From contig DATCTV010000023.1 in NCBI GenBank assembly GCA_036567785.1, positions 62,001 through 126,000 of the forward strand: 64,000 nucleotides of DNA, in the 5' to 3' direction. Source of the stretch: Desulfomonilia bacterium. Its GTDB lineage: Bacteria; Desulfobacterota; Desulfomonilia; UBA1062. The notes under the pieces were generated by a model. That model was not told the DNA's origin. It worked only from the letters and a program-made list of their open reading frames with translations, and did not search any database. The position numbers and the translations under genes were made by a program. Positions 1-64,000 of this stretch are shown here, piece after piece (within the stretch, counting starts at the first letter, position 1; each line of letters begins with the position of its first letter).

Positions 1-227
1 ACCATGCTGTAGGCAGTGGAAAAAGTTAATATCCTGGCCTTGCCGCTGGCCTCGATCCAGCCAAGGTTGCCCGACCAGCATTCCGGGCAGAATTTCCGGG
101 GGTAGAATATATGAGATTTGCAGTCATTGCAGAACTGGATAAGAAGCTTGCCCTGTTTTGTTCCTTCCCAGAATTTCTCCGACCAGGGCTGTGTTTCGGG
201 AACCGGTTTTTTCATTTCGAATTCCAT
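1..227 (-). CDS. DUF35 / OB-fold zinc-ribbon acyl-CoA-associated protein (3' end outside window)
   Basis: The visible part is the N-terminal 75 residues. It starts with ATG at 227, one base after the thiolase stop (TGA-C-ATG), and a strong AAGGAGG lies inside the end of the thiolase gene. The protein begins MEFEMKKPVPETQPW and has the rubredoxin-like zinc ribbon pair CNDC and CPEC about 18 residues apart, followed by the start of an OB fold (ASGKARILTFSTAYS). This is the usual form of DUF35 proteins that pair with SCP-x type thiolases or hydratases in CoA pathways, where they act as accessory subunits. The very tight coupling to the thiolase supports a shared complex. The substrate cannot be told from the sequence. 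Confidence 0.88.
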   Translation of the reverse strand, partial: MEFEMKKPVPETQPWSEKFWEGTKQGKLLIQFCNDCKSHIFYPRKFCPECWSGNLGWIEASGKARILTFSTAYSM

Positions 228-228
228 G

Positions 229-1410
229 TCAGGCCTCCTTTCCCCAAATGGTAGCTATATTGTTGAATCCTGATCCTCCACCTGCATTCTGATAGACATA
301 TCTGCAGTTCTTGACCTGGCGCTCGCCTGCTTTGCCCATGAGCTGGCGGGCGGTCTCGACATAAGTTGCCGCGCTCACGCCCGAGCCTGTATGGCCGCGT
401 CCGGGAGCATCACCGATAGTCGACCACGGGATATCACCCCCAAAGGACATGTGGCCTTCAAGGAAGTATTTGCCGCCCTGTCCCGGAGGGGCCACCTCGA
501 GCCACTCGCATACCAGCGGATGAGCCAGAGGGTAGGCCAGATAACAGTTCCAGAGGCTGACATCATCCTTGGAAATGCCGGCCTGGGCCATGGCCTCCTT
601 GGCGGTTACACGGAAGCCTTCTTCCACCTTCTTGAAATCCCGCATAACGCAGGTACCGCTGAAATAGCGCACCGAGTCGCCCAGCTTATAGGCGGCCGGA
701 CGCTTCATCTTTTTTGCATCCTTGGCAGAAACGATGACCATTGCGCAGCCGCCGTCACCCAGAACATTACTCTCACGTTTGTGCAGAGGTGTATTGAGCA
801 GATCTGAAGACAGGACCTTCTCAACGGACGGCACTTCCTTGCCAAAGAAGAACGAATTGGGGTCTTTGGATGCCCAGCTCCTGAGGGCGGTCACCACCGA
901 GGCCATCTGCTCGGGCGTGCAGCCCGACTCATACATGAAGCGGTTGGCCATCAGGCCCATGATGATATTGTAGGTGGTGCCATAGGGGTATTCCCATTGC
1001 AGGTCAACACCGGCCTTGGCGAAGAAGTTGATCTGATCGATAAGCGGAATGGTGGAATGAATCGTGACATGCTGCACTATTACAGCCTTTGCCACGCCGC
1101 TAGTTATCCACTGCTCGGCCAGCCGGATGGCGTTCGAAGTTGAAGCCCCGCCGGCATTAACACTGACCGCATCCTTACAGCCCTTGAGGCCGAGTTCTTC
1201 CGGAAGCTTGCCGAAAGAAAGTTCAGCCGCGATCTTGGGCTGGGCCTGAGGGGTTACACTGATGACGCCCTCAATGTCATTTTTGTGAAGCCCTGAGTCC
1301 CTTACCGCCTCCATGCAGGTGTCATAGATGATATCCCAATGCGTGCGCTCAGGCCGGTTGGCAGTCGGAACCTCGCCAATGCCGATGATTGCGATTTTCC
1401 CTTTACTCAT
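229..1410 (-). CDS. SCP-x/lipid-transfer type thiolase-family protein
   Basis: This is a 393-residue cytoplasmic protein of the non-decarboxylating thiolase superfamily, preceded by AAAGGAG. The N-terminal motif KIAIIGIGEVPT and the C-terminal GGGSGF and HTGSGVSAATYVETARQL match the SCP-x thiolase branch. At the usual nucleophile position (about residues 85-92) the sequence is NAGGASTS, so the expected catalytic Cys is missing. Such proteins occur in complexes with DUF35 partners and may do retro-aldol or Claisen-type C-C chemistry on acyl-CoAs rather than classical thiolysis. The DUF35 partner follows directly. The gene diverges from a MerR-TetR regulator across a palindrome that overlaps its likely promoter. 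The family call is firm; the exact reaction is not known. Confidence 0.88.
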   Translation of the reverse strand: MSKGKIAIIGIGEVPTANRPERTHWDIIYDTCMEAVRDSGLHKNDIEGVISVTPQAQPKIAAELSFGKLPEELGLKGCKDAVSVNAGGASTSNAIRLAEQWITSGVAKAVIVQHVTIHSTIPLIDQINFFAKAGVDLQWEYPYGTTYNIIMGLMANRFMYESGCTPEQMASVVTALRSWASKDPNSFFFGKEVPSVEKVLSSDLLNTPLHKRESNVLGDGGCAMVIVSAKDAKKMKRPAAYKLGDSVRYFSGTCVMRDFKKVEEGFRVTAKEAMAQAGISKDDVSLWNCYLAYPLAHPLVCEWLEVAPPGQGGKYFLEGHMSFGGDIPWSTIGDAPGRGHTGSGVSAATYVETARQLMGKAGERQVKNCRYVYQNAGGGSGFNNIATIWGKEA

Positions 1411-1445
1411 AAGCTCTCCTTTATCGATGAAATGAGTGTTAATTA

Positions 1446-1474
1446 TTTATAACTTGATAAACAGTACCGTTCGG
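1446..1474 (-). promoter_or_regulatory. Putative promoter of the thiolase-DUF35 operon
   Basis: On the minus strand a TATAAA box (1446-1451) sits about 35 bases upstream of the thiolase ATG. A 17-base spacer places the -35 position at 1469-1474, where the sequence (CCGAAC) is poor and lies in the middle of the 16-base palindrome. A weak -35 under an operator fits a repressed promoter. This is inferred from spacing only. Confidence 0.35.
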
Positions 1475-1478
1475 TACT
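1463..1478. promoter_or_regulatory. TetR-type palindromic operator candidate
   Basis: AGTACCGTTCGGTACT is a perfect inverted repeat of two 7-base arms with a 2-base centre. Its core TACCGTTCGGTA has the form typical of TetR/AcrR-family operators. It lies in the divergent region between the thiolase start and the first MerR-TetR regulator, so it is a natural site for that regulator to control both directions. Confidence 0.65.
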
Positions 1479-1626
1479 ATAGTTAATAGTAATCTCATTA
1501 TTCATGTATGTCAATCGTGTTTTAAAAAATAATTTTTGAATAAGGGATGCAGGCCATATTCCTTGGTAACAGGGCTTTATCGATGATATGGTTTATGAGA
1601 TATTAGAACCAAAAGGAGATGAATTT

Positions 1627-2484
1627 ATGCCGCGACATCCACGGCGCTTGAAAATATCAGAAATAAGCGAACAGACAGGGACAAGTCCCGCCACTATCAG
1701 ATATTACGTCAGAAAGGGTTTGCTGCCCAGGCCTTTGAAGACCGGCAGGACAATGGCTTACTATGACGACATTCATATACAGAGGCTTGAATCCATCAAG
1801 CGGCTGAAAAACGAGGGACACGGCCTGCAATCGATAAAAGAGAACCTCATGTCCAGCACCCAGATAATGCCTGCAGCCAGGAACGAGGTTTTTCATACGC
1901 GAACGCGTGAAACAATTATCACTGCCGCCGTCGAACTATTTCGCGAAAAGGGATATGAGTCCACAAGCATAATGGATATCGCCGGAAGGGCTCATACCGG
2001 AAAGGGAACCATATATCAGTATTTCAAGGGCAAAGAAGACCTTTTCTTCGAATGTGCAGAGAGTATTTTTTATGACATCGCCAAAGACGATCCCGCGGTG
2101 AGGGATGAAACCGACGGTCTCAAACGACTCAGGAACCGTTCCATGGCTATGACACGAACCACCCGACACGTTTACGACATGTTGAACCTGGCGCGGGGTG
2201 CCTCCATCAGGGAAAATCCCGCCTATAAGGCAAAACTAGAACAGATCATGCATAATTTTATAGAACCCATCAAGGCCGATGTTGAAACAGCTATATCCCA
2301 GGGCAGCATACGCCCCATGAACAGTAACCTTATCGCACACCTGCTGGTCGGTGCGACTGAATACAGTCTTTATTATGAGATCGATCGCGGTCTCGATCCG
2401 GAAGAGATCATATCGAGAGGCTGGACCCTTGTCTTCGGAGGTGTAGCAGTCAGAGGAAAGAACAAATCCTCAGAGGATAAATGA
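1627..2484 (+). CDS. MerR-TetR fusion transcriptional regulator (first copy)
   Basis: This DNA-binding protein of 285 residues carries two different helix-turn-helix modules. Residues 8-75 are a MerR-type winged HTH (KISEISEQTGTSPATIRYYV, then GLLPRP and AYYDDIHIQRL). Residues about 93-140 are a TetR N-terminal HTH (ETIITAAVELFREKGY, then GKGTIYQYFKGKEDLF). A TetR-like ligand domain follows. The start was set at ATG 1627 because AAAAGGAGAT lies 6-7 bases upstream; an in-frame ATG at 1588 has no ribosome site. Its stop overlaps the start of a second gene of the same architecture. It probably binds the palindrome at 1463-1478 and responds to an acyl-CoA-like ligand; both are inferences. Confidence 0.9.
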   Translation: MPRHPRRLKISEISEQTGTSPATIRYYVRKGLLPRPLKTGRTMAYYDDIHIQRLESIKRLKNEGHGLQSIKENLMSSTQIMPAARNEVFHTRTRETIITAAVELFREKGYESTSIMDIAGRAHTGKGTIYQYFKGKEDLFFECAESIFYDIAKDDPAVRDETDGLKRLRNRSMAMTRTTRHVYDMLNLARGASIRENPAYKAKLEQIMHNFIEPIKADVETAISQGSIRPMNSNLIAHLLVGATEYSLYYEIDRGLDPEEIISRGWTLVFGGVAVRGKNKSSEDK

Positions 2485-3326
2485 TGAGTACGATAAAACG
2501 CATGAAGATATCGGAGTTCTCCTTCCTGACGGGTGTGCCTGTCTCGACCATCAGGTATTACATATGGGAAGGAATCCTGCCTCCTCCTGTCAAAGCGGGC
2601 CGGACACGAGCCTACTATAACCAGGAACATATTGATGCACTCGGACTTGTCAGGCAAAAACAGATCATGGAGCACAAACCGCTATCGGTCATACGTGAAG
2701 AAATGTCCCATGTGCTCAGCCGCTCACATATTGAAACCAATGATGAGAATATTCCCGCAGGAAGAAGGGAGGACATAATAACATCTGCCATAGAGGTCTT
2801 CTTTGCAAAGGGTTTAGCAGAAACCACCATCGCTGACATTGCATCCGAAGCAAGGATCAGCAAGGAGACTTTCTATCTTTACTTCAAGAATAAGGAAGAG
2901 CTTTTCATCGCCTGCGCCGATCGTATTTTCCATGAAATGTACAGGGATGTATGGCAGGAGATCCGGAATGAGAAGGATATGATGCGACGTTTCCGCAAGC
3001 GCGCCATTGCCTATTTTTCCTCCTATCCCCGCTGGGTAGTCATGATGAATCTCCTGCGGAGCAACGCAGTGGGAGACAATCCCGTCTTCAAGGAAAAGTT
3101 CCGCCAGGTCATAAGCGAAATCGTCGGCCCGATAACCCAGGATATAGAACGTATGCAGAAACTCGGCGAGGTCCGGGATGATATCGACATCAATCTTGCC
3201 GGATATATTGTCATGGGGATGTCAGAATATGCGGCAGCCTTGATTCATCAGGGTGTGTTTTCGGAATCTGAAATAATTGAAAACCTGGAAATAATATTCT
3301 GGTCTGGTTTAAGTGAAAGAAACTAA
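2481..3326 (+). CDS. MerR-TetR fusion transcriptional regulator (second copy)
   Basis: This 281-residue paralogue of the preceding gene has the same order of domains: MerR HTH at residues 8-75 (KISEFSFLTGVPVSTIRYYI), TetR HTH at about 97-143 (REDIITSAIEVFFAKG, FYLYFKNKEELF), and a TetR-like C-terminal domain. It starts at ATGATGA, overlapping the TGA of the first copy by four bases, so translation is probably coupled. The MerR halves of the two copies are clearly similar while the ligand domains have drifted, which suggests an old tandem duplication with different effectors or heterodimer formation. The role is inferred from domains only. Confidence 0.9.
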   Translation: MMSTIKRMKISEFSFLTGVPVSTIRYYIWEGILPPPVKAGRTRAYYNQEHIDALGLVRQKQIMEHKPLSVIREEMSHVLSRSHIETNDENIPAGRREDIITSAIEVFFAKGLAETTIADIASEARISKETFYLYFKNKEELFIACADRIFHEMYRDVWQEIRNEKDMMRRFRKRAIAYFSSYPRWVVMMNLLRSNAVGDNPVFKEKFRQVISEIVGPITQDIERMQKLGEVRDDIDINLAGYIVMGMSEYAAALIHQGVFSESEIIENLEIIFWSGLSERN

Positions 3327-3509
3327 TAATCTTCTTCTGGATGAAAAGAATGTCCAAACATATGAGACAACAATGCTCAATATTCAGCGATAGTATTCAG
3401 GCATAACCCTCTCGATATTTTTCCATAGAAATTTAATTTTTTTATAGCATTGACAAAAAGCCGGTTTTTATTGTTCAGATTCCTGAAAAAGAACTTGGAG
3501 ACAGCGATT

Positions 3510-4853
3510 ATGGATGACTATCGAAAGGAATACCGGAAAAAGCTCGTAAGTGCGGATGAGGCCGTAAAGGTGGTAAGGTCAGGGGACTGGCTTGATTATT
3601 CCTTCGGGCTCAGTTCGCCGAATGAACTGGACAGAGCGCTTGCAAAAAGAAAAGACGAGCTTGCCGATGTGAACATCCGTGTCTGCATCGGGCTCTGGCC
3701 TCACCATACGCTCGAGGCGGATCCCGAAAAAAGGGCTTTTCACTGGAACAGCTGGCATTTCAGCGTAAAGGAGCGCGAATACTACAACAAGGGTCAGCTT
3801 TCATATGTGCCCATGAAGTTCAACGAATGTCCTGACATGACACGAAACGAATGTGTGCCTGCAAGGATATTCATGGCGACAGTAAGTCCGATGGACAAGC
3901 ACGGATATTTCAATTTCGGGTCAAACTCTCCGGCATCTCTGGCTGCCGTGGAAAAGGCCGAATACGTGATCCTCGAGGTTAATACCAACATGCCGAGAGT
4001 CCTGGGCGGAAATCAGGAGTGCATTCACATTTCACGGGTTGACTATATCGTTGAGACGTCAAATCCGCCGCTGCCTACGATTCCCGTACTGGAACCGAAT
4101 GAGATAGAAAAAAAGATTGCTTCGAACATAATCGAGTACATGCGTGACGGCTGCTGTCTTCAGCTGGGCATAGGCGGTGTCCCGAGCGCGATCGGCACCA
4201 TGATATCGGAATCCGACCTGAAAGACCTTGGCGTTCATACCGAGATGTATGTGGACGCCTATCTCAAGATGTATAAGGCAGGAAGAATCACATGCTCGAA
4301 GAAGCCTATAGACCGCTACAAGCAGGTCTTTTCATTTGCCATAGGGTCAAGAGACCTCTATGATTTTATTGACGACAACCCGGGCGTGATATCGTATCCG
4401 GTTGACTACACCAATGATCCCAGGAACATCTCCATGATCGACGATTTCATTTCCATAAACGCATGCATCGAGGTCGATCTCTTCGGTCAGGTGGCCTCGG
4501 AAAGCGTCGGGCATATACACAAAAGCGGTACCGGCGGACAGCTGGATTTCGTCGAAGGCGCATACAAGTCAAACGGAGGCATGAGCTTTTTATGTCTTGC
4601 TTCAACTTATGACAAGAAAGGCAAGGTTCTTTCGAGGATCAGGCCGACGCTCGATCCCGGAACGATTGTCACCTGCCCGAGAACGGCTGTACATATGATC
4701 GCGACCGAATACGGCGTAGTGAGCATGAAGGGGAAGAGCACCTGGGAAAGGGCCGAGGCGCTCATATCGATAGCTCATCCGGACTTCAGGGACTGGCTTA
4801 TAAAAGAAGCGGGGAAGATGAAGATTTGGAAGCGCTCAAATAAAATAAGTTGA
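3510..4853 (+). CDS. Acetyl-CoA hydrolase / 4-hydroxybutyrate CoA-transferase family protein
   Basis: This family I CoA-transferase has 447 residues. The motifs are [13 protein letters not shown] (CoA-binding loop), HTEMYVDA with Glu245 as the likely catalytic glutamate that forms the glutamyl-CoA thioester, and [12 protein letters not shown] near the C-terminus. It moves CoA between an acyl-CoA and a carboxylate in the cytoplasm; acetyl, butyryl or 4-hydroxybutyryl substrates are all possible. ATG 3510 was chosen because TTGGAG lies 9 bases upstream; an in-frame TTG at 3450 has no such site. The position after two regulators and near a thiolase suggests fatty or hydroxy acid metabolism. A TTGACA at 3450-3455 has no convincing -10 partner. 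Confidence 0.9.
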
Positions 4854-4902
4854 TATTGTGGTGAGAAAAACCTGAAAGAACAATGATTTTAAGGGAGAGC
4901 AA

Positions 4903-5439
4903 ATGACCATATTCATAATCGTCGGCATGCCTGCTTCGGGCAAGAACTGTGCGAAGGATTACGCAAAGGCCAAGGGTTATCCGTATTTTGCAACAGGTGA
5001 TATTGTCAGGATGGAAGTGGCAAAAAGAGCAATTGAGGCCAATGCTGAAAACATGGGCAGTGTTTCGACCGAGATGAGGGGGGCTGACGGTCTGGGGGTT
5101 ACCAGGCAGGCGCTTTCAACAGCGCTTAACCAGAATTCGCCCGTCGTATTCCTCGAAGGCATGCGCTCATGGCCGGAAATTAAACTTATTAAGGAAAGTG
5201 CTGATGCCTGTGTTATAGCTTTTCTTGCACCCAGAAAATTAAGGCTCGAAAGAATCATGAGCCGGGGACGCTCGGATGATTCGGCGGAAGCGTTCGACGC
5301 GCGCGACATGCGCGAGATCGAATACGGTACAGCCGTTCCTGTAGCGCTCGCGGACGCCTATATCCTCAATACCTCCTCGATGGATGATGCTGTTAACACA
5401 CTGGATGAAATAGTGAAAAAATCATTAATGAGGGGATAA
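4903..5439 (+). CDS. UPF0200-type P-loop nucleotide kinase-like protein
   Basis: This 178-residue protein starts with a Walker A loop (GMPASGKN, residues 8-15) and continues with YFATGDIVRMEVAKR and an R/G-rich stretch (MRGADGLGV). The pattern is that of the UPF0200 group of adenylate-kinase/dephospho-CoA-kinase-like proteins, which is best known from archaea. A lid-like segment IMSRGRSDD (about residues 119-127) supports a kinase fold. GGGAG precedes the ATG. It is followed four bases later by the SMR exporter gene. The substrate is unknown. The family assignment was made by eye from the N-terminal pattern. Confidence 0.72.
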   Translation: MTIFIIVGMPASGKNCAKDYAKAKGYPYFATGDIVRMEVAKRAIEANAENMGSVSTEMRGADGLGVTRQALSTALNQNSPVVFLEGMRSWPEIKLIKESADACVIAFLAPRKLRLERIMSRGRSDDSAEAFDARDMREIEYGTAVPVALADAYILNTSSMDDAVNTLDEIVKKSLMRG

Positions 5440-5443
5440 GCAT

Positions 5444-5767
5444 TTGACTGCCTGGATAATTTTATTTTTTGCCGGTCTTTCCGAGATATGCTGGGCCGTG
5501 GGCATGAAGTACACGGAAGGTTTTACAAGGATATGGCCGAGCGTTTTTACTGTGGTCTTCATGCTGGTTAGCGTGCTGCTTCTGGCCCAGTCGTTGAAAA
5601 CTCTTCCGGTAGGCACCGCATATGCGATCTGGACCGGGATAGGCGCAATCGGCACAGCCGTTTGCGGTATGATCCTTTTTGGTGAACCCAGGGACGCCGC
5701 CAGGCTTTTCTGCATATTCCTGATTGTAACGGGCATCGTTGGGCTCAAACTGGTTACAAAAGCCTGA
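5444..5767 (+). CDS. sugE: Small multidrug resistance exporter, SugE/Gdx type
   Basis: This is a four-helix inner-membrane protein of 107 residues. The conserved membrane Glu lies in GLSEICWAVGMKYTEGF and is followed by LPVGTAYAIWTGIGAIG and GIVGLKL. These are the hallmarks of the SugE (Gdx) branch, known to export guanidinium in exchange for protons, rather than the EmrE drug branch. The start is TTG at 5444 with GAGGGG about 10 bases upstream. It directly follows the UPF0200 gene, whose coding region fills the upstream space, so no guanidine riboswitch can be placed in front of it. The gene converges with the exported protein gene at 5783. Confidence 0.9.
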   Translation: MTAWIILFFAGLSEICWAVGMKYTEGFTRIWPSVFTVVFMLVSVLLLAQSLKTLPVGTAYAIWTGIGAIGTAVCGMILFGEPRDAARLFCIFLIVTGIVGLKLVTKA

Positions 5768-5782
5768 CAAGGCCCGTGCGGC

Positions 5783-6595
5783 TTATTTCCCTAACGGCAG
5801 GTTGAGTCCGGCCTTCATGTACAAGTCAGAGGCATCCTGAGGATGTTCGAATTTCGCGTAGCAGGATACATATGCCGAGAGAACCTGTTTGCCTGCCGTG
5901 AATGTCCTTCCAATACCTCCTCCCAGAGGCACCGTCCATTGCTGAGAGCCGGGCAGGTTGTAGTCGCATTGAAATTCGGGGTCTATATACATATACCAGC
6001 CTTTTTCCAGGTTCACATAGATGAACGGCCTTATGTAGAGCCGGTCGACCTCGCCCCTGCTGACGGGACCTGCGAAAGAGAAGAGCCCGTAAGTAGAGAC
6101 GCCTGCAACCACGTTACGGCCCGTGTAAACCAGTGCAGCTGAAGGTCCTGCTGTCCATCTGCCAGTCCCAAGGAGATCGCCAGTTGCAGTCGGTATGCCG
6201 ATGACCGGCCCTATGCCCCATGAGATGCCTTCATGCAGCGAACCGGCCAGTAATGCAGTGATTTTCATATCACCAAATCCCGCCTGCTTCTCAGGCCAGG
6301 GAACATAGACGAGCGGGATGTCCGGTTTGACGATTATGTCCATTCCGGCGCCTGCATGAAAGGGAAGCGAGGCGCTGAAATCAAGCGTGTCCATCGTTTC
6401 GTTGCGGCCGGGTCCGTATCTGAAATATGCCGTGTCCTCAATTGATACGCTCAAGAGATCGCTCAGGGGGTTCTGAAGCCTTTCGGAAAGGCTGATAAGT
6501 CCTGTCTCTTCGCTTTGCCCATAGGCATTGGCGGTGAGGCAGAATAACGTAAGAATGACAAGGGGCAGCAGACGCGCCTTTATCATTAAAGTCAT
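5783..6595 (-). CDS. Exported beta-barrel-like outer membrane protein
   Basis: The protein has about 270 residues and a clear signal peptide (ARLLPLVILTLFCLTANAYG). The mature part alternates hydrophobic and polar residues with many Gly and aromatic residues, as in transmembrane beta strands (GISWGIGPVIGIPTATGD, RLYIRPFIYVNLEKGWYMY). It resembles phenol-degradation MetA-like outer-membrane proteins, but the family is not certain. The start at 6595 overlaps the stop of glycogen phosphorylase (ATGA), so the two are probably translated in sequence. Why an outer-membrane protein should be coupled to a cytoplasmic phosphorylase is unclear. Confidence 0.75.
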   Translation of the reverse strand: MTLMIKARLLPLVILTLFCLTANAYGQSEETGLISLSERLQNPLSDLLSVSIEDTAYFRYGPGRNETMDTLDFSASLPFHAGAGMDIIVKPDIPLVYVPWPEKQAGFGDMKITALLAGSLHEGISWGIGPVIGIPTATGDLLGTGRWTAGPSAALVYTGRNVVAGVSTYGLFSFAGPVSRGEVDRLYIRPFIYVNLEKGWYMYIDPEFQCDYNLPGSQQWTVPLGGGIGRTFTAGKQVLSAYVSCYAKFEHPQDASDLYMKAGLNLPLGK

Positions 6596-9075
6596 TTCGG
6601 TGTTTTTATGCCCCATATATTCTCGCAATATTCCCTGATGGAACGGTCTGAAGAAAATTTGCCCATTCTGGCAACGTTCAGGACCGACATTTCCGTCCAG
6701 TGTTCTTTGTCCCTGTAGGCTGATGATACCCTGTTCTGACAGTCGATGTATGACTGGTAGTCGGCAAAAAGCATGAACGGGTCGTAATTCAGCAGGTTAT
6801 CGACAAGCGGTTTGAAAAGCTCCCTGTCTCCCCCTGAAAAATATCCGGAGCTTATAAGGTCGATTGCCTCTCTGAGTTCTGAGTTTGATTCATACCAGTC
6901 GCGAGGATTATATGCCGCGTCCTTTAGTTTCTTCACCTCTTCGGCCGTATTGCCGAAGAGGAAGAAGTTGTCTTCGCCAACCTCCTGCCTGATCTCTATA
7001 TTCGCCCCGTCGAGAGTGCCGATTGTAAGGGCGCCGTTAAAGGAAAATTTCATGTTGCCTGTGCCCGAGGCCTCGAGTCCTGCCGTCGAAATCTGTTCTG
7101 AAAGCTCAGCAGCGGGATATATCCTCTGTCCGGATTTGACCCCGAAATCGGGGAAGAAGACGACCTTCAAGATATCTTTCGAAACAGGGTCGTTGTTCAC
7201 GACATCACCCACAGAATTGATGAATTTGATGATGAGCTTGGCCATATGATAGCCGGGCGCGGCCTTGCCACCGAATATGAATGTGCGTGGCGTTGTTTCA
7301 ATGCCGGGATTGTGCCTGAGCCTGTTGTATTGTGTTATTATGTTCAGAACGTTCAAGTGCTGTCTCTTGTATTCATGTATGCGCTTTACCTGGCAGTCGA
7401 ACATGGATGAAGGATCCACAATGATGCCGGTCTTGTTCTTTATGAGTTTTGCCAGGCCGCATTTGTTGTCATACTTGATTTTCCGCCATTTATCGCAAAA
7501 GGATTTGTCCTTGGCTTGTGGTTCAAGCTTTCTGAGCTCTTCGGGTTTTGTCACCCATGTCTCACCTATGGTCTCTTTTATAAGGCAGCTCATGGCCGGG
7601 TTGCTCAGAAGCATCCATCTTCTTGGAGTGACTCCGTTTGTTATGTTGAGGAATTTATGAGGCCACATATCATGAAAGTCTTTCAGAAGCTCATTTTTGA
7701 CGAGCTCGGAATGAAGCTTCGCAACACCGTTTATCTTGTGGCTTCCTATGCATGCGAGATTGGCCATCCTTACATGGCGGCCTCCGGTCTCGTCTATTAT
7801 CGAGAGCCTTCTCACCTTTTCCTCATCGCCGGGGAACAGCCGTCTTACTTCTTCGAGGAACCGGCGGTTTATTTCGTATATTATCTCCATGTGACGCGGG
7901 AGGATATGGTTGAACAGCTCGAAGTCCCACTTTTCAAGCGCTTCGGGCATGAGGGTATGGTTTGTGTAGGAGAATGTGTTGACGGTTATCTCCCAGGCAT
8001 CGTCCCAGTCGAGGTCGTGTTCGTCAACAAGAAGCCTCATCAACTCGGCCACTGCGATCGAGGGGTGCGTGTCGTTAAGCTGCACAGCCCAGATCTTGTG
8101 GAATTCCCGGGGGGATCTTTCCATGTCGGACAATGTCCTGAGCATATCCTGGAGCGAACATGTCACAAAGAAATACTGCTGGGCGAGCCTTAATTGCCTG
8201 CCCGAGAAGTTCTCGTCGTTTGGGTAAAGAACCTTGGTGATGTTTTCCGAATATATCTTGTCTTCCACGGCCTTGTAATAATCGCCGTGGTTGAATGCCT
8301 GAAAATCGAAAGATTCGGCGGCCTCTGCTTTCCATAGCCGCATCAGGCTGCAGTTTGGGACACGGTATCCGGGTATCCACATGTCATATGCAACGCCGCG
8401 CACTTCATGGTGAGGAATCCAGTTCACCCTGTAGCGGCCCGATTCATCGGTATAAGACTCGGTATGCCCGCTTATCTTGACGTTGACCGCCAGTTCCGGT
8501 CTTGGGATTTCCCAGGGGTTGCCGTCCTGCAGCCACTTGTCGGTCACCTCATGCTGCCAGCCGTCCTGAATTACCTGATCGAATATTCCGAACTCATATC
8601 TGATGCCGTAGCCAATCGCCGGGACCTCAAGGGTTGCCAGCGAGTCGAGGTAGCATGATGCAAGCCTGCCCAAACCTCCATTCCCGAGGCCTGGTTCATG
8701 CTCCTGACCCAGTATATAATTGAGGCTGTATCCCTGCGCCTTGAGCGCATTCAATACTTCATCGAATATTCCGAGATTGATAAGGTTGTTGCCGAGCTGG
8801 GGGCCTACCAGAAACTCTGCGGAAAAATAAGCCACCACCTTGGCCGCCTTTTGAAATCCGGCAACCATGCTTTCGGATTCACGCATGATCATCCTGTCGC
8901 GCACGATGTAGGCAAAGGCCATGAAGGCATCGTTCCTGGTGATCTTGAGTGTCGTAAGCCTGCCCTGCATGCAGAGCAGCTGGTCTTCAAACGCCTGTCT
9001 TAAATCTTCAAGCCCGAGTCCGAACCTTACGGAATCCTTCCTGTCATTATTTTTCTGAAAGAGTTCATTTTCCAT
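6592..9075 (-). CDS. glgP: Glycogen/starch/alpha-glucan phosphorylase
   Basis: This enzyme releases glucose-1-phosphate from alpha-1,4-glucans in the cytoplasm using pyridoxal phosphate. It has 827 residues, the normal full length for the glycosyltransferase family 35. Motifs seen are GLGNGGLGRLASCYLDSL near the N-terminus, QLNDTHPSIAVAELMR in the middle, and EASGTGNMKFSFNGALTIG with Lys676 as the PLP-binding lysine. The start at 9075 follows CGGAG. The gene lies downstream of the restriction cassette on the same strand, with a 90-base gap. Its stop overlaps the next gene by four bases. Confidence 0.97.
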   Translation of the reverse strand: MENELFQKNNDRKDSVRFGLGLEDLRQAFEDQLLCMQGRLTTLKITRNDAFMAFAYIVRDRMIMRESESMVAGFQKAAKVVAYFSAEFLVGPQLGNNLINLGIFDEVLNALKAQGYSLNYILGQEHEPGLGNGGLGRLASCYLDSLATLEVPAIGYGIRYEFGIFDQVIQDGWQHEVTDKWLQDGNPWEIPRPELAVNVKISGHTESYTDESGRYRVNWIPHHEVRGVAYDMWIPGYRVPNCSLMRLWKAEAAESFDFQAFNHGDYYKAVEDKIYSENITKVLYPNDENFSGRQLRLAQQYFFVTCSLQDMLRTLSDMERSPREFHKIWAVQLNDTHPSIAVAELMRLLVDEHDLDWDDAWEITVNTFSYTNHTLMPEALEKWDFELFNHILPRHMEIIYEINRRFLEEVRRLFPGDEEKVRRLSIIDETGGRHVRMANLACIGSHKINGVAKLHSELVKNELLKDFHDMWPHKFLNITNGVTPRRWMLLSNPAMSCLIKETIGETWVTKPEELRKLEPQAKDKSFCDKWRKIKYDNKCGLAKLIKNKTGIIVDPSSMFDCQVKRIHEYKRQHLNVLNIITQYNRLRHNPGIETTPRTFIFGGKAAPGYHMAKLIIKFINSVGDVVNNDPVSKDILKVVFFPDFGVKSGQRIYPAAELSEQISTAGLEASGTGNMKFSFNGALTIGTLDGANIEIRQEVGEDNFFLFGNTAEEVKKLKDAAYNPRDWYESNSELREAIDLISSGYFSGGDRELFKPLVDNLLNYDPFMLFADYQSYIDCQNRVSSAYRDKEHWTEMSVLNVARMGKFSSDRSIREYCENIWGIKTPK

Positions 9076-9165
9076 GTTATGCTCCGGTTAGTTGAATTGA
9101 ATGCCCAAGAATTTGTTCGGCCGAATAGCTCTGCAACTTGAATAAAACAGAAATATACTTGATTC

Positions 9166-9906
9166 TTAAACGTTTTTTTTGCCTGAATTATATTTAACCA
9201 GTTTTTCCCAAAGTATAGCACCATCAGAACTGCAATAGTCTTTTGAAAATTCAACGGTAAACCTGTTAATCACTTTCGCATATTCTTTATTAAATTCATC
9301 ATTCCTTTGTTTCGCTTTATGTCCTAATGGTTCAATTATATCCGTATAGAGGAATTCGTTCCCAGAAATAAATTCCCAAAATCTCTGCCCACATAACTTG
9401 TAATAGTCACCTTTATCGGGTTTATTATCTTGACCGTAACAGCACCCATTGATAGCGATGGTAATAATATTAGAATTGCTTGTCCTTAATGTTTGTTTAG
9501 TCCGTTTAAAGTCATCTTTCATTTTTGCAATCTGACGGCTGTTTCCCCAATTAGGACCAGATTTAATTGAAATAATATATCTTTTATCTTTATTCTCGAA
9601 TTCTAGATCAATACCAGTAGCTGATGATTTTTTCCCTCCATAAACCTTGCTACATACAAAAATAGCAAGACCTTCAAGAAAGTCTCCAAAAATACCTTCT
9701 TCCTGAGATGAGAGATGTGCATCTAGAAGTGTTTTAACAAGTTCCTCGGCAATATTTATGTTTCTTGCTTTAAATAAATATGGATTTTTTCTTGCGATTA
9801 TCTTGTTTAATTTCAGTTTTAAAAGATTATCAATTCTTCTGTCGTGAAAACCTTTAATGTTATTTTCTATATAGCTCGTGATCTCAAAAATAGTAATCTT
9901 ACCCAT
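9166..9906 (-). CDS. Type II restriction endonuclease, PmeII-like
   Basis: This 246-residue nuclease lies directly after a DNA methyltransferase, with overlapping stop and start (TAATG). The core EEGIFGDFLEGLAIFV, then GIDLEF, then YIISIKSGPNWGNSRQ fits a PD-(D/E)XK fold: the Glu of DFLE, the Asp of GIDLEF and the Lys of SIK as active-site residues. Here Ser stands where the second acidic residue is usual. The pattern resembles PmeII-family enzymes as I remember them. The gene is richer in A+T than the phosphorylase and esterase around it, as expected for a transferred cassette. The target sequence cannot be predicted. Confidence 0.8.
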   Translation of the reverse strand: MGKITIFEITSYIENNIKGFHDRRIDNLLKLKLNKIIARKNPYLFKARNINIAEELVKTLLDAHLSSQEEGIFGDFLEGLAIFVCSKVYGGKKSSATGIDLEFENKDKRYIISIKSGPNWGNSRQIAKMKDDFKRTKQTLRTSNSNIITIAINGCCYGQDNKPDKGDYYKLCGQRFWEFISGNEFLYTDIIEPLGHKAKQRNDEFNKEYAKVINRFTVEFSKDYCSSDGAILWEKLVKYNSGKKNV

Positions 9907-10745
9907 TAAAGAATAACCTCAGATAAAAGTAACTGTTTTTCACAAATATTCTCTTTGACCAAGGTAATATATTCTTCGAGGATATCAATTCCCAATGAGT
10001 TTCTGCCCAGAGATTTAGCCACTTCCAAAGTTGTACCACTTCCCATAAATGGATCGAGAATCCAGTCTCCTTCTCTTGAAAAAAGCTTAATGAACCATTC
10101 AGGTAAAGCTTTTGGGAATGCAGCGCTGTGATTTCTATTTCCTGTTTCAGTGGCAAGGTGCAGTACATTTGATGGATATGCCATTTCTCGACCAACCCAG
10201 TTAGAAATATTTTTACCGAAACCGCTTTTAACCTGTGAATTGAATCTTATAATATCATTTTTGCCTAAGTTTTTAAGTCTTGATTTTGCCCAGTCACCTA
10301 TTGGAACCATTACGGCATCCTGATACATTTTGAATTGTTTTGTCTTATTGAATTGAAGGCATCTCTCCCATGCATCTCTGAATCTATTCGGCCATTTACC
10401 TGGGTGGCAGTTTTTTTTATGCCAGACAAATTCTTCTGTCCATAGCCAACCTTGTCTACGCATTTCAAGGATAAGTTCAATTACATATGTATGCCTTTCT
10501 CCATTAACAACTTTTTCTTTAATATTAAGAATAAAAGTTCCTGATGGTTTCAGTACTCTAAAAAATTCAGAGCTTCGCGGAGAAAACCATTCAACATATT
10601 TGTCTGGAGAAATACCTCCGTATGTTTTTTCCCTACAATCAGCATAAGGGGGAGAAGTTATTATCATATCAAAGGAATTGTCGGGAAAGTCTTTCAGGAT
10701 ATCAAGACAGTCACCATGTTTTATAAGGCATTCAACATTTTCCAT
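9906..10745 (-). CDS. DNA methyltransferase of a type II restriction-modification system
   Basis: This 279-residue enzyme has motif IV TSPPYAD early (about residues 30-36) and the S-adenosylmethionine motif DPFMGSGTTLEVAK late, so it is of the beta class. The SPPY form of motif IV favours N4-cytosine methylation, though N6-adenine is not excluded. It is the first gene of a two-gene cassette with the restriction enzyme and protects host DNA from it. The upstream region is AT-rich and holds a strong hairpin at 10789-10827 that may regulate it. Base composition differs from the flanking genes, a sign of horizontal gain. Confidence 0.93.
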   Translation of the reverse strand: MENVECLIKHGDCLDILKDFPDNSFDMIITSPPYADCREKTYGGISPDKYVEWFSPRSSEFFRVLKPSGTFILNIKEKVVNGERHTYVIELILEMRRQGWLWTEEFVWHKKNCHPGKWPNRFRDAWERCLQFNKTKQFKMYQDAVMVPIGDWAKSRLKNLGKNDIIRFNSQVKSGFGKNISNWVGREMAYPSNVLHLATETGNRNHSAAFPKALPEWFIKLFSREGDWILDPFMGSGTTLEVAKSLGRNSLGIDILEEYITLVKENICEKQLLLSEVIL

Positions 10746-10788
10746 AATATTTTTATAACATGAACAAGCATGGTTGATAAGTAATATT

Positions 10789-10827
10789 GTGAACCTTTCC
10801 TTGAAATAATGAAAGGAAACGGTTCAC
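10789..10827 (-). promoter_or_regulatory. Long inverted repeat between esterase end and methyltransferase start
   Basis: GTGAACC-TTTCCTT pairs with AAGGAAA-C-GGTTCAC, giving a 14-base-pair stem with one bulged C and a loop of about 9 bases. On the minus strand it comes after the esterase stop and upstream of the methyltransferase start. There is a T run before it but not after it, so it is not a standard intrinsic terminator. It could block transcription from the esterase or be a control site for the restriction cassette. Confidence 0.55.
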
Positions 10828-10833
10828 AAAAAA

Positions 10834-12678
10834 TTATCCTTTCACGCCAGCGGCGCCCAGAAGCATTTTAATGATGCTGTTCCATGTCTTCCGGGGGTCG
10901 GGGATCTGTTCAGGTTCTATCATCTCGGCTGACATCTTTATGTCAGGCGTTTCATTTCCCGTACCGCCTTCATTTTTCAGGTTGAACAGCAGCCTCTTGG
11001 GCTCGCCCTTTTTGGCAGACCATGCAGTCCAGCTTGTGAGTTCTCCGCCGTTGGGGTCACCCGAATGCACGAAGTTGGCGTAATACTTTCTCATGACCGC
11101 AGAAAGCGCCTCTGCTCCGGGCAGGTTCTTCTTGTTCCATGCAAAAAACGCCAGGCTGGACTTGTCGGTAATGAAATTGCCGAACACGAAAGGCAGGTCC
11201 ATCGCATGGCCTGCACCAATAAAGAAATCAAACGGCTCAGGCTCTTCATCCCACATGAACTTGTAGACCCATACATCATTCTGCCACTTCTTTAATGCGG
11301 CTACCGTCTGATCCACACCGAAGCCTTCCATATACAGCTGGCCGATCGCGGTTGCCGGTCCGTAAAGCGCCAGTATAGGGTAAGAGACCGGGTCAAGAAG
11401 CTTGTTCAAATCGAAATTCGGATTGTCCGGGTCATATGCCTGGGTGGCAGCCCACAATCTCTTGGGGTTGAAAACCAGCTGGGATATGAGGAGCCTCAGT
11501 TCCTCCTTTGTGCAGCCGATGATTACGGACACTTTATTATAATTTCCTTCCTTTATGCAGTCTATCTGCGCTTTGGGCACCACATAGCCGTCTTCGTAAA
11601 CTCCCATCATGGCATCCGCCACGGTTATGCTGTCCATGGGGAGCGTAAACGGCCCGCAGTTGTCCGGGGGGTATATTTCTTCGATGGTCTTTGAGCGGAG
11701 ATAATTGCTGACCCATTCATTTGATTTGTCTTTAAGAAAATCGCTGACACCTGATTTGGTTGCGAGCCCGTCCTGGACGATAAGCCTTTCGAGCATCATT
11801 TGTGCTTTTTTCCCGGCACTGTCGGTTGTGCAGGAATTGCTGAACCCGCTGTGGATGATTGCCTTGTTAAAGAGCCCTTTCGCAAGGGGCGAGGCCATCA
11901 TGGTCAATGTATTGATGCCGCCTGCGGACTGACCGGAGATTGTCACGTTGTCCGGGTCGCCGCCGAATGCGGCAATATTCTGTTTTATCCATTTGAGAGA
12001 CTGGATAATGTCGAGTGTGCCGTAATTACCTGAGTCATCGAGCTTGTCGCCAGTGAGCAGGGCTGGGTGCCTGAACCACCCGAGGTAGCCTATCCTGTAG
12101 TTTACCGTCACGAAAACGAAATTGCCGTCTGATGAAACCCTGGCGCCGTTATATATGCTTACATCCGACCTGCCGATTATGTTGCCGCCTCCGTATATGA
12201 AAACATAAACAGGAAGTTTTACCTCTGTGGTATTGGGTCGCCAGATATTCAGAAACAGGCAGTTTTCGCTGCCGGTCACCTTGCCGTCGCCGATGATATC
12301 AGAAAGCGTATCCGCCCCGGTCTCGGAAAGGAAATTACCGTACTGGGTACAGAAGCTGCAGAATTTTGTGGCATCTCTTATCCCGTCCCATGGTTCCGGT
12401 TCCTGAGGGGCTCTCCACCTGAGATTGCCGAGGGGAGGTTTGGCAAATGGGATTCCCAGCCATGCAAGGGTATTATACCGGTCGGCCTTGCCCCTTAAAA
12501 CACCCTGGCTTACCGTGACATCAAGCGGAGAACCTTTAATTTCAGGGTTGTTTGAAGTGTCTTCCGCTGTTCCGCCTGCGGCGGCAGTATCATCGCTTGA
12601 TGATTTTGAACAGCCGGATATGACGCACGAAAGGAAAATTATCAAATATACAAGTAACAATCTGAAGCGTATTGCCAT
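10834..12678 (-). CDS. Type B carboxylesterase, lipoprotein
   Basis: This surface or periplasmic serine hydrolase has 614 residues and a lipobox (LSCVISGC) followed by a Ser/Asp/Thr-rich linker. The alpha/beta hydrolase core shows the nucleophile motif GQSAGG (Ser251; most relatives have GESAGG), the oxyanion loop IYGGGN, and GAGHAMDLPFVF with His491, all typical of type B esterases such as para-nitrobenzyl esterase. ATG 12678 was chosen because GGAGG lies 5 bases upstream; the ATG at 12690 overlaps that ribosome site. It is transcribed divergently from ilvD. The natural ester substrate is unknown. Confidence 0.92.
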   Translation of the reverse strand: MAIRFRLLLVYLIIFLSCVISGCSKSSSDDTAAAGGTAEDTSNNPEIKGSPLDVTVSQGVLRGKADRYNTLAWLGIPFAKPPLGNLRWRAPQEPEPWDGIRDATKFCSFCTQYGNFLSETGADTLSDIIGDGKVTGSENCLFLNIWRPNTTEVKLPVYVFIYGGGNIIGRSDVSIYNGARVSSDGNFVFVTVNYRIGYLGWFRHPALLTGDKLDDSGNYGTLDIIQSLKWIKQNIAAFGGDPDNVTISGQSAGGINTLTMMASPLAKGLFNKAIIHSGFSNSCTTDSAGKKAQMMLERLIVQDGLATKSGVSDFLKDKSNEWVSNYLRSKTIEEIYPPDNCGPFTLPMDSITVADAMMGVYEDGYVVPKAQIDCIKEGNYNKVSVIIGCTKEELRLLISQLVFNPKRLWAATQAYDPDNPNFDLNKLLDPVSYPILALYGPATAIGQLYMEGFGVDQTVAALKKWQNDVWVYKFMWDEEPEPFDFFIGAGHAMDLPFVFGNFITDKSSLAFFAWNKKNLPGAEALSAVMRKYYANFVHSGDPNGGELTSWTAWSAKKGEPKRLLFNLKNEGGTGNETPDIKMSAEMIEPEQIPDPRKTWNSIIKMLLGAAGVKG

Positions 12679-12861
12679 GAATGCCTCCATTATTAAATTT
12701 AAAAGTCTCGTAAATTAAAAACTTGTTGTACTGTGAAAAAAATAATACTTTAAAAGGTGAGGTCAAGTGCCGGTGAACCGTTTAAAACTAAGTCATGGTT
12801 AACAACCGAAAAGGAAATGAAAAAAAGGGTAAGTATTCCCGGATATGCGAGGAGGACAAAT

Positions 12862-14520
12862 ATGAGAAGTGATTTGATGAAAAAAGGCGTGGAAAAGGCG
12901 GGCCACCGTTCGCTTCTGAAGGCGATAGGACTTACAAACGAAGAGATTAAAAGGCCTTTTGTAGGGATAGTGAATTCCGCAAACGAGATCATTCCGGGTC
13001 ATATTCACCTTAACCAGATAGCCGCTGCGGCAAAGTCGGGCGTCAGGATGGCCGGGGGCACACCGCTTGAATTTTCGGTAATTGGGGTATGCGACGGACT
13101 GGCCATGCACCATGAAGGTATGCATTATTCATTGCCTTCAAGGGAGATGATTGCGGATTCCATCGAGATTATGGCCAGGGCGCATCCGTTCGATGCACTG
13201 GTGTTTATAACCAACTGCGATAAGATTATACCAGGTATGCTCATGGCCTGCCTCAGACTTAACCTTCCTTCGGTCTTTATCTCCGGCGGCCCCATGCTTG
13301 CAGGGGTAATGAACGGCAAAAGCGTCGACCTCATCAGCGTGTTCGAAGGTGTAGGCAGGGTAAGGTCTGGAAAAATGTCACAGAACGAGCTTGACGAACT
13401 CGAAGACTGCGCATGTCCCACATGCGGTTCATGTTCGGGGATGTTCACCGCCAATTCCATGAACTGTCTTACCGAGGCATTAGGACTCGGACTTCCCGGC
13501 AACGGCACCATACCGGCCGTTTATTCCGAGAGGATACGGCTTGCAAAAAAGGCCGGAATGGCCGTGATGCAGCTTGTCGAAAAGGATATCAAACCCGGGG
13601 ACATAGCCACACGAGAAGCCTTCTTGAACGCTATAGCCGTTGACGTTGCACTCGGATGTTCCACCAACACGGTTCTTCATGTGCCTGCGATTGCTTATGA
13701 AGCGGGAGTGGATCTCGAACTTGACGATTTTGACAAAACGAGCCTTAAGGTTCCACACATATGCAGCATGTCACCGGCCGGGCCTCATCATCTTGAAGAC
13801 CTGTACATGGCAGGCGGGGTTCAGGGGGTGCTGAAGCGCCTGGCTGAATTAAAGGTTCTTGACCTTAAGGTAATGACGGCAACAGGCAGGACGCTAAAGG
13901 AGAACCTCAAGAATGCCCGTATTTCAGATGAAGATGTCATAAGACCGGTAAAAAAGGCCTATCATAAGGAAGGTGGCATTGCGATTTTAAAGGGTACCCT
14001 GGCACCTGACGGTGCGGTCGTAAAACAGTCGGGCGTTGCGCCCGAAATGATGAAAAGAAAAGGCCCGGCAAGGGTCTTCGATTCGGAACATGATGCTTCC
14101 AATGCGATCCTGGGTAAAAGGATAAAGAAGGGCGACATCGTTATTATCCGCTATGAGGGCCCCAAAGGAGGCCCCGGTATGCGAGAAATGCTATCGCCAA
14201 CGGCAAATATTGTGGGCATGGGTCTTGGCAATGACGTGGCGCTGATCACGGATGGTCGCTTCAGCGGCGGCACCAGAGGTGCTGCGATAGGCCATGTCTC
14301 CCCCGAGGCCGCGCTCGGCGGGCCTATTGCATTAGTCAAAGAAGGAGATATTATTTCAATAGACATTCCTGCACGAAAGCTGGATCTGCTTGTCCCGGAA
14401 AAGGAGCTGGATAAGAGGAAACAGGGATTCAGTCCGAAAAAAAAGAAGCTCACCGGCATCCTCAAACGTTACGCCGACATGAGCCTTTCTGCAGACAAGG
14501 GGGCCAGATATAGAGATTAA
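12862..14520 (+). CDS. ilvD: Dihydroxy-acid dehydratase
   Basis: This iron-sulfur enzyme makes 2-oxo acids from dihydroxy acids in valine, leucine and isoleucine synthesis. It has 552 residues from ATG 12862 (GGAGG 6 bases upstream), and the N-terminus [20 protein letters not shown] is standard. The Fe-S Cys motifs [15 protein letters not shown] and [19 protein letters not shown] are present, along with [20 protein letters not shown] near the C-terminus. The reading frame is open back to 12757, but that extension has no ribosome site and no family match. No other branched-chain gene is adjacent; the next gene is amrS. Confidence 0.97.
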
Positions 14521-14582
14521 AAGGAAGCTTGTAAGCCTGAAACTGAAAGGTTGATGGGCAAAACAAAAGCCGAGCAAGGATA

Positions 14583-15599
14583 ATGAAAGAGGCGAGATTC
14601 TGGACGAAAAAAGATGATGGTTCTGTCAGATGTGAGCTGTGTCCTCATAACTGCATCATCAGGGAAGGGGCAAGGGGCATATGCGGGGTACGCGAAAACA
14701 GGTGCGGAATTCTGTATTCTCTCGTCTGGGGAAGTTCGATTGCCGCCAGCATCGACCCTATTGAAAAGAAACCGCTGTTTCATGTGCTTCCGGGTTCAAG
14801 GGCGTTCTCGATTGCAACTGTTGGCTGCAACCTTAAATGTTCGTTCTGCCAGAACAGCGATATTTCCCAGTACCCGGCCGAGACAGGAAAGATAACAGGC
14901 CGGGAAATGCCGCCTGAAACGATAATAAAGGAGGCGGCGGAACATGGTTGTGAGTGCATATCGTACACCTACACGGAGCCGACGGTTTTCATGGAGTATG
15001 TCCTCGATATATCCAGGCTCGCAAGAGATAAGGGCATCCTCAATACGATCGTATCAAACGGATTCACATCCGTGGACGTAATAAAAAAGGAATTTCCAGG
15101 ACTGATGGATGCGGCGAACATCGACCTGAAGGCGTTCACGGACCGGTTTTACCGCAGGCTCTGCAAGGCAAGGCTTGCCCCTGTCCTTGATGCGATAAAG
15201 GCATATTACGAGGCAGGTGTCTGGATAGAGATAACTACGCTTCTCATTCCCGGGGAAAATGACAGTGACGGGGAAGTCAGGGATATAGCACGGTTTATAA
15301 AGTCAATAAGTCCGGACATTCCCTGGCATATAAGCCGCTATTATCCCCGCTACCGTTATGACAAGGCGCCTTCAACTCCGCCGGCCTCACTGGAAAAGGC
15401 AAGGGAAACAGGTCTGGCCGAGGGCCTTCATTATGTCTATACGGGCAATGTTCCCGGCACGGCGAGCGAGAACACATACTGTCCTTCATGCGGGAATGTC
15501 GTACTCAGACGTATGGGTTTTTCGGTTCTCGAAAACAGGCTCAAGGGTAATGCCTGCTCGATCTGCGGCAATGTCATTGCAGGAAGGTTTAAAAATTAG
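14583..15599 (+). CDS. amrS: AmmeMemoRadiSam system radical SAM enzyme
   Basis: This 338-residue radical SAM protein has the cluster motif CNLKCSFC (Cys82, 86, 89) after a Cys-rich N-terminus (CELCPHNC, GICGVRENRCG). A zinc-ribbon-like tail carries CPSCGN and CSICGN. This arrangement marks the AmrS subfamily, often linked to the AmmeMemoRadiSam proteins, whose product remains uncertain. ATG 14583 follows AAGGATA. The Memo and AMMECR1 partner genes are not in the window. It lies 62 bases after ilvD and may be read with it. Confidence 0.9.
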   Translation: MKEARFWTKKDDGSVRCELCPHNCIIREGARGICGVRENRCGILYSLVWGSSIAASIDPIEKKPLFHVLPGSRAFSIATVGCNLKCSFCQNSDISQYPAETGKITGREMPPETIIKEAAEHGCECISYTYTEPTVFMEYVLDISRLARDKGILNTIVSNGFTSVDVIKKEFPGLMDAANIDLKAFTDRFYRRLCKARLAPVLDAIKAYYEAGVWIEITTLLIPGENDSDGEVRDIARFIKSISPDIPWHISRYYPRYRYDKAPSTPPASLEKARETGLAEGLHYVYTGNVPGTASENTYCPSCGNVVLRRMGFSVLENRLKGNACSICGNVIAGRFKN

Positions 15600-15746
15600 C
15601 GGACAATATCCAAAGATTTATTATGAAAATATTATTTAGTGTGAAGTTTTAACAAGCAAACGCCGAAATATTTAAAAACGGGCTCTTGGTTTGCTGACCA
15701 TCGCCCGTCACTATTCCTTACTATTTTAAGGGAGATGCTAGCAGGG

Positions 15747-17087
15747 ATGTCAAAACTCGCCAGGGACAGAGAAAAGCCAGTAAAAGTCTGGGAAATGCTT
15801 AAGGGGAGTGAGAAAAGGATTGATGCCTATTGCCGGGATTATATGGAATTCCTTTCAGCAGCCAAAACCGAACGCGAGGCTGTAAGGTTTATTTCATCAA
15901 AATCCGCTGACGGTATCATTGAAATCAAGAACAGGGGAAGGTCGATCGCCTTGTGCAGAAAAGGCAAGGCCCCGATGCATGAGGGATTAAGAATTATTGC
16001 AGCGCATATAGACAGCCCCAGGCTTGACCTCAAGGCCAGGCCCCTTTACGAGGATACGGGGATCGCCATGCTGAAAACCCACTATTATGGGGGGATAAAA
16101 AAGTACCAGTGGCTTGCCAGGCCGCTTGCCCTTCATGGATTGGTTGTCAAAGCCGGCAAAAAGACATTGGAGATAACAATAGGTGAAGACGGGGATGACC
16201 CGTGCTTTACAATTGATGACCTTCTTCCTCATCTTTCACACAAGGTCCATAACGACAAGAAAGTCTCAGATGCCTTTCAGGGAGAAAAGCTCAACATCAT
16301 TGCAGGCTCGATCCCGGATATGAAGGCTGAGGATGGAGGGGTGAAGAAAAACATACTTTCCATCCTGAAAGCGAAATACGGCATCGTGGAGGAGGATTTT
16401 GTCTCGGCCGATATTGAAATAGTGCCGGCAGGGCCCGCACGCGAGGTTGGCATCGACCGGTCTATGATAGGCGGTTACGGCCAGGATGACAGGATCTGCG
16501 CATGGGCGGCATTTGCCGCAATAAAAGACGCGGAGAGGCTTCCGTTCACCTCCATAGTGCTTCTTGCGGACAGGGAAGAGACCGGCAGTGACGGCAATAC
16601 CGGCATAAAGAGCCGGTTTCTTGAAGAGGTCATTTACGAGCTTTCCGAAAAGTTCAATGAGACTTTGTCCCCGGCCCGGGTCCTTTACAGAAGCAGGGCT
16701 ATTTCGGCAGACGTGAATGCCGCTTTTGACCCGGATTATCCCGAGGTTCATGAAAAGGCCAATGCAGCGAAGATGGGGATGGGCGTATGCATGACCAAAT
16801 TTACAGGTTCACGCGGCAAATCCGGCACAAGCGAGGCTTCTGCTGAGTACCTGGGCTGGATTCGCGGTATCTTGAATAAAAGGAGGATACCATGGCAGAC
16901 GGGGGAACTCGGCAGGGTTGATGAAGGCGGCGGCGGAACCATTGCAAGACATCTGGCTGAATACGGCATGGATATAGTGGATATGGGACCTGCTCTGCTG
17001 TCGATGCATTCGCCGTTCGAGCTTGCAAGCAAAGCGGATGCATACTCCGCCTACCTTTCTTATCTCGCATTCCTGGAGGAAAAATGA
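15747..17087 (+). CDS. M18 family zinc aminopeptidase
   Basis: This cytoplasmic metallopeptidase has about 446 residues and removes N-terminal acidic or neutral residues. Two-metal ligands are visible: AAHIDSPRLDLK (His), GYGQDDRICAWAAF (Asp), DREETGSDG (Glu-Glu), AAFDPDYP (Asp) and ALLSMHSPFELASK (His). Length and motifs match the M18 (aspartyl aminopeptidase-like) family. Two starts are possible: ATG 15735 lies directly on GGGAG and is unlikely, so ATG 15747 is used. The stop overlaps the next gene by four bases (ATGA), so a kinase-like and a NUDIX gene follow in one operon. Confidence 0.92.
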   Translation: MSKLARDREKPVKVWEMLKGSEKRIDAYCRDYMEFLSAAKTEREAVRFISSKSADGIIEIKNRGRSIALCRKGKAPMHEGLRIIAAHIDSPRLDLKARPLYEDTGIAMLKTHYYGGIKKYQWLARPLALHGLVVKAGKKTLEITIGEDGDDPCFTIDDLLPHLSHKVHNDKKVSDAFQGEKLNIIAGSIPDMKAEDGGVKKNILSILKAKYGIVEEDFVSADIEIVPAGPAREVGIDRSMIGGYGQDDRICAWAAFAAIKDAERLPFTSIVLLADREETGSDGNTGIKSRFLEEVIYELSEKFNETLSPARVLYRSRAISADVNAAFDPDYPEVHEKANAAKMGMGVCMTKFTGSRGKSGTSEASAEYLGWIRGILNKRRIPWQTGELGRVDEGGGGTIARHLAEYGMDIVDMGPALLSMHSPFELASKADAYSAYLSYLAFLEEK

Positions 17088-17731
17088 AGGATAAAGTACT
17101 TGGACATGCAGCCTCGCTGCTGGGAGGAATGATTCACAACCTGAATACCCCGCTTATGTGGATAATGGGACGCTCACAGCTTCTTATGTCAAGGAATGAG
17201 GGCCTGGAGAAAATCAGGACTATGAACGACGAGGATTTTCTGAAAACAAAGGAAAAGAATACGAAGGACATAGATTCCATAAATCAGGGTGCGGAAAAGA
17301 TAGACTTCATTCTCAAGAATCTCAGCTATAAGGTTCAGATGGCGACGGAAGGGTTCACTGCAATAGAGATCAGGGAATATCTAAAAAGCGAAATGGATTT
17401 TCTGCTTGCGGACATGAGATTCAAGCATGAAACGAAGCTTGAACTGAACATAGACGGCGCAAGGTCTTTTTACACAAAACTCGACTATAACGCACTTTCA
17501 TGGGCGGTGACCTCGATTATCAGCCTTATAATAGACACAACGGAAAAAGGGCGGACAATAAGGGCTGGTTTTTCAGAGGACACAATTTCGATTGCCTGTC
17601 CCGAAGTTGTTTTAACCCCTGAAATAAAGGAGGCAATAGACACAGCCTGTTTATATCTCAAGGAATATGCAGCCGTTTCCGTCTGCGATACCGAAGGCCT
17701 GACAGTAAGGCTGAGAATTAAAGACAATTGA
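17084..17731 (+). CDS. Histidine-kinase-like protein with degenerate ATPase part
   Basis: This soluble 215-residue protein starts directly with a dimerisation/phosphoacceptor-like helix, [18 protein letters not shown], in which His18 lies in an H-N-L-N-T-P context like the H box of histidine kinases. A second long helix follows (about residues 55-90). The C-terminal part has an N-box-like segment ([17 protein letters not shown]), but no recognisable G1 or G2 glycine box, so ATP binding is doubtful. No sensor domain or membrane segment is seen. It overlaps the M18 gene and the NUDIX gene. It may be a phosphotransfer or scaffold protein rather than an active kinase. Confidence 0.65.
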
Positions 17732-18192
17732 TGGCTACCGGGAAAATCATCTGTCCTCATTGCGGAAAGAATACCGGTAGATACCTGACGCCTTCGCCCA
17801 CTGTAGATATAATTATTGAAACCTCGGGAGGGATTGTTCTTGTTAAAAGAAAAAACCCGCCCTTTGGATGGGCGATTCCGGGCGGATTTGTGGATTACGG
17901 GGAAAGCGTGGAGCATGCCGCTGTCAGGGAGGCAAAGGAAGAGACCGGCCTCGATGTAAAGCTCACCGGGCTTCTGGGTGTGTATTCCGACCCGGCAAGG
18001 GACCCGAGGTTCCATACGATTTCGACCGTTTTTAAAGCGACGGCCGAGGGCGTGCCGGAAGGCCATGATGATGCCGAGGAAGCGCAGATATTCTCACTTG
18101 ACGCCTTACCCGAGCCGCTTGCCTTTGACCATGCCAAAATCCTTGGAGACTATGCTTTGTGCGAATCAGGGAAGAAAAAAAGAAATGACTAA
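17731..18192 (+). CDS. NUDIX hydrolase with N-terminal zinc ribbon
   Basis: This 153-residue enzyme hydrolyses nucleoside diphosphates linked to another group, for example ADP-ribose. The Nudix box spans [20 protein letters not shown] followed by ETGLD and is complete. A short CPHCGK motif near the N-terminus suggests half of a zinc ribbon. The start is ATG 17731, overlapping the stop of the kinase-like gene (TGATG); an in-frame TTG three bases earlier is less likely. The end overlaps the next, broken gene by eight bases. The substrate is not known. Confidence 0.92.
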
Positions 18193-18703
18193 AAGAATAA
18201 AAGTTAAAATAATTTGTCTGCTACTGTTATTAGCTTTAATCCCGCTTCCTGTTCTTTCATATGATATGTCAGGCTGGCGAAAGCCCACTAAAACCGAACT
18301 TGCCGGAGATATTGACTGGAGGAAAGAAAGCAAAAATCTCTATTTGAAAGCCGAAGCTGATTTTGACGGTGATGGCAAAAAGGATACAGCCAGCCTTTTA
18401 GTTAATGATAAATAGAATAGAATGGGCTTATTCGTTATACTCGGCCGCAATTCAAACATTCCAATCTTACTCGATGAAAGTGAAGATAAGATGTCAATTA
18501 TATCTATGGGTGTAGATGTTGCTAACCCTGATATATACAAGACAGCTTGCGGCAAAGGTTACTGGAAATGTGAGAAGAATGAACCGGAAGTAATAAACCT
18601 GAAGCTGCCGGCAATAAATTTTTTTCAAACAGAGAGCGCGAATTCATTCTTTTATTGGGACAGAAAAAAGAAAGCTTTTAAAAGAATATGGATTAGCGAT
18701 TAA
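18185..18703 (+). pseudogene. Small exported protein interrupted by in-frame TAG
   Basis: The frame starts at ATG 18185 inside the NUDIX gene and encodes a signal peptide (ICLLLLLALIPLPVLS) and a calcium-loop-like DFDGDGKKDTASLLV at about residues 55-69. It then meets TAG at 18413-18415. The same frame stays open for another 95 codons to 18703 (NRMGLFVILGRN to IWISD) with normal-looking protein, so the intact product would be about 172 residues. A single base change in one codon explains the break. Read-through or a sequencing error is also possible. The full-length family looks like small periplasmic proteins with a D-x-D-x-D-G loop; no function is known to me. Confidence 0.65.
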
Positions 18704-18841
18704 AGGAACTTGTTAAGGGATATATCTGATAGACGGGGTTTAAGTATTTTGGACAAATCCTGACAATCTATACATGAATAATTATCTGGTTATAATGACA
18801 ACAATGTAATACAATAAAATACAAAGATGCAGGAGGATATT

Positions 18842-19108
18842 ATGCAGAATCATCTTATATCTTTAAGGATAGACCACCAGACATACAGCCTGCTTGAAAA
18901 GCATGCAGCGGCACTTGACAGACCGAAGGCCTGGCTGATCAAAAAGGGGGTCCGGGCATATCTTGAAGCGCTGGACAGGAAAGACAGCGACAGCAAAAAC
19001 GCCTGGGCCAGATTCTGGGAAATGACAGAGGGAGTTTCGGAAATTGGTACAAAAGGTTCCGGTTTAACAAAACATCTGCTTGATGACAGGCGCAGCCGTG
19101 AAAAGTAA
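18842..19108 (+). CDS. Ribbon-helix-helix-like antitoxin candidate
   Basis: This 88-residue protein begins HLISLRIDHQTYSLLEKHA, then RPKAWLIKKGVRAYLEAL. This is the strand-helix-helix form of CopG/Arc-type DNA-binding antitoxins. AGGAGG lies 5 bases before ATG 18842. Its end overlaps a PIN-domain gene, the normal order for a VapBC-type pair in which the antitoxin binds the toxin and represses the operon. A TATAAT at 18791-18796 lies upstream without a clear -35. Confidence 0.8.
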   Translation: MQNHLISLRIDHQTYSLLEKHAAALDRPKAWLIKKGVRAYLEALDRKDSDSKNAWARFWEMTEGVSEIGTKGSGLTKHLLDDRRSREK

Positions 19109-19568
19109 GCAGGAGAAGGAAACCCTCAGGTTGACCGTCGATGCCAGTGTCTGGATAAATGCACGTTCTCCAAGGGAAAAAGGCTATAATCAAAGCAAAA
19201 AAGCGCTGATGATAATTGAAGAGATGAATATACCAGTGTTTTCACCTTCCATACTTATAGTTGAACTTGCAGCCAGTGTCTCTCGTGCAACCGGTGACGA
19301 AAAAGCAGGCATCTTGTTTTCAAGGCTTGTTTCCGAACTTCCCAACATCGAACTAATGCCTGTAACCCTTGAACTTGCCAGGGATGCTGCGGTTATTGCA
19401 TCGAGACTGAAGATAAGAGGGGCGGATGCATTGTATTGTGCCGTTGCGGCGGAAAGAAAGGCCGTTCTTCTTTCAAGAGACAGGGAACAGATTGAAAGGG
19501 CTAAAGGGTTAATCAAAGTGATAGAGCCTGATGATTTTATAGCCGCATTCACTGAGGATGCATTATGA
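19083..19568 (+). CDS. PIN-domain ribonuclease toxin candidate (VapC-like)
   Basis: This protein of about 161 residues has the PIN-domain acidic residues in order: TVDASVWINA (Asp20), ILIVELAAS (Glu61), RGADALYCAVA (Asp115) and LLSRDREQ (Asp133). PIN toxins cut specific RNAs with bound metal. The antitoxin gene overlaps its 5' end by 26 bases. The start is not certain: ATG 19083 or GTG 19098 fit, and neither has a strong ribosome site, as is common when translation is coupled. The stop overlaps the polA start (ATGA), which is unusual for a toxin gene. Confidence 0.85.
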   Translation: MTGAAVKSKQEKETLRLTVDASVWINARSPREKGYNQSKKALMIIEEMNIPVFSPSILIVELAASVSRATGDEKAGILFSRLVSELPNIELMPVTLELARDAAVIASRLKIRGADALYCAVAAERKAVLLSRDREQIERAKGLIKVIEPDDFIAAFTEDAL

Positions 19569-22117
19569 AAGAGATTTACCTTATAGACGGGAGCTCTTAT
19601 GTTTACAGGGCGTTTTATGCCATGAGAGCCCTGAACAATTCAAAGGGATTGCCTACCAACGCCGTCTATATCCTCACTAGGATGCTGATAAAGCTCATCA
19701 AGGATAAAGCGCCCGAACATATGGCCTTTGTGCTTGACCCGCGAGGCCCCACGCACCGCCATGAGAAATACGAAGAATATAAGGCAACCCGTCAGAGGAT
19801 GCCGGAAGCCCTTTCGGTGCAGTTTCCATACATACTGGATGTGGTGAAGGCCCTCGGCATACCCATTGTCCAGATCGAAAAATGGGAAGCCGATGATGTA
19901 ATAGCGGCGCTGGCCAGAAAACTATCGGACACAAACAAGGTCGTCATCATATCGGGTGATAAGGATCTGATGCAGCTCGTAGGCGGCAATGTCGTGATGT
20001 GGGACACGCTCAAGGACGTCCTTTATGATCCGGCAGGGGTAGAAAAGAAATTCGGCGTCGGGCCTGAATATATAGCCGACCTGCTCGCAATAATGGGCGA
20101 CAGTTCAGACAACATACCCGGAATTCCAGGCATAGGCGAAAAGGGTGCACTTGAACTTGTAAAAACATACGGCCATATCGAAGACATCATCAAGAAGGCT
20201 GATACAATCAAGCCCGAGAAACTGAGGAGATCGTTCAGCGAAAACATCGACAAGGCGATCATGAGCCTTGAACTTGTAAAACTCGACCATGATGTGCCCG
20301 TCGAGACGGATATGGATGGAATGAAGCTGAAGCCAGGTGATCAGGAAGAACTGCTTCGCTTATTTACCGAACTTGAATTTAAAGGCCTTATGCCGGAGGC
20401 ACCAGTGCAGCAGACAGCACCGGTTCGGGAGATCAAAATCGAACAGGGATTTCCTGAAGAGTTTAAAGGAATTGCCGGGTTTTATTCGATTGCCGGTATA
20501 GGCTGCTGTCTTTCCGACGGAAAAAGGGCATGGGCATCTTTTGATGATACGTCAGCGCTCAGGATTCTATCCGATCCATCGGCGGAGATAATCATCCATG
20601 ATGCAAAAGAGGCCATTGTAAGGGCAGGAGAGAAAGGCATCACGACAAAGGCTGGTTTCTTTGATGTCATGCTTGCGGCATACTGCATCGATGCGGCTAA
20701 CAATTCCGTAAGCCTTGAAACGCTTGCCTCTTCAAGACTCGAGAAAATGCTTCCCTCAATAAAAGACTTTCTCGGCTCGGGAAAAAACGCACGCCACCCG
20801 GGGCTTATCCCTGATGATGAAAAGGCGTCATTCCTTGCCGCTCATGCCGAAGCGCTTGTTGAACTGAAAGAGGGGCTCTATCTTGATATGAAAAAAGCGG
20901 GTGTGGAAAAGCTCTTCAGCGAGATAGAAATGCCTCTTACATTCGTACTGGCCGGGATGGAAGGGCTTGGAATACTTGTCGATAAAAGTGTTCTGGCAAA
21001 GTTGTCTGTTGAAATAACTGAGCAGATTTCGCTTATGGAAAACGAAATATACGGCCTTGCAGGAAAAACCTTCAACATCAATTCGCCCATGCAGCTCGGC
21101 AGGATTCTGTTCGAAGATCTCGGGCTGCCGGTGATAAAAAAGACCAAGACCGGTGCTTCAACCGACAGTGCGGTCCTTGAAAATCTTGCTGAAAAACACG
21201 ATCTGCCTGCAAAGATCCTGGAATACAGAGGGCTTTTCAAGCTGAAAAACACCTATGTGGATACACTGCCGGAAATGATCGACAAAAAAACAGGAAGGGT
21301 TCATACGAAATTGAACCAGGCGGTAACGGCGACAGGACGCATCTCGTCGTCGGACCCAAACCTCCAGAACATCCCGATTCGCTCTGCCATAGGAAGGAGA
21401 ATAAGGGAGGCCTTCATACCTGCCGAAGGCTTTACCATGTTAAGTGCCGACTATTCACAGATTGAGCTCAGGATACTGGCCCACATAACTAAGGACAGGG
21501 CGCTGGTGGAGTCTTTCATGGCGGGTATCGACATACATACACGCACGGCCTCCGAGGTGTTCGGCGTAGCACTTAATGAGGTAACACCCGATATGAGGCG
21601 ATACGCCAAGACCATAAACTTCGGCATCATATACGGCATGGGGCCGCACAAACTCTCGGTCGAACTCGGCATAAAGCAGTCGGTTGCAAAGCAGTATATT
21701 GAGAATTATCTGGCAAAATACCCCGGAGTCGGCAGGTATATGGAAGAAATGTCGGAGACCGCCTCGTCCACCGGCTATGTAACTACGCTGCTCGGAAGAC
21801 GACGCTCTCTTCCGGAAATCAACTCTCGCAATTTCAGCGAAAGGGAAGGCGCACGACGCATGGCGATTAATACGCCGATTCAGGGAACGGCCGCGGATAT
21901 CATCAAGATTGCCATGATAAATATCCAGAAACGTATCAAGACCATGAAATCCCGCATGATCCTTCAGGTGCATGACGAACTCCTGTTCGAGGCGGCATTT
22001 AACGAGCTTGAAGAATTAAAGGTCATGGTCAAACACGAGATGGAAAACGCATTTCCGCTTGATGTACCGGTAATCGCCGAACTCGGCTCCGGCGGCAACT
22101 GGGCCGAGGCGCACTGA
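19565..22117 (+). CDS. polA: DNA polymerase I
   Basis: This 850-residue repair and replication polymerase has an N-terminal 5'-3' exonuclease (IYLIDGSSYVYRAFYAM, WEADDVIAALA, GDSSDNIPGIPGIGEKGA) and a C-terminal polymerase domain with motif A SADYSQIELRILAHI, motif B RRYAKTINFGIIYGM and motif C QVHDELLFE. The middle domain has the 3'-5' exonuclease fold length, but the usual FDTET motif is missing (the matching region reads IAGFYSIAGIG). Proofreading is therefore probably lost, as in several other bacterial PolI enzymes. The ATG overlaps the stop of the PIN toxin gene by four bases. Confidence 0.97.
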   Translation: MKEIYLIDGSSYVYRAFYAMRALNNSKGLPTNAVYILTRMLIKLIKDKAPEHMAFVLDPRGPTHRHEKYEEYKATRQRMPEALSVQFPYILDVVKALGIPIVQIEKWEADDVIAALARKLSDTNKVVIISGDKDLMQLVGGNVVMWDTLKDVLYDPAGVEKKFGVGPEYIADLLAIMGDSSDNIPGIPGIGEKGALELVKTYGHIEDIIKKADTIKPEKLRRSFSENIDKAIMSLELVKLDHDVPVETDMDGMKLKPGDQEELLRLFTELEFKGLMPEAPVQQTAPVREIKIEQGFPEEFKGIAGFYSIAGIGCCLSDGKRAWASFDDTSALRILSDPSAEIIIHDAKEAIVRAGEKGITTKAGFFDVMLAAYCIDAANNSVSLETLASSRLEKMLPSIKDFLGSGKNARHPGLIPDDEKASFLAAHAEALVELKEGLYLDMKKAGVEKLFSEIEMPLTFVLAGMEGLGILVDKSVLAKLSVEITEQISLMENEIYGLAGKTFNINSPMQLGRILFEDLGLPVIKKTKTGASTDSAVLENLAEKHDLPAKILEYRGLFKLKNTYVDTLPEMIDKKTGRVHTKLNQAVTATGRISSSDPNLQNIPIRSAIGRRIREAFIPAEGFTMLSADYSQIELRILAHITKDRALVESFMAGIDIHTRTASEVFGVALNEVTPDMRRYAKTINFGIIYGMGPHKLSVELGIKQSVAKQYIENYLAKYPGVGRYMEEMSETASSTGYVTTLLGRRRSLPEINSRNFSEREGARRMAINTPIQGTAADIIKIAMINIQKRIKTMKSRMILQVHDELLFEAAFNELEELKVMVKHEMENAFPLDVPVIAELGSGGNWAEAH

Positions 22118-22255
22118 GTAAAATTTTTGAAATTCATTAAATTTAATTTACAGTATACTTTTTGATACTCAGAGACTCGTTTGTATTATCTTCCAGCAAA
22201 AATATATTACCTGGAGCACTAAAAATAGCTTTTTAATGGTATACTTTTGGATATC

Positions 22256-22283
22256 TTGACATGCATTTTAATTTGCCTATCTT
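22256..22283 (+). promoter_or_regulatory. Putative sigma70 promoter for the RCC1-repeat lipoprotein
   Basis: TTGACA (22256-22261) is followed after 16 bases by TATCTT (22278-22283), about 60 bases before the lipoprotein ATG at 22345. The region from 22118 is AT-rich and otherwise holds no gene. Two similar GTATACTTTT elements lie upstream at 22153 and 22239. Confidence 0.5.
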
Positions 22284-22344
22284 GTTAATATTATTAAATT
22301 AATTTGCGTCTTAATTTTAATTACTTTTTATAAGGAGGTATTTC

Positions 22345-23964
22345 ATGGATAAATCTATTTGTTTAATGTACGTCATATTATCGGTTTTAATTATTAATGG
22401 ATGCGTCATATCAAGAACACCGGTCGCGAGCATTGTCACTATGAATCTGGGTGAGCAGAAAACTTTCAGTGTAAAGATTTTCCCGGCTAATTCTACATAT
22501 ACCTGGACTCTTGATGAGATGTGTATTCAAAATACAGGTAAATCCTATGTATATACTGCCGCTGAAGCAGGAATACATGTTCTTGCAGTAAGGGCAGAAC
22601 ATGGTTCTTCTTCAGATCAGCAGAGATGGACCATAAAAGTGCCCAGTCCGCCGACAGCAGTCATCAAAGCATATCGAACCGTATATACAGATGCAGCGGT
22701 TGTACTTGATGGTTCTGCATCTACCGATCTGGACGATTATATTGTCTCCTACCAGTGGGAGCAAACCGGCGGACCGGCTGTTGCGATAACAAACGCCGGC
22801 AACGCTGTTGCGGGATTCACCGCATCTGTCCCCGAGGGATCGAAACTGTCATTTAAGCTCACGGTGATCGACTTAAAGGGATTCCAGTCCTCGGCTTCTT
22901 GTTCGATCACTGTTTATCTGAACAACTGGGCTTCCGTCTCTGCCGGATGGGAGCATAACGTTGCCATCAAAACCGACGGGTCGCTATGGGCCTGGGGGTA
23001 TAACGGCACAGGGGCGCTAGGAACAGGGACTTACATAAATGAAAACGATCCCGTAAGGATAGGTACCGACAATGACTGTGCTACTGTTGCCGCAGGGGCT
23101 TTCCATACCCTTGCCATAAAGACTGATGGGTCTCTATGGGCCTGTGGTGAGAATACTGACGGTCAGGTTGGTGACGGGACGAATACGATGAGAAATGCTT
23201 TTGAGCGGATAGGAACTGACAACGACTGGGCTGTGATTTCCGCCGGAGACGCTCACAGTCTGGCCATCAAAACCGACGGGTCTTTATGGGCCTGGGGTTT
23301 TAATGCAACAGGTCAATTGGGGGATGGAACTTATTTTAAGAGTAATGTACCCAGGCAGATAGGGACCGACAAAGACTGGGCAGCTGTTGCCGCAGGCGGG
23401 TACCACAGCATTGCGGTAAAAAAAGACGGATCTCTCTGGGGCTGGGGTTATAATGATTGCGGTCAGATAGGTGATGCGACATTCCAAAACAAAAATGAGC
23501 CCACACATATTGGAACCAACACAGATTGGAAAATGATTGCTGCAGGTTACCATCATAGTATCGCTATCAAGACCGACGGGACACTATGGACCTGGGGACG
23601 CAATATAGAAGGCCAGCTCGGTGACGGGACCAATACGAACAGTAATGTACCATCCCGTATAGGCATCTGTAGCGACTGGGCTTCCATTGCCGCAGGAAGT
23701 TATAGTAGCATGGCCATAAGCACTTGTGGAGAGCTCTGGGCCTGGGGACACAATAACAGTGGACAGATAGGTGATGGGATGATGGTTGACAGGAATGTGC
23801 CTGTAAGGATTGGCAACGACATTAATTGGGCTGTTATTGACAGTGGGGGCTATCATACATTGGCTGTCAAGATTGATGAGTCGATATGGACCTGGGGAGG
23901 GAATTTCTACGGCCAGCTTGGAGACGAGACCAACAACGACAGGTGCTTACCCGCGCTTATATAA
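22345..23964 (+). CDS. RCC1-repeat beta-propeller lipoprotein with PKD-like domain
   Basis: This surface lipoprotein has 539 residues. A signal peptide ends in a lipobox (LIINGC). Residues about 105-192 look like an Ig/PKD domain ([20 protein letters not shown]). Residues 194-539 are seven RCC1-type repeats with the core [12 protein letters not shown] followed by GQLGDGT. The first six repeats are exactly 50 residues long and the last is 46, which fits one full seven-bladed propeller. RCC1 repeats in bacteria usually mediate protein or carbohydrate binding at the cell surface; the ligand here is unknown. AAGGAGG precedes the ATG. The gene stands alone with its own promoter and a hairpin after it. 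Confidence 0.93.
22924..23961 (+). repeat. Seven tandem 150-base coding repeats (RCC1 blades)
   Basis: The repeat unit is 150 bases (50 codons) with no insertions or deletions across the first six copies, and a last copy of 46 codons. The most constant parts code for [12 protein letters not shown] and IGTDNDW. Such strict length suggests growth by unequal crossing-over in a fairly recent past, followed by point changes in the loops. Confidence 0.92.
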
Positions 23965-24000
23965 GTAACAATTGATCCTTGAAAGGTTTAACAGATATTA

Positions 24001-24032
24001 CAGAGCGGCATCCGTTGTCGGGTGCCGCTCTG
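24001..24032 (+). terminator. Hairpin downstream of RCC1 lipoprotein
   Basis: CAGAGCGGCA pairs perfectly with TGCCGCTCTG (10 base pairs, 12-base loop), 37 bases after the stop codon. The sequence after it (CTTGTCTTGA) is only moderately T-rich, so termination may be partial or factor-assisted. Confidence 0.65.
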
Positions 24033-24085
24033 CTTGTCTTGATACTGAAAAGTCAACACTGTCTGAACTCTTAAGGAGGATATTT

Positions 24086-24301
24086 ATGAATGACCAGGCA
24101 TCTGCAGCAATGGGAATGCTTTATATGAAAGGCATTACATCTTTTGGCATGGGTGAAGCGGATAAAAAGGAAGACAATCTGCAGATAAGCTCAAATAAAG
24201 AGTGCCCGGGGCGGGGGTCGAACCCGCACGGCCTCAGAGGCCGAGGGATTTTAAGTCCCTTGTGTCTGCCGATTCCACCACCCGGGCGACATAATGGATG
24301 A
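24086..24301 (+). CDS. Possible small ORF running into the antisense of tRNA-Leu
   Basis: The ATG at 24086 has a very good ribosome site (AAGGAGG, 24073-24079). The first 35 or so codons (MNDQASAAMGMLYMKGITSF) look like ordinary protein. The frame then runs through the complement of the tRNA-Leu gene and stops at 24301. This may be the remnant of a gene cut at the tRNA, or a short real peptide. Nothing is recognised in it. Confidence 0.25.
   Translation: MNDQASAAMGMLYMKGITSFGMGEADKKEDNLQISSNKECPGRGSNPHGLRGRGILSPLCLPIPPPGRHNG
24203..24287 (-). tRNA. tRNA-Leu (anticodon TAA)
   Basis: The minus strand folds as a class II tRNA of 85 bases. The acceptor stem is GCCCGGG/CCCGGGC. The anticodon stem is AGGGA/TCCCT with loop CTTAAAA, giving anticodon TAA. 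There is a long variable arm (CGGCCTCTGAGGCCG) and a T arm GCGGG-TTCGACC-CCCGC. The discriminator base is A and CCA is not encoded. It would read UUA and possibly UUG leucine codons. Confidence 0.97.
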
Positions 24302-24303
24302 AC

Positions 24304-24330
24304 CTAATATTAAGTGTTTAAGCATGTCAA
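24304..24330 (-). promoter_or_regulatory. Putative promoter of tRNA-Leu
   Basis: On the minus strand TTGACA (24325-24330) is followed after 15 bases by TATTAG (24304-24309), about 17 bases before the tRNA 5' end. The spacing is slightly short, but the -35 is perfect. Confidence 0.5.
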
Positions 24331-24413
24331 GGGATTATAAGAGAATATAATAAACAGAAGCCATCATTATTCGGTCTGATTTTCCGAAAATACTCATGAA
24401 AAGGTATTCTATG

Positions 24414-26765
24414 CTACATTTCAATCGAAAACCATCCATCTCCGGAGAAGGTGACACTTGTTATACCTGTCCCGGGAATCTGGGCATAATCTGTTACGGA
24501 CTCCCCGAAGACATCTGCAGGTGTATTCCCTGTATAAAAACAGACAGTACATTTTCCTTTGCAGAGGATTTTTCCGAGAACGGCGTCAGGGCTGTAATTT
24601 ACTGTTATGGAACCCCTTGAGCTGCTTATGATAAATGGTTTCTGGTCTGATATCAGCATTGAAAAATCTTCAAGGAAGATTGTCTTCAGCTGTCCCGAAA
24701 TGGAGTCGGTTTCCAGAAAAGCCATGTCAGCATCACTGCAAAACTCTGGCACTGAAGGATATCCGTCAGGACTCTGCATTGTCCAGAAAGCCCCTCTTTT
24801 TCCTGCTGCCTGCAGGCGGGTTACTGATATGCTGTCCGGTTCATCGACAAGGATCGCCGAACCGTCTTTAATCCCGGGAAGGGCGATAATCTCCGGGAAT
24901 TGCAAGTCTGCTTTCGCCGGGAACAACACTGAAAGGAACCTGATATCTCTTCCTTTCACCGTGGATTCGAGAACTGTATGGGTAAGCTTCTGCCCGTATT
25001 CAAGGCCATGCCAGTCATCGTATGTTCTGAAAGCAGGCATCCCTTCGGGTGAGGTGACGACGGCCTTTATCTTTGCATTCTTGTTTGTCCAGATGCCTCC
25101 ATCGGGCTGCTGCTCGTAAGTGCCTCCAGTAGAGCCACCGCCGTTTCCGTGAAGCAGCATCTGATAGCTGTGCGGGAGACGGCTTAATGAATCGAGTTCA
25201 TCCGCAACAATGAGATATCTCTTCCAGGGAAAGAGAAGCGCCCTTGTATGCATCGCATCATCGTGTTCTGTCCAAGCAAGGGCATAATCAAGGAAACTCG
25301 TGGTTATGAACGATGTAAAGAAAGCATCCTTTCCAAAAGCTAAAAGACCAAGGGGATCCGGTTCAGGACCTTTGCCGTCCACGAGCACAATGTTGTGGTT
25401 TTTGCCTCTATTTACAAGGCCATGCTCCTCCCATTTGATATAGCCGCTGTCAAGTGCAAGCAGCTGGTTATGATCGTAATATATGAAGCTGAGCCCGTCC
25501 GGATGTTCATGCCCGGCGCCTGCAATCCTAGCCTGTCCGTGTTCTGCCAGAAACAGCACATAGCTGTCATCCTCTCCCCAGCCGCTCCTGAAGATGGCAT
25601 TGCCGCCATCATAAAGCATAAGGCTCGGGTTATAAGAAGGAGGAACAGCTCTGATGCTGTCATCATAGGAGCTTATGATGTCCGCCGTCATGTCGGTGCA
25701 GTGTTCGGAAAAGAGCGGTTCGGCGGGCGCGTTCAGCCAGTCCCAGGAATATGTGCCGTCTTTGTACATGGAGGTAACCATAGCCCCGAAATAACCCGTG
25801 TGGTTGGCATCGTCTATTCCAGGCGAAGAGCCGTCCGGCTGTCTCAGCTTTATCATCCAGTCCGAGGCAGCCCTTAGTCTTGGCGATTTGAAGTAATCGT
25901 CAACGAAGACCTTCTCGCCGCATTCTTCAAGCTTTATCAGGTGGCAGTCGCGCTTCATAAACTTTTCACCTCTGCCATGGGTAAAGTTATGATATGCCCA
26001 CACAAAGGGCAGAACCTGTACGGCCCCGTATACCCAGTAATATGGTCCTTCAGCACATGCGCCATCGCTTGTGACCATGGAATCGAGATCGGTTTCGAGT
26101 TCGGTCATTGCATAATCGATCCATCTCTTTGCCATGGGGTTCCTGTTGAGAACAATAGCCGCCATGCCTATTGCGGCCACTGCCTTTGTGTGGTGATTGT
26201 TGCGTACAAGTTCATAATACATGCAGGTGAGGTTGGCCCACTTCACGAAGAAATCATCGACAAGTCTTTCGAGTCTGTATTCAATCCTGTACCTGTCTAG
26301 GCGGTTGATGCCGGCGCCCATGAGCATATCAAACGCCTGGCAGTAACCCATGATCGCTTCGGAAATATGGATGCCCTTGTCAAACAGGTCAGGGGTTAAC
26401 AGGCCTGTGTCGTAATTGAGCCTCTCAAGTATGGCGACAGATTTGTCACGGTATCTTATGTCCCCTGTTACTGCATAGACAAAAGCGGCGTCCTTTGCGA
26501 TGTTCGAATTAGTGTATTCGACTGAAGGATTATAGCTTCCGCTCGAGGGAGCAGGGGTTGAATTCGCTCTGCCTACAACATGGTAAAAAAGCGTTTTGTA
26601 AGGCTCCCGATTAATCCTTTCCCTTATAACCGGAAGGTCGGACGCCTTGTACATGGTCCTTGGATAATCCCTTCTTTCAGGGTGCCATTGTCCTTTCGCA
26701 TCAGGCAGGCATGATGCCGTCGTGAGGGAGAAAATACAGATTATTATCAGAATTAATTTTCTCAT
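24414..26765 (-). CDS. Heparinase II/III-like polysaccharide lyase, lipoprotein
   Basis: This exported 783-residue protein has a lipobox (LTTASC). The N-terminal part is an alpha/alpha toroid (TGDIRYRDKSVAILERL, VRNNHHTKAVAAIGMAA, CAEGPYYWVYGA). A heparinase II/III beta-sandwich begins with HEHPDGLSFIYYDHNQLLALD. Conserved Asn/His/Tyr residues in NNHH and GPYYW are the likely catalytic ones. Enzymes of this group cut acidic polysaccharides such as alginate, heparin or other uronates by elimination. The gene precedes no other lyase; a beta-helix lipoprotein lies just upstream on the same strand. The substrate cannot be told. Confidence 0.85.
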   Translation of the reverse strand: MRKLILIIICIFSLTTASCLPDAKGQWHPERRDYPRTMYKASDLPVIRERINREPYKTLFYHVVGRANSTPAPSSGSYNPSVEYTNSNIAKDAAFVYAVTGDIRYRDKSVAILERLNYDTGLLTPDLFDKGIHISEAIMGYCQAFDMLMGAGINRLDRYRIEYRLERLVDDFFVKWANLTCMYYELVRNNHHTKAVAAIGMAAIVLNRNPMAKRWIDYAMTELETDLDSMVTSDGACAEGPYYWVYGAVQVLPFVWAYHNFTHGRGEKFMKRDCHLIKLEECGEKVFVDDYFKSPRLRAASDWMIKLRQPDGSSPGIDDANHTGYFGAMVTSMYKDGTYSWDWLNAPAEPLFSEHCTDMTADIISSYDDSIRAVPPSYNPSLMLYDGGNAIFRSGWGEDDSYVLFLAEHGQARIAGAGHEHPDGLSFIYYDHNQLLALDSGYIKWEEHGLVNRGKNHNIVLVDGKGPEPDPLGLLAFGKDAFFTSFITTSFLDYALAWTEHDDAMHTRALLFPWKRYLIVADELDSLSRLPHSYQMLLHGNGGGSTGGTYEQQPDGGIWTNKNAKIKAVVTSPEGMPAFRTYDDWHGLEYGQKLTHTVLESTVKGRDIRFLSVLFPAKADLQFPEIIALPGIKDGSAILVDEPDSISVTRLQAAGKRGAFWTMQSPDGYPSVPEFCSDADMAFLETDSISGQLKTIFLEDFSMLISDQKPFIISSSRGSITVNYSPDAVLGKILCKGKCTVCFYTGNTPADVFGESVTDYAQIPGTGITSVTFSGDGWFSIEM

Positions 26766-26849
26766 GAAAACCTCCCCCTTAATACAGAAAACATTAAACA
26801 GACATGAAAATTATCCCGGATGCTTATTCGTACTGTATTCAAGATGAAA

Positions 26850-26891
26850 CACTACCAGAGCCCCGCAATGGATGAAAGGGCTCTGGTAGTG
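26850..26891 (-). terminator. Strong hairpin after the beta-helix lipoprotein
   Basis: CACTACCAGAGCCC pairs perfectly with GGGCTCTGGTAGTG (14 base pairs, 14-base loop), 11 bases after the stop of the beta-helix gene and upstream of the lyase gene. On the minus strand GTTTCATCTTG follows. It probably ends transcription of the beta-helix gene, so the two lipoprotein genes are likely separate units. Confidence 0.75.
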
Positions 26892-26902
26892 CAATTGTTC
26901 AG

Positions 26903-27622
26903 TTAATAGATATAGTTTGGGCCTACATTGGTGCCGACATGGACAGCGGCCGGAACGCCTCCCCAAGAATTGCCCGTAATATCATTGTAGGCCGTGTTTT
27001 CATTGCCGGACAGGGTGACTTCCTTTGTTTCGTTATTCCACACCTTGTTGAATTTGCATACACTGGCGGGCTTCTGCGTATTGATGTTAAGTAGGATGTT
27101 GTTATCATATTCCGCGTTGTCGCTGTTAACAGTATTACCTTCAATTCTGCAGTTGTTGGAATCCATCAGGTAGATGCCGCGGTAGCGGTTATTCAGAACC
27201 GTGTTGTTTATTGCTGATACATTGAAGCACCCTTCGAGCCACATACCCATATTGTTGTTTTCGAAGTGGCAGTCCTTGATGGTGACATGGGATACGTTCT
27301 CAAGCAAGATGCCCAGACAGTTGGCGCTCGATAGATTGTCCTTCTGGCCTAAGGCCTCTATCCCGTTCTTGACCGTGATGTTCCGGATTTCGAGATAGGC
27401 TGTTGTGTTCCTGAGATGGATGCCCGCATTGACATTCTTGCCAGCCATGTCGAATGTCTTGTTCTCAATAATGTATGGATTTGATTCTGTTCCGCTGCCC
27501 GAGTCCGCTGCGAGCGCAAGCATTGCGTTGTTGATTGCCACGATTGGCAGCGTGCAACCGCTTAGACTGATTACTGCGATAAATAAGATCATTGCCGGTA
27601 CCAAAAATGTGAATCTCTTCAT
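26903..27622 (-). CDS. Right-handed beta-helix repeat lipoprotein
   Basis: This 239-residue protein has a lipobox (VISLSGC). A parallel beta-helix starts after ESNPYIIENKTFD and shows repeated rungs such as GILLENVSHVTIKDCHFENN, GMWLEGCFNVSAINNTVLNN and GIYLMDSNNCRIEGNTV. These NosD/pectin-lyase-like rungs with Asn ladders usually bind or cut carbohydrate. No catalytic residues are clear, and the protein is short for an enzyme, so a binding role is likely. A strong ribosome site (GGAGGAGG) precedes the ATG. Confidence 0.85.
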   Translation of the reverse strand: MKRFTFLVPAMILFIAVISLSGCTLPIVAINNAMLALAADSGSGTESNPYIIENKTFDMAGKNVNAGIHLRNTTAYLEIRNITVKNGIEALGQKDNLSSANCLGILLENVSHVTIKDCHFENNNMGMWLEGCFNVSAINNTVLNNRYRGIYLMDSNNCRIEGNTVNSDNAEYDNNILLNINTQKPASVCKFNKVWNNETKEVTLSGNENTAYNDITGNSWGGVPAAVHVGTNVGPNYIY

Positions 27623-27800
27623 AAGAAACCTCCTCCTAGTTATTTAATGATTGTCTTCTGATATCATGGATGGAAATTATGTCGGCGGAATCAGATGAAT
27701 CTATACTTAAATTATAATACTGGTTTTTTATCATGTCCATAAATTAATGTCCGGAATTACAATAAAGAGGAATCATTATACAAAACATGGCCATGCATGA

Positions 27801-27829
27801 TTGAACAGGGGTGTTGTTTATGATATTTT
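27801..27829 (+). promoter_or_regulatory. Possible promoter of the cytosolic penicillin-acylase-family gene
   Basis: TTGAAC (27801-27806) and TATTTT (27824-27829) are separated by 17 bases and lie about 35 bases before the ATG at 27862. Both boxes differ from the consensus, so the call is weak. Confidence 0.3.
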
Positions 27830-27861
27830 TTGCTGCATAAAACCCTTCCGGAGGTTTTCTA

Positions 27862-30015
27862 ATGGGAATTTATGAAAATATCTACAGAGATGAACACGGC
27901 ATACCCCATATAAAATGCAGAACGAAAGAAGACTTGTTTCGTGGACAGGGTTATGTTCATGCAACCGACAGGGGCATGCAGATGATCCTGATGAGAACTC
28001 TCGGGCAGGGCAGGGCCGCTGAACTTCTTGACCCCGGCGATGAGATGGTTGCGATAGACAGGTTTTTCAGAAAAATGAACTGGTACGGATGCATCGGGGA
28101 AGAAATAAAAAAACTGCCGGAAGAGACAAGGATATATCTGAGCGCATATTGTGATGGGGCAAATGTTGCGTTTTCGAAAAAATTTCCCTGGGAACTGAAA
28201 CTGCTGGGAATGAAATTCGAGCCATGGAAGATTGAAGACATAATCCAGATATCGAGGATGATAGGCTACCTGACGCTTTCCCAGTCCCAGGCGGAAATGG
28301 AGAGATTGTTCGTTGAAATGGTGCAGGCAGGGATCAGCCGTGAAAAGCTTGAAGAACTGTTCCCAGGAATACTGGGCGGACTGGATATCGAACTTTTAAA
28401 GAAGGTGGTCTTGACTGAAAGGATAGTCCCGAATTCTCAATTATGGAATATTGCTGCTCCAAGGATGATGGCTTCTAACAACTGGGTAATATCCGGCAAA
28501 AAAACTGTTTCAGGAAAAGCGATACTTTCAAATGATCCCCATCTTGAAGTTAACAGGCTTCCCAATGTCTGGTGCGAATTGTTTTTCGAGCAGCAAGACA
28601 AATTTGTTTATGGCGGCACCATGCCAGGAGTTCCGGGAATTTTCGTAGGAAGGACCAACGATCTGTCCTGGGGTGCGACATATACTTTCATGGATGCCGA
28701 GGACTCCTGGATAGAAAAATGCAGGGATGAGAAGTTCTACAGGGAGGAAGACGGCTGGATTCCTTTTGAAAAAAGAAAGGAAATCATAAAAAGAAAAAAC
28801 AGGGAACCCGTTGAAGTGATTTTTTATGAAAACGATCACGGTGTGCTGGATGGAGATCCGTCCATCGAAGGCCTCTACCTGGCGACAAAATGGGCCACAG
28901 GCAAATCAGGAGCGGATACGATAATTAACGTACTGAAACTGCTGGATGCTGCAACGGTTGAGGAAGGGATGAACTGTCTGGGCAGGGTGGAAAGTTCGTG
29001 GAATTTCGTCTTGGCTGACAGCAAAGGAAATATCGGATATCAGATGAGCGGATTGATGCCTGTAAGGCGAGACGGGATCAGCGGGTTCGTGCCGCTTCCC
29101 GGATGGATCAGTGATAATGACTGGAAAGGGTTTGTCAGCTTTGAAGAGCTTCCCCGCATTGTAAATCCTGAAAGCGGATTTTTTGTCACTGCAAACCAGG
29201 ACCTCAACGAATACGGGAAGGTCAGGCCGATCAATATGCCCATGGGGCCTTACAGGGCCGAACGGATAGCGCAGGTTTTAAGCGAGGATAAAAAATTCTC
29301 GGTAGAAGACATTTTCAGCATGCATATGGATGTCTATTCCGTTCAGGCTGAGGCATTCATGAAAATATTGAAACCTCTTCTGCCTGATACCGGAAACGGC
29401 AAGATACTTATCAACTGGGATTTGAGATATGACCCCGAATCCGAGGGAGCTTATCTTTTTGAGGAATTCTATAAAGAGCTTTACCGGGAAGTATTCGGTG
29501 AAAACAATATGGGGACAGGGGTTGTGGATTTCCTGAAAAAAGAGACAGGCGCATTTGTTGATTTCTATCTGAATTTCGACAGGATACTGCTGATGGAAAC
29601 ATCATCTTGGTTCAACGGCCGGAAAAGGGAAGACATATACAAGAAGTCGCTTGAAAAAGTATTGTCAATAAACCCCAAAAAATGGGGTGATGTTCAGAAG
29701 GTAATGCTGAGGCATATCTTACTGGGCGGAAAGGTGCCGGAATTCCTCGGATTCGACAGGGGCCCGGTCACGATTATCGGCGGCCGGGCCACAATACATC
29801 AGGGGCAGATTTACAGAAGCGCGAACAGACAGACCACGTTTGCCCCGTCATACAGGTTCGTAATGGATTTTGCTAAAGAGGAATTTTTCTCCTCGATTGC
29901 CGGCGGCCCCAGCGACAGGAGGTTTTCAAAGTGGTATGCATCAGGTCTTGAGGACTGGACTCAAGGGAAATATAAAACACTGAAAATCAATCCTGAAAGA
30001 AAATTGAAATTATAA
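27862..30015 (+). CDS. Penicillin acylase family N-terminal nucleophile hydrolase, no signal peptide
   Basis: This 717-residue precursor of the Ntn-hydrolase fold is normally self-cleaved into alpha and beta chains. The nucleophile is Ser205 in MMASNNWVISGKKT, preceded by an alpha chain of about 204 residues; SNDPHLEVNRLP follows, as in the family. The N-terminus (MGIYENIYRDEHGIPHIKCR) starts directly with the alpha-chain motif and carries no export signal, unlike most relatives, so the protein is likely cytoplasmic. Substrates in this family include beta-lactam side chains and acyl-homoserine lactones. CCGGAGG precedes the ATG. Confidence 0.9.
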   Translation: MGIYENIYRDEHGIPHIKCRTKEDLFRGQGYVHATDRGMQMILMRTLGQGRAAELLDPGDEMVAIDRFFRKMNWYGCIGEEIKKLPEETRIYLSAYCDGANVAFSKKFPWELKLLGMKFEPWKIEDIIQISRMIGYLTLSQSQAEMERLFVEMVQAGISREKLEELFPGILGGLDIELLKKVVLTERIVPNSQLWNIAAPRMMASNNWVISGKKTVSGKAILSNDPHLEVNRLPNVWCELFFEQQDKFVYGGTMPGVPGIFVGRTNDLSWGATYTFMDAEDSWIEKCRDEKFYREEDGWIPFEKRKEIIKRKNREPVEVIFYENDHGVLDGDPSIEGLYLATKWATGKSGADTIINVLKLLDAATVEEGMNCLGRVESSWNFVLADSKGNIGYQMSGLMPVRRDGISGFVPLPGWISDNDWKGFVSFEELPRIVNPESGFFVTANQDLNEYGKVRPINMPMGPYRAERIAQVLSEDKKFSVEDIFSMHMDVYSVQAEAFMKILKPLLPDTGNGKILINWDLRYDPESEGAYLFEEFYKELYREVFGENNMGTGVVDFLKKETGAFVDFYLNFDRILLMETSSWFNGRKREDIYKKSLEKVLSINPKKWGDVQKVMLRHILLGGKVPEFLGFDRGPVTIIGGRATIHQGQIYRSANRQTTFAPSYRFVMDFAKEEFFSSIAGGPSDRRFSKWYASGLEDWTQGKYKTLKINPERKLKL

Positions 30016-30063
30016 TTTCTCAGGCTTCTGAGGATAATTTAACGTCGCAACAGACAGACCTTT

Positions 30064-31668
30064 TCATTCCTCAGACATGGGAAACTCATACCGGCTTATA
30101 GCTTCCCGGTTTTCCGGCAGGTCTTTCAGAAATATCATGGCAATGCTGTCGGCATATACCAGGTGCCACTCTGGGCGCGATAGAAGTAAGCTGTAGATCA
30201 GCGGCTGGCGGGGCGACGTCATATCGTAGCGTCTGAGCATGAAAGCGCCGATGCCGTACTTGTTGACGATGCGGTCGAAGTCTTCCTGTGAGCGGTTTAC
30301 GGCCAGGTAATCATTGCTGTAAAATTGCATGTCATCAACGAAACCGTGATAGAATATCTTTCGCCCGCCGTTCCAGTGCCATGCCAGATAGCAGCCGAAA
30401 TCCTGTTGATTGAAAAGCGGTGTTTTCAGGTCGATCGCGTCCAGAAAATCTGCCGCCATGACCGGCTGACTGAATGTATCAGCACCCAGGCCGAAATGAC
30501 GGGGACCCATGAACGTTGTGTAGCCGGAAAAAGCTATTTTCAGGGCGATGATGAGGCCAAGCGCAAGGGTTGCAGGAGTAAGCCACTGGGCCAAAGTGTG
30601 CAATGGCTTTTCAGGGTGAGCAAGCGACATGAACCCGGACCGTGCCGCAAGATAAGTGGAAAGAACCGAAAGACTGAAGGCTGATACGGGCATGAATCTG
30701 ATGGCGGAAAGGCCCAGATATACCAGAAAGAGAAATGCCGCCGTTTCGAACCATGGCCGCGACTTGCGTACCCCTATGAGCAATGAGGCGGTGCAGATGA
30801 CCAGCAGGAGAAAAATCTTCACCTCGGGCATGGAAGCAAACATCCTGCTCAAGGTCGGCATCCACTCGTTGTTGTATTGACGCGAGAATTCCCAGCCCGT
30901 ACTCAGCACGGTACGCAGGGGGAAAAAGAACCCACCGGCGCCTTTGGGGTTGACAAAACATGCGGCCGCTGATGCAAGTGTTGCTATGGCAACGATGCGC
31001 ACCTGCGGCCGGCGCCAGTCCTTTATATTGAAAAGAACCCACAGGGCGAGCAGCATAAGACCGATATGAAATCCCGGATGAAAGTTTGCCCACACGAGAA
31101 AGATAGCGGGCAGAACAAGGGGGAGCCTTGTTGGCCTGCGAATCTGCAGCAGCAGAATGGTCAGCACCAGAGGTGTAAAAAGCTCGGAAAACAGGCTGGC
31201 CCTTTCGATAAATCGGCAGGAGGCGGCATACCCGGCCAGAAGGATAAGGACTGGCACAACCGGCGACCTGAACTTCATGCGCCAGGCAACAACAGCGGGC
31301 AATGCTGCTGATGCCAGAATAACCAGGGTTTTGAAGATGATCAGGGCATTCCATTTGCCCAGAACGAAAAGACCGTACCACAGCAGGTGATTGCCCCACT
31401 CATGTAAAATATTCCAGTGGTATCCGGTGATGCTGAAAAGAAACGGGTCTGTAGCAGGGAAATGTCCCGTGGCTGCAAACAGCCGCCCCAGCGACAGGTA
31501 CATATAAATATCCTCGCTTTGAACAGGGAAAAAGGCAAGAAAGAAGACTACCAGCAGGCTTGCACCGCAGGCCAGAGGGTAGAAAACATCAGACAGGGAC
31601 CGGCCTGACCGGGCCGGTGAAGGCTCTGTCGGTATTGCACGCGAGTATATTTTTTTATTTTTCGGCAT
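30064..31668 (-). CDS. Polytopic membrane protein, GT-C glycosyltransferase-like
   Basis: This 534-residue inner-membrane protein has about a dozen hydrophobic segments followed by a soluble C-terminal domain (from about residue 415, LFNQQDFGCYLAWHWNGG). After the first membrane segment comes an acidic loop motif, FPVQSEDIYMYLSLGRL, in the place where GT-C enzymes such as PMT and oligosaccharyl transferases carry their catalytic acidic residues. LHEWGNHLLWYG and WANFHPGFHIGL are further loop motifs. It lies 18 bases after the lipoprotein acylase gene on the same strand and may be cotranscribed. The donor and acceptor are unknown. Confidence 0.7.
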   Translation of the reverse strand: MPKNKKIYSRAIPTEPSPARSGRSLSDVFYPLACGASLLVVFFLAFFPVQSEDIYMYLSLGRLFAATGHFPATDPFLFSITGYHWNILHEWGNHLLWYGLFVLGKWNALIIFKTLVILASAALPAVVAWRMKFRSPVVPVLILLAGYAASCRFIERASLFSELFTPLVLTILLLQIRRPTRLPLVLPAIFLVWANFHPGFHIGLMLLALWVLFNIKDWRRPQVRIVAIATLASAAACFVNPKGAGGFFFPLRTVLSTGWEFSRQYNNEWMPTLSRMFASMPEVKIFLLLVICTASLLIGVRKSRPWFETAAFLFLVYLGLSAIRFMPVSAFSLSVLSTYLAARSGFMSLAHPEKPLHTLAQWLTPATLALGLIIALKIAFSGYTTFMGPRHFGLGADTFSQPVMAADFLDAIDLKTPLFNQQDFGCYLAWHWNGGRKIFYHGFVDDMQFYSNDYLAVNRSQEDFDRIVNKYGIGAFMLRRYDMTSPRQPLIYSLLLSRPEWHLVYADSIAMIFLKDLPENREAISRYEFPMSEE

Positions 31669-31686
31669 GCCGGATTACCGAAGTTT

Positions 31687-34140
31687 CTATTTTTCAGGTG
31701 GCATAATGGTAAGCACGTCGTAATACTGTTTTCTGATGTTTTCCTCCTTGAAAGGCAACGGGTGATTTTTGCCCTTCAGAAAATAGGGCACCATGTCCGA
31801 ATAGTGGGGACTGGACGGGTTTCCGGACTCTCCAGGGACTGACACAAGACATGCAGGCTCGTCCAGTCCGAAATCGACGATAAATCGCATGGACGGTATG
31901 ACAATCGAGTCGAAGCTCTTACCCATCAAGTATCCGCTGACGTTCACCGTGTCCCAGTCGCCACCGGCCGGAAAGGCCTTTGTGTTCATATAGCTTCCCA
32001 GCAGGCATTCGGTTATGCCGGATTTGGACGCCATGTTTTTGAAACAATATGTATGCATCTTTCCCCACTGCCATTTCGATCTGTCGGTTTCCATATTGCT
32101 CTCGCACAGGCTTATTGCGTCAGAAAGGGTCATCGCAATGACGTCTGCCCTGGTCTCTGTTTTATCTGTTTTCATATTGTCCCAGAACGGGGAATCCGTC
32201 CTGTATACTATCTGGTTGTAATTCCGGTTGAGAACGGGGAAATACGGGCCTGTTTCGTCAAAGATAAAGTTTTTGTCAAAAGAGAAGAGGAATGCCTCGT
32301 AGACTGCGGCGGATGCGGATTCAGGCGAAAGAACACCGTCGAATTTATCGGGGTTCAGAAAGGCCAGGGCCTCTTTTGCATTCCGGATTTTCTTTTCATC
32401 GCCCAGTGAATCGATGGCCCTCTCGAGTTCGCCTTTGAATCCGTCGGAATATAATACCCCCTGGAGTTTGCCGGCGAATATGGACTTTCTGTCGAATTGA
32501 AGATCCATAACGGACTTTAGGGTTGCCTTATCGGTTTTGCCCAGGACCTCCCTGATTCTGCTTACCCGTTCATCCGACACCCATGAATTGGAAATCCTGT
32601 AGGGATATGTTTCATCGACCGTCCTGTTGTTCGCGGTTGCTACGAAACCCTGTGCCGGATTTTCGATATGCGGCAGTTCGGCCATGGGGATAAAGCCGGT
32701 CCAGTCGTATTCTCCGTCCCATCCGGGTGACGGGAAGAAACCCATTCCTTTTTTCCTGATCGGATATGCGCCGGAAATCTGCCAGCCTATGTTATCCGCA
32801 TCGCCGTATACCAGATTGAAGTATGTGCCCTTTATGGTCAGTATTTGGCTCCTCATCCCGGCGGCGTTACTTACATTGCCCATGTCGAGGAATGTTTTGA
32901 ATGCGCCCACGAATCCTTCTTTGGCACCGCAGAATGCAATCCCGTATTTATCGAAGGCAGGCAGCTTCGTATCGAGGATTTTTGTCAGGTTTGAATTCAG
33001 TATGGGGCCGTGAATGGTGGAAAGCACCGTCTTTTTCACAGGCTTTCTTTGGCCTTTTATCTTGAACAGTTCCGTCCTGTCATTTACGAGCTTCCACTCG
33101 CCTTTATAGAGGTATCTGAAATTATTACGGTCCTTCATGATCTTCTCGATGAAGAGATCCTGGCTGTCGGCCATGACCATGGTTGCACCCCAGGCGACAT
33201 TACCGTTGTAACCCAGAGCGATGAAAGGCATGCCCGGCAGCGTGACGCCTGCGGCCTCATATGTCGGGCATTTAAGGTGCATTATCATCCACGGGCCGGG
33301 GATCGAGAGGAAAAGATGAGGGTCATTGGCTATTATCGATTTGCCGCTGGCAGTCCTTGTTCCCATGATGGCCCAGTTGTTCGACGCAGCATTGACCATT
33401 CCAGATATGGATGCGGCATGGACGTCTTCTTTTGCTGCGCCGTCAGGATAGAGATCTCTGATGTCAATGGTTTTAAGTTTGCCGGCTTCCGCTGTCTGAA
33501 CAGGTTCTCCGGGATATGTATCAAAAAGCCATGCCGCCTTGTCCCAGCCGATCTTGCCTGCAATTTCGAGAAAAGCCAGTTCTTCGGATGCATTGGATGA
33601 AAGTCTGAAGCAGAACAGACATAAAGCCAGGAGGGAGTCATCCGGCGTCCATTCTTTGGGTTTAAAGCCAGTAAGCCTGAATTCAGGAGGCAGATTCGGA
33701 TGGGTCCTGATGTATGCGGTGACGCCCCTGGAGAAGCTTTCGAGCGACCTCAATGATCTTTCGTCGAGATCTTTTCTGCTCTCTTCGAGGATGCCCCTCA
33801 TGTCGATTGTCCTCAGATATATGTCCATGTCGAGCATCGATTTGCCGGCCAGTTCCGAGAGCCTGCCCTGAGCGGCCATGCTCATCAGGTACATCTGCCA
33901 GAGCCTGTCGGTGGCCATTGCATAACCGGCGGCGAAAAACAGGTCGTCCTCGTTCTGCGCTTCAATGCAGGGTATGCCAAGATCGTCCCTCATTATCCTC
34001 ACAGGAGAATGAATACCCTGAAGGCTTATTGTTCCCGAAGGCTTGGGTACAGAGTCCTTGAAATACCAGTTCAAAGACGAGCAGGCGTTAAAGGTCAGGA
34101 TCATTGCAAGGAGCAAAACAGATTTGAAGGATGATTTCAT
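31687..34140 (-). CDS. Penicillin acylase family hydrolase, lipoprotein
   Basis: This 817-residue Ntn-hydrolase precursor is anchored by a lipobox (LTFNAC). The alpha chain starts around SPVRIMRDDLGIPCIEAQNE; the nucleophile is Ser253 in NAASNNWAIMGTRTASGK, followed by IIANDPHLFLSIPG. It would act in the periplasm or on the cell surface on amides such as acyl-homoserine lactones or beta-lactams. It is the second family member within 7 kb; the other at 27862 lacks a signal, so the two are not simple redundant copies. The promoter region upstream holds two palindromes. Confidence 0.92.
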   Translation of the reverse strand: MKSSFKSVLLLAMILTFNACSSLNWYFKDSVPKPSGTISLQGIHSPVRIMRDDLGIPCIEAQNEDDLFFAAGYAMATDRLWQMYLMSMAAQGRLSELAGKSMLDMDIYLRTIDMRGILEESRKDLDERSLRSLESFSRGVTAYIRTHPNLPPEFRLTGFKPKEWTPDDSLLALCLFCFRLSSNASEELAFLEIAGKIGWDKAAWLFDTYPGEPVQTAEAGKLKTIDIRDLYPDGAAKEDVHAASISGMVNAASNNWAIMGTRTASGKSIIANDPHLFLSIPGPWMIMHLKCPTYEAAGVTLPGMPFIALGYNGNVAWGATMVMADSQDLFIEKIMKDRNNFRYLYKGEWKLVNDRTELFKIKGQRKPVKKTVLSTIHGPILNSNLTKILDTKLPAFDKYGIAFCGAKEGFVGAFKTFLDMGNVSNAAGMRSQILTIKGTYFNLVYGDADNIGWQISGAYPIRKKGMGFFPSPGWDGEYDWTGFIPMAELPHIENPAQGFVATANNRTVDETYPYRISNSWVSDERVSRIREVLGKTDKATLKSVMDLQFDRKSIFAGKLQGVLYSDGFKGELERAIDSLGDEKKIRNAKEALAFLNPDKFDGVLSPESASAAVYEAFLFSFDKNFIFDETGPYFPVLNRNYNQIVYRTDSPFWDNMKTDKTETRADVIAMTLSDAISLCESNMETDRSKWQWGKMHTYCFKNMASKSGITECLLGSYMNTKAFPAGGDWDTVNVSGYLMGKSFDSIVIPSMRFIVDFGLDEPACLVSVPGESGNPSSPHYSDMVPYFLKGKNHPLPFKEENIRKQYYDVLTIMPPEK

Positions 34141-34483
34141 CTAAGCCTCCCTTAATTAATTTGTTATATCCAGGCCGGTTTCTCCTCACCGGACAGGTTC
34201 CTGTCATGCATACAGTCGTGGTTGTGAGCTTAATGAGGATCAGGCCTGATCAGCAATATCGGACATAATATAGAACAATGGCTGTAGAGGCAAACCATAA
34301 AATAATGCCTTTTCGCCCGCTGTAGTTTTGTTGTGACTTTTTATGTTTCATCAGGTATCCGGCGGTTTGATTTTATTGCAAATGAAAATATATTCGGCCT
34401 GATTTATCAAAAAGAATCCGCGGCTTGTCCTTTTGACAGGCCTGTGTTAGGAATTTTTTGGATGAACTACTGGAGGTGTTCCC
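34141..34483. other. Divergent intergenic region, 343 bases
   Basis: This stretch lies between the lipoprotein acylase (minus) and ftsY (plus). It holds no ORF with coding character. Two short palindromes are visible (34193-34204 and 34238-34251). A TTGACA at 34433-34438 lies about 46 bases before ftsY, but no good -10 follows it. Confidence 0.6.
34193..34251. promoter_or_regulatory. Two palindromes upstream of the lipoprotein acylase gene
   Basis: ACAGG-TT-CCTGT (34193-34204) and the perfect 14-base palindrome GATCAGGCCTGATC (34238-34251) lie 53-111 bases upstream of the acylase start. They could be operator half-sites for a dimeric regulator. The chance of a single short palindrome is not negligible. 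Confidence 0.35.
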
Positions 34484-35683
34484 TTGAATTACACGTTTAA
34501 AGCTCACGATTATATCATCTTTATTTTAAGCTATGTCTTCTTCGCCCTTTTTGCAATTGATCTGTCAAACCCGGCATTGCTTCCTGTTGATCTGCCGGCA
34601 TGGATATATCTCGTCATAGCGTTTATTTTAAATGCCTGGGTATTGCCTCTGCCCGGCATACACCCCAGGCTTCCGAAACCTGAAGAACTTCCTCCCGGAC
34701 TGCCGCCTGCGGAAGAGATAAAGGCAATACCTGCGGAAAAGCCTGTCCCGGAAAAAGAGGCGGTATCTGCTCAGAAAAAGCTCGAAAAAGGTCTGGCAAA
34801 GACCCACAAGGGCTTCATAGACAGGATAGCATCCGTTTTCAGCAGGCATGACAGGATCGATGCCGCCGTCTTGAATGAACTGGAAGAAACGCTGGTCGGT
34901 ACGGACATAGGTATAAAGACGGCCTATAAGATATTTGAAGACCTGAAAAAGGACATTGCTTCTGTTGACACTGCAGATGCGGCCATGGAAAAGGTGCGGG
35001 CGGAAATCAGCCGGATTCTTTCTCAAAGGGAAAGGCGCCTTGAAATCAAAGATGAATCAAAGCCGTTTGTCATAATGGTGAGCGGCGTCAACGGCTCGGG
35101 GAAAACCACGACCATTGCGAAGATCGCCTGGCTCCTTAAGAACCAGGGCAGGAGCGTAATCGTTGCAGCGGCGGACACATTCAGAGCGGCCGCAATAGAG
35201 CAGCTCGAACACTGGGCGAACAAGGCAGGCGCGGATTTCATAAAGTCACAGGAAGGGGCGGATCCGACGGCTGTTGCCTATGACGGACTGGAAGCAGCAA
35301 TAAAGAGGGGGCACGACGTGCTCATAATCGATACCGCAGGCAGGCTCCATACGCGCGAGAATCTTATGGAAGAGCTGAAAAAGACTAAACGCGTTCTGGA
35401 CAAAAAAATGCCGGGAGCACCGAATGAAGTGCTGCTTGTTCTCGATGCGACAATCGGGCAGAATGCCATTGAGCAGACGCGCCAGTTCAACAACGCACTC
35501 GGCGTGACCGGCATCGTGCTTACGAAGATGGACGGTTCATCAAAGGGCGGTGTCATTGTAGGCATTGCGGACGAGTTTGACATTCCCATACGTTTTGTGG
35601 GTGTCGGCGAGGCCATGGATGACCTTCAGGAGTTTGACGCCGGGCATTTCGTGGACGCTTTATTCAAAAATAATGTTGACTGA
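34484..35683 (+). CDS. ftsY: Signal recognition particle receptor FtsY with N-terminal membrane hairpin
   Basis: This SRP GTPase docks ribosomes making membrane proteins. The C-terminal NG domain has the P-loop GVNGSGKTTT, the motif ADTFRAAAIEQL, DTAGRLHTRENLMEEL, and TKMDGSSKGG. The first 60 residues are unusual: two hydrophobic segments (YIIFILSYVFFALFAIDL, residues 10-27, and PAWIYLVIAFILNAWVLPL, residues 38-56) form a likely membrane hairpin, followed by a Pro/Glu-rich linker. Well-studied FtsY proteins use an acidic domain with amphipathic helices instead. The start is TTG 34484 with TGGAGG 7 bases upstream. It heads a tight plus-strand operon. Confidence 0.95.
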   Translation: MNYTFKAHDYIIFILSYVFFALFAIDLSNPALLPVDLPAWIYLVIAFILNAWVLPLPGIHPRLPKPEELPPGLPPAEEIKAIPAEKPVPEKEAVSAQKKLEKGLAKTHKGFIDRIASVFSRHDRIDAAVLNELEETLVGTDIGIKTAYKIFEDLKKDIASVDTADAAMEKVRAEISRILSQRERRLEIKDESKPFVIMVSGVNGSGKTTTIAKIAWLLKNQGRSVIVAAADTFRAAAIEQLEHWANKAGADFIKSQEGADPTAVAYDGLEAAIKRGHDVLIIDTAGRLHTRENLMEELKKTKRVLDKKMPGAPNEVLLVLDATIGQNAIEQTRQFNNALGVTGIVLTKMDGSSKGGVIVGIADEFDIPIRFVGVGEAMDDLQEFDAGHFVDALFKNNVD

Positions 35684-35690
35684 GGGGCCG

Positions 35691-36689
35691 ATGATAAAAA
35701 TTCCTGCCGGAAAACTTGCCGGGATATTTGATGCGATGCCCGATAAAAACATTCTCATTATCGGCGACATCATGCTGGATGAGTATATCTGGGGAACGGT
35801 CGAACGCATATCACCCGAGGCGCCCGTGCCTGTTGTTGATGTCAGGGAAGAGACCTTCAGACTGGGCGGGGCCGGCAACGTAGTCAGGAATTTGAGCAGC
35901 CTCAAGGCAGGCGTGCAGATATTTTCAGTCATCGGAGATGACAGGCAGGGCGACAACATATTAAGCCTGCTCAGTGATGAGGGTGTTAGTCCGGACGGCC
36001 TCATCAGGGATGTTTCCAGAAAGACAATAGTCAAGACACGTATTATCGCCCACACGCAGCAGGTCGTCAGGATAGACAAGGAAGACAGGGAACACATATC
36101 GGATGACAACAGAAAGGCCCTGTTGTCGGCGGTAAAGGAAAAGATGAACAAAGCCGATGCCGTTGTCCTTTCCGATTACGGAAAAGGGCTGCTCAGCGTG
36201 GGACTCATTGCAGATATAATCGCCGAGGCCGGCAGATACGGACTGCTCGTGAGTGTTGATCCCAAAGAAAGGAATTTCCCGCATTACAAGAATGCAGGGA
36301 TCATTACACCCAACAAGAAGGAGCTTGCCTTCGGCGCAGGCATGACGATTTCTTCGGAAAGGGACATGGCGGAAGCCGCGGGCAGGATATTTGATATGCT
36401 CGGATGCGGAATGATCCTCGCAACTCGCGGGGCAGAGGGCATGAGCCTTTTTATGAGCAGGGACAATGTGACCCATATCCCTACTGCTGCAAAGACCGTG
36501 TTTGATGTAACAGGCGCCGGCGACACAGTAATATCGGTGTTTACGCTTGCAAGCGCAACAGGAGCGACACCGGTCGAGGCGGCCGCGATAGCCAATATTG
36601 CGGCGGGAATAGTTGTTGGAGAGATCGGTGCAGCGACGGTAGACTTTGAGATGTTGAAGCAAATCTGCATGGAGGAGCTTGGTGGGTAG
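35691..36689 (+). CDS. rfaE1: D-glycero-beta-D-manno-heptose-7-phosphate kinase
   Basis: This 332-residue PfkB-family sugar kinase phosphorylates heptose-7-phosphate at C1 in the route to ADP-heptose for the lipopolysaccharide core. It has the early motif LIIGDIMLDEYIWGTVERISP, the GGAGNVVRNL substrate loop, and the catalytic DVTGAGDT near the end. The cytidylyltransferase-like half of bifunctional HldE is missing, so this is the separate kinase form. ATG 35691 was chosen with GAGGGG upstream, seven bases after the ftsY stop. The gene overlaps the DUF4416 gene. Its presence implies a heptose-containing outer membrane. Confidence 0.93.
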   Translation: MIKIPAGKLAGIFDAMPDKNILIIGDIMLDEYIWGTVERISPEAPVPVVDVREETFRLGGAGNVVRNLSSLKAGVQIFSVIGDDRQGDNILSLLSDEGVSPDGLIRDVSRKTIVKTRIIAHTQQVVRIDKEDREHISDDNRKALLSAVKEKMNKADAVVLSDYGKGLLSVGLIADIIAEAGRYGLLVSVDPKERNFPHYKNAGIITPNKKELAFGAGMTISSERDMAEAAGRIFDMLGCGMILATRGAEGMSLFMSRDNVTHIPTAAKTVFDVTGAGDTVISVFTLASATGATPVEAAAIANIAAGIVVGEIGAATVDFEMLKQICMEELGG

Positions 36690-37209
36690 CATACGGCTTC
36701 CCAGGGACGTGATGTTGTTTTCCAGCATTATCTACCGGCATTATCCGGATGATGTGATGGCTTTTCTTGAAAAGGAATTCGGAGACACGATTTATCAGAG
36801 TGATGAACTGCCGTTTGATTATACGAATTATTATGAAGCGGAAATGGGCCCGGGGCTGAAAAGGATGATAGTCGCTTTTAAGAGGCTTGTCCCGAGAGAT
36901 TTCATGCCTGAAGCGAAAATCAGGTCGAATGAAATTGAAGACAAGTTTCTGACCGAAGGGAAAAGAGGTATAAATATTGATCCGGGAATCCTCTCTCTTG
37001 AGAATGTATGTCTGGCAACGACGAAACCCTACAGCCACCGTATATATCTTTCCCGCGGCATATGGGCTGAAGTGACATTGATTTACAAAGGGGATACGTA
37101 TTCAAGCCTTGAATGGACATATCCTGATTATGCTTCGGATAAACTCAGGGCGGTCTTCAAAGAGATAAGAAATATTTATAAAGGGAGGCTCAGATGCCAG
37201 GCAGCATGA
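36682..37209 (+). CDS. DUF4416 family protein
   Basis: This 175-residue protein has no known function. It has the family pattern VMLFSSIIYRHYPDDVMAFLE at the N-terminus, DYTNYYEAEMGPGLKRMIVA, and NIDPGILSLENVCLATTK. GTG 36682 was chosen as the start: GGAGGAG lies 4-5 bases upstream, and later ATG codons would cut the conserved N-terminal strand. It overlaps the end of the heptose kinase gene by eight bases and the start of yicC by 16. The steady position among housekeeping genes suggests a core role in this group of bacteria. Confidence 0.85.
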   Translation: MGSIRLPRDVMLFSSIIYRHYPDDVMAFLEKEFGDTIYQSDELPFDYTNYYEAEMGPGLKRMIVAFKRLVPRDFMPEAKIRSNEIEDKFLTEGKRGINIDPGILSLENVCLATTKPYSHRIYLSRGIWAEVTLIYKGDTYSSLEWTYPDYASDKLRAVFKEIRNIYKGRLRCQAA

Positions 37210-38051
37210 CAGGCTACGGCCATGCGGAAGAGGGAGGCTATTCAGTAGAAATAAAAGGATTGAACAACAGGTATAAGGATATCCGGGTGAAACTGCCGCG
37301 AGACATGAACCCGATTGAAATGCAGGTTCGTTCGGCAGTTTCCGATGCGATACATAGAGGAAAGGCGGATGTGATAATAACCAGAAACATTGTCGAGGCT
37401 GAAAAGCAGGGGCTAAATATAAACTGGGATTATGCAAAAGCTGTTTTTGAAGATTTGAGGACAATGGCCGGACATTTCGGGGGAGAGCCCTCTTTCAGGG
37501 ATGTAATTGCAGTTCCGGGCGTAACAGGTGAAGAAGAGAAAAGGGTGGAGGAACTGTGGGCATTGATCAGCCCTGTCCTTGAAAAGGCATTGAAAGGTTT
37601 CCTTGATTCAAGGATGGAAGAGGGGGAAAAGCTGGGGAGGGATATGGCCGAGAGGATACAGGTTCTTGAAGGCATACGCCTCTCGATTGAGAAGGCTTCG
37701 CAAGGGATGCCTGAAATATTTGCCGAGAGACTTCACTCGAATATCAATATCCTGCTGCAGGGCAAGCCCCAGGTTGATGAGATAAGGCTTGCACAGGAGA
37801 TTGCAATAATGGCCGAACGGTGCGATATAACGGAAGAGGTGGTGAGGCTTAAGAGCCATTTCGATGTCTTCAGACAGACGCTTAAATCGGCAAATGCGGC
37901 AGGCAGGAGGCTCGAATTCATTCTCCAGGAGATAAACAGGGAATTCAATACCATAGGTTCGAAGTCTCAGGATACCTCCATCAGCATTTTTGTTATAGAT
38001 GCAAAGACCGAGCTAGAGAAGATAAGGGAACAGCTGCAGAATATTGAATAA
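37194..38051 (+). CDS. yicC: YicC family endoribonuclease-like protein
   Basis: This 285-residue cytoplasmic protein begins [20 protein letters not shown] and ends with the conserved [15 protein letters not shown] and a basic/acidic helix. YicC proteins are known in enteric bacteria to affect RNA decay, with nuclease activity reported. GGGAGG precedes the ATG, which lies inside the end of the DUF4416 gene. The order yicC-remA-gmk that follows is conserved across many bacteria. Confidence 0.94.
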
Positions 38052-38070
38052 AATTTTTAAGGGGTGTTTC

Positions 38071-38364
38071 ATGGCCAGAAACGAGAGCAAGCTTTTGAAT
38101 ATAGGTTTTAACAACGGTGTAGTTTCGAACAGGATCATTGCCATTGTGAATCCGGCTTCATCTCCGATGAAAAGGCTTCGCGAAGATGCAAAGGAAAGGG
38201 GACAGCTTATCGATGCGACACAGGGAAGAAAAACCCGTTCGATAATAATAACCGACAGTTCGCATGTCATCCTTAGCGCAATCCAGTCGGAGACCATTGC
38301 AAACAGACTCAACGAAGGAGCCCTCAGGGAAGAGGACAGGCTGGCGGTAAAGGAGCAGGATTGA
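38071..38364 (+). CDS. remA: DUF370/RemA family regulatory protein
   Basis: This 97-residue protein matches RemA ([20 protein letters not shown], then [20 protein letters not shown]). In Bacillus the homologue is a DNA-binding activator of biofilm matrix genes; in other bacteria the target is mostly unknown. ATG 38071 with AGGGG upstream was chosen over the in-frame TTG at 38044, which overlaps yicC. The gene overlaps the gmk start by four bases. RemA forms ring-like oligomers in its characterised relatives. Confidence 0.92.
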
Positions 38365-38957
38365 GGATATTCATCTCCGGACCCTCGGGGGTCGGCAAAA
38401 CAACAATAATCGGGGAGCTGCTTCAGCGCCATCCCGAAATAGTCCTGTCAATCTCATATACAACCCGCACTCCCAGGCCCTCTGAACTCAACGGCAGGGA
38501 ATATTTCTTTGTTCAGAAACCTGAGTTTGAAAAAATGATTTCAGAATCGGGTTTTCTTGAATGGGCGCATGTACATAAGGACTACTACGGGACATCTGTC
38601 AAATGGGTTGATGAAATGGAAAAACAAGGGAGGAGCATACTCTTCGATATCGATGTGCAGGGCGTGAGACAGGCCAAAGCGGGAGGTTCCGAAGGCCTTT
38701 ATATAATGATTATCCCGCCTGATATGGCCGAACTAGAAAAGCGTCTTGTAGGCAGGGGAACAGAGGACAGGAAAACGCTTGCAATAAGGCTTGATAATGC
38801 GAAAAAGGAGCTTTGCTGCTGGGAGATGTATGACTACATTGTTGTCAATGATTCCCTTCATAAAGCTCTTAAGGATATTGAAACGATTATCACGGCCTAT
38901 TCAATGACGGCAAAACAGACCGCCGGGAGGATATCATGGCTGCAAAAGATAAAATAA
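38361..38957 (+). CDS. gmk: Guanylate kinase
   Basis: This 198-residue enzyme phosphorylates GMP to GDP. It has the P-loop [10 protein letters not shown] at residues 7-16, [20 protein letters not shown] for GMP binding, and [11 protein letters not shown]. The start is TTG 38361, with AGGAG just upstream and the remA stop overlapping it. The length is typical. The end overlaps pyrF. Confidence 0.96.
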
Positions 38958-39655
38958 TCTTTGCTCTGGATGTTGCGGATACTGATGAGGCCGCTAAATG
39001 GGTATCAGTTCTCAAAGGCCGGGTGGGCTTCTTCAAAATCGGTCTGGAGCTTTTCACTGCAGCAGGCCCTGATGTGGTCGGTATGGTCAAGGAAGCGGGA
39101 ATAAAGGTTTTTCTCGATCTTAAATTTCATGACATACCGAATACGGTAGCCGGTGCGGTCAGATCGGCGGTAAGGCTGGGTGTCGACATGATGACCCTTC
39201 ACCTTTCAGGCGGCAGAGCTATGATTGCAGCAGGCGTTGAAGCAGCCCGTGAAGAGTCGGCCAATCTCGGTATAAAGAGGCCGAAAATTATCGGTGTCAG
39301 CGTGCTCACTTCGCTTGGCGACTCGGATATGAGAGAGCTCGGGTTCAGGGCGAATGCAGTGGAGCAGGTCACGACACTTCTCGAGGTCGCATTGAAATCA
39401 GGTGCTGACGGCATGGTATGCTCGGCAGCCGATCTTGACCGCATAAAGCCCCTTGCGCCGAAAGGTTTTACAATCATAACTCCGGGCATAAGACCCGCCG
39501 GGGCTGACAAAGGTGACCAGTCAAGGATTGCAACCCCGGCTTCTGCAATAAAGGCCGGTTCGAGCCTGCTCGTAATCGGAAGACCCATAAGCGCGGCGGC
39601 TGATCCGGTGAAGGCAGTCGAGATGATTGTATCTGAAATTGAGACTGCCGCCTGA
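38936..39655 (+). CDS. pyrF: Orotidine 5'-phosphate decarboxylase
   Basis: This 239-residue enzyme makes UMP, the last step of pyrimidine synthesis. The signature DLKFHDIPNTV holds the catalytic Lys-Asp pair, and FALDVAD, GLELFTAAGP and TPGIRPAG are the other phosphate and substrate loops of the TIM barrel. GGGAGG precedes the ATG inside the gmk gene. No other pyrimidine genes are adjacent. Confidence 0.97.
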   Translation: MAAKDKIIFALDVADTDEAAKWVSVLKGRVGFFKIGLELFTAAGPDVVGMVKEAGIKVFLDLKFHDIPNTVAGAVRSAVRLGVDMMTLHLSGGRAMIAAGVEAAREESANLGIKRPKIIGVSVLTSLGDSDMRELGFRANAVEQVTTLLEVALKSGADGMVCSAADLDRIKPLAPKGFTIITPGIRPAGADKGDQSRIATPASAIKAGSSLLVIGRPISAAADPVKAVEMIVSEIETAA

Positions 39656-39684
39656 AAAGAGTTGCGCCTGAATCATTAAGAGTG

Positions 39685-40473
39685 ATGTACAGAAATTTAT
39701 TTGCCGCATGTCTGTTGTTATCAATTGGATTCCACGTGATAATTGCAGGCCTTGTAATAGCGTATAAACCTGCAGGTAAGCGCCTGCCTTTTGTTTTTGT
39801 TCAGAATGTGAGCCTTGTGGAATCTCTCAGATCAGGAACTGATGCCATAAAGAAATCCGGAGAAGATAAAACTGTCTGGAAAATTCCGGGACCTGAAAAA
39901 GTTGATACGGCATCAGGGCCGGAAAATGTGCAGTCCGTAAGAGGTTCCTCTTACATGAAAGAAGCGCTTGATGCGCAGGCCCATGATGTTTCAGAAATAT
40001 CTCGATCAGGGAACGTTTACACAAATCCGGCAAACGAAAAGGGAGGGGAAGCTCTGGAAGCCGGTACTGCAGGGCAGGGAACAAAAGGCGCAAACGGAGA
40101 AAATGAGTATGCCCTTGCAGGAGGCGCCCCGGGCGGCATTCAATACGACGTTACAAAGGCGCGTCTGCTTAAGGCTCCTGATATCCGGTATGACGAGATA
40201 TCAAGGAGACGCGGTGAAGAAGGCAGCGTCAGCATAGACCTTGAAATTGACAAATCCGGCAATCCCAGGAACGTTAAGATCAAACGGTCTTCCGGTTATC
40301 CGAGACTGGACAGGGTTGCCATGAACGGAATAAGCTCCTCTAGATTTTCGCCTACGATGAAAAGCGGCAGGCCGGTTGATTCAGAGGTCGAATTCACAAT
40401 AATATTCAGGCTTGATGACATACGTACCGGATTGAAGGTTGTCGAAGACGATAAGGTTAATATTCTGGAATAA
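39685..40473 (+). CDS. TonB-like energy transducer protein
   Basis: This protein of about 262 residues has one N-terminal membrane anchor (LFAACLLLSIGFHVIIAGLVIAY split across residues 5-27), a long flexible Gly/Ser/Glu-rich linker, and a C-terminal TonB domain (GEEGSVSIDLEIDKSGNPRN, then SSGYPRLDRVAM and SSRFSPTM). It would link the proton gradient to outer-membrane transporters together with ExbB/ExbD proteins that are not in the window. ATG 39685 is used; GTG 39682 directly precedes it. The linker has no Pro-rich repeats, unlike enteric TonB. Confidence 0.85.
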   Translation: MYRNLFAACLLLSIGFHVIIAGLVIAYKPAGKRLPFVFVQNVSLVESLRSGTDAIKKSGEDKTVWKIPGPEKVDTASGPENVQSVRGSSYMKEALDAQAHDVSEISRSGNVYTNPANEKGGEALEAGTAGQGTKGANGENEYALAGGAPGGIQYDVTKARLLKAPDIRYDEISRRRGEEGSVSIDLEIDKSGNPRNVKIKRSSGYPRLDRVAMNGISSSRFSPTMKSGRPVDSEVEFTIIFRLDDIRTGLKVVEDDKVNILE

Positions 40474-40549
40474 GCTGGTTAATGAAATTAACTTTAATAA
40501 TTCAGAAGACTTAAGCGGAAATCTATCGGAAATTTATTTTAAAGCATTT

Positions 40550-41602
40550 TTATGTACCGTCTTTTTCGTAAAAGGTCTCTTCATAGATATTCCATGCGGT
40601 AATGAAGAGCGAGGCGACAATCGGGCCTATTATGAAGCCGATTATGCCGAAAAGGCTCAAGCCGCCGAGTGTGCTGAAAAGTATCATCAGTTCGTGCATC
40701 TCGGTATCCCTTCCCACAAGCCAGGGTCTCATCAGATTATCTATGCTGCCGACGACAATGCTGCAAAAGAGCAGAAGGATTACGGCCTTTATAATGTGCC
40801 CTGTCAGTGCCAGGATGATTACTGCAGGAAACCATACGATGGCTGTTCCCACTACTGGAATAATCGAGGCGAAGGCCATTACGGTTCCCCAGAATAGAGC
40901 ACTGTCAATACCCATGAAAGCGAATGCAATGCCCTGAAGTCCTCCCTGAACTATACCTATGACGAGCGTTCCTTTAATCGCCGCGCGGGATACCGATGTA
41001 AATCTGTCAAGGATTCTTTCCATGGAGCTTTCAGCAAGCGGTATGTAGGAGACTATTTTTTTCAGCATGACTGAACCTTCGCTCAAGAAAAAGAACATTG
41101 CATAGAGAAATAAAAAGAACTGGAAAACAAAACTGATTGTCTTGAGTGTAAAGGTTGATGCACCGGAAACCAGTATATTGCTTATCTTACTTACAAATTC
41201 GCCTGCTTTTTCAAGAATGACGGTATGGTAGTTTTCAAGAAGATTGAACTGAGGATAATATTGAGTAATCCTTTCAAAGGCATTCGGCTGGTTCATCCAC
41301 TGGTCAATCCAGGGTTTTACATTGGCGCTTATTTTAACGGCCTCATTTGCAACCATTCCCAGCAGCACGCCAATGGGAATGAAGAAAATAAGGAATATTG
41401 TTGCTATTGTGATGAACGATGCAAGATTCTTTCTGCCTCTGACGCATCGGCATATGAAGCCGTATAAAGGCTGCGAAAGGGATGAGAAGATGGCGGCAAG
41501 AAAGATCGCCATGAGAAAATCCCGTATCATGTAAAAAAAAAGTGCCGTTACGGCTATTATGAAGAGAAGTACCAGGATCTTGTTGAGAGTAAACCGTTCC
41601 AT
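40550..41602 (-). CDS. AI-2E family (PerM/YdiK-like) membrane permease
   Basis: This 350-residue inner-membrane protein has the family layout: two early helices, a periplasmic or cytosolic helical stretch (about residues 75-150), and a bundle of later helices with GIVQGGLQGIAFAFMGIDSALFWG and RPWLVGRDTEMHELMILFSTLGGL. Members of this family move varied solutes; the autoinducer-2 role of the founding name does not hold for most. It converges with the TonB-like gene. A terminator hairpin lies just upstream, so it has its own promoter. Confidence 0.92.
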   Translation of the reverse strand: MERFTLNKILVLLFIIAVTALFFYMIRDFLMAIFLAAIFSSLSQPLYGFICRCVRGRKNLASFITIATIFLIFFIPIGVLLGMVANEAVKISANVKPWIDQWMNQPNAFERITQYYPQFNLLENYHTVILEKAGEFVSKISNILVSGASTFTLKTISFVFQFFLFLYAMFFFLSEGSVMLKKIVSYIPLAESSMERILDRFTSVSRAAIKGTLVIGIVQGGLQGIAFAFMGIDSALFWGTVMAFASIIPVVGTAIVWFPAVIILALTGHIIKAVILLLFCSIVVGSIDNLMRPWLVGRDTEMHELMILFSTLGGLSLFGIIGFIIGPIVASLFITAWNIYEETFYEKDGT

Positions 41603-41623
41603 GAATCATATCATCGGAAGATA

Positions 41624-41650
41624 AAGAGGCGGACTTTAAATCCGCCTCTT
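41624..41650 (-). terminator. Terminator of the FadL operon
   Basis: AAGAGGCGGA pairs perfectly with TCCGCCTCTT (10 base pairs, 7-base loop), 15 bases after the stop of the first FadL-like gene on the minus strand. TTATCTT follows on that strand, giving a modest T tract. It separates the FadL genes from the permease gene. Confidence 0.8.
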
Positions 41651-41664
41651 AGTAAATCAATGTG

Positions 41665-43071
41665 CTACCAGGCAATGTTTAGATTCAAGCCTCCGGCTAT
41701 GGCGCTGCCTTTGACTTCGTAACTGACCTGATTTGCCCAGCTCTGGCCTGATATGCCGTTCTTATACACGGTTATTTCCTTCAGCTTCTGATATTGAAGC
41801 ACGCCTTCGACTTTGAGGGGCTGTTTGAAAAGATTCCACCATGGAAATATGAACTGATATCCTGCACCGAGCGAGAAGGTATTCTTATCAAGGTCTATGT
41901 AATTTGAAACCCTGCCGGACTGATCTGGAATCGGGGACGGCTGATAGGCATAGCCTGCATTTATGCTCAGATTCTTTATCCCTTTGTATGATACGCCTAC
42001 ACGATAGTTTGTCGTATCGCTGAAGTCAGGGTCCGGATATCCGTTTATGCTGTCGGTGTATGACAGGCCGTACTTGCTCCATCTCTGGCGGTTCGCCTCG
42101 ACTGAAACAAGTATGGGGTCGGTATCGACAGCCAGACCCAGTGAATATTCTTCAGGTGTGAAATACGCATTCATGTCCAGCATCATGGGCATGGTATATG
42201 TTAGCCCGCCTATATCCAGAACCGTTGTTACAGGAATGGGGCCAAGCTTGAGTTCCTGCTCATCACGCCAGGAGAACCCCAGTTTTATCTTTGTATTGAG
42301 TGTTTGTTCAAGTGCGGGGGTGCACAGCAAGAGACCGGCGGTCGGTACATAATCGAATACGGCGCCGAATTCAGACTGGGCTTCGACATCCTGATAGCTG
42401 TTGTAAGGGCTGTCACCCGACCCGCCGCTGAAGAGGCCGTTTACATAAAATGTTCCGGGTCCGTGGAGCATTGCTTGAATTCCTGCGCCTATATAGGCTA
42501 TATCCTTGACAGCTTCTATCCCGAGCCCTGCAGCCAGCGTGATACGGTTAATGTCATCCCCATACCTGATGAAATGAGGCTGGTCCGGCGGCCAGTCATG
42601 AATCCTGTATGATACGTCGCCCATTTCGGGAATGGCAGCGGTAATTCCAAGCTGAACATGGAATGGCAGTTTGACTATCCTGTTGATATCCATCATGAGG
42701 CCGATGACAGGTATGCCGAGATTGAGTCCGTTGGCCGCTGTTGCTTCGGTCGGGTCATTCCTGATGCCTGAATCAATGTTGTTGGGATTGTTGTATATCT
42801 TAAGCGACCCGCCGCTTAGCTTATCGACTTTTATACTGGGGGATGTGTACAGATATTGGATTGACAGCCCGAAATCCTTGCTCTGTGCAAGGCCTGCCGG
42901 GTTGTAATATGCGGCGGAGAAATCATCCGCAACAGCAGTGAAAGCTCCACCCAGTGAGATTGCCCTGTTGCCCAGGCCGTATGTGTCTGCATAGCTGGAA
43001 GCGAAAACCGGAGAGCTGCACACAACGGCTGCAAAAATTACCGATATATAAAGGATTGTTTTGTTTTTCAT
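41665..43071 (-). CDS. OmpP1/FadL/TodX family outer membrane transporter (downstream copy)
   Basis: This outer-membrane barrel of 468 residues has a signal peptide (ILYISVIFAAVVCSSPVFAS) and the FadL N-terminal hatch motif GNRAISLGGAFTAVADDFSA followed by YYNPAGLA. It ends in GGLNLNIAW, with a C-terminal aromatic residue as barrels require. FadL proteins take up long-chain fatty acids, alkanes or aromatics. ATG 43071 was chosen with AAGGAT upstream; the frame is open to 43137 but that would put extra residues before the signal peptide. It is a paralogue of the gene just upstream, separated by 22 bases. Confidence 0.92.
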   Translation of the reverse strand: MKNKTILYISVIFAAVVCSSPVFASSYADTYGLGNRAISLGGAFTAVADDFSAAYYNPAGLAQSKDFGLSIQYLYTSPSIKVDKLSGGSLKIYNNPNNIDSGIRNDPTEATAANGLNLGIPVIGLMMDINRIVKLPFHVQLGITAAIPEMGDVSYRIHDWPPDQPHFIRYGDDINRITLAAGLGIEAVKDIAYIGAGIQAMLHGPGTFYVNGLFSGGSGDSPYNSYQDVEAQSEFGAVFDYVPTAGLLLCTPALEQTLNTKIKLGFSWRDEQELKLGPIPVTTVLDIGGLTYTMPMMLDMNAYFTPEEYSLGLAVDTDPILVSVEANRQRWSKYGLSYTDSINGYPDPDFSDTTNYRVGVSYKGIKNLSINAGYAYQPSPIPDQSGRVSNYIDLDKNTFSLGAGYQFIFPWWNLFKQPLKVEGVLQYQKLKEITVYKNGISGQSWANQVSYEVKGSAIAGGLNLNIAW

Positions 43072-43093
43072 CGTCTTATCCTTCTTCATTGTA

Positions 43094-44455
43094 TTACCAG
43101 CTAAAGCTGAGATTGATTCCGCCGGCATATGCATCACCTTTGACCGTGTAGCTCTTCTGATCTACCCAGGTCGGCCCTTGAACTCCATCCTTGTTGACAT
43201 GAAGGGTATCAAGCAGCTGATATGCAAACATCGCCCCTACGGACATCGGTTTGTTAAGTGCAAATGGTACATTGAATGTATATCTTCCGCCGAGAGAAAA
43301 TATATCCTTATCCATATCGATATAGTTGGAAACCACACCTGACTGGTTCGGTACGGGTGTCGGCTGGTGACAATAGCCGAAAGAGACGTTCGTGTTTTTA
43401 TTGATCCTCCATTCAAGCCCCAGTCTGTAATTTATTGTATTCTTGAAGTCGGGCATATTTGCGAATGCAGTTTTCGTAAGCTCATTTACAGTTTCTTCAG
43501 GCATGACTTTGTAATCGCTCCATTCCTGGTAGTTGGCTTCGGCCGATACAAGAAGAAAATCAAAATCGTATGAGGCGCCAAGGGAATATTCTCTCGGAGT
43601 ATAGAATGCATAGAGTCCCATCACTATCCCGATATTTCCCTGAAATGGTGAGGATATAGCGGTAATGAGCGTAGGTAGAGGATCGATTTCAACCTGTTCC
43701 TTGTCTCTGAACGTGAAGCCGATTTTCAGTTTTTTATTAAGAGGTGTCACCATAATGCTTGCAAGAGGGTCCATCTTCAGAAGATTTGACTGCTTCACCT
43801 CTGCAACTGCTTCACCGTTTGCTTCCGTTGTATTAAGCCCGTCAACGTATATCATGCCGTCGCCGTAAAGCATTGTCTGTGCACCAAGGCCTATATAAAC
43901 GAGGTCTTTCCAGCATTCGACGCCGAGGCCTACAGCGGCATGGATACGGTCGATATTATCGCCGTATCTTATGAAATGCGGCTGATCGACCGGGTAGGAG
44001 TATATCCTGTACATTGTGTCGCTGCGTTCGGGCATGGACATTGCCATACCGAACTGAACATTTACAGGCAGATTGATGATGTCATTTACGCTTATCCCGA
44101 TACCTATGAGCGGTATTGAGAGATTGAGGCCCCTCGAGCTTCCCCTGTATTGGGATGGGTCTGTCCTGACGCTTCCGTTGGGGTTGGTCACGACAAGGTC
44201 GTTTCCGCTTGAGTCTTCGACTTTTATCTTGGGTGCGGTGTACATGTAATCCAGGGTAAAGTAATTTTTGCTGCTCATCGCAAGACCGGCCGGATTGTAG
44301 TAAGCGGCTGAATAGTCATCCGCAACTGCGGTAAAAGCGCCCCCCAGTGAAACGGCCCTTGATCCGAATCCCCAGGTGTCGGCGAAACCGGCTGCATGGG
44401 CGCTTAGACCTGAACAAAGAAATACCGATAAGAAAAGAAGCAGTTTCTTGCCCAT
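43094..44455 (-). CDS. OmpP1/FadL/TodX family outer membrane transporter (upstream copy)
   Basis: This 453-residue barrel has a signal peptide (LLLFLSVFLCSGLSAHAA) and the hatch sequence GSRAVSLGGAFTAVADDYSA with YYNPAGLA. It ends in YAGGINLSFSW. It aligns along its whole length with the downstream copy (shared DQPHFIRYGD, then YCHQPTPVPNQSGVVSNYID compared with YAYQPSPIPDQSGRVSNYID), showing a tandem duplication. Differences are concentrated in the loops. A hairpin with a T run upstream suggests reduced read-through from the large lipoprotein gene. Confidence 0.93.
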   Translation of the reverse strand: MGKKLLLFLSVFLCSGLSAHAAGFADTWGFGSRAVSLGGAFTAVADDYSAAYYNPAGLAMSSKNYFTLDYMYTAPKIKVEDSSGNDLVVTNPNGSVRTDPSQYRGSSRGLNLSIPLIGIGISVNDIINLPVNVQFGMAMSMPERSDTMYRIYSYPVDQPHFIRYGDNIDRIHAAVGLGVECWKDLVYIGLGAQTMLYGDGMIYVDGLNTTEANGEAVAEVKQSNLLKMDPLASIMVTPLNKKLKIGFTFRDKEQVEIDPLPTLITAISSPFQGNIGIVMGLYAFYTPREYSLGASYDFDFLLVSAEANYQEWSDYKVMPEETVNELTKTAFANMPDFKNTINYRLGLEWRINKNTNVSFGYCHQPTPVPNQSGVVSNYIDMDKDIFSLGGRYTFNVPFALNKPMSVGAMFAYQLLDTLHVNKDGVQGPTWVDQKSYTVKGDAYAGGINLSFSW

Positions 44456-44483
44456 TTTGTAACCCCTTTCAATAAAATAGTTT

Positions 44484-44511
44484 AAAAGGGGATGAATATT
44501 TCATCATCCCC
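44484..44511 (-). terminator. Terminator or attenuator between lipoprotein and FadL genes
   Basis: On the minus strand GGGGATGA pairs with TCATCCCC (8 base pairs, 8-base loop) and is followed by TTTTAAAC. It lies 46 bases after the large lipoprotein gene and 28 bases before the FadL start, so it could set a lower FadL level or end the first transcript. Confidence 0.72.
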
Positions 44512-44557
44512 CGGGAAATCATAGAAGCGGAAATCGTGTCGATTTAATCTTTTTTGT

Positions 44558-47500
44558 TCATTTGACTGTAATATTATCAAGTAGATTCTTGAGCGTCAGA
44601 ACAAGATTGTTATAACCTTCTGATTTCGGGCTGAGAATTGAAGGCCCGCTTGACCCCTGAGTGAGATCATAAAGTTCACCGAGTATTCTCTGCATGAATT
44701 CCTTGTCGGTATCGACATAACTGAGTTTGACCTGCTTGAAGAGGGCATATGCAACCGCATCTTCCTTCACGCCGTCGCCGTTGTTGTCAACCGGAGTGAA
44801 GAGCGCCCTTATGAACTTAGGTTCGATGCTTATCTTTATGTAGTTCTCACCGGCACCTTCGCCGCCCATAATCTTTGTCAGCATGCCGACTTCTTTGCTG
44901 TCGCTTTTGTTGTAGAATTGGTCAAGAACCGACCAGAGGGCTTCCTGACCTTCCTCGGTGCCGGTTGCCTCGGTAAGGAAAGTGGTTATAGGTTCGATAT
45001 CGCCTCCATACCAGTTTGTCACAAGGTACAGGTCTGAAAGGTGCTTGAGAAGGCTGTCAGGTCCTGTTACCGGTGTGCTCCCTTTAATGAATCCGCCCGG
45101 ATTGTAGATATCGTCCTGGACATCCAGCGCCTTGTAAAGAAGCGTCTTGGAATTGGCGATAAACGGATTATCGTCCTTTCCTTCGTTTATTTTAGCGGTA
45201 AGATAATCCATGAGCTCGCTCGATGTAGAATCGTCACCTGTATCGGTCGATTCGGGTATGAACTTTGATATGATCGAGGATACATCATCGTAATCCGCGA
45301 TCAGGTCGGGTATAATATCGACAAGGCTTCCGCCTATATTGCTCGTATTCATGGCTGTACCCATGACTCTGGCGAACTCTACTATGTTGTCGGTATTTGT
45401 TTTTCCTGTCGTAGTGTTGATGTTTGTAAGGAACAGGTTTACGTTTTCTATAAGCGTCTTCTGGTTCTGTTCGTTCTTATCGCTGAACAGTTTGGCAACC
45501 AGTTCGTTCTGGTCTGCTAAGGTCATCGGCTGCATGTTGAGGTCTTTGATGATGGAGACAAGAAGCTTCTGTTTGTTTACGACAGGACAATCGGTTTCAT
45601 TCAATCTTTTTGCTATGGTAATTGCAACCTTCAGAATAGGTGCAACAAGCCCGGGGTCAGTCTGGCCGGGGGTGCTTCTGTCCATTAGCGCCATCAGAAG
45701 TGCGGGTTCAGCCTTTTTGATTACAGAACCCTGGTCGTCCTTCACAAATGTTGGAGACGAACTTTTAAGAGAATGATAACTCTCGTGGTTTATTTCATTG
45801 AGCTTTGCCATCATATCGACGGTTGCGCGGGTTTTCGGCATGTTGTTCTTGCCGAGAAAATCGTCGACGTCTGCCTGCCAGGCTGATTTCATCAGGGGGG
45901 CAAAGAGACAGATCAGTTTATGGCGGGTTCCTGCTGTTCCATCGGTTTTACCGTCTCCTCCTGCAAGTTCTTTGAACGCAGGGAACGGATCAAGAATTCC
46001 ATCTACACCTTCAATGCTGCCATCAAAGAGTTGGACCAATTTCATTAATGTGCTTTCTTCCCTGAACATATCCATCATGGAATCAGACATCATGGCATTC
46101 ATACCCTTATAGTCTTTAGCGCTGAAAGAAATGCCAAAGAGAGTAAATGCGGCCAGTTTATATGGCTTTTTATATAAGACATAATCTATGCCTTTTGTCG
46201 GGCCGAACTTGTCAACTGCCCGTACAACTTCACCGATTGTCCATTCGGCTACGTTGTTCGTATACCAGTTTGAGGGTATCCACTTGTATGTAGTGTCATC
46301 AGGAGAGGACATGAGGTTTATTATCTGGAACCTGTTTAAAACGTTATTTGCATTACCCGATTCCTGCATCATGTACATAAGTGCCCTGAGTCCGCTTGTC
46401 TTGACATCTGGTCGCGCATTGGGACCGCTTTTATAGTACCAGTCCGTCCAGAGTATGCTGATAAGGCCTTTTGCTATGCCGTCTATGTCATTAACATTGA
46501 TATTGGCAAGATAAGGCGCCATGTTGCTCATGGAATCGGAACCTGATGACGAGGCAAGTCCTACCAGTGCCTTGGTAACGAAATTCTTCAGAATTACAGG
46601 GTCGGTAGCGAGAGTATACGTTAAGCCGTCCAATGTCGATTTGAAATCATTGGAAGTCATATATATACTGAGAGCCTTGGAAAAATCTTCTAAATCATCT
46701 TGTACCGCACTGTCGTTCTTTAAGGTGTTCTTTAGCACCTGCGCTGCTTTGTCCCATATCTGCTTACTCTGTTCGTCAGTATATGGACCGGGTACTGTTT
46801 CCTCAGTTTCGGATGTACCGTATGGACCTGAAAGGGTATCCAGATCTTTCAATAAAGCCTTGACGTCATCGACCGTTACTGAATTGGGTTCTGTATCCAG
46901 TTTCGTTCTGAATATGGACAGACTGTTGTGCAATGCCTTATAGTCGCCTTCTTTATCAACCAGCTTATTGACAAGTTCTATGAGCTTATCAAACTCTGCG
47001 CGTTCTATTTTATTGATTTCGGCGTTGTTTGATCCGCCGCTGATTGCGTTTTTCAATATATCATCATCAGCATTAAGTACGTAGGCTATCATGGGATAGA
47101 TGTTCTGTGTAATACACTGTGAACCGGCCTGTTTGATGACCTGATTGAGCAGAACGCCTACTTTGGCATCCACGGCCATTTTAAAGAGCGAGGATATCGA
47201 ACTTGCAGATTCCGGATGTGCTTCTTCATATGCTTCGGGGTCTGCTTCATATGCGGCTTTTTCTTCCAGCATATATGTATAAGTATTCTTTATAATATTA
47301 AGAAGAGTCTGATAGTCTTCCCGTGTAGTGTATCCCTGCTTGCCAAGGGCATCAAGAGTCTTCAGGCTGTTTCCGAGAAGGTCCAGGACCTGTCCGAATG
47401 TCAGGTTTCCAAGCAGTTTGCTCAACTCCTTAGTATCTTCACCGCTGAGAACCTCTTCGGTATTGATGCCTTCGAATGAAAGACTGTCTCTTGTTACGTC

Positions 47501-47578
47501 TGAACGTTTATCGCACGCTGAGATTGTTAGACCTAACAGTATCAAGGCCGCTACGATAAGTTTGCTGATCTTCTTCAT
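44558..47578 (-). CDS. Large helical lipoprotein of unknown function (1006 residues)
   Basis: This is a 1006-residue lipoprotein with signal peptide and lipobox (LLGLTISACDK). The +2 residue is Asp, which in enteric bacteria keeps lipoproteins in the inner membrane. The mature protein is rich in Leu, Asp, Asn and Lys with many predicted amphipathic helices (LLGNLTFGQVLDLLGNSLKT, ILGELYDLTQGSSG) and no transmembrane segments. I do not recognise a family. It lies just upstream of two FadL-type barrels on the same strand, with AGGAGG before the ATG and a near-consensus promoter at 47694-47722. A part in delivery of lipids or hydrophobic substrates with the barrels is possible but only inferred from position. 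Confidence 0.85.
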   Translation of the reverse strand: MKKISKLIVAALILLGLTISACDKRSDVTRDSLSFEGINTEEVLSGEDTKELSKLLGNLTFGQVLDLLGNSLKTLDALGKQGYTTREDYQTLLNIIKNTYTYMLEEKAAYEADPEAYEEAHPESASSISSLFKMAVDAKVGVLLNQVIKQAGSQCITQNIYPMIAYVLNADDDILKNAISGGSNNAEINKIERAEFDKLIELVNKLVDKEGDYKALHNSLSIFRTKLDTEPNSVTVDDVKALLKDLDTLSGPYGTSETEETVPGPYTDEQSKQIWDKAAQVLKNTLKNDSAVQDDLEDFSKALSIYMTSNDFKSTLDGLTYTLATDPVILKNFVTKALVGLASSSGSDSMSNMAPYLANINVNDIDGIAKGLISILWTDWYYKSGPNARPDVKTSGLRALMYMMQESGNANNVLNRFQIINLMSSPDDTTYKWIPSNWYTNNVAEWTIGEVVRAVDKFGPTKGIDYVLYKKPYKLAAFTLFGISFSAKDYKGMNAMMSDSMMDMFREESTLMKLVQLFDGSIEGVDGILDPFPAFKELAGGDGKTDGTAGTRHKLICLFAPLMKSAWQADVDDFLGKNNMPKTRATVDMMAKLNEINHESYHSLKSSSPTFVKDDQGSVIKKAEPALLMALMDRSTPGQTDPGLVAPILKVAITIAKRLNETDCPVVNKQKLLVSIIKDLNMQPMTLADQNELVAKLFSDKNEQNQKTLIENVNLFLTNINTTTGKTNTDNIVEFARVMGTAMNTSNIGGSLVDIIPDLIADYDDVSSIISKFIPESTDTGDDSTSSELMDYLTAKINEGKDDNPFIANSKTLLYKALDVQDDIYNPGGFIKGSTPVTGPDSLLKHLSDLYLVTNWYGGDIEPITTFLTEATGTEEGQEALWSVLDQFYNKSDSKEVGMLTKIMGGEGAGENYIKISIEPKFIRALFTPVDNNGDGVKEDAVAYALFKQVKLSYVDTDKEFMQRILGELYDLTQGSSGPSILSPKSEGYNNLVLTLKNLLDNITVK

Positions 47579-47693
47579 ATGTTTAGACCCTCCTGGATTT
47601 TAATAATGCAAAGGGTATGCCCGATTATTGTGAACACTGAATTCTCTTCCCCCTGCATATTGAAAACCGCATAAAATCTTTAAAATTCAAATT

Positions 47694-47722
47694 ATTATGA
47701 ATAACGCGGTTCTCGTTGTCAA
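47694..47722 (-). promoter_or_regulatory. Sigma70-type promoter of the large lipoprotein gene
   Basis: On the minus strand TTGACA (47717-47722) and CATAAT (47694-47699) are separated by exactly 17 bases. This implies a 5' untranslated leader of roughly 110 bases before the ATG at 47578. The match is the best promoter in the window. The 323-base stretch 47579-47901 has no gene; besides this promoter it holds the direct repeats at 47784-47844 and the rsmD promoter. Confidence 0.72.
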
Positions 47723-47783
47723 CACATAATGATTATAACCTGTTTGACGGCAAAATGGTAAGTAGAATTTTCAGGGATATGTG

Positions 47784-47844
47784 GGAAATATATTACACAA
47801 TAACGAATGATTTTACCTTCTGTCGCTAGGAAATATTTTACACA
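47784..47844 (+). repeat. Two 16-base direct repeats in the divergent promoter region
   Basis: GGAAATATATTACACA (47784-47799) and GGAAATATTTTACACA (47829-47844) differ at one base and are 45 bases apart, start to start. They lie between the lipoprotein promoter and the rsmD promoter and may be binding sites of one regulator. Confidence 0.55.
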
Positions 47845-47864
47845 TGGATATTTATGTTTATTTC

Positions 47865-47891
47865 TTGACCATTTATAATCTGATGTATAAC
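47865..47891 (+). promoter_or_regulatory. Putative promoter of rsmD, possibly giving a leaderless transcript
   Basis: TTGACC (47865-47870) and TATAAC (47886-47891) are separated by 15 bases. The ATG of rsmD is at 47902, so a start site about 7 bases after the -10 box would leave almost no leader. No ribosome site is seen before the ATG, which fits. Confidence 0.45.
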
Positions 47892-47901
47892 TCAAAATAT
47901 T

Positions 47902-48426
47902 ATGTCAGTGAGAATATGTTCAGGATTGTATAAGTCAAGAAGAATAGCCTGTCCTGAAGACATCAGGCCAACCTCCGACAGGGTTAAAGAGGCCCTGTTT
48001 TCAGCTTTGCTGGTCGATTTCAGGGATATTGACGTCCTTGATGTTTTTGCAGGCAGCGGATCACTCGGTATAGAGGCCCTCAGCAGGGGGGCAAAAACAG
48101 CAACATTTGTTGACAGTTCCGCCTTAAGTATAAATCATATAAGGAAAAATGCTTCCCTGCTCGGCATTGAGAATAAGTGTGTAATTATCAGATCAGATGT
48201 CATGGCATATATAAGGAAATGCAGGCATTCGTTTGATCTTGTTTTCATGGATCCTCCATACAATAAAGGTCTTGCTTCACAACTTGCACCTGAGCTATAT
48301 TTTCTGATTAAGCCGGGCGGGACAATGGTGGTGGAGCATTCGCCCAGAGAAGCGCTCAATATGAATACATACAAACAAAAGCAGTACGGAGATACGATGC
48401 TGACATTTATAAGAAGGGAGCCCTAA
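47902..48426 (+). CDS. rsmD: 16S rRNA (guanine966-N2)-methyltransferase
   Basis: This 174-residue methyltransferase has RPTSDRVKEALFSAL, the S-adenosylmethionine loop DVFAGSGSLGIEALSRGA, and the catalytic DPPYNKG, all standard for RsmD. It modifies G966 of 16S rRNA. It is followed directly by coaD (TAA then ATG with no gap), a very common gene pair. The ATG at 47902 lacks a ribosome site; GTG 47908 is an alternative start. Confidence 0.94.
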   Translation: MSVRICSGLYKSRRIACPEDIRPTSDRVKEALFSALLVDFRDIDVLDVFAGSGSLGIEALSRGAKTATFVDSSALSINHIRKNASLLGIENKCVIIRSDVMAYIRKCRHSFDLVFMDPPYNKGLASQLAPELYFLIKPGGTMVVEHSPREALNMNTYKQKQYGDTMLTFIRREP

Positions 48427-48927
48427 ATGAGCGAGAGAATAGCTGTATGTCCCGGTTCATTCGATCCGATAACAAACGGTCATATTGATATCATCAGGAG
48501 GGGTCTGGGGGTTTTTGACAAGGTGGTTGTCGCTGTCGGCCACAATGCCTTGAAACAGGACTTATTTACTACCGAAGAAAAGGTAGAAATGATTAAAGAA
48601 TGCGTTGCTCCATCCAATGGAAGGATAAGTGTTGATGTATTTGAGGGACTTCTTGTCGACTATGTAAAAAAAATCGGCGCATGTGCAATATTAAGAGGTT
48701 TAAGGGTCGTATCGGATTTTGAATGGGAAATGCAGCTGTCTCTTATGAACAGAAAGCTTTACGGTGAAGTCGACACCTATTTTTTAATGACCGATTTCAG
48801 GAATCTGTTTGTAAGCTCTACGATTATAAAAGCAACAGTATCTGCAGGAGGTTCTGTCAGAGGACTGGTGCCGGACCCTGTACTATATAAGCTAAAAGAG
48901 AAATTTCCGTTTATGAACACTGATTGA
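48427..48927 (+). CDS. coaD: Phosphopantetheine adenylyltransferase
   Basis: This 166-residue enzyme is the fourth step of coenzyme A synthesis. The N-terminal CPGSFDPITNGHIDIIRRG contains the nucleotidyltransferase T/HxGH-type motif (NGHID), and the C-terminal part has VSSTIIKATVSAGG. The length is typical. The gene starts directly after the rsmD stop and is followed by an aminotransferase after 36 bases. Confidence 0.96.
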   Translation: MSERIAVCPGSFDPITNGHIDIIRRGLGVFDKVVVAVGHNALKQDLFTTEEKVEMIKECVAPSNGRISVDVFEGLLVDYVKKIGACAILRGLRVVSDFEWEMQLSLMNRKLYGEVDTYFLMTDFRNLFVSSTIIKATVSAGGSVRGLVPDPVLYKLKEKFPFMNTD

Positions 48928-48963
48928 CATTATATAAAACCTGTTTGTCTCGGAGGAAAAGAT

Positions 48964-50127
48964 ATGAAAATTTCTAAACTTGTATCGGGCATTGAGGAGT
49001 CGGCGACCCTGGCTATCACGGCCAAGGTGAATGCGCTGAAGGCGGAAGGTAAGGATATAATAGGCTTCGGTGCAGGGGAGCCCGATTTCGATACGCCGGA
49101 TGATATCAAGGAGGCAGCAATTAAGGCGATAAAAGACGGCAAGACAAAATATACCCCGGTAGCAGGAATACCGGAACTCAGAAAAGCCGTAGCCGATGTA
49201 GTCAATAAGGAGTACGGAACTAAAATGTCACCTGCAAATGTGCTTGTTTCATGCGGGGCGAAACACAGCCTCTATAATCTCTTCGTAACAATATTCGATG
49301 CCGGTGATGAGGTAATATGCCCTTCTCCCTACTGGGTTTCCTATTCAGCAATGATCGAAATTGCAGGCGCCAAACCGGTTCTTGTAGATACAAGGGGCAC
49401 GGGCCTTAAACTTCAGGCCGAGCAGGTAAAACAGGCTATTACCCCGAAAACCCGCGGTATAATAATCAATTCTCCATCAAACCCGACCGGCATGATAATC
49501 GAAAAGAAGGAGCTTGAGAAGATTGCCGAACTTTGCATCAAACACGACATGGCAATAGTTGCTGATGACATTTATCAGAAGCTTGTTTTTTCCGGGAATA
49601 CCTTTACCAGCATAGCTTCACTCGGACCTGAAGTTGCAGCCAGGTCATTTATAGTAATAGGCGCATCAAAGACATTTTCCATGACCGGCTGGAGAATCGG
49701 ATACTGCATAGGCGACAAGGATGTAATTGCGGCAATGGGGAGGCTTCAGAGCCAGAGCACATCAAATGCTACTTCATTCGCACAGTATGGGGCTTACCAG
49801 TCGCTGACAGGTGATCAGAGCATTGTGGCCGAACGTACGAAAATATTCGAGAAGCGCCGCGACCTCATGGTCTCCAAAATAAGGGAGATTCCCGGCCTCG
49901 AGATCATTCCGCCTGAAGGTGCGTTTTACTGCTTCCCTTCAATGAAGGGGCTTATAGGCAGGTTCTCGGGTTCAACCGATTTTGCTAATTTCCTTCTCGA
50001 TCAGGCGCTTGTTGCCATAGTTCCGGGAATCGAGTTCGGAAGCGACGAGCACTTCAGGCTTTCTTTCGCCACCTCTGATAAAAACATCATAGAAGGGCTT
50101 GAAAGAATCAAGAAGGCGCTTGCCTGA
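48964..50127 (+). CDS. Class I aspartate aminotransferase (type Ib)
   Basis: This 387-residue PLP enzyme shows GAGEPDFDTPDDIKEAA, YTPVAGIPELRKAVA, NSPSNPTGMI, and GASKTFSMTGWRIGY with Lys236 binding the cofactor; RLSFATS near the end holds the carboxylate-binding Arg. It moves amino groups between aspartate and 2-oxoglutarate; related substrates are possible, and the prephenate form of this subfamily cannot be ruled out. CGGAGG precedes the ATG. A hairpin follows the gene and ends the rsmD-coaD operon. Confidence 0.93.
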   Translation: MKISKLVSGIEESATLAITAKVNALKAEGKDIIGFGAGEPDFDTPDDIKEAAIKAIKDGKTKYTPVAGIPELRKAVADVVNKEYGTKMSPANVLVSCGAKHSLYNLFVTIFDAGDEVICPSPYWVSYSAMIEIAGAKPVLVDTRGTGLKLQAEQVKQAITPKTRGIIINSPSNPTGMIIEKKELEKIAELCIKHDMAIVADDIYQKLVFSGNTFTSIASLGPEVAARSFIVIGASKTFSMTGWRIGYCIGDKDVIAAMGRLQSQSTSNATSFAQYGAYQSLTGDQSIVAERTKIFEKRRDLMVSKIREIPGLEIIPPEGAFYCFPSMKGLIGRFSGSTDFANFLLDQALVAIVPGIEFGSDEHFRLSFATSDKNIIEGLERIKKALA

Positions 50128-50146
50128 GAGGTATCGTCATAAAAAC

Positions 50147-50177
50147 AGTGCAGAAGGGATTACAACTTCTGCACTTT
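50147..50177 (+). terminator. Terminator of the rsmD-coaD-aminotransferase operon
   Basis: AGTGCAGAAG pairs perfectly with CTTCTGCACT (10 base pairs, 9-base loop), about 20 bases after the stop codon, followed by TTATCTG. A run of A lies before the stem. Confidence 0.78.
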
Positions 50178-50257
50178 ATCTGATAAGACCGCTCATTGTA
50201 ATCTGCTTTACAGAAAGGCTTTGATTATGCCTTTTGTTTAAAAATCTAAAATAATTT

Positions 50258-51286
50258 TCAATCCTGAATCTTCTTATATTTTGCCGGAATCTCGAAAATA
50301 TCCGCATTGACCGGGTCGATGCTTATCTTCCTGACTTCGCTTGTGAACCATACTACCGGTTTGCTCCTGTCGGCTTCTTTCTTCCTGCTGTCCGCTTTCT
50401 GCATGTCCTTTGTCGGGCTTTTGTTTTCCTGCTGTTCTCTTTTCAGGCGGGCGGCCTTTTGCTTTTCATCCTCTATTGTCCGGGACTTGACGATTGTCCT
50501 TATCGGATAACCTTCGATCGTGGAGAATTCAGATGCATATTTTTTCATATCGCTCTCTGTCAGCTTTACCGGAAAATCCACCTTGTCCATGTTCAGTATC
50601 CTGGAGAACGTTCCTGACATTCCGTCCAGGCCAAGTTTTTTAAAGAGGGCATCATAATAGGCGGCTTCTTCCTGTTGCACCTTAACTATTTTTCCGGTTT
50701 CAGGTGTTGTGAAGAGGTTTGTTTCAATTATTTCGGTAAGTCTTCCTTCAGTCTCCATATCTTCAATCACTGCGGTTAAGACAGCATCATATTCTTCACA
50801 GTCAAATCCGTTAATGAGCATTTTTGAGCCGGTTCTATTTACCTTGAAGTCGCTCTTTATTAGTTGGTATCTTGATTTCTCTGGATTTCCATTCCGTGTT
50901 TTTTTGTCATTGCTGTTCTCATTTTTTATTTTTATCATCCTGTTGAGGTCAAAGACTGATAAGGGGATCTCGGTGTATGTCTTTTTCTGGACGTTGAGTG
51001 TCCATATCAGGCCTTTGTCCACCCTTGTTATCAGGAGAATAGGGGTGTCATTTGCAAAAAAGCCGATCAGCCTGCTGTCAAATTTGACATTGCTGCTGCT
51101 GTACTCTTTCAACCCCTGTATTTTCGATGTGGAGTAAGACTCGAAACCGATAACGAAATCCGATCTCGTCCATCTTTCTATGGTGACATCCGCCCATACA
51201 GTTGAAGATGTCAGCAAAATTGAAATTACAGATAGTACCATCGCTGTGTTTTTCAAGACTGTCCTCCTCAAAGACCTTTTTTTCAT
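50258..51286 (-). CDS. Exported protein, DUF4412-like
   Basis: This 342-residue protein has a signal peptide (MVLSVISILLTSSTVWA). The mature part starts DVTIERWTRSDFVIGFESYS and includes KMLINGFDCEEYDAVL, the pattern of DUF4412-type periplasmic proteins that resemble LolA/LolB-like lipid-binding folds. A charged Lys/Glu-rich stretch (about residues 280-310) lies before the last strand. No catalytic motif is seen. It stands alone, divergent from the barrel at 51390. The function is unknown. Confidence 0.7.
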   Translation of the reverse strand: MKKRSLRRTVLKNTAMVLSVISILLTSSTVWADVTIERWTRSDFVIGFESYSTSKIQGLKEYSSSNVKFDSRLIGFFANDTPILLITRVDKGLIWTLNVQKKTYTEIPLSVFDLNRMIKIKNENSNDKKTRNGNPEKSRYQLIKSDFKVNRTGSKMLINGFDCEEYDAVLTAVIEDMETEGRLTEIIETNLFTTPETGKIVKVQQEEAAYYDALFKKLGLDGMSGTFSRILNMDKVDFPVKLTESDMKKYASEFSTIEGYPIRTIVKSRTIEDEKQKAARLKREQQENKSPTKDMQKADSRKKEADRSKPVVWFTSEVRKISIDPVNADIFEIPAKYKKIQD

Positions 51287-51389
51287 TTATAATCCCGGCA
51301 TCATTTAGCATATTTTGCCTATAAGATGAATGCGATGATGTGCAGAAGGTTTATATATTTGAGAACAAGACTGTTGAGGATTTTAATAA

Positions 51390-52175
51390 ATGAAAAGAAA
51401 GCCTGAAATTCATAATAAGCAAAGGCTGAGGCCATATATTGAATTATGGCTGATGGTTCTGTTCGTTCTATTATATCAGGATGCTTTTGCAGCGGAACAA
51501 TCTTATAAACCGGCAATAACGCAGATTTTACCCGATACAAAAAGAGAGGATCGAAACTTCAAATATCTGATTGAGCTTGCACCGTATCTGGAGACGGAGA
51601 AGAATGATGCGGATTGTTATGCCCTGGGTATCTATGTCAGTGCGGATATAACGGATAAACTTGAATTCCAGTTTGCAAGCGACACCGTCACTTATCAGAA
51701 TCCCGACTTCGGGTTCTCGGATATATCTTTCGGCCTGAGGTGGGACTTTTTTGATAAATATGTAAATCTGGCGTTTATCGGCTACCTGGAGTTGCCTACT
51801 GGATCGGCTGCATTTGCGGAGGCAGTGGCCGAGCCTACCCTGTGGCTTGAGGCAAGCAGAGGGTTCGGGGATTTCACAGTCTCGCTTACGCTGGGTTCGA
51901 CATATCTGGCCGACTCGGAGGAGGATGATTATTATTTCAACTACTCCTTTCAGGCCGAACTTGATTACAGTCCAGATGAGTCAAACGAGATAAGCGCCCA
52001 GTTTTCGGGCTATACGCCGGATCAGCTTGAAGACGGCACGGCGAGGGTTCTTGCTGGGGTGAGTTATACGAGAAACCTGAATATGCAGAATTCAGTCGGA
52101 ATTTCGGTATTGAAAGGCCTTTCGAGCAGGGGCATGGACTGGACATTCGCACTTGCGTACGACTATCAGTTCTAG
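51390..52175 (+). CDS. Outer membrane beta-barrel protein of unknown function
   Basis: This 261-residue protein has a signal peptide (LWLMVLFVLLYQDAFA). Alternating strand-like segments follow (GLRWDFFDKYVNLAFIGYLE, FAEAVAEPTLWLEASRG), ending with the barrel-type C-terminal sequence DWTFALAYDYQF. The acidic loops (DSEEDDYYFNY, EDGTARV) would face outside. It resembles MetA/DUF3187-like barrels but is not firmly assigned. It is divergent from the DUF4412-like gene across about 100 bases, and the two may be regulated together. Confidence 0.72.
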   Translation: MKRKPEIHNKQRLRPYIELWLMVLFVLLYQDAFAAEQSYKPAITQILPDTKREDRNFKYLIELAPYLETEKNDADCYALGIYVSADITDKLEFQFASDTVTYQNPDFGFSDISFGLRWDFFDKYVNLAFIGYLELPTGSAAFAEAVAEPTLWLEASRGFGDFTVSLTLGSTYLADSEEDDYYFNYSFQAELDYSPDESNEISAQFSGYTPDQLEDGTARVLAGVSYTRNLNMQNSVGISVLKGLSSRGMDWTFALAYDYQF

Positions 52176-52187
52176 CTCACACTATTC

Positions 52188-53747
52188 TCAACACGGATAT
52201 CCTGTTATGTCTGCTATCCGGCGATAAATCGGCTCCAAGCTGATAAATGAATTTTTATACACTTCCTCGAAGAGACGACTGTAAATCTGGTGATTGCATG
52301 GGTCAGGCAGGAATGTGCAACCCCTGCCTGTCATGGAGGCAACCGCTTCATCAATTGTTTCATACATTCTTGTACCTACAGCAGCATCCATTGCAGCGCC
52401 TAAAGCTGCCGTTTCATGTGTCGCCATTCGGGATACAGGCAGATTGAACATGTCTGAAGCTATCTGTACCGCAGCATTACTCAGCGAACCGCCGCCGCCC
52501 ACTCTTATTTCTATGATTGGAATGCGGGTCCTTTTCTGTACTATTTCCTGCATTCGCCTGAGTTCGAAGCATATGCCTTCAAGAATTGCACGGTATATAC
52601 ATGCGCGGTTATGGACATCCGAGAATCCGATGATGGAACCTTTAGAATACTTGCTGCTTACCGAAGGGGACCAGTGTGGATGCAGCATGAGGCCCATCGA
52701 TCCCGGGGGTATATCCTTGATGACCTCATCCAGAATTGCCTCAGGGGCAACATTGCGCCTTGCAGCCTCAATCCCTTCACGATATCCGAATTCCTGCTTG
52801 AACCAGGTCACCATCCAGAAGCCGCGCATGATGAATGTTTCGAGAACCCAGACATCAGGTATTGCGGCAGGCCATGTGAAATAACGCATGGTCGGATCAT
52901 TCAGATAGGTGCGTGAAACCACTTCCATCGATGTGCCGGTGCCAAAACTTATAACTGCTATTGAAGGATCGATTGCTCCGGCGCCCAGCATCTCGCTTTG
53001 TTTGTCGCCGCCTCCAACCACAAGCGGCAGTCCTTCAGGCAGACCTGTTGCATGCGAAGCTTCAGTACTTATATGTCCCAGCACTGTTCCGGGAGGGAAA
53101 AGCTCGACACATTGTCTTTTTTCTATCCCCAGCGCATTGTATATAAAACCCATTGGTGCGCCGAAATAACGCAGGTGTTTATAGTCGAAGGGCGATATGC
53201 CAGACACCATGGCGTATGAATCGCGGAATTTCCCTGTGAGCTTATGTACGAAAAAACCGGTTACCTGTGCGAATTTGTGTGTCCTGTTATAGACTTCGGG
53301 TTCATTCTGCCTGATCCAGAGGAACTTTGAGTTTCTACGGGCATAACTAAGCGCTTCCCCCTGGCCGATAAGCTGTGAGCCGATTTCAACAGCTCTGGAC
53401 AGATACGGTGGATTCAGTGTTTTTCGCTGATCAAGCCAAATTATTGCGGGCCGCAGGGCATTGCCTGAGACATCCAGAGGGATCACGGTGTTTCGCTGGC
53501 TTGTCATGCCGATACCAGCAATCCGGTTCCTGTCGATGTCTATTCCAGCCATCAGTTTTCTGCATACATGACAGAGTTTGGCCCAGTAATCTTCGGCATG
53601 CTGCTCGGCCCATCCGGGTTCCCTTGAAAAATACGGTTCATAATCGGCCTGTTCGATGGCTATCTGTGATCCGAAGCGATCAAAAAGAACCGCCCGGATG
53701 CTTTGTGTTCCGGAATCTATGGCAATTATATATTGCTTTGCACCCAT
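52188..53747 (-). CDS. FGGY family carbohydrate kinase
   Basis: This 519-residue sugar kinase of the xylulokinase/glycerol kinase superfamily shows YIIAIDSGTQSIRAVLFD (phosphate 1 motif), PAIIWLDQRKT, GGGDKQSEMLGAGAIDPSI, FGTGTSMEV and RVGGGGSLSNAAVQIASDMF (adenosine motif), then ETAALGAAMDA. It phosphorylates a sugar or polyol with ATP in the cytoplasm. The substrate is not clear. It lies 18 bases after a DUF362 gene on the same strand, so the two are likely an operon. Confidence 0.92.
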   Translation of the reverse strand: MGAKQYIIAIDSGTQSIRAVLFDRFGSQIAIEQADYEPYFSREPGWAEQHAEDYWAKLCHVCRKLMAGIDIDRNRIAGIGMTSQRNTVIPLDVSGNALRPAIIWLDQRKTLNPPYLSRAVEIGSQLIGQGEALSYARRNSKFLWIRQNEPEVYNRTHKFAQVTGFFVHKLTGKFRDSYAMVSGISPFDYKHLRYFGAPMGFIYNALGIEKRQCVELFPPGTVLGHISTEASHATGLPEGLPLVVGGGDKQSEMLGAGAIDPSIAVISFGTGTSMEVVSRTYLNDPTMRYFTWPAAIPDVWVLETFIMRGFWMVTWFKQEFGYREGIEAARRNVAPEAILDEVIKDIPPGSMGLMLHPHWSPSVSSKYSKGSIIGFSDVHNRACIYRAILEGICFELRRMQEIVQKRTRIPIIEIRVGGGGSLSNAAVQIASDMFNLPVSRMATHETAALGAAMDAAVGTRMYETIDEAVASMTGRGCTFLPDPCNHQIYSRLFEEVYKNSFISLEPIYRRIADITGYPC

Positions 53748-53765
53748 CTCGAGCCTTAGCAGGCC

Positions 53766-55088
53766 TTAAAGCAAAGGGACGATATTTGCCTGGGAACCTT
53801 TGAGCTTGGCCGTTATCAGAAGTTTTGCGGATTGCAGCAGGTCCACTTTGGCCATCCGGGTCGGGTGAACACCCATGTGTTTGCACAGGCCGGCTGTTGA
53901 CAGAGCCAGATTGTTGCATCCGGGGCTCATGGTCACAGCCCGTTTGCCCAGGCGTTTCTGCAGGATAAGGCCGTAATCCTGTATGGCGCACCCGCCTGCG
54001 ATGTGAACTCTTCCGGTAATCCTGTCCACCTTTTCTTTCTCGATACCCTTGCCCATCAGGATGGTAAAGCCTCCCTTTCCATTATAGTCGCGGTAGATCA
54101 TCTCAACGATGCTCTCAGTGTTGCGGCGGCACCCCTCCTTGCAGCACCGCTCGGCCCCCCTGAGAAATGTGACGTCCGGCGGGTAGTCATCGAGCAGTTC
54201 GCAGGTGAGCTGTTTTTTCCTGGCATCGAGCAGGTCGCGGTTTACTATCTCGATGCTGTTTATATCCCCTGTACCCAACCCAGTTGATGCAGCCAGTTCC
54301 AGGTGCCTGACGTCCTTGAGATCAAAACCCATCAGGGCTGCGCCGACCACATCTGTTGCAAGAGGGTCGATGCCGCCGATCAGAAGATCCATCGGAACTA
54401 CGCACTTGCCTGCATTGTATCCGGTAGGGTAATGGCCGTGATTGGTGGCGATCAGACCGTCGATCAATGCGAAGTCTGGCCTGATAACCCGGTAGATGTC
54501 CGCGAACTTCTGATGGATGCGATAGTTGTGGTCCGCTATGCGGCTCTTCTGGTGCACGAGCCCGAACTGATTTTTGATTGAGAGCGTGACCTGAGACATG
54601 GAATGCGTCTTGAGCTTCGGGATCGAGAGGTAGAAGTTGCCGGCGCGTTCATTTATAAGCCGTTCACTGACAAAAGCAGAGATATCGATAAATTCCTCGA
54701 GCCCTTCCAGAAAAACCGGAACACTCGCTGTTTCGTCAAGGTAGACAGGCGTAGCACCGGTTTCCCTGCAGACATCGTTATAGCCGGTGACATGAAAAAC
54801 CAGACGGGTGAAGTTGGCCTGGGTGCAGTTTTCCATCACATAGACATCACGCGCACCGCAGCTTTTGAAATAGAGGATGGTCTGCCGCAGTACCTCCGGG
54901 TCGGTATATACAAAGGGCTCTGAGCCCACGCCGTTTACCTTGATGTAAACATCGCGGCTGGAGCGCAGAAGTCTGGCTCCTCCTCCGAAATGTTCGAAAA
55001 TCGCACGCACGGCAGCGGCAATACCCGGTCTGGTGTCGGCAAGCATGACCTCTGTCTTTGGTTCATATGTTTTTATGGATTTCTTCAT
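53766..55088 (-). CDS. DUF362 domain protein
   Basis: This 440-residue cytoplasmic protein carries the DUF362 core: VYIKVNGVG, SIPKLKTHSMSQVTLSIKNQ, FALIDGLIATNHGHYPTG and LLIGGIDPLATDVVGAALMG. A Cys-rich segment (AERCCKEGCRRNTE) follows at about residue 312, but no ferredoxin-like CxxCxxC repeats are seen. Another Cys pair lies in IAGGCAIQDYG and MSPGCNN. DUF362 proteins are suspected redox or maturation proteins; none is well defined. It precedes the FGGY kinase gene, with which it probably shares a transcript. Confidence 0.9.
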   Translation of the reverse strand: MKKSIKTYEPKTEVMLADTRPGIAAAVRAIFEHFGGGARLLRSSRDVYIKVNGVGSEPFVYTDPEVLRQTILYFKSCGARDVYVMENCTQANFTRLVFHVTGYNDVCRETGATPVYLDETASVPVFLEGLEEFIDISAFVSERLINERAGNFYLSIPKLKTHSMSQVTLSIKNQFGLVHQKSRIADHNYRIHQKFADIYRVIRPDFALIDGLIATNHGHYPTGYNAGKCVVPMDLLIGGIDPLATDVVGAALMGFDLKDVRHLELAASTGLGTGDINSIEIVNRDLLDARKKQLTCELLDDYPPDVTFLRGAERCCKEGCRRNTESIVEMIYRDYNGKGGFTILMGKGIEKEKVDRITGRVHIAGGCAIQDYGLILQKRLGKRAVTMSPGCNNLALSTAGLCKHMGVHPTRMAKVDLLQSAKLLITAKLKGSQANIVPLL

Positions 55089-55330
55089 ATTTCACTCCTT
55101 CAAAAGTATTTTTATTTCATCAGTCAACTCTACTTACATCTGTTTGTGCTTGACGGCCAGAATTTCCTTCATATGTTTGCTCATACGGCGGGACTTCATG
55201 CATTACACATTGAGCGGCATCTGATTTCCGTTCATTTACAGCGAAAAAATCTTATGATGGAACCTGATTGATATACGTATATTACGCTCTTTATTTAGGT
55301 GAATAATTTCAGGACGATTACATAGACAAT

Positions 55331-56008
55331 CTACAGGATGAGCTTGTAGCCGATCCCGTATACAGAGCAGATAATCTCCCTGTCCGGTATGCACACCATG
55401 ATCTTTTTCCTGAGATTCTTGATATGGGAATCGATGGTTCTGTCATATCCCTCATAATCATATCCCTGAATCATGCTTATGAGTTCATTACGGGAAAATA
55501 CCCGGCCCGGAGACTTGATGAGAATCCTCAAGAGGTTGAATTCGATAGGCGTTAGTTTAAGCAGTTGTCCGGCGGCAACAGCCTCATGCGTGTCCTCTTT
55601 CAGGATTATATCACCTTGTGTCTTTGCAGTAAGCCCTGCTGCTTCGAAGGTTGTTCTACGCAACGCGGCCTTGACGCGTGCCACCACTTCCCTTGGACTG
55701 AATGGTTTGCATATATAATCATCCGCTCCGATTTCTAGTCCAAGCACCCGGTCGACTTCATCCACGAGGGCCGTGATCATAAGAATCGGCACTTTGCTGA
55801 ATGATCTTATCTCCCTCATGATATCCAGACCGTCTTTCCCGGGGAGCATGATGTCCAGCAAAACAAGGTCAGGTGTTGTTTGTCTGAAAGATTCGACAGC
55901 CTTTTCCCCGCTGGCAAGGCAGGTTACCTTAAAGCAGGCCTTTTCAAGGTAGTCTCTTAGTATCTCCCTCATTTTATCTTCGTCTTCTACGATCATTATA
56001 TGGTTCAT
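55331..56008 (-). CDS. OmpR-family response regulator (BaeR-like)
   Basis: This 225-residue regulator has a receiver domain with acidic pocket VEDEDK, phosphorylation site Asp52 in LLDIMLPGKDG, and conserved Lys in YICKPFSPRE. An OmpR winged helix follows (LTPIEFNLLRILIKSPGRVF, DRTIDSHIKNLRKKI). It is the partner of the kinase encoded 21 bases upstream. It most likely controls envelope-stress or metal-related genes as BaeR does, possibly including the divergent small exported protein. Confidence 0.95.
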   Translation of the reverse strand: MNHIMIVEDEDKMREILRDYLEKACFKVTCLASGEKAVESFRQTTPDLVLLDIMLPGKDGLDIMREIRSFSKVPILMITALVDEVDRVLGLEIGADDYICKPFSPREVVARVKAALRRTTFEAAGLTAKTQGDIILKEDTHEAVAAGQLLKLTPIEFNLLRILIKSPGRVFSRNELISMIQGYDYEGYDRTIDSHIKNLRKKIMVCIPDREIICSVYGIGYKLIL

Positions 56009-56029
56009 TATCTTTCATCCCTCCCATTA

Positions 56030-57457
56030 TCACTGTTCGGATATTGGCAGTATGATTCTGATCTTCAATCCGCCGAGATTGGAGGTTTCTGCAATGATCC
56101 TGCCTTTCATGGCCTCGATGATACCCTTGCTGATGGATAGGCCAAGTCCGCTTCCGCCTTTCTGTCTTGAACGGGAAATGTCTGATTTATACAGGCGTTC
56201 AAACAGATAAGGCATTGATTGGGCAGGAACGCCGGGGGGCGAGTCCTCGAAGATCATATGAAGCTCATCGTCCTCGATTGAGAGGCCAGTTTTCAGTGTG
56301 CCGGGAGAATCCGTATATTTAAGGGTGTTTTCAAGTATGTTTGAAAAGACCTGTGCAAGCCTTTCGGAATCCCCCATTACCCTGATTTCAGGGCGGCAAT
56401 CCGGGAATGGCAGAACCTTGATCCCTGACTGTTCGAACCGGGATTTGAACGCGGCTATCAAATTTCCGGCAATTTCAACAGGGTTGATATTTTCCATTCT
56501 CAAGGAAAGCACATTGCTGTCGATTATGGAAAGTGAATGAAGGTCATCAACGATCCTGCTTAAAAGCATCACTTCCGAATGTAGCGACTGGAGCGTTTCG
56601 TTGCTTAAATCCCTTATGCCATCCTGAGCTGCTTCGATTTCGGCCCGCATCACTGCAAGCGGTGTTCGGAGTTCGTGTGAAATGTCCGTTATCCACTGTT
56701 TGCGCATGAATTCGTAGCGCTCCAGCGTATCGGCCATTTGGTTGAATTCCATGGACAGCTGGCCCAGTTCATCTGAAGAATGTATGTCGATTCGGGTGTC
56801 GAACCTGCGTGATGTCAGAGCATGAGCGCCTTCTGCGAGCCTTTTAACGGGCAGCAGTATCTGTCTGGAAAGAAACAGGGATACCAGAGTTGCGAGGATA
56901 AGTATTATTATCCCGATAATTATAAAGGCCCGCGACTGGCGGTACAGGAATTTCATTTGAAGCGGGTCTGAGATGTGTTCAGGACGATGCAGACCAATCC
57001 ATCCTACAGTTTTACCGTCAACGGCTATTGCCTTAAAAAAGTAATTCCCGGCCGAGTCCGTTTTGCCGAATACGGGATGTTTGTCTTTGTCAAAAAGCAT
57101 TAGCCTTGGAATCATATCCAGGTGTGGAGGAAGGGGCATCTTTTCTGAGAGAGGTTGCCTGAACGATTCATCATCAGGCATATGAGGGGGAGCCATCTTT
57201 ATTCTATGGGATTCCATTACTGAACGAAGGATTCCGTTCCATATCGCAGGGTTTGTCCGAATATGTTCCCAGTTTCCGTATCTTTTATACTCGGTTTCAA
57301 GACTTGCAATTGTATCATTCAACTGTTTAAGCTCAACATCACGGATATAATCTGAAAAATTGCGGATTGCATAGTAATGCATAATTCCGGACATAAGGAC
57401 TACTATTACGATATAACTCAATAAAAATGCAAAAAACAGTCTGGTGTTGAGCTTCAT
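56030..57457 (-). CDS. Sensor histidine kinase (BaeS-like)
   Basis: This 475-residue inner-membrane kinase has TM1 at residues 7-29, a periplasmic sensor with Met/His/Pro-rich stretches (KMAPPHMPDDESF, EKMPLPPHLDM), TM2 at 178-197, and HAMP to about 250. The H box DISHELRTPLAVM has His261. ATP-binding boxes are FSNILENTLKYT (N) and GSGLGLSISK (G). The Met/His-rich sensor is suggestive of metal binding. It is followed by its response regulator gene, and diverges from the small exported protein at 57596. Confidence 0.95.
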   Translation of the reverse strand: MKLNTRLFFAFLLSYIVIVVLMSGIMHYYAIRNFSDYIRDVELKQLNDTIASLETEYKRYGNWEHIRTNPAIWNGILRSVMESHRIKMAPPHMPDDESFRQPLSEKMPLPPHLDMIPRLMLFDKDKHPVFGKTDSAGNYFFKAIAVDGKTVGWIGLHRPEHISDPLQMKFLYRQSRAFIIIGIIILILATLVSLFLSRQILLPVKRLAEGAHALTSRRFDTRIDIHSSDELGQLSMEFNQMADTLERYEFMRKQWITDISHELRTPLAVMRAEIEAAQDGIRDLSNETLQSLHSEVMLLSRIVDDLHSLSIIDSNVLSLRMENINPVEIAGNLIAAFKSRFEQSGIKVLPFPDCRPEIRVMGDSERLAQVFSNILENTLKYTDSPGTLKTGLSIEDDELHMIFEDSPPGVPAQSMPYLFERLYKSDISRSRQKGGSGLGLSISKGIIEAMKGRIIAETSNLGGLKIRIILPISEQ

Positions 57458-57595
57458 GCAAATAATACTGTCTTCAACTCCCGGTTAATGTCCAGTTGTT
57501 TTTACGAAATTCACAGCAATCACATTTTTTCTCCATAGTATCTCCACAGTCTTATGGCACAACCGGGTCAAAATTAGAGAAGGGGTAGGGTGCTT

Positions 57596-58033
57596 ATGAA
57601 AAGATCGTTTGTCATATTGGCGGTGATTCTTGCGGGGGGCTTTATATTTTCGATATTGGCATTTGGTTTTGATCCACCGACAGGACCGCCTCAGATGTCA
57701 GCAGCGAATATTGCACCTCCGTTAAATAACAAGAAAATGATTCCGCCAGCTAATCCGGGCATAAAACTTATTTATGATTATATACAGATGAATGTATTAG
57801 CAGAACTTACCGGATTAACGCAGGAAAACGTAAAGCAACTTCTTATAAGCAGCCCGCCCCAGGCTATACTTGAGGCATATGCGGTTTCGCCCGATGCATT
57901 TGGATCGGAAATGGATAAGGAGATAGCAAAACTTGTAAGCCAGGCTGCTTCTGCAGGAGTGATTAGCAGGAAGCAGGCCGATGAAATACAGAAGAAAATG
58001 AAAAGGAAACCGGCAGGTCCTCCGCCAAAATGA
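57596..58033 (+). CDS. Small proline-rich exported protein
   Basis: This 145-residue protein has a signal peptide (SFVILAVILAGGFIFSILAFG), then a Pro/Met/Asn-rich segment (FDPPTGPPQMSAANIAPPLN), and a helical domain (NVLAELTGLTQENVKQLL, ASAGVISRKQADEIQKKM) ending in KRKPAGPPPK. The helical part resembles DUF2680-like exported proteins. ATG 57596 is used with AGGGG upstream; an in-frame GTG lies six bases earlier. Its divergence from the BaeSR-like genes suggests that it is a target or accessory of that system, as CpxP is of CpxAR. A strong terminator follows. Confidence 0.75.
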   Translation: MKRSFVILAVILAGGFIFSILAFGFDPPTGPPQMSAANIAPPLNNKKMIPPANPGIKLIYDYIQMNVLAELTGLTQENVKQLLISSPPQAILEAYAVSPDAFGSEMDKEIAKLVSQAASAGVISRKQADEIQKKMKRKPAGPPPK

Positions 58034-58087
58034 ATAAAGAGAGCAGGGAAAACCCACCCCAAAATCCTCATTTTTAGTTTCCGTTTT

Positions 58088-58116
58088 GCCGGGCTGATAG
58101 ACAGCCCGGCCATTTT
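58088..58116 (+). terminator. Intrinsic terminator after the small exported protein gene
   Basis: GCCGGGCTG pairs perfectly with CAGCCCGGC (9 base pairs, 5-base loop) and is followed by CATTTTTAA, a standard GC-rich stem with T tract, 54 bases after the stop. Confidence 0.88.
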
Positions 58117-58183
58117 TAAGAATGGGATTTGACAAAATGTATGACAAGAAATAAATGTATGAGATTAAATAATGGAGTAAGAT

Positions 58184-59173
58184 ATGAAAAATAATAATTC
58201 AAAGACAGAAGGGAATATGAAAATATACAAATATAAACTGATATATTTATTTGCTATAGTGATCCTGATGCTTCTCTCCGGCTGCGGTGGTGACGGCACA
58301 TCATCCAGTGATTATGATACCGCACTCTTTATGACATACGCATGCACGAATCCTGATGAACCTATGAATGATCTTGTCTACGGAGATCTCATGAATGCCA
58401 TGGATGCGATCATATCGAACGAAAGTCTTCAAATATATCTTTATAATTATTATGTTCAGCATGGAGAATTGCCTTCAACCGTGGATCTTGTCGCCCTTAA
58501 GGAACAGGGCCTGATTGATATTCCTGCCGGTATCACCTCGGGCATCCTGACATTTTCAGTGAAAAGCGTTACCTCATGGAGCATTAATGCCACACTTAAA
58601 TTCAACAGTTTTAAATACAGCGGCATTACATATTCCGGGACGCTCAAGGTCATTGATCTGATTATCTCAATTGATACGGATACTCAAGAGCTTGTGGTTA
58701 CAAATGGAACGCTCGAGGCCAGTTCGCTTACAACGGTCAATAACTCGGATAATTACGAGGCCAAGTACTCATCATTCAGTGTTGATGCGGCTAATATCGA
58801 TTCGGATTATCCGGACCTTAACATTGACGGTACTGTCACGGTGACAAATACTGATGATGATGAAACATATGAGATCGTATTTTCATATTTCTACTTTGAT
58901 CAATCCTCGAAAAAAATATCTAGTATCTCGGGGGCATTCAGTATCGGCGGCAGCAGTTTCGAAATCGATGGTTCATCGATTACCCGTGACAGCAATTACT
59001 ACTGGACAGAAGGAACCCTTACTATGAATGCCGATAACAGCGAAGATGAAGACGCAGATGATAGTGGTGTTGTTGAAATAACCGTCACATTCGACGGTAC
59101 AACTGCAACACTCAGCAAAACGAGCGAAGAATGGGAGCTTAATAACTGGTGTGAGAACAGGCTCATACCATAA
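58184..59173 (+). CDS. Lipoprotein of unknown function, beta-rich
   Basis: This 329-residue protein has a lipobox (ILMLLSGCGGD). The mature part has a short helical region then repeated beta-strand-like segments with Ser/Thr/Asp (GTLKVIDLIISIDTDTQELV, DGTVTVTNTDDDETYEIVFS, GVVEITVTFDGTTATLSKTS), like those in calycin or carbohydrate-binding folds. No catalytic motif is seen. Two starts are possible: ATG 58184, or ATG 58217 with AAGGGA upstream. It precedes the ATC-hydrolase-like gene by 64 bases. I do not recognise the family. Confidence 0.75.
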   Translation: MKNNNSKTEGNMKIYKYKLIYLFAIVILMLLSGCGGDGTSSSDYDTALFMTYACTNPDEPMNDLVYGDLMNAMDAIISNESLQIYLYNYYVQHGELPSTVDLVALKEQGLIDIPAGITSGILTFSVKSVTSWSINATLKFNSFKYSGITYSGTLKVIDLIISIDTDTQELVVTNGTLEASSLTTVNNSDNYEAKYSSFSVDAANIDSDYPDLNIDGTVTVTNTDDDETYEIVFSYFYFDQSSKKISSISGAFSIGGSSFEIDGSSITRDSNYYWTEGTLTMNADNSEDEDADDSGVVEITVTFDGTTATLSKTSEEWELNNWCENRLIP

Positions 59174-59237
59174 ATTATTACATTTGATATTTTTACCGCA
59201 ATTGCAACCGCTCTATTCCTTTGTAAGGAGAATCCTG

Positions 59238-59789
59238 ATGGATGACTTGAAGAGGGAGAAGAAAAAAGGGTTAAGTCTATGGTATCTCAAGGACGTTATG
59301 CTCAGGCGCAGGATCATAGGCAAACGCTATCAGACCCCGGGATTCGGACTTGCGGCTCAGCTTTTTGCAGTGATGAGCAGGGCCATTATCCAGAAGCTGG
59401 GTCCTGTCGAGGGTGAGGCGCTTATCAAAGAAGCGGTGCAGGCTTTCGGACGGGAACGCGGCAAACGTATTGCCCAGAAAGTTGCCGCTCTCGGTAAACC
59501 GCTTTCCTTCAAAAACTGGCTTATCTACACGGACATTGACGGCGGAAATTTTCCTGTCAAAGCCTACATAGAGAACAACGATCTTTTTGCACCGGTAAAA
59601 GGGTGCTCCTTCAATAATGCCGCCTGTGAATGGGGACTCGATGAGTTTTCAAGCATCTACTGCAAATATGCCGACTATGCCATCCTCGAAGGCTATAATC
59701 CCGACATCAAACTCATACTCGAACAGCGGCATAAGACAGGGAAAGATTTTTGCCTTTTCCGCTATATCATGAAGGAATCAAACAAATAG
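59238..59789 (+). CDS. L-2-amino-thiazoline-4-carboxylic acid hydrolase-like protein
   Basis: This 183-residue cytoplasmic protein carries a helical N-terminus (LAAQLFAVMSRAIIQKLGP, FGRERGKRIAQ) and a C-terminal domain with Cys and acidic residues (VKGCSFNNAACEW, YCKYADYAILEGYNPDIK, DFCLFRYIM). This is the pattern of the ATC hydrolase family, named for an enzyme in the Pseudomonas ATC-to-cysteine pathway; most relatives have no proven role. ATG 59238 with AAGGAG upstream was chosen; the frame opens at 59151 inside the lipoprotein gene. A GPH symporter gene follows after 84 bases. Confidence 0.7.
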   Translation: MDDLKREKKKGLSLWYLKDVMLRRRIIGKRYQTPGFGLAAQLFAVMSRAIIQKLGPVEGEALIKEAVQAFGRERGKRIAQKVAALGKPLSFKNWLIYTDIDGGNFPVKAYIENNDLFAPVKGCSFNNAACEWGLDEFSSIYCKYADYAILEGYNPDIKLILEQRHKTGKDFCLFRYIMKESNK

Positions 59790-59873
59790 AATTCGAGTTT
59801 CTTGTGTACAGTTGTTGCTGAGAAGAAATTTTTTACCTGTTCAAGCCGGGCATTATTTTTGATGGAGGATGTT

Positions 59874-61259
59874 ATGGAAAAGGGCTCTCAATTTCCGCCG
59901 GACATTACTGAAAACAGCCTGTCTGAAAAAATTTCCCTTGGAATGAAGGTCGGCTATGGAATAGGCGATTTCGCATGCAACATCGTCTTTCAGACCATCA
60001 CTCTATATCTTGTATATTTTTTCACGGACGTCTTCATGATAGGTGCAACAGTAGCCGGAAGTATCTTTTTCACAGCCAAAATCTGGAACGCCGTATGCGA
60101 CCCGACCATGGGCTTCATTACGGACAGGACTCATTCAAGATGGGGCAAGAACAGACCTTTTCTGCTTTTCGGGGCTATCCCCCTGGGATTAGCTTTCTTC
60201 CTTATATTCCTATCCCCCCAGATTCCTTTATTCTGGCGATCTATCTATGCACTGGTGACATTCCTTGTCTTCTCCGCGTGTTATTCGGTGGTTAACATAC
60301 CCTACGGCTCGCTTACCGCCAGCATTACCATGGACGGCAATGAACGTTCGACTCTGACGGGCATCCGTATGGCCTGCGCCATTCTGGGAACACTTGCAAC
60401 AGCCGGGGCGACCAAACCTGTCATCGCCATGTTTTCAAGTGAGGTAACAGGTTTCAGGGTAATAGGCGCAGTATTCGGGGGCATTTGCGTTCTGGTCCTT
60501 CTTACGACGTTCGCCACCGTGAAAGAGTGCATAACCCCTCCATCCGAAGAGAAAAAGTCATTCAGGGAAGACCTGAAGATGGTATCGAAAAACAGTCCCT
60601 TCATATTGCTCTCAATCTCGACCATACTGCAGATGGTCGCACTTAATCTCGTTGCGATCATGATCAACTACTACTTCAAGTACAATCTCGGAAGAGAATC
60701 CGACATACCGATCGCGTTCATGTGCATGTTCGTGATTGCCTTTCTTTGCATGCCATTCTGGGTATTCATGACAAAGAAATTCGCCAAGAAAAACGTTCTT
60801 GCAGCAGGCACCGGCCTGCTCGCCTTTGTGACGCTCATGCTATTCTTTATCAATAATCCAGACAGAGGGCTCATTTTCGGACTGTTCATAGTAGCGGGTA
60901 TCGGCCTGTCCACACTCTATCTCTGCCCCTGGGCCATGATCCCGGATACGGTGGAATACTCGCAGTGGAAAACAGGGCTAAGACGTGAAGGCATACTCTA
61001 CGGCTTCTTCAATTTTGCATTCAAGTTCTCCTCGGCGTTTGCCGGCTTCGCAGTGGGGCTGGGGCTTGATCTTTTCAGGTATGTTCCGAATATAAAACAG
61101 CAGGCCATAACCCTTTTCGGGATCAAGCTGCTGATGTCAGTCATCCCCTGTATTTTTATAGCAGCAGGCATAATCATCATCCTGTTCTATCCCATAGATG
61201 AGACAATGCACAGAAAAATGCTCAAAGATATTCAGATCGGGGGACAATGCGGGGGATAA
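59874..61259 (+). CDS. GPH-type sugar/hexuronide:cation symporter (MFS)
   Basis: This 461-residue transporter has 12 membrane segments of the glycoside-pentoside-hexuronide family. Family motifs are KVGYGIGDFACNIVFQ, ICNAVCDPTMG-like KIWNAVCDPTMGFITDRTHS, RWGKNRPFLLFG, and PDTVEYSQWKTGLRREG before helix 10. It imports a sugar or uronic acid with H+ or Na+. ATG 59874 was chosen because GGAGG lies 5 bases upstream; earlier in-frame ATGs have none. The next genes encode an inositol-degradation-like module, so an inositol or uronate is a likely cargo; this is inference from position. Confidence 0.9.
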   Translation: MEKGSQFPPDITENSLSEKISLGMKVGYGIGDFACNIVFQTITLYLVYFFTDVFMIGATVAGSIFFTAKIWNAVCDPTMGFITDRTHSRWGKNRPFLLFGAIPLGLAFFLIFLSPQIPLFWRSIYALVTFLVFSACYSVVNIPYGSLTASITMDGNERSTLTGIRMACAILGTLATAGATKPVIAMFSSEVTGFRVIGAVFGGICVLVLLTTFATVKECITPPSEEKKSFREDLKMVSKNSPFILLSISTILQMVALNLVAIMINYYFKYNLGRESDIPIAFMCMFVIAFLCMPFWVFMTKKFAKKNVLAAGTGLLAFVTLMLFFINNPDRGLIFGLFIVAGIGLSTLYLCPWAMIPDTVEYSQWKTGLRREGILYGFFNFAFKFSSAFAGFAVGLGLDLFRYVPNIKQQAITLFGIKLLMSVIPCIFIAAGIIIILFYPIDETMHRKMLKDIQIGGQCGG

Positions 61260-61288
61260 AAAGCATTTTAAATTTAATCAGAAAATTA

Positions 61289-61318
61289 TTGATAATTGAA
61301 TCATGGCGACATTATAAT
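61289..61318 (+). promoter_or_regulatory. Promoter of the creatininase-dehydrogenase-epimerase operon
   Basis: TTGATA (61289-61294) and a perfect TATAAT (61313-61318) are separated by 18 bases, about 60 bases before the ATG at 61378. An inverted repeat AATTAT-TG-ATAATT (61284-61297) covers the -35 box and may be an operator. This suggests that the three downstream genes can be expressed apart from the symporter. Confidence 0.65.
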
Positions 61319-61377
61319 AGGTTGAATTCACAAAGATTATACTGAAAAACTATCGAAAATGAATAAGGAGGTCCGAA

Positions 61378-62343
61378 ATGGGGAAATGGAAGATACCGCC
61401 CGATGGCGGTCATCTGGATCTGGCGACAGGCATTTATTTCCAGAATATGACCGGCAGGGAAATCGAACAGAGGCTAAAGACAAACGATCTCATAATCATT
61501 CCCGTAGGGAGTACTGAAAATCACGGTCCTCATGCATGTGCAGGAGAGGACACGTTCCTGCTCACAAGAATAGCCGAGCAGGTGGCGCTTGCAACCGGCT
61601 GCACCGTGGCTCAGCCGGTCTGGTATGGATCGCACCCGTTCAACCATCTGGGAATGCCCGGCACCATAGTGGTCCCCGAAGAAGACCTGGCAGCTTATCT
61701 TCGCGCAATAATAGCAGGTTTCTGGAACGCGGGGTTCAGAAAGCAGATATTCATCAACGGCCATGCGCAGGACTATGTCATACCGATGGCTATCCACCAG
61801 TTCGGAAAGAAATATCAGGTGCCCGCAGTGATAGCCTATCTCAACTGGTGGTTTTCTATCAGACCGCATATTAGAGACAAGGCGCACGGCGGGCCTTTCG
61901 AAACACCTTTCGTTCATGCCGACGAATGTGAGACGTCCTTTTCCCTGGCGCTCTTCCCTGAGATGATCAAGATGAAAGACGCAGTCGATACGAAGGGAGA
62001 GATGTACATCAAGGACGGTATCGTCGATAAGTCAGGACTGGCCTACGGCCATGCCATGAGGTTTTATGACCATGTAGGACTGACAGGGATGGAGGTGCTG
62101 TGCACACCGGAAGGCGTTGTCGGCAAGAGCACGCTTGCATCCGCCGACAAGGCCAGGCCCGGCGTGGAAGCGGCCATGGATTATCTTGAGGATCTCATAA
62201 ATGAAATAATGGGCAGGTTCCCGGCGGGCCAGCTGCCTCCGATTGAGAAGATGACGCAAAGACCGAAAGAGCAAATCGAATCGGTCATAAAAGGACCGAG
62301 GAACGGCGGCGCGCATATCTATACAATAAGCTACCCGACCTGA
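61378..62343 (+). CDS. iolN: Creatininase-family hydrolase, 3-dehydro-scyllo-inosose hydrolase (IolN)-like
   Basis: This 321-residue metal-dependent amidohydrolase-fold enzyme has the creatininase signature: PVGSTENHGPHACAGEDTF (Glu47, His49, Asp58), NGHAQD (His129) and VHADECETS (His180, Glu183). The N-terminus MGKWKIPPDGGHLDLATGIY resembles the IolN group, which in Thermotoga maritima opens the diketo-inositol ring to 5-keto-L-gluconate. The next genes are a zinc dehydrogenase and a TIM-barrel epimerase, the same set of families as in that pathway. AAGGAGG precedes the ATG. Other creatininase-family hydrolases remain possible. Confidence 0.78.
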   Translation: MGKWKIPPDGGHLDLATGIYFQNMTGREIEQRLKTNDLIIIPVGSTENHGPHACAGEDTFLLTRIAEQVALATGCTVAQPVWYGSHPFNHLGMPGTIVVPEEDLAAYLRAIIAGFWNAGFRKQIFINGHAQDYVIPMAIHQFGKKYQVPAVIAYLNWWFSIRPHIRDKAHGGPFETPFVHADECETSFSLALFPEMIKMKDAVDTKGEMYIKDGIVDKSGLAYGHAMRFYDHVGLTGMEVLCTPEGVVGKSTLASADKARPGVEAAMDYLEDLINEIMGRFPAGQLPPIEKMTQRPKEQIESVIKGPRNGGAHIYTISYPT

Positions 62344-62358
62344 CGAGGAGAACGAATA

Positions 62359-63561
62359 ATGGAGACTTATATAAAAGGGGAGAAGGATTACGTTGAAGGA
62401 AAGACAATAAAAGCGGCTGTCATGGTCGAGCCCGGCAGAATGGAGGTCCGGCAGCTGCCATGGCCGAAACTTGAAAGAGGCGCGCTGATACTGAAGATGC
62501 GCATGTCCGGCATATGCGGGACAGACAAGCACGCCTTCAGGGGCGGAGAGGAAAGAATACTGTACGGAGGCACCGAGGCTGAACAGGAGATGGCATATCC
62601 GGCAGTACATGGACATGAGAACGTGGGCGAGATAGTGGAGATGTATCCCGAAGATAAGAACCTTATCGAGTATCACGGGGGCGAACTCAGGATCGGAGAC
62701 AGGGTCACGATGTGCCCGAATGTTGTGTGCAGAAACTGCTGGTACTGCAGGCATATATTCGCATACCCGTTCTGTGCCAAGAACACGACCATCGGCCTTT
62801 CTTATCCGAGCAATGTACATCCGTATGTGGCGGGCGGATGGGCCGAATACATGTATGTTCCGAAAGGTGCGTGGGTCTATAAGGTGCCTGAAGGAATGCC
62901 TGATGAATTCGGGGCCATGGCCGAGATATTCGTGGTAACTTCGACGCTTGACAGGGCCAAGGAGTTCTCGAGAATCGAATCAAGAGGTTTCGGGTTTGCC
63001 GATACGGTCGTAATCCAGGGAGGCGGTGCCATGGGCCTCATGCACATAGCCAAGGCAAGGATGCTCGGTGCGGGAAAAATAATACTGGTGGATCCCTCAA
63101 AGAAAAAGCTCGAAATAGCAAAGGAATTCGGGGCCGATTATGGAATCGACATAAGCGTGACCACTAAGGAAGAACGGGTGAATATCGTCAAGGACCTCAC
63201 GGACGGAAGAGGGGCGGATGTCGTTGTGGAAGTGGTCGGAACTGCTGAATGTGTGAAGGAAGGCCTCGAGATGACCAGAAGGGGCGGCACATATATAGAG
63301 ACTGGGAATTTCGTGGACTGCGGCGAGGTGGCGCTCAATATCCACAGGGACATTGCGGCTAAGAATGTTCTACTCATTGGCAACACCAATCACCCCCATA
63401 CAGGTTATTATCAGCACATGTACATGATGCAGAAGTACTCAAAGGAGTATCCTTTCGAGAAGCTCATAACTCACAGGTTCAGGCTGGATGACGCTCAGAA
63501 GGCAGTCGAGACCTCGCTTGAGACCGACCCTCTGAAGGTGATTTTCGACATGACAATGTGA
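62359..63561 (+). CDS. iolM: Zinc-dependent alcohol dehydrogenase, scyllo-inosose dehydrogenase (IolM)-like
   Basis: This 400-residue medium-chain dehydrogenase has catalytic zinc ligands in SGICGTDKHAF (Cys53) and HGHENVGE (His86, Glu87), a structural-zinc lobe CRNCWYCRHIFAYPFC, and a Rossmann motif VVIQGGGAMGLMH for NAD. The length and the unusual N-terminal extension (METYIKGEKDYVEGK) fit the IolM type, which oxidises 2-keto-myo-inositol in Thermotoga. A related threonine or sorbitol dehydrogenase is the main alternative. AGGAG precedes the ATG, 15 bases after the hydrolase stop. It is part of the same operon. Confidence 0.75.
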   Translation: METYIKGEKDYVEGKTIKAAVMVEPGRMEVRQLPWPKLERGALILKMRMSGICGTDKHAFRGGEERILYGGTEAEQEMAYPAVHGHENVGEIVEMYPEDKNLIEYHGGELRIGDRVTMCPNVVCRNCWYCRHIFAYPFCAKNTTIGLSYPSNVHPYVAGGWAEYMYVPKGAWVYKVPEGMPDEFGAMAEIFVVTSTLDRAKEFSRIESRGFGFADTVVIQGGGAMGLMHIAKARMLGAGKIILVDPSKKKLEIAKEFGADYGIDISVTTKEERVNIVKDLTDGRGADVVVEVVGTAECVKEGLEMTRRGGTYIETGNFVDCGEVALNIHRDIAAKNVLLIGNTNHPHTGYYQHMYMMQKYSKEYPFEKLITHRFRLDDAQKAVETSLETDPLKVIFDMTM

Positions 63562-63579
63562 CGGAAAAAGCAAGAAATT

Positions 63580-64000
63580 ATGTTTGATTTGAGCGTCAGC
63601 CTTTCGCCAATAAAGTCGCCGTTCAGTCCGCTGCTCTTTTCCGGTGACCTTGAAGAAGGTCTAATGAATGTCAGCAGGCTGGGCTACAGCGGCGTGGACC
63701 TGAGCCTGCTGGATTCGGCAGTCCTTGACCAGGACTGGATAATCGGGAAGACCGGAAGCCTGAATCTGAAAGTCTACACAATCGCCACGGGCCAGACATA
63801 TTACAATGACGGATATTCCCTTTACAGCGCCGAAGCGGACAAACGTGAAAAGGCTGTTGCCAGGATAAATTCCCATATCGATTTTGCCTCCAGGCTTGGC
63901 GCCATGGTAATAATCGGAGGCGTACGGGGAAAGATAACGGCCGGAAGCGAGCACGAAAGGCTCAGTCTGGAACAGGAAGGCAGGCAGGCCATATGTCAAT
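63580..64000 (+). CDS. Sugar isomerase/epimerase TIM-barrel protein, 3' end outside window (IolO-like)
   Basis: The first 140 residues are visible. They begin MFDLSVSLSPIKSP and show the xylose-isomerase-like TIM-barrel pattern: GYSGVDLSLLD (strand 2), LKVYTIATGQTYY, INSHIDFASRLGAMVIIGGV and RGKITAGSEHERL. In the Thermotoga inositol pathway this place is taken by IolO, the epimerase from 5-keto-L-gluconate to D-tagaturonate. The start at ATG 63580, 18 bases after the dehydrogenase stop, has only a weak ribosome site. The gene continues beyond the window. Confidence 0.72.
   Translation, partial: MFDLSVSLSPIKSPFSPLLFSGDLEEGLMNVSRLGYSGVDLSLLDSAVLDQDWIIGKTGSLNLKVYTIATGQTYYNDGYSLYSAEADKREKAVARINSHIDFASRLGAMVIIGGVRGKITAGSEHERLSLEQEGRQAICQ

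Follow-up and report, generated by a model that had tools for sequence, protein, structure and literature searches.

Does the end of this stretch of DNA encode the Thermotoga-type breakdown of inositol, with the enzymes IolN, IolM and IolO, in a bacterium that does not belong to the Thermotogae? The window, by which we mean the whole 64,000-nucleotide stretch analysed here, covers positions 62001-126000 of contig C23 in a 3.96-Mb draft genome (G000:C23:62001-126000), and the contig itself extends to 133391. An earlier note on the window had described a creatininase-family hydrolase, a zinc dehydrogenase of about 400 residues and a TIM-barrel epimerase in succession, and the open reading frames, their order, plus strand, families and coordinates are all correct. 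The hydrolase gene iolN (321 aa, PF02633) lies at 61378-62343. It is followed at 62359-63561 by the gene for a zinc-dependent medium-chain dehydrogenase (400 aa, PF08240 and PF00107), which occupies the IolM position, and at 63580-64398 by the gene for an iolO-like epimerase (PF01261). The window ends at 64000; reading on past that point gives the whole third gene, of 272 aa (L002:7580-8398). The two intergenic gaps measure 15 and 18 bp.

The three genes had been placed under one promoter, and a sigma-70-like site (TTGATA-18-TATAAT, 11 of 12 consensus bases) is indeed present upstream of iolN at 61289-61318 on the plus strand, as a consensus match only. The ATG at 61378 has a ribosome-binding site ahead of it (aaggagg, about 61366-61372). 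Because a hairpin with a 9-bp stem sits directly 3' of the third gene (L002:8405-8429), the arrangement suggests a three-gene unit. Sites of this kind are no rarity here, though, with 15 found and 8.9 expected (fold z -2.3).

The hydrolase gives the clearest family assignment. Its score against the IolN profile NF041098 is 509.5 bits over the full profile (E 2.6e-153), about twice the curated cut-off of 245, and four metal-site residues (E35, H37, D46 and H117, in alignment numbering of the first row) are invariant in seven homologs. The hydrolase is thus IolN, the predicted 3-dehydro-scyllo-inosose hydrolase, and its earlier description as a TM0413-type protein stands.

Similarly, the epimerase had been proposed as a relative of TM0416. 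Among all models, its best is the IolO profile NF041099 (5-keto-L-gluconate epimerase), which it matches over the full length at 264.7 bits, narrowly missing the curated cut-off of 300. The nearest solved protein is TM0416 itself (2zvr, 8.4e-52; the next is at 5.3e-26), and the catalytic and metal motifs of TM0416 (EPxNRYE, FHMNIEE and HxADSNR) align with the window's protein. In a tree in which several forks are weakly supported, the epimerase nests with the IolOs of loci that carry the same kind of dehydrogenase, inside a larger group that also takes in TM0416 and the IolOs found at IolM loci. By model, solved match and tree, then, we classify it as IolO-like.

The dehydrogenase is where the identification as IolM (TM0412) fails. 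Medium-chain dehydrogenases share one common fold, and the simple reading, a plain IolN-IolM-IolO set with an orthologous IolM, can point to the position between IolN and IolO, the length of about 400 aa and the zinc dehydrogenase domains. Against the IolM profile NF041097 (scyllo-inosose 3-dehydrogenase), however, the protein scores 139.4 bits where the curated cut-off is 450. Its nearest solved relative, at 148 bits, is 1vj0, which we take to be the zinc alcohol dehydrogenase TM0436; the protein is nearer to this than to TM0412, on a long branch with an SH-aLRT of only 85. The Thermotoga scyllo-inosose 3-dehydrogenase, 3ip1 (PMC10033563), is matched at 96 bits, and the typical IolM of a Bathyarchaeota cluster (L065) matches 3ip1 at 417 bits. 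A tree of 78 proteins sets a 19-row clade that includes the window's protein (SH-aLRT 100) apart from a 21-row IolM/TM0412 clade (SH-aLRT 99). Score, best solved relative and tree together rule out orthology, so that only function could still coincide, and we give the plain set hardly any probability. A search of the whole genome with NF041097 also gave no IolM over the cut-off. We use DH-A as a working name for this dehydrogenase and its clade. The earlier note had said that it would fall if dehydrogenase and hydrolase grouped with other families; the dehydrogenase lies outside IolM, and the hydrolase remains IolN.

DH-A should nevertheless be an active, NAD-dependent enzyme. We expect this because the catalytic zinc ligands (C53, H86, E87 and E189), the structural cysteines (C124, C127, C130 and C139) and, following the second Rossmann strand, an acidic residue that points to NAD (D245) are all invariant in 17 homologs. 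In a plasmid collection, the best DH-A match among five matches listed has about 32% identity, and none of the 2399 records holds one at 60% or above.

What DH-A does can be approached by comparing IolN loci from many genomes. A scan with an IolN alignment, using one genome per species, gave 308 relatives, and the best 79 loci were compared; these are from the 80 loci most similar to the query, a sample that favours DH-A types and includes many incomplete metagenome-assembled genomes (MAGs). A DH-A homolog (55-88% identical) occurs in 19 of the 79, and in 17 of these it begins <200 bp downstream of IolN; a TM0412-type IolM occurs in 20. No locus has both, where 4.8 would be expected (Fisher p 0.0016, uncorrected for relatedness). 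IolO is found near IolN in 13/19 loci with DH-A, 19/20 with IolM and 10/40 others. On the IolN tree, which is well supported, the dehydrogenase partner must have changed at least six times. For example, two DH-A loci (L104 and L125) are placed inside a group of IolM-bearing Sporomusaceae, and, in the other direction, an IolM locus (L069) lies inside a DH-A group as sister to a DH-A locus (L068) with 99-100% support. The IolO of L069 is likewise found among those of DH-A loci. Only four DH-A/IolM pairs are phylogenetically independent, too few for significance. The most economical interpretation is that DH-A and IolM can replace one another as the partner of IolN. Since DH-A follows IolN, excludes IolM and swaps with it on the IolN tree, DH-A most likely carries out IolM's step, possibly for another inositol isomer.

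A DH-A cluster (L051) and an IolM cluster (L089) occur together in a single MAG, G421, so DH-A may not be a simple IolM substitute. The same MAG has a second IolN copy at L051:2259-3254. It also counts against an inositol role for DH-A that IolG is over its cut-off in only 4/18 sampled DH-A genomes, in addition to the genome studied here, though IolM genomes do little better (5/13) and many of the genomes are incomplete MAGs. Three DH-A loci also encode LarA-family (lactate racemase) proteins, possibly sugar-acid epimerases (L051:791-2044, L058:7684-8976 and L125:3467-4927). A DUF6282 protein and a transaldolase-like protein (L053:5988-7040 and L053:7874-8956) recur in the DH-A loci of other genomes and are absent from the window's locus.

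The genes on either side of the module can be considered next. Upstream on the plus strand, as the earlier note had it, is a GPH:cation symporter (TIGR00792, 370.9 bits; cut-off 231). Its open reading frame runs from a TTG at 59802 to 61259, with a likelier start at ATG 59874 preceded by GGAGG, and the gap to iolN is 118 bp. Linked to the module by proximity only, it is a candidate transporter. The hairpin is followed, all beyond the end of the window, by a second TIM-barrel protein (L002:8491-9330), a Gfo/Idh/MocA dehydrogenase (L002:9279-10529, likelier start ATG 9345), a second GPH symporter (L002:10678-12144) and a HAF-repeat protein. The Gfo/Idh/MocA protein retains its Gfo/Idh domains and scores 127 bits against the IolG model, below the cut-off of 355, and is therefore no standard IolG. 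The second TIM-barrel protein, which has a long branch and passes no equivalog model, was likewise rejected as a second IolO. This downstream unit, too, is tied to the module by proximity only.

The remaining steps were expected beyond the window, and most of them are in the genome, on other contigs. Two proteins exceed the IolG cut-off of 355, one on C4 (457.5 bits) and one on C34 (422.6 bits), neither in the module cluster. A tagaturonate reductase is encoded on C13 (582 bits, cut-off 359), a member of the altronate/galactarate-dehydratase family on C28 (exact substrate unsure), a KDPG aldolase with an adjacent KDG-kinase-like protein on C37 and a mannonate dehydratase on C7. The tagaturonate-fructuronate epimerase UxaE has no match in this genome, in a search for which Thermotoga maritima served as a positive control. 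Because UxaE is absent, the lower route is probably unlike that of Thermotoga and leads from tagaturonate through altronate and KDG to KDPG. The expectation of IolG and uronate genes therefore holds for two IolGs and most tagaturonate-degrading genes, and does not hold for UxaE or for an IolG next to the module. The KDPG aldolase cluster on C37 (L148:8561-14103) also contains a NIPA-like membrane protein, a BKACE protein, an SDR and a Gfo dehydrogenase, and is perhaps another sugar-acid route.

The route had also been described as one without the Bacillus enzymes. This is true of the module's own locus, L002, where there are no IolD or IolE equivalogs; the genome as a whole, however, has a Bacillus-type operon on C4, in which IolG is accompanied by IolD (930 bits, cut-off 715), IolE (412 bits, cut-off 290) and an IolB-like protein. 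The organism would thus appear to have two inositol routes, which would leave room for isomer specialisation. The operon (L160:8106-16329) further includes a tartrate/isopropylmalate-dehydrogenase-like protein and a GAPDH/PGK pair, and IolC, IolJ and IolA are not among the genes scanned there. Inositol clusters of both the IolN and the IolD/E type repeatedly carry a GAPDH of archaeal type (type II), in most cases adjoined by an archaeal-like PGK: L160:8106-10486 (the C4 copy, minus strand), L058:3603-5908, L102:14241-16135, L128:14124-15662 and L125:1238-2275. The GAPDHs are 64-71% identical, and the pair perhaps serves sugar-acid activation and reduction.

We think it reasonably probable that these three genes together form the ring-opening module of an inositol route of the Thermotoga type, in which another dehydrogenase has taken the place of IolM. 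In such a pathway, with the direction of flux presumed, a Gfo/Idh-family dehydrogenase (the IolG of C4 or C34, or possibly the downstream Gfo protein) would convert inositol to inosose, and DH-A, using NAD and zinc, would oxidise a second ring carbon to give a presumed diketo-inositol. IolN would then hydrolyse a ring C-C bond to yield 5-keto-L-gluconate, which the IolO-like enzyme would epimerise to D-tagaturonate. A UxaB-type reductase would produce altronate; dehydration would then give KDG, which would be phosphorylated for cleavage by KDPG aldolase. For the later part there is a precedent in Luteolibacter, where a 5-keto-L-gluconate epimerase is followed by conversion of tagaturonate to altronate and KDG (PMC12632266).

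The same genes could also serve another inositol isomer or derivative (D-chiro-, scyllo- or pinitol-like). DH-A would then differ from IolM in the inosose or the carbon that it oxidises, and myo-inositol would be left to the iolD/E/G operon. The presence of that operon in the same genome is in keeping with this idea, as are the two cluster types side by side in G421 and the variation of transporters by locus, GPH here and ribose-type ABC elsewhere. Yet both cluster types use the same IolN and IolO families, and the exchange between L069 and L068 on one IolN background argues for the same chemistry; we regard specialisation of this kind as a real but rather unlikely possibility. Less likely again, and in our judgement improbable, is a pathway for an aldose or aldonate such as L-glucose or L-galactose, in which the Gfo protein would make a lactone, IolN would act as lactonase, DH-A would form 5-keto-L-gluconate and the IolO-like protein would feed tagaturonate. 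Luteolibacter has an established route of this sort, which passes through 5-keto-L-gluconate and a C-4 epimerase (PMC12632266), and the downstream Gfo/Idh and second TIM-barrel proteins would fit it. What speaks against it is an IolN at twice its equivalog cut-off, in a syntenic slot common to IolM clusters, along with a terminator-like hairpin between the Gfo unit and the three genes and the lack of that Gfo unit in the closest modules, L050 and L104.

If the preferred reading, inositol ring opening with a substituted dehydrogenase, is taken further, a separate zinc dehydrogenase branch may have been recruited, perhaps repeatedly, as the second ring oxidase of the IolN route, maybe with another position or isomer specificity, so that one hydrolase could serve several stereoisomers through dehydrogenase exchange. 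We put this forward tentatively, as an idea with somewhat less than even chances.

As to distribution, the module is indeed outside Thermotogae, as claimed, but this is not unusual: the 308 IolN relatives extend across many phyla including archaea (the best 79 come from Chloroflexota, Bacillota, Planctomycetota, Spirochaetota, archaea and others), and the idea that IolN is rare outside Thermotogae was rejected. Closer to home it is sparse. All 23 other genomes from the same family lack IolN, and the module was therefore probably acquired or sporadically kept. In a sample of 395 genomes from the phylum, IolN exceeds 500 bits in seven, this one included, and in none of the other six is IolM or DH-A next to it. 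The modules most like this one occur in MAGs from other phyla (L050, 88% for IolN and for DH-A), and acquisition by transfer is likely. At the loci L141-L147, the neighbours of an IolN over the cut-off are sorbitol-dehydrogenase-like genes; most of these loci also have a GntR regulator close by, and one has Gfo proteins. Since these loci are without IolM or IolO, IolN may serve more than one pathway.

The open-access literature that we searched yielded no description of the DH-A variant. Annotation based on IolM would miss the route in the many anaerobes that have DH-A instead, of which Pelolinea submarina is a cultured example. That DH-A and IolM can trade places beside one conserved hydrolase is a direct, testable case of enzyme-family replacement, and the pair offers a way to learn which inositol isomers each dehydrogenase serves.

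The inositol pathway of Thermotoga maritima reportedly uses IolG, IolM, IolN and IolO, encoded in the operon TM0411-TM0416, and is said to go back to Rodionova and colleagues in 2013. Common to that system and this one are the IolN family, the IolO family and an adjoining zinc dehydrogenase. Here, however, the dehydrogenase is of another clade, the operon is without IolG or IolK, and the genome is without UxaE and has iolD/E/G in addition; the transporter is a GPH symporter instead of the ABC transporter InoEFGK. Nor is the N-M-O order Thermotoga's own, as had been supposed, since the Thermotoga numbering puts TM0412 (M) before TM0413 (N). The IolM-type clusters outside Thermotogae (Pelosinus, Lucifera, Propionispora and Bathyarchaeota MAGs; L095, L102, L112 and L065) have compact IolN and IolO genes as here, but with a TM0412-type IolM and usually a second, shorter zinc dehydrogenase. 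More alike are the DH-A clusters of Pelolinea submarina (L093) and of Anaerolineae, Spirochaetales and Atribacteria MAGs, in which DH-A comes straight after IolN, mostly with IolO; unlike the window, they feature GntR regulators, ribose-type ABC transporters, DUF6282 and transaldolase-like genes. The L-glucose/L-galactose pathway of Luteolibacter LG18 (PMC12632266) shares the 5-keto-L-gluconate epimerase and the path from D-tagaturonate through altronate and KDG to KDPG, but has no ring-opening hydrolase and starts from aldoses. Set against these systems, and with its chemistry and substrate as we infer them, the module is a well-preserved IolN/IolO set with a substituted dehydrogenase, a variant and not a plain copy of the Thermotoga-type pathway.
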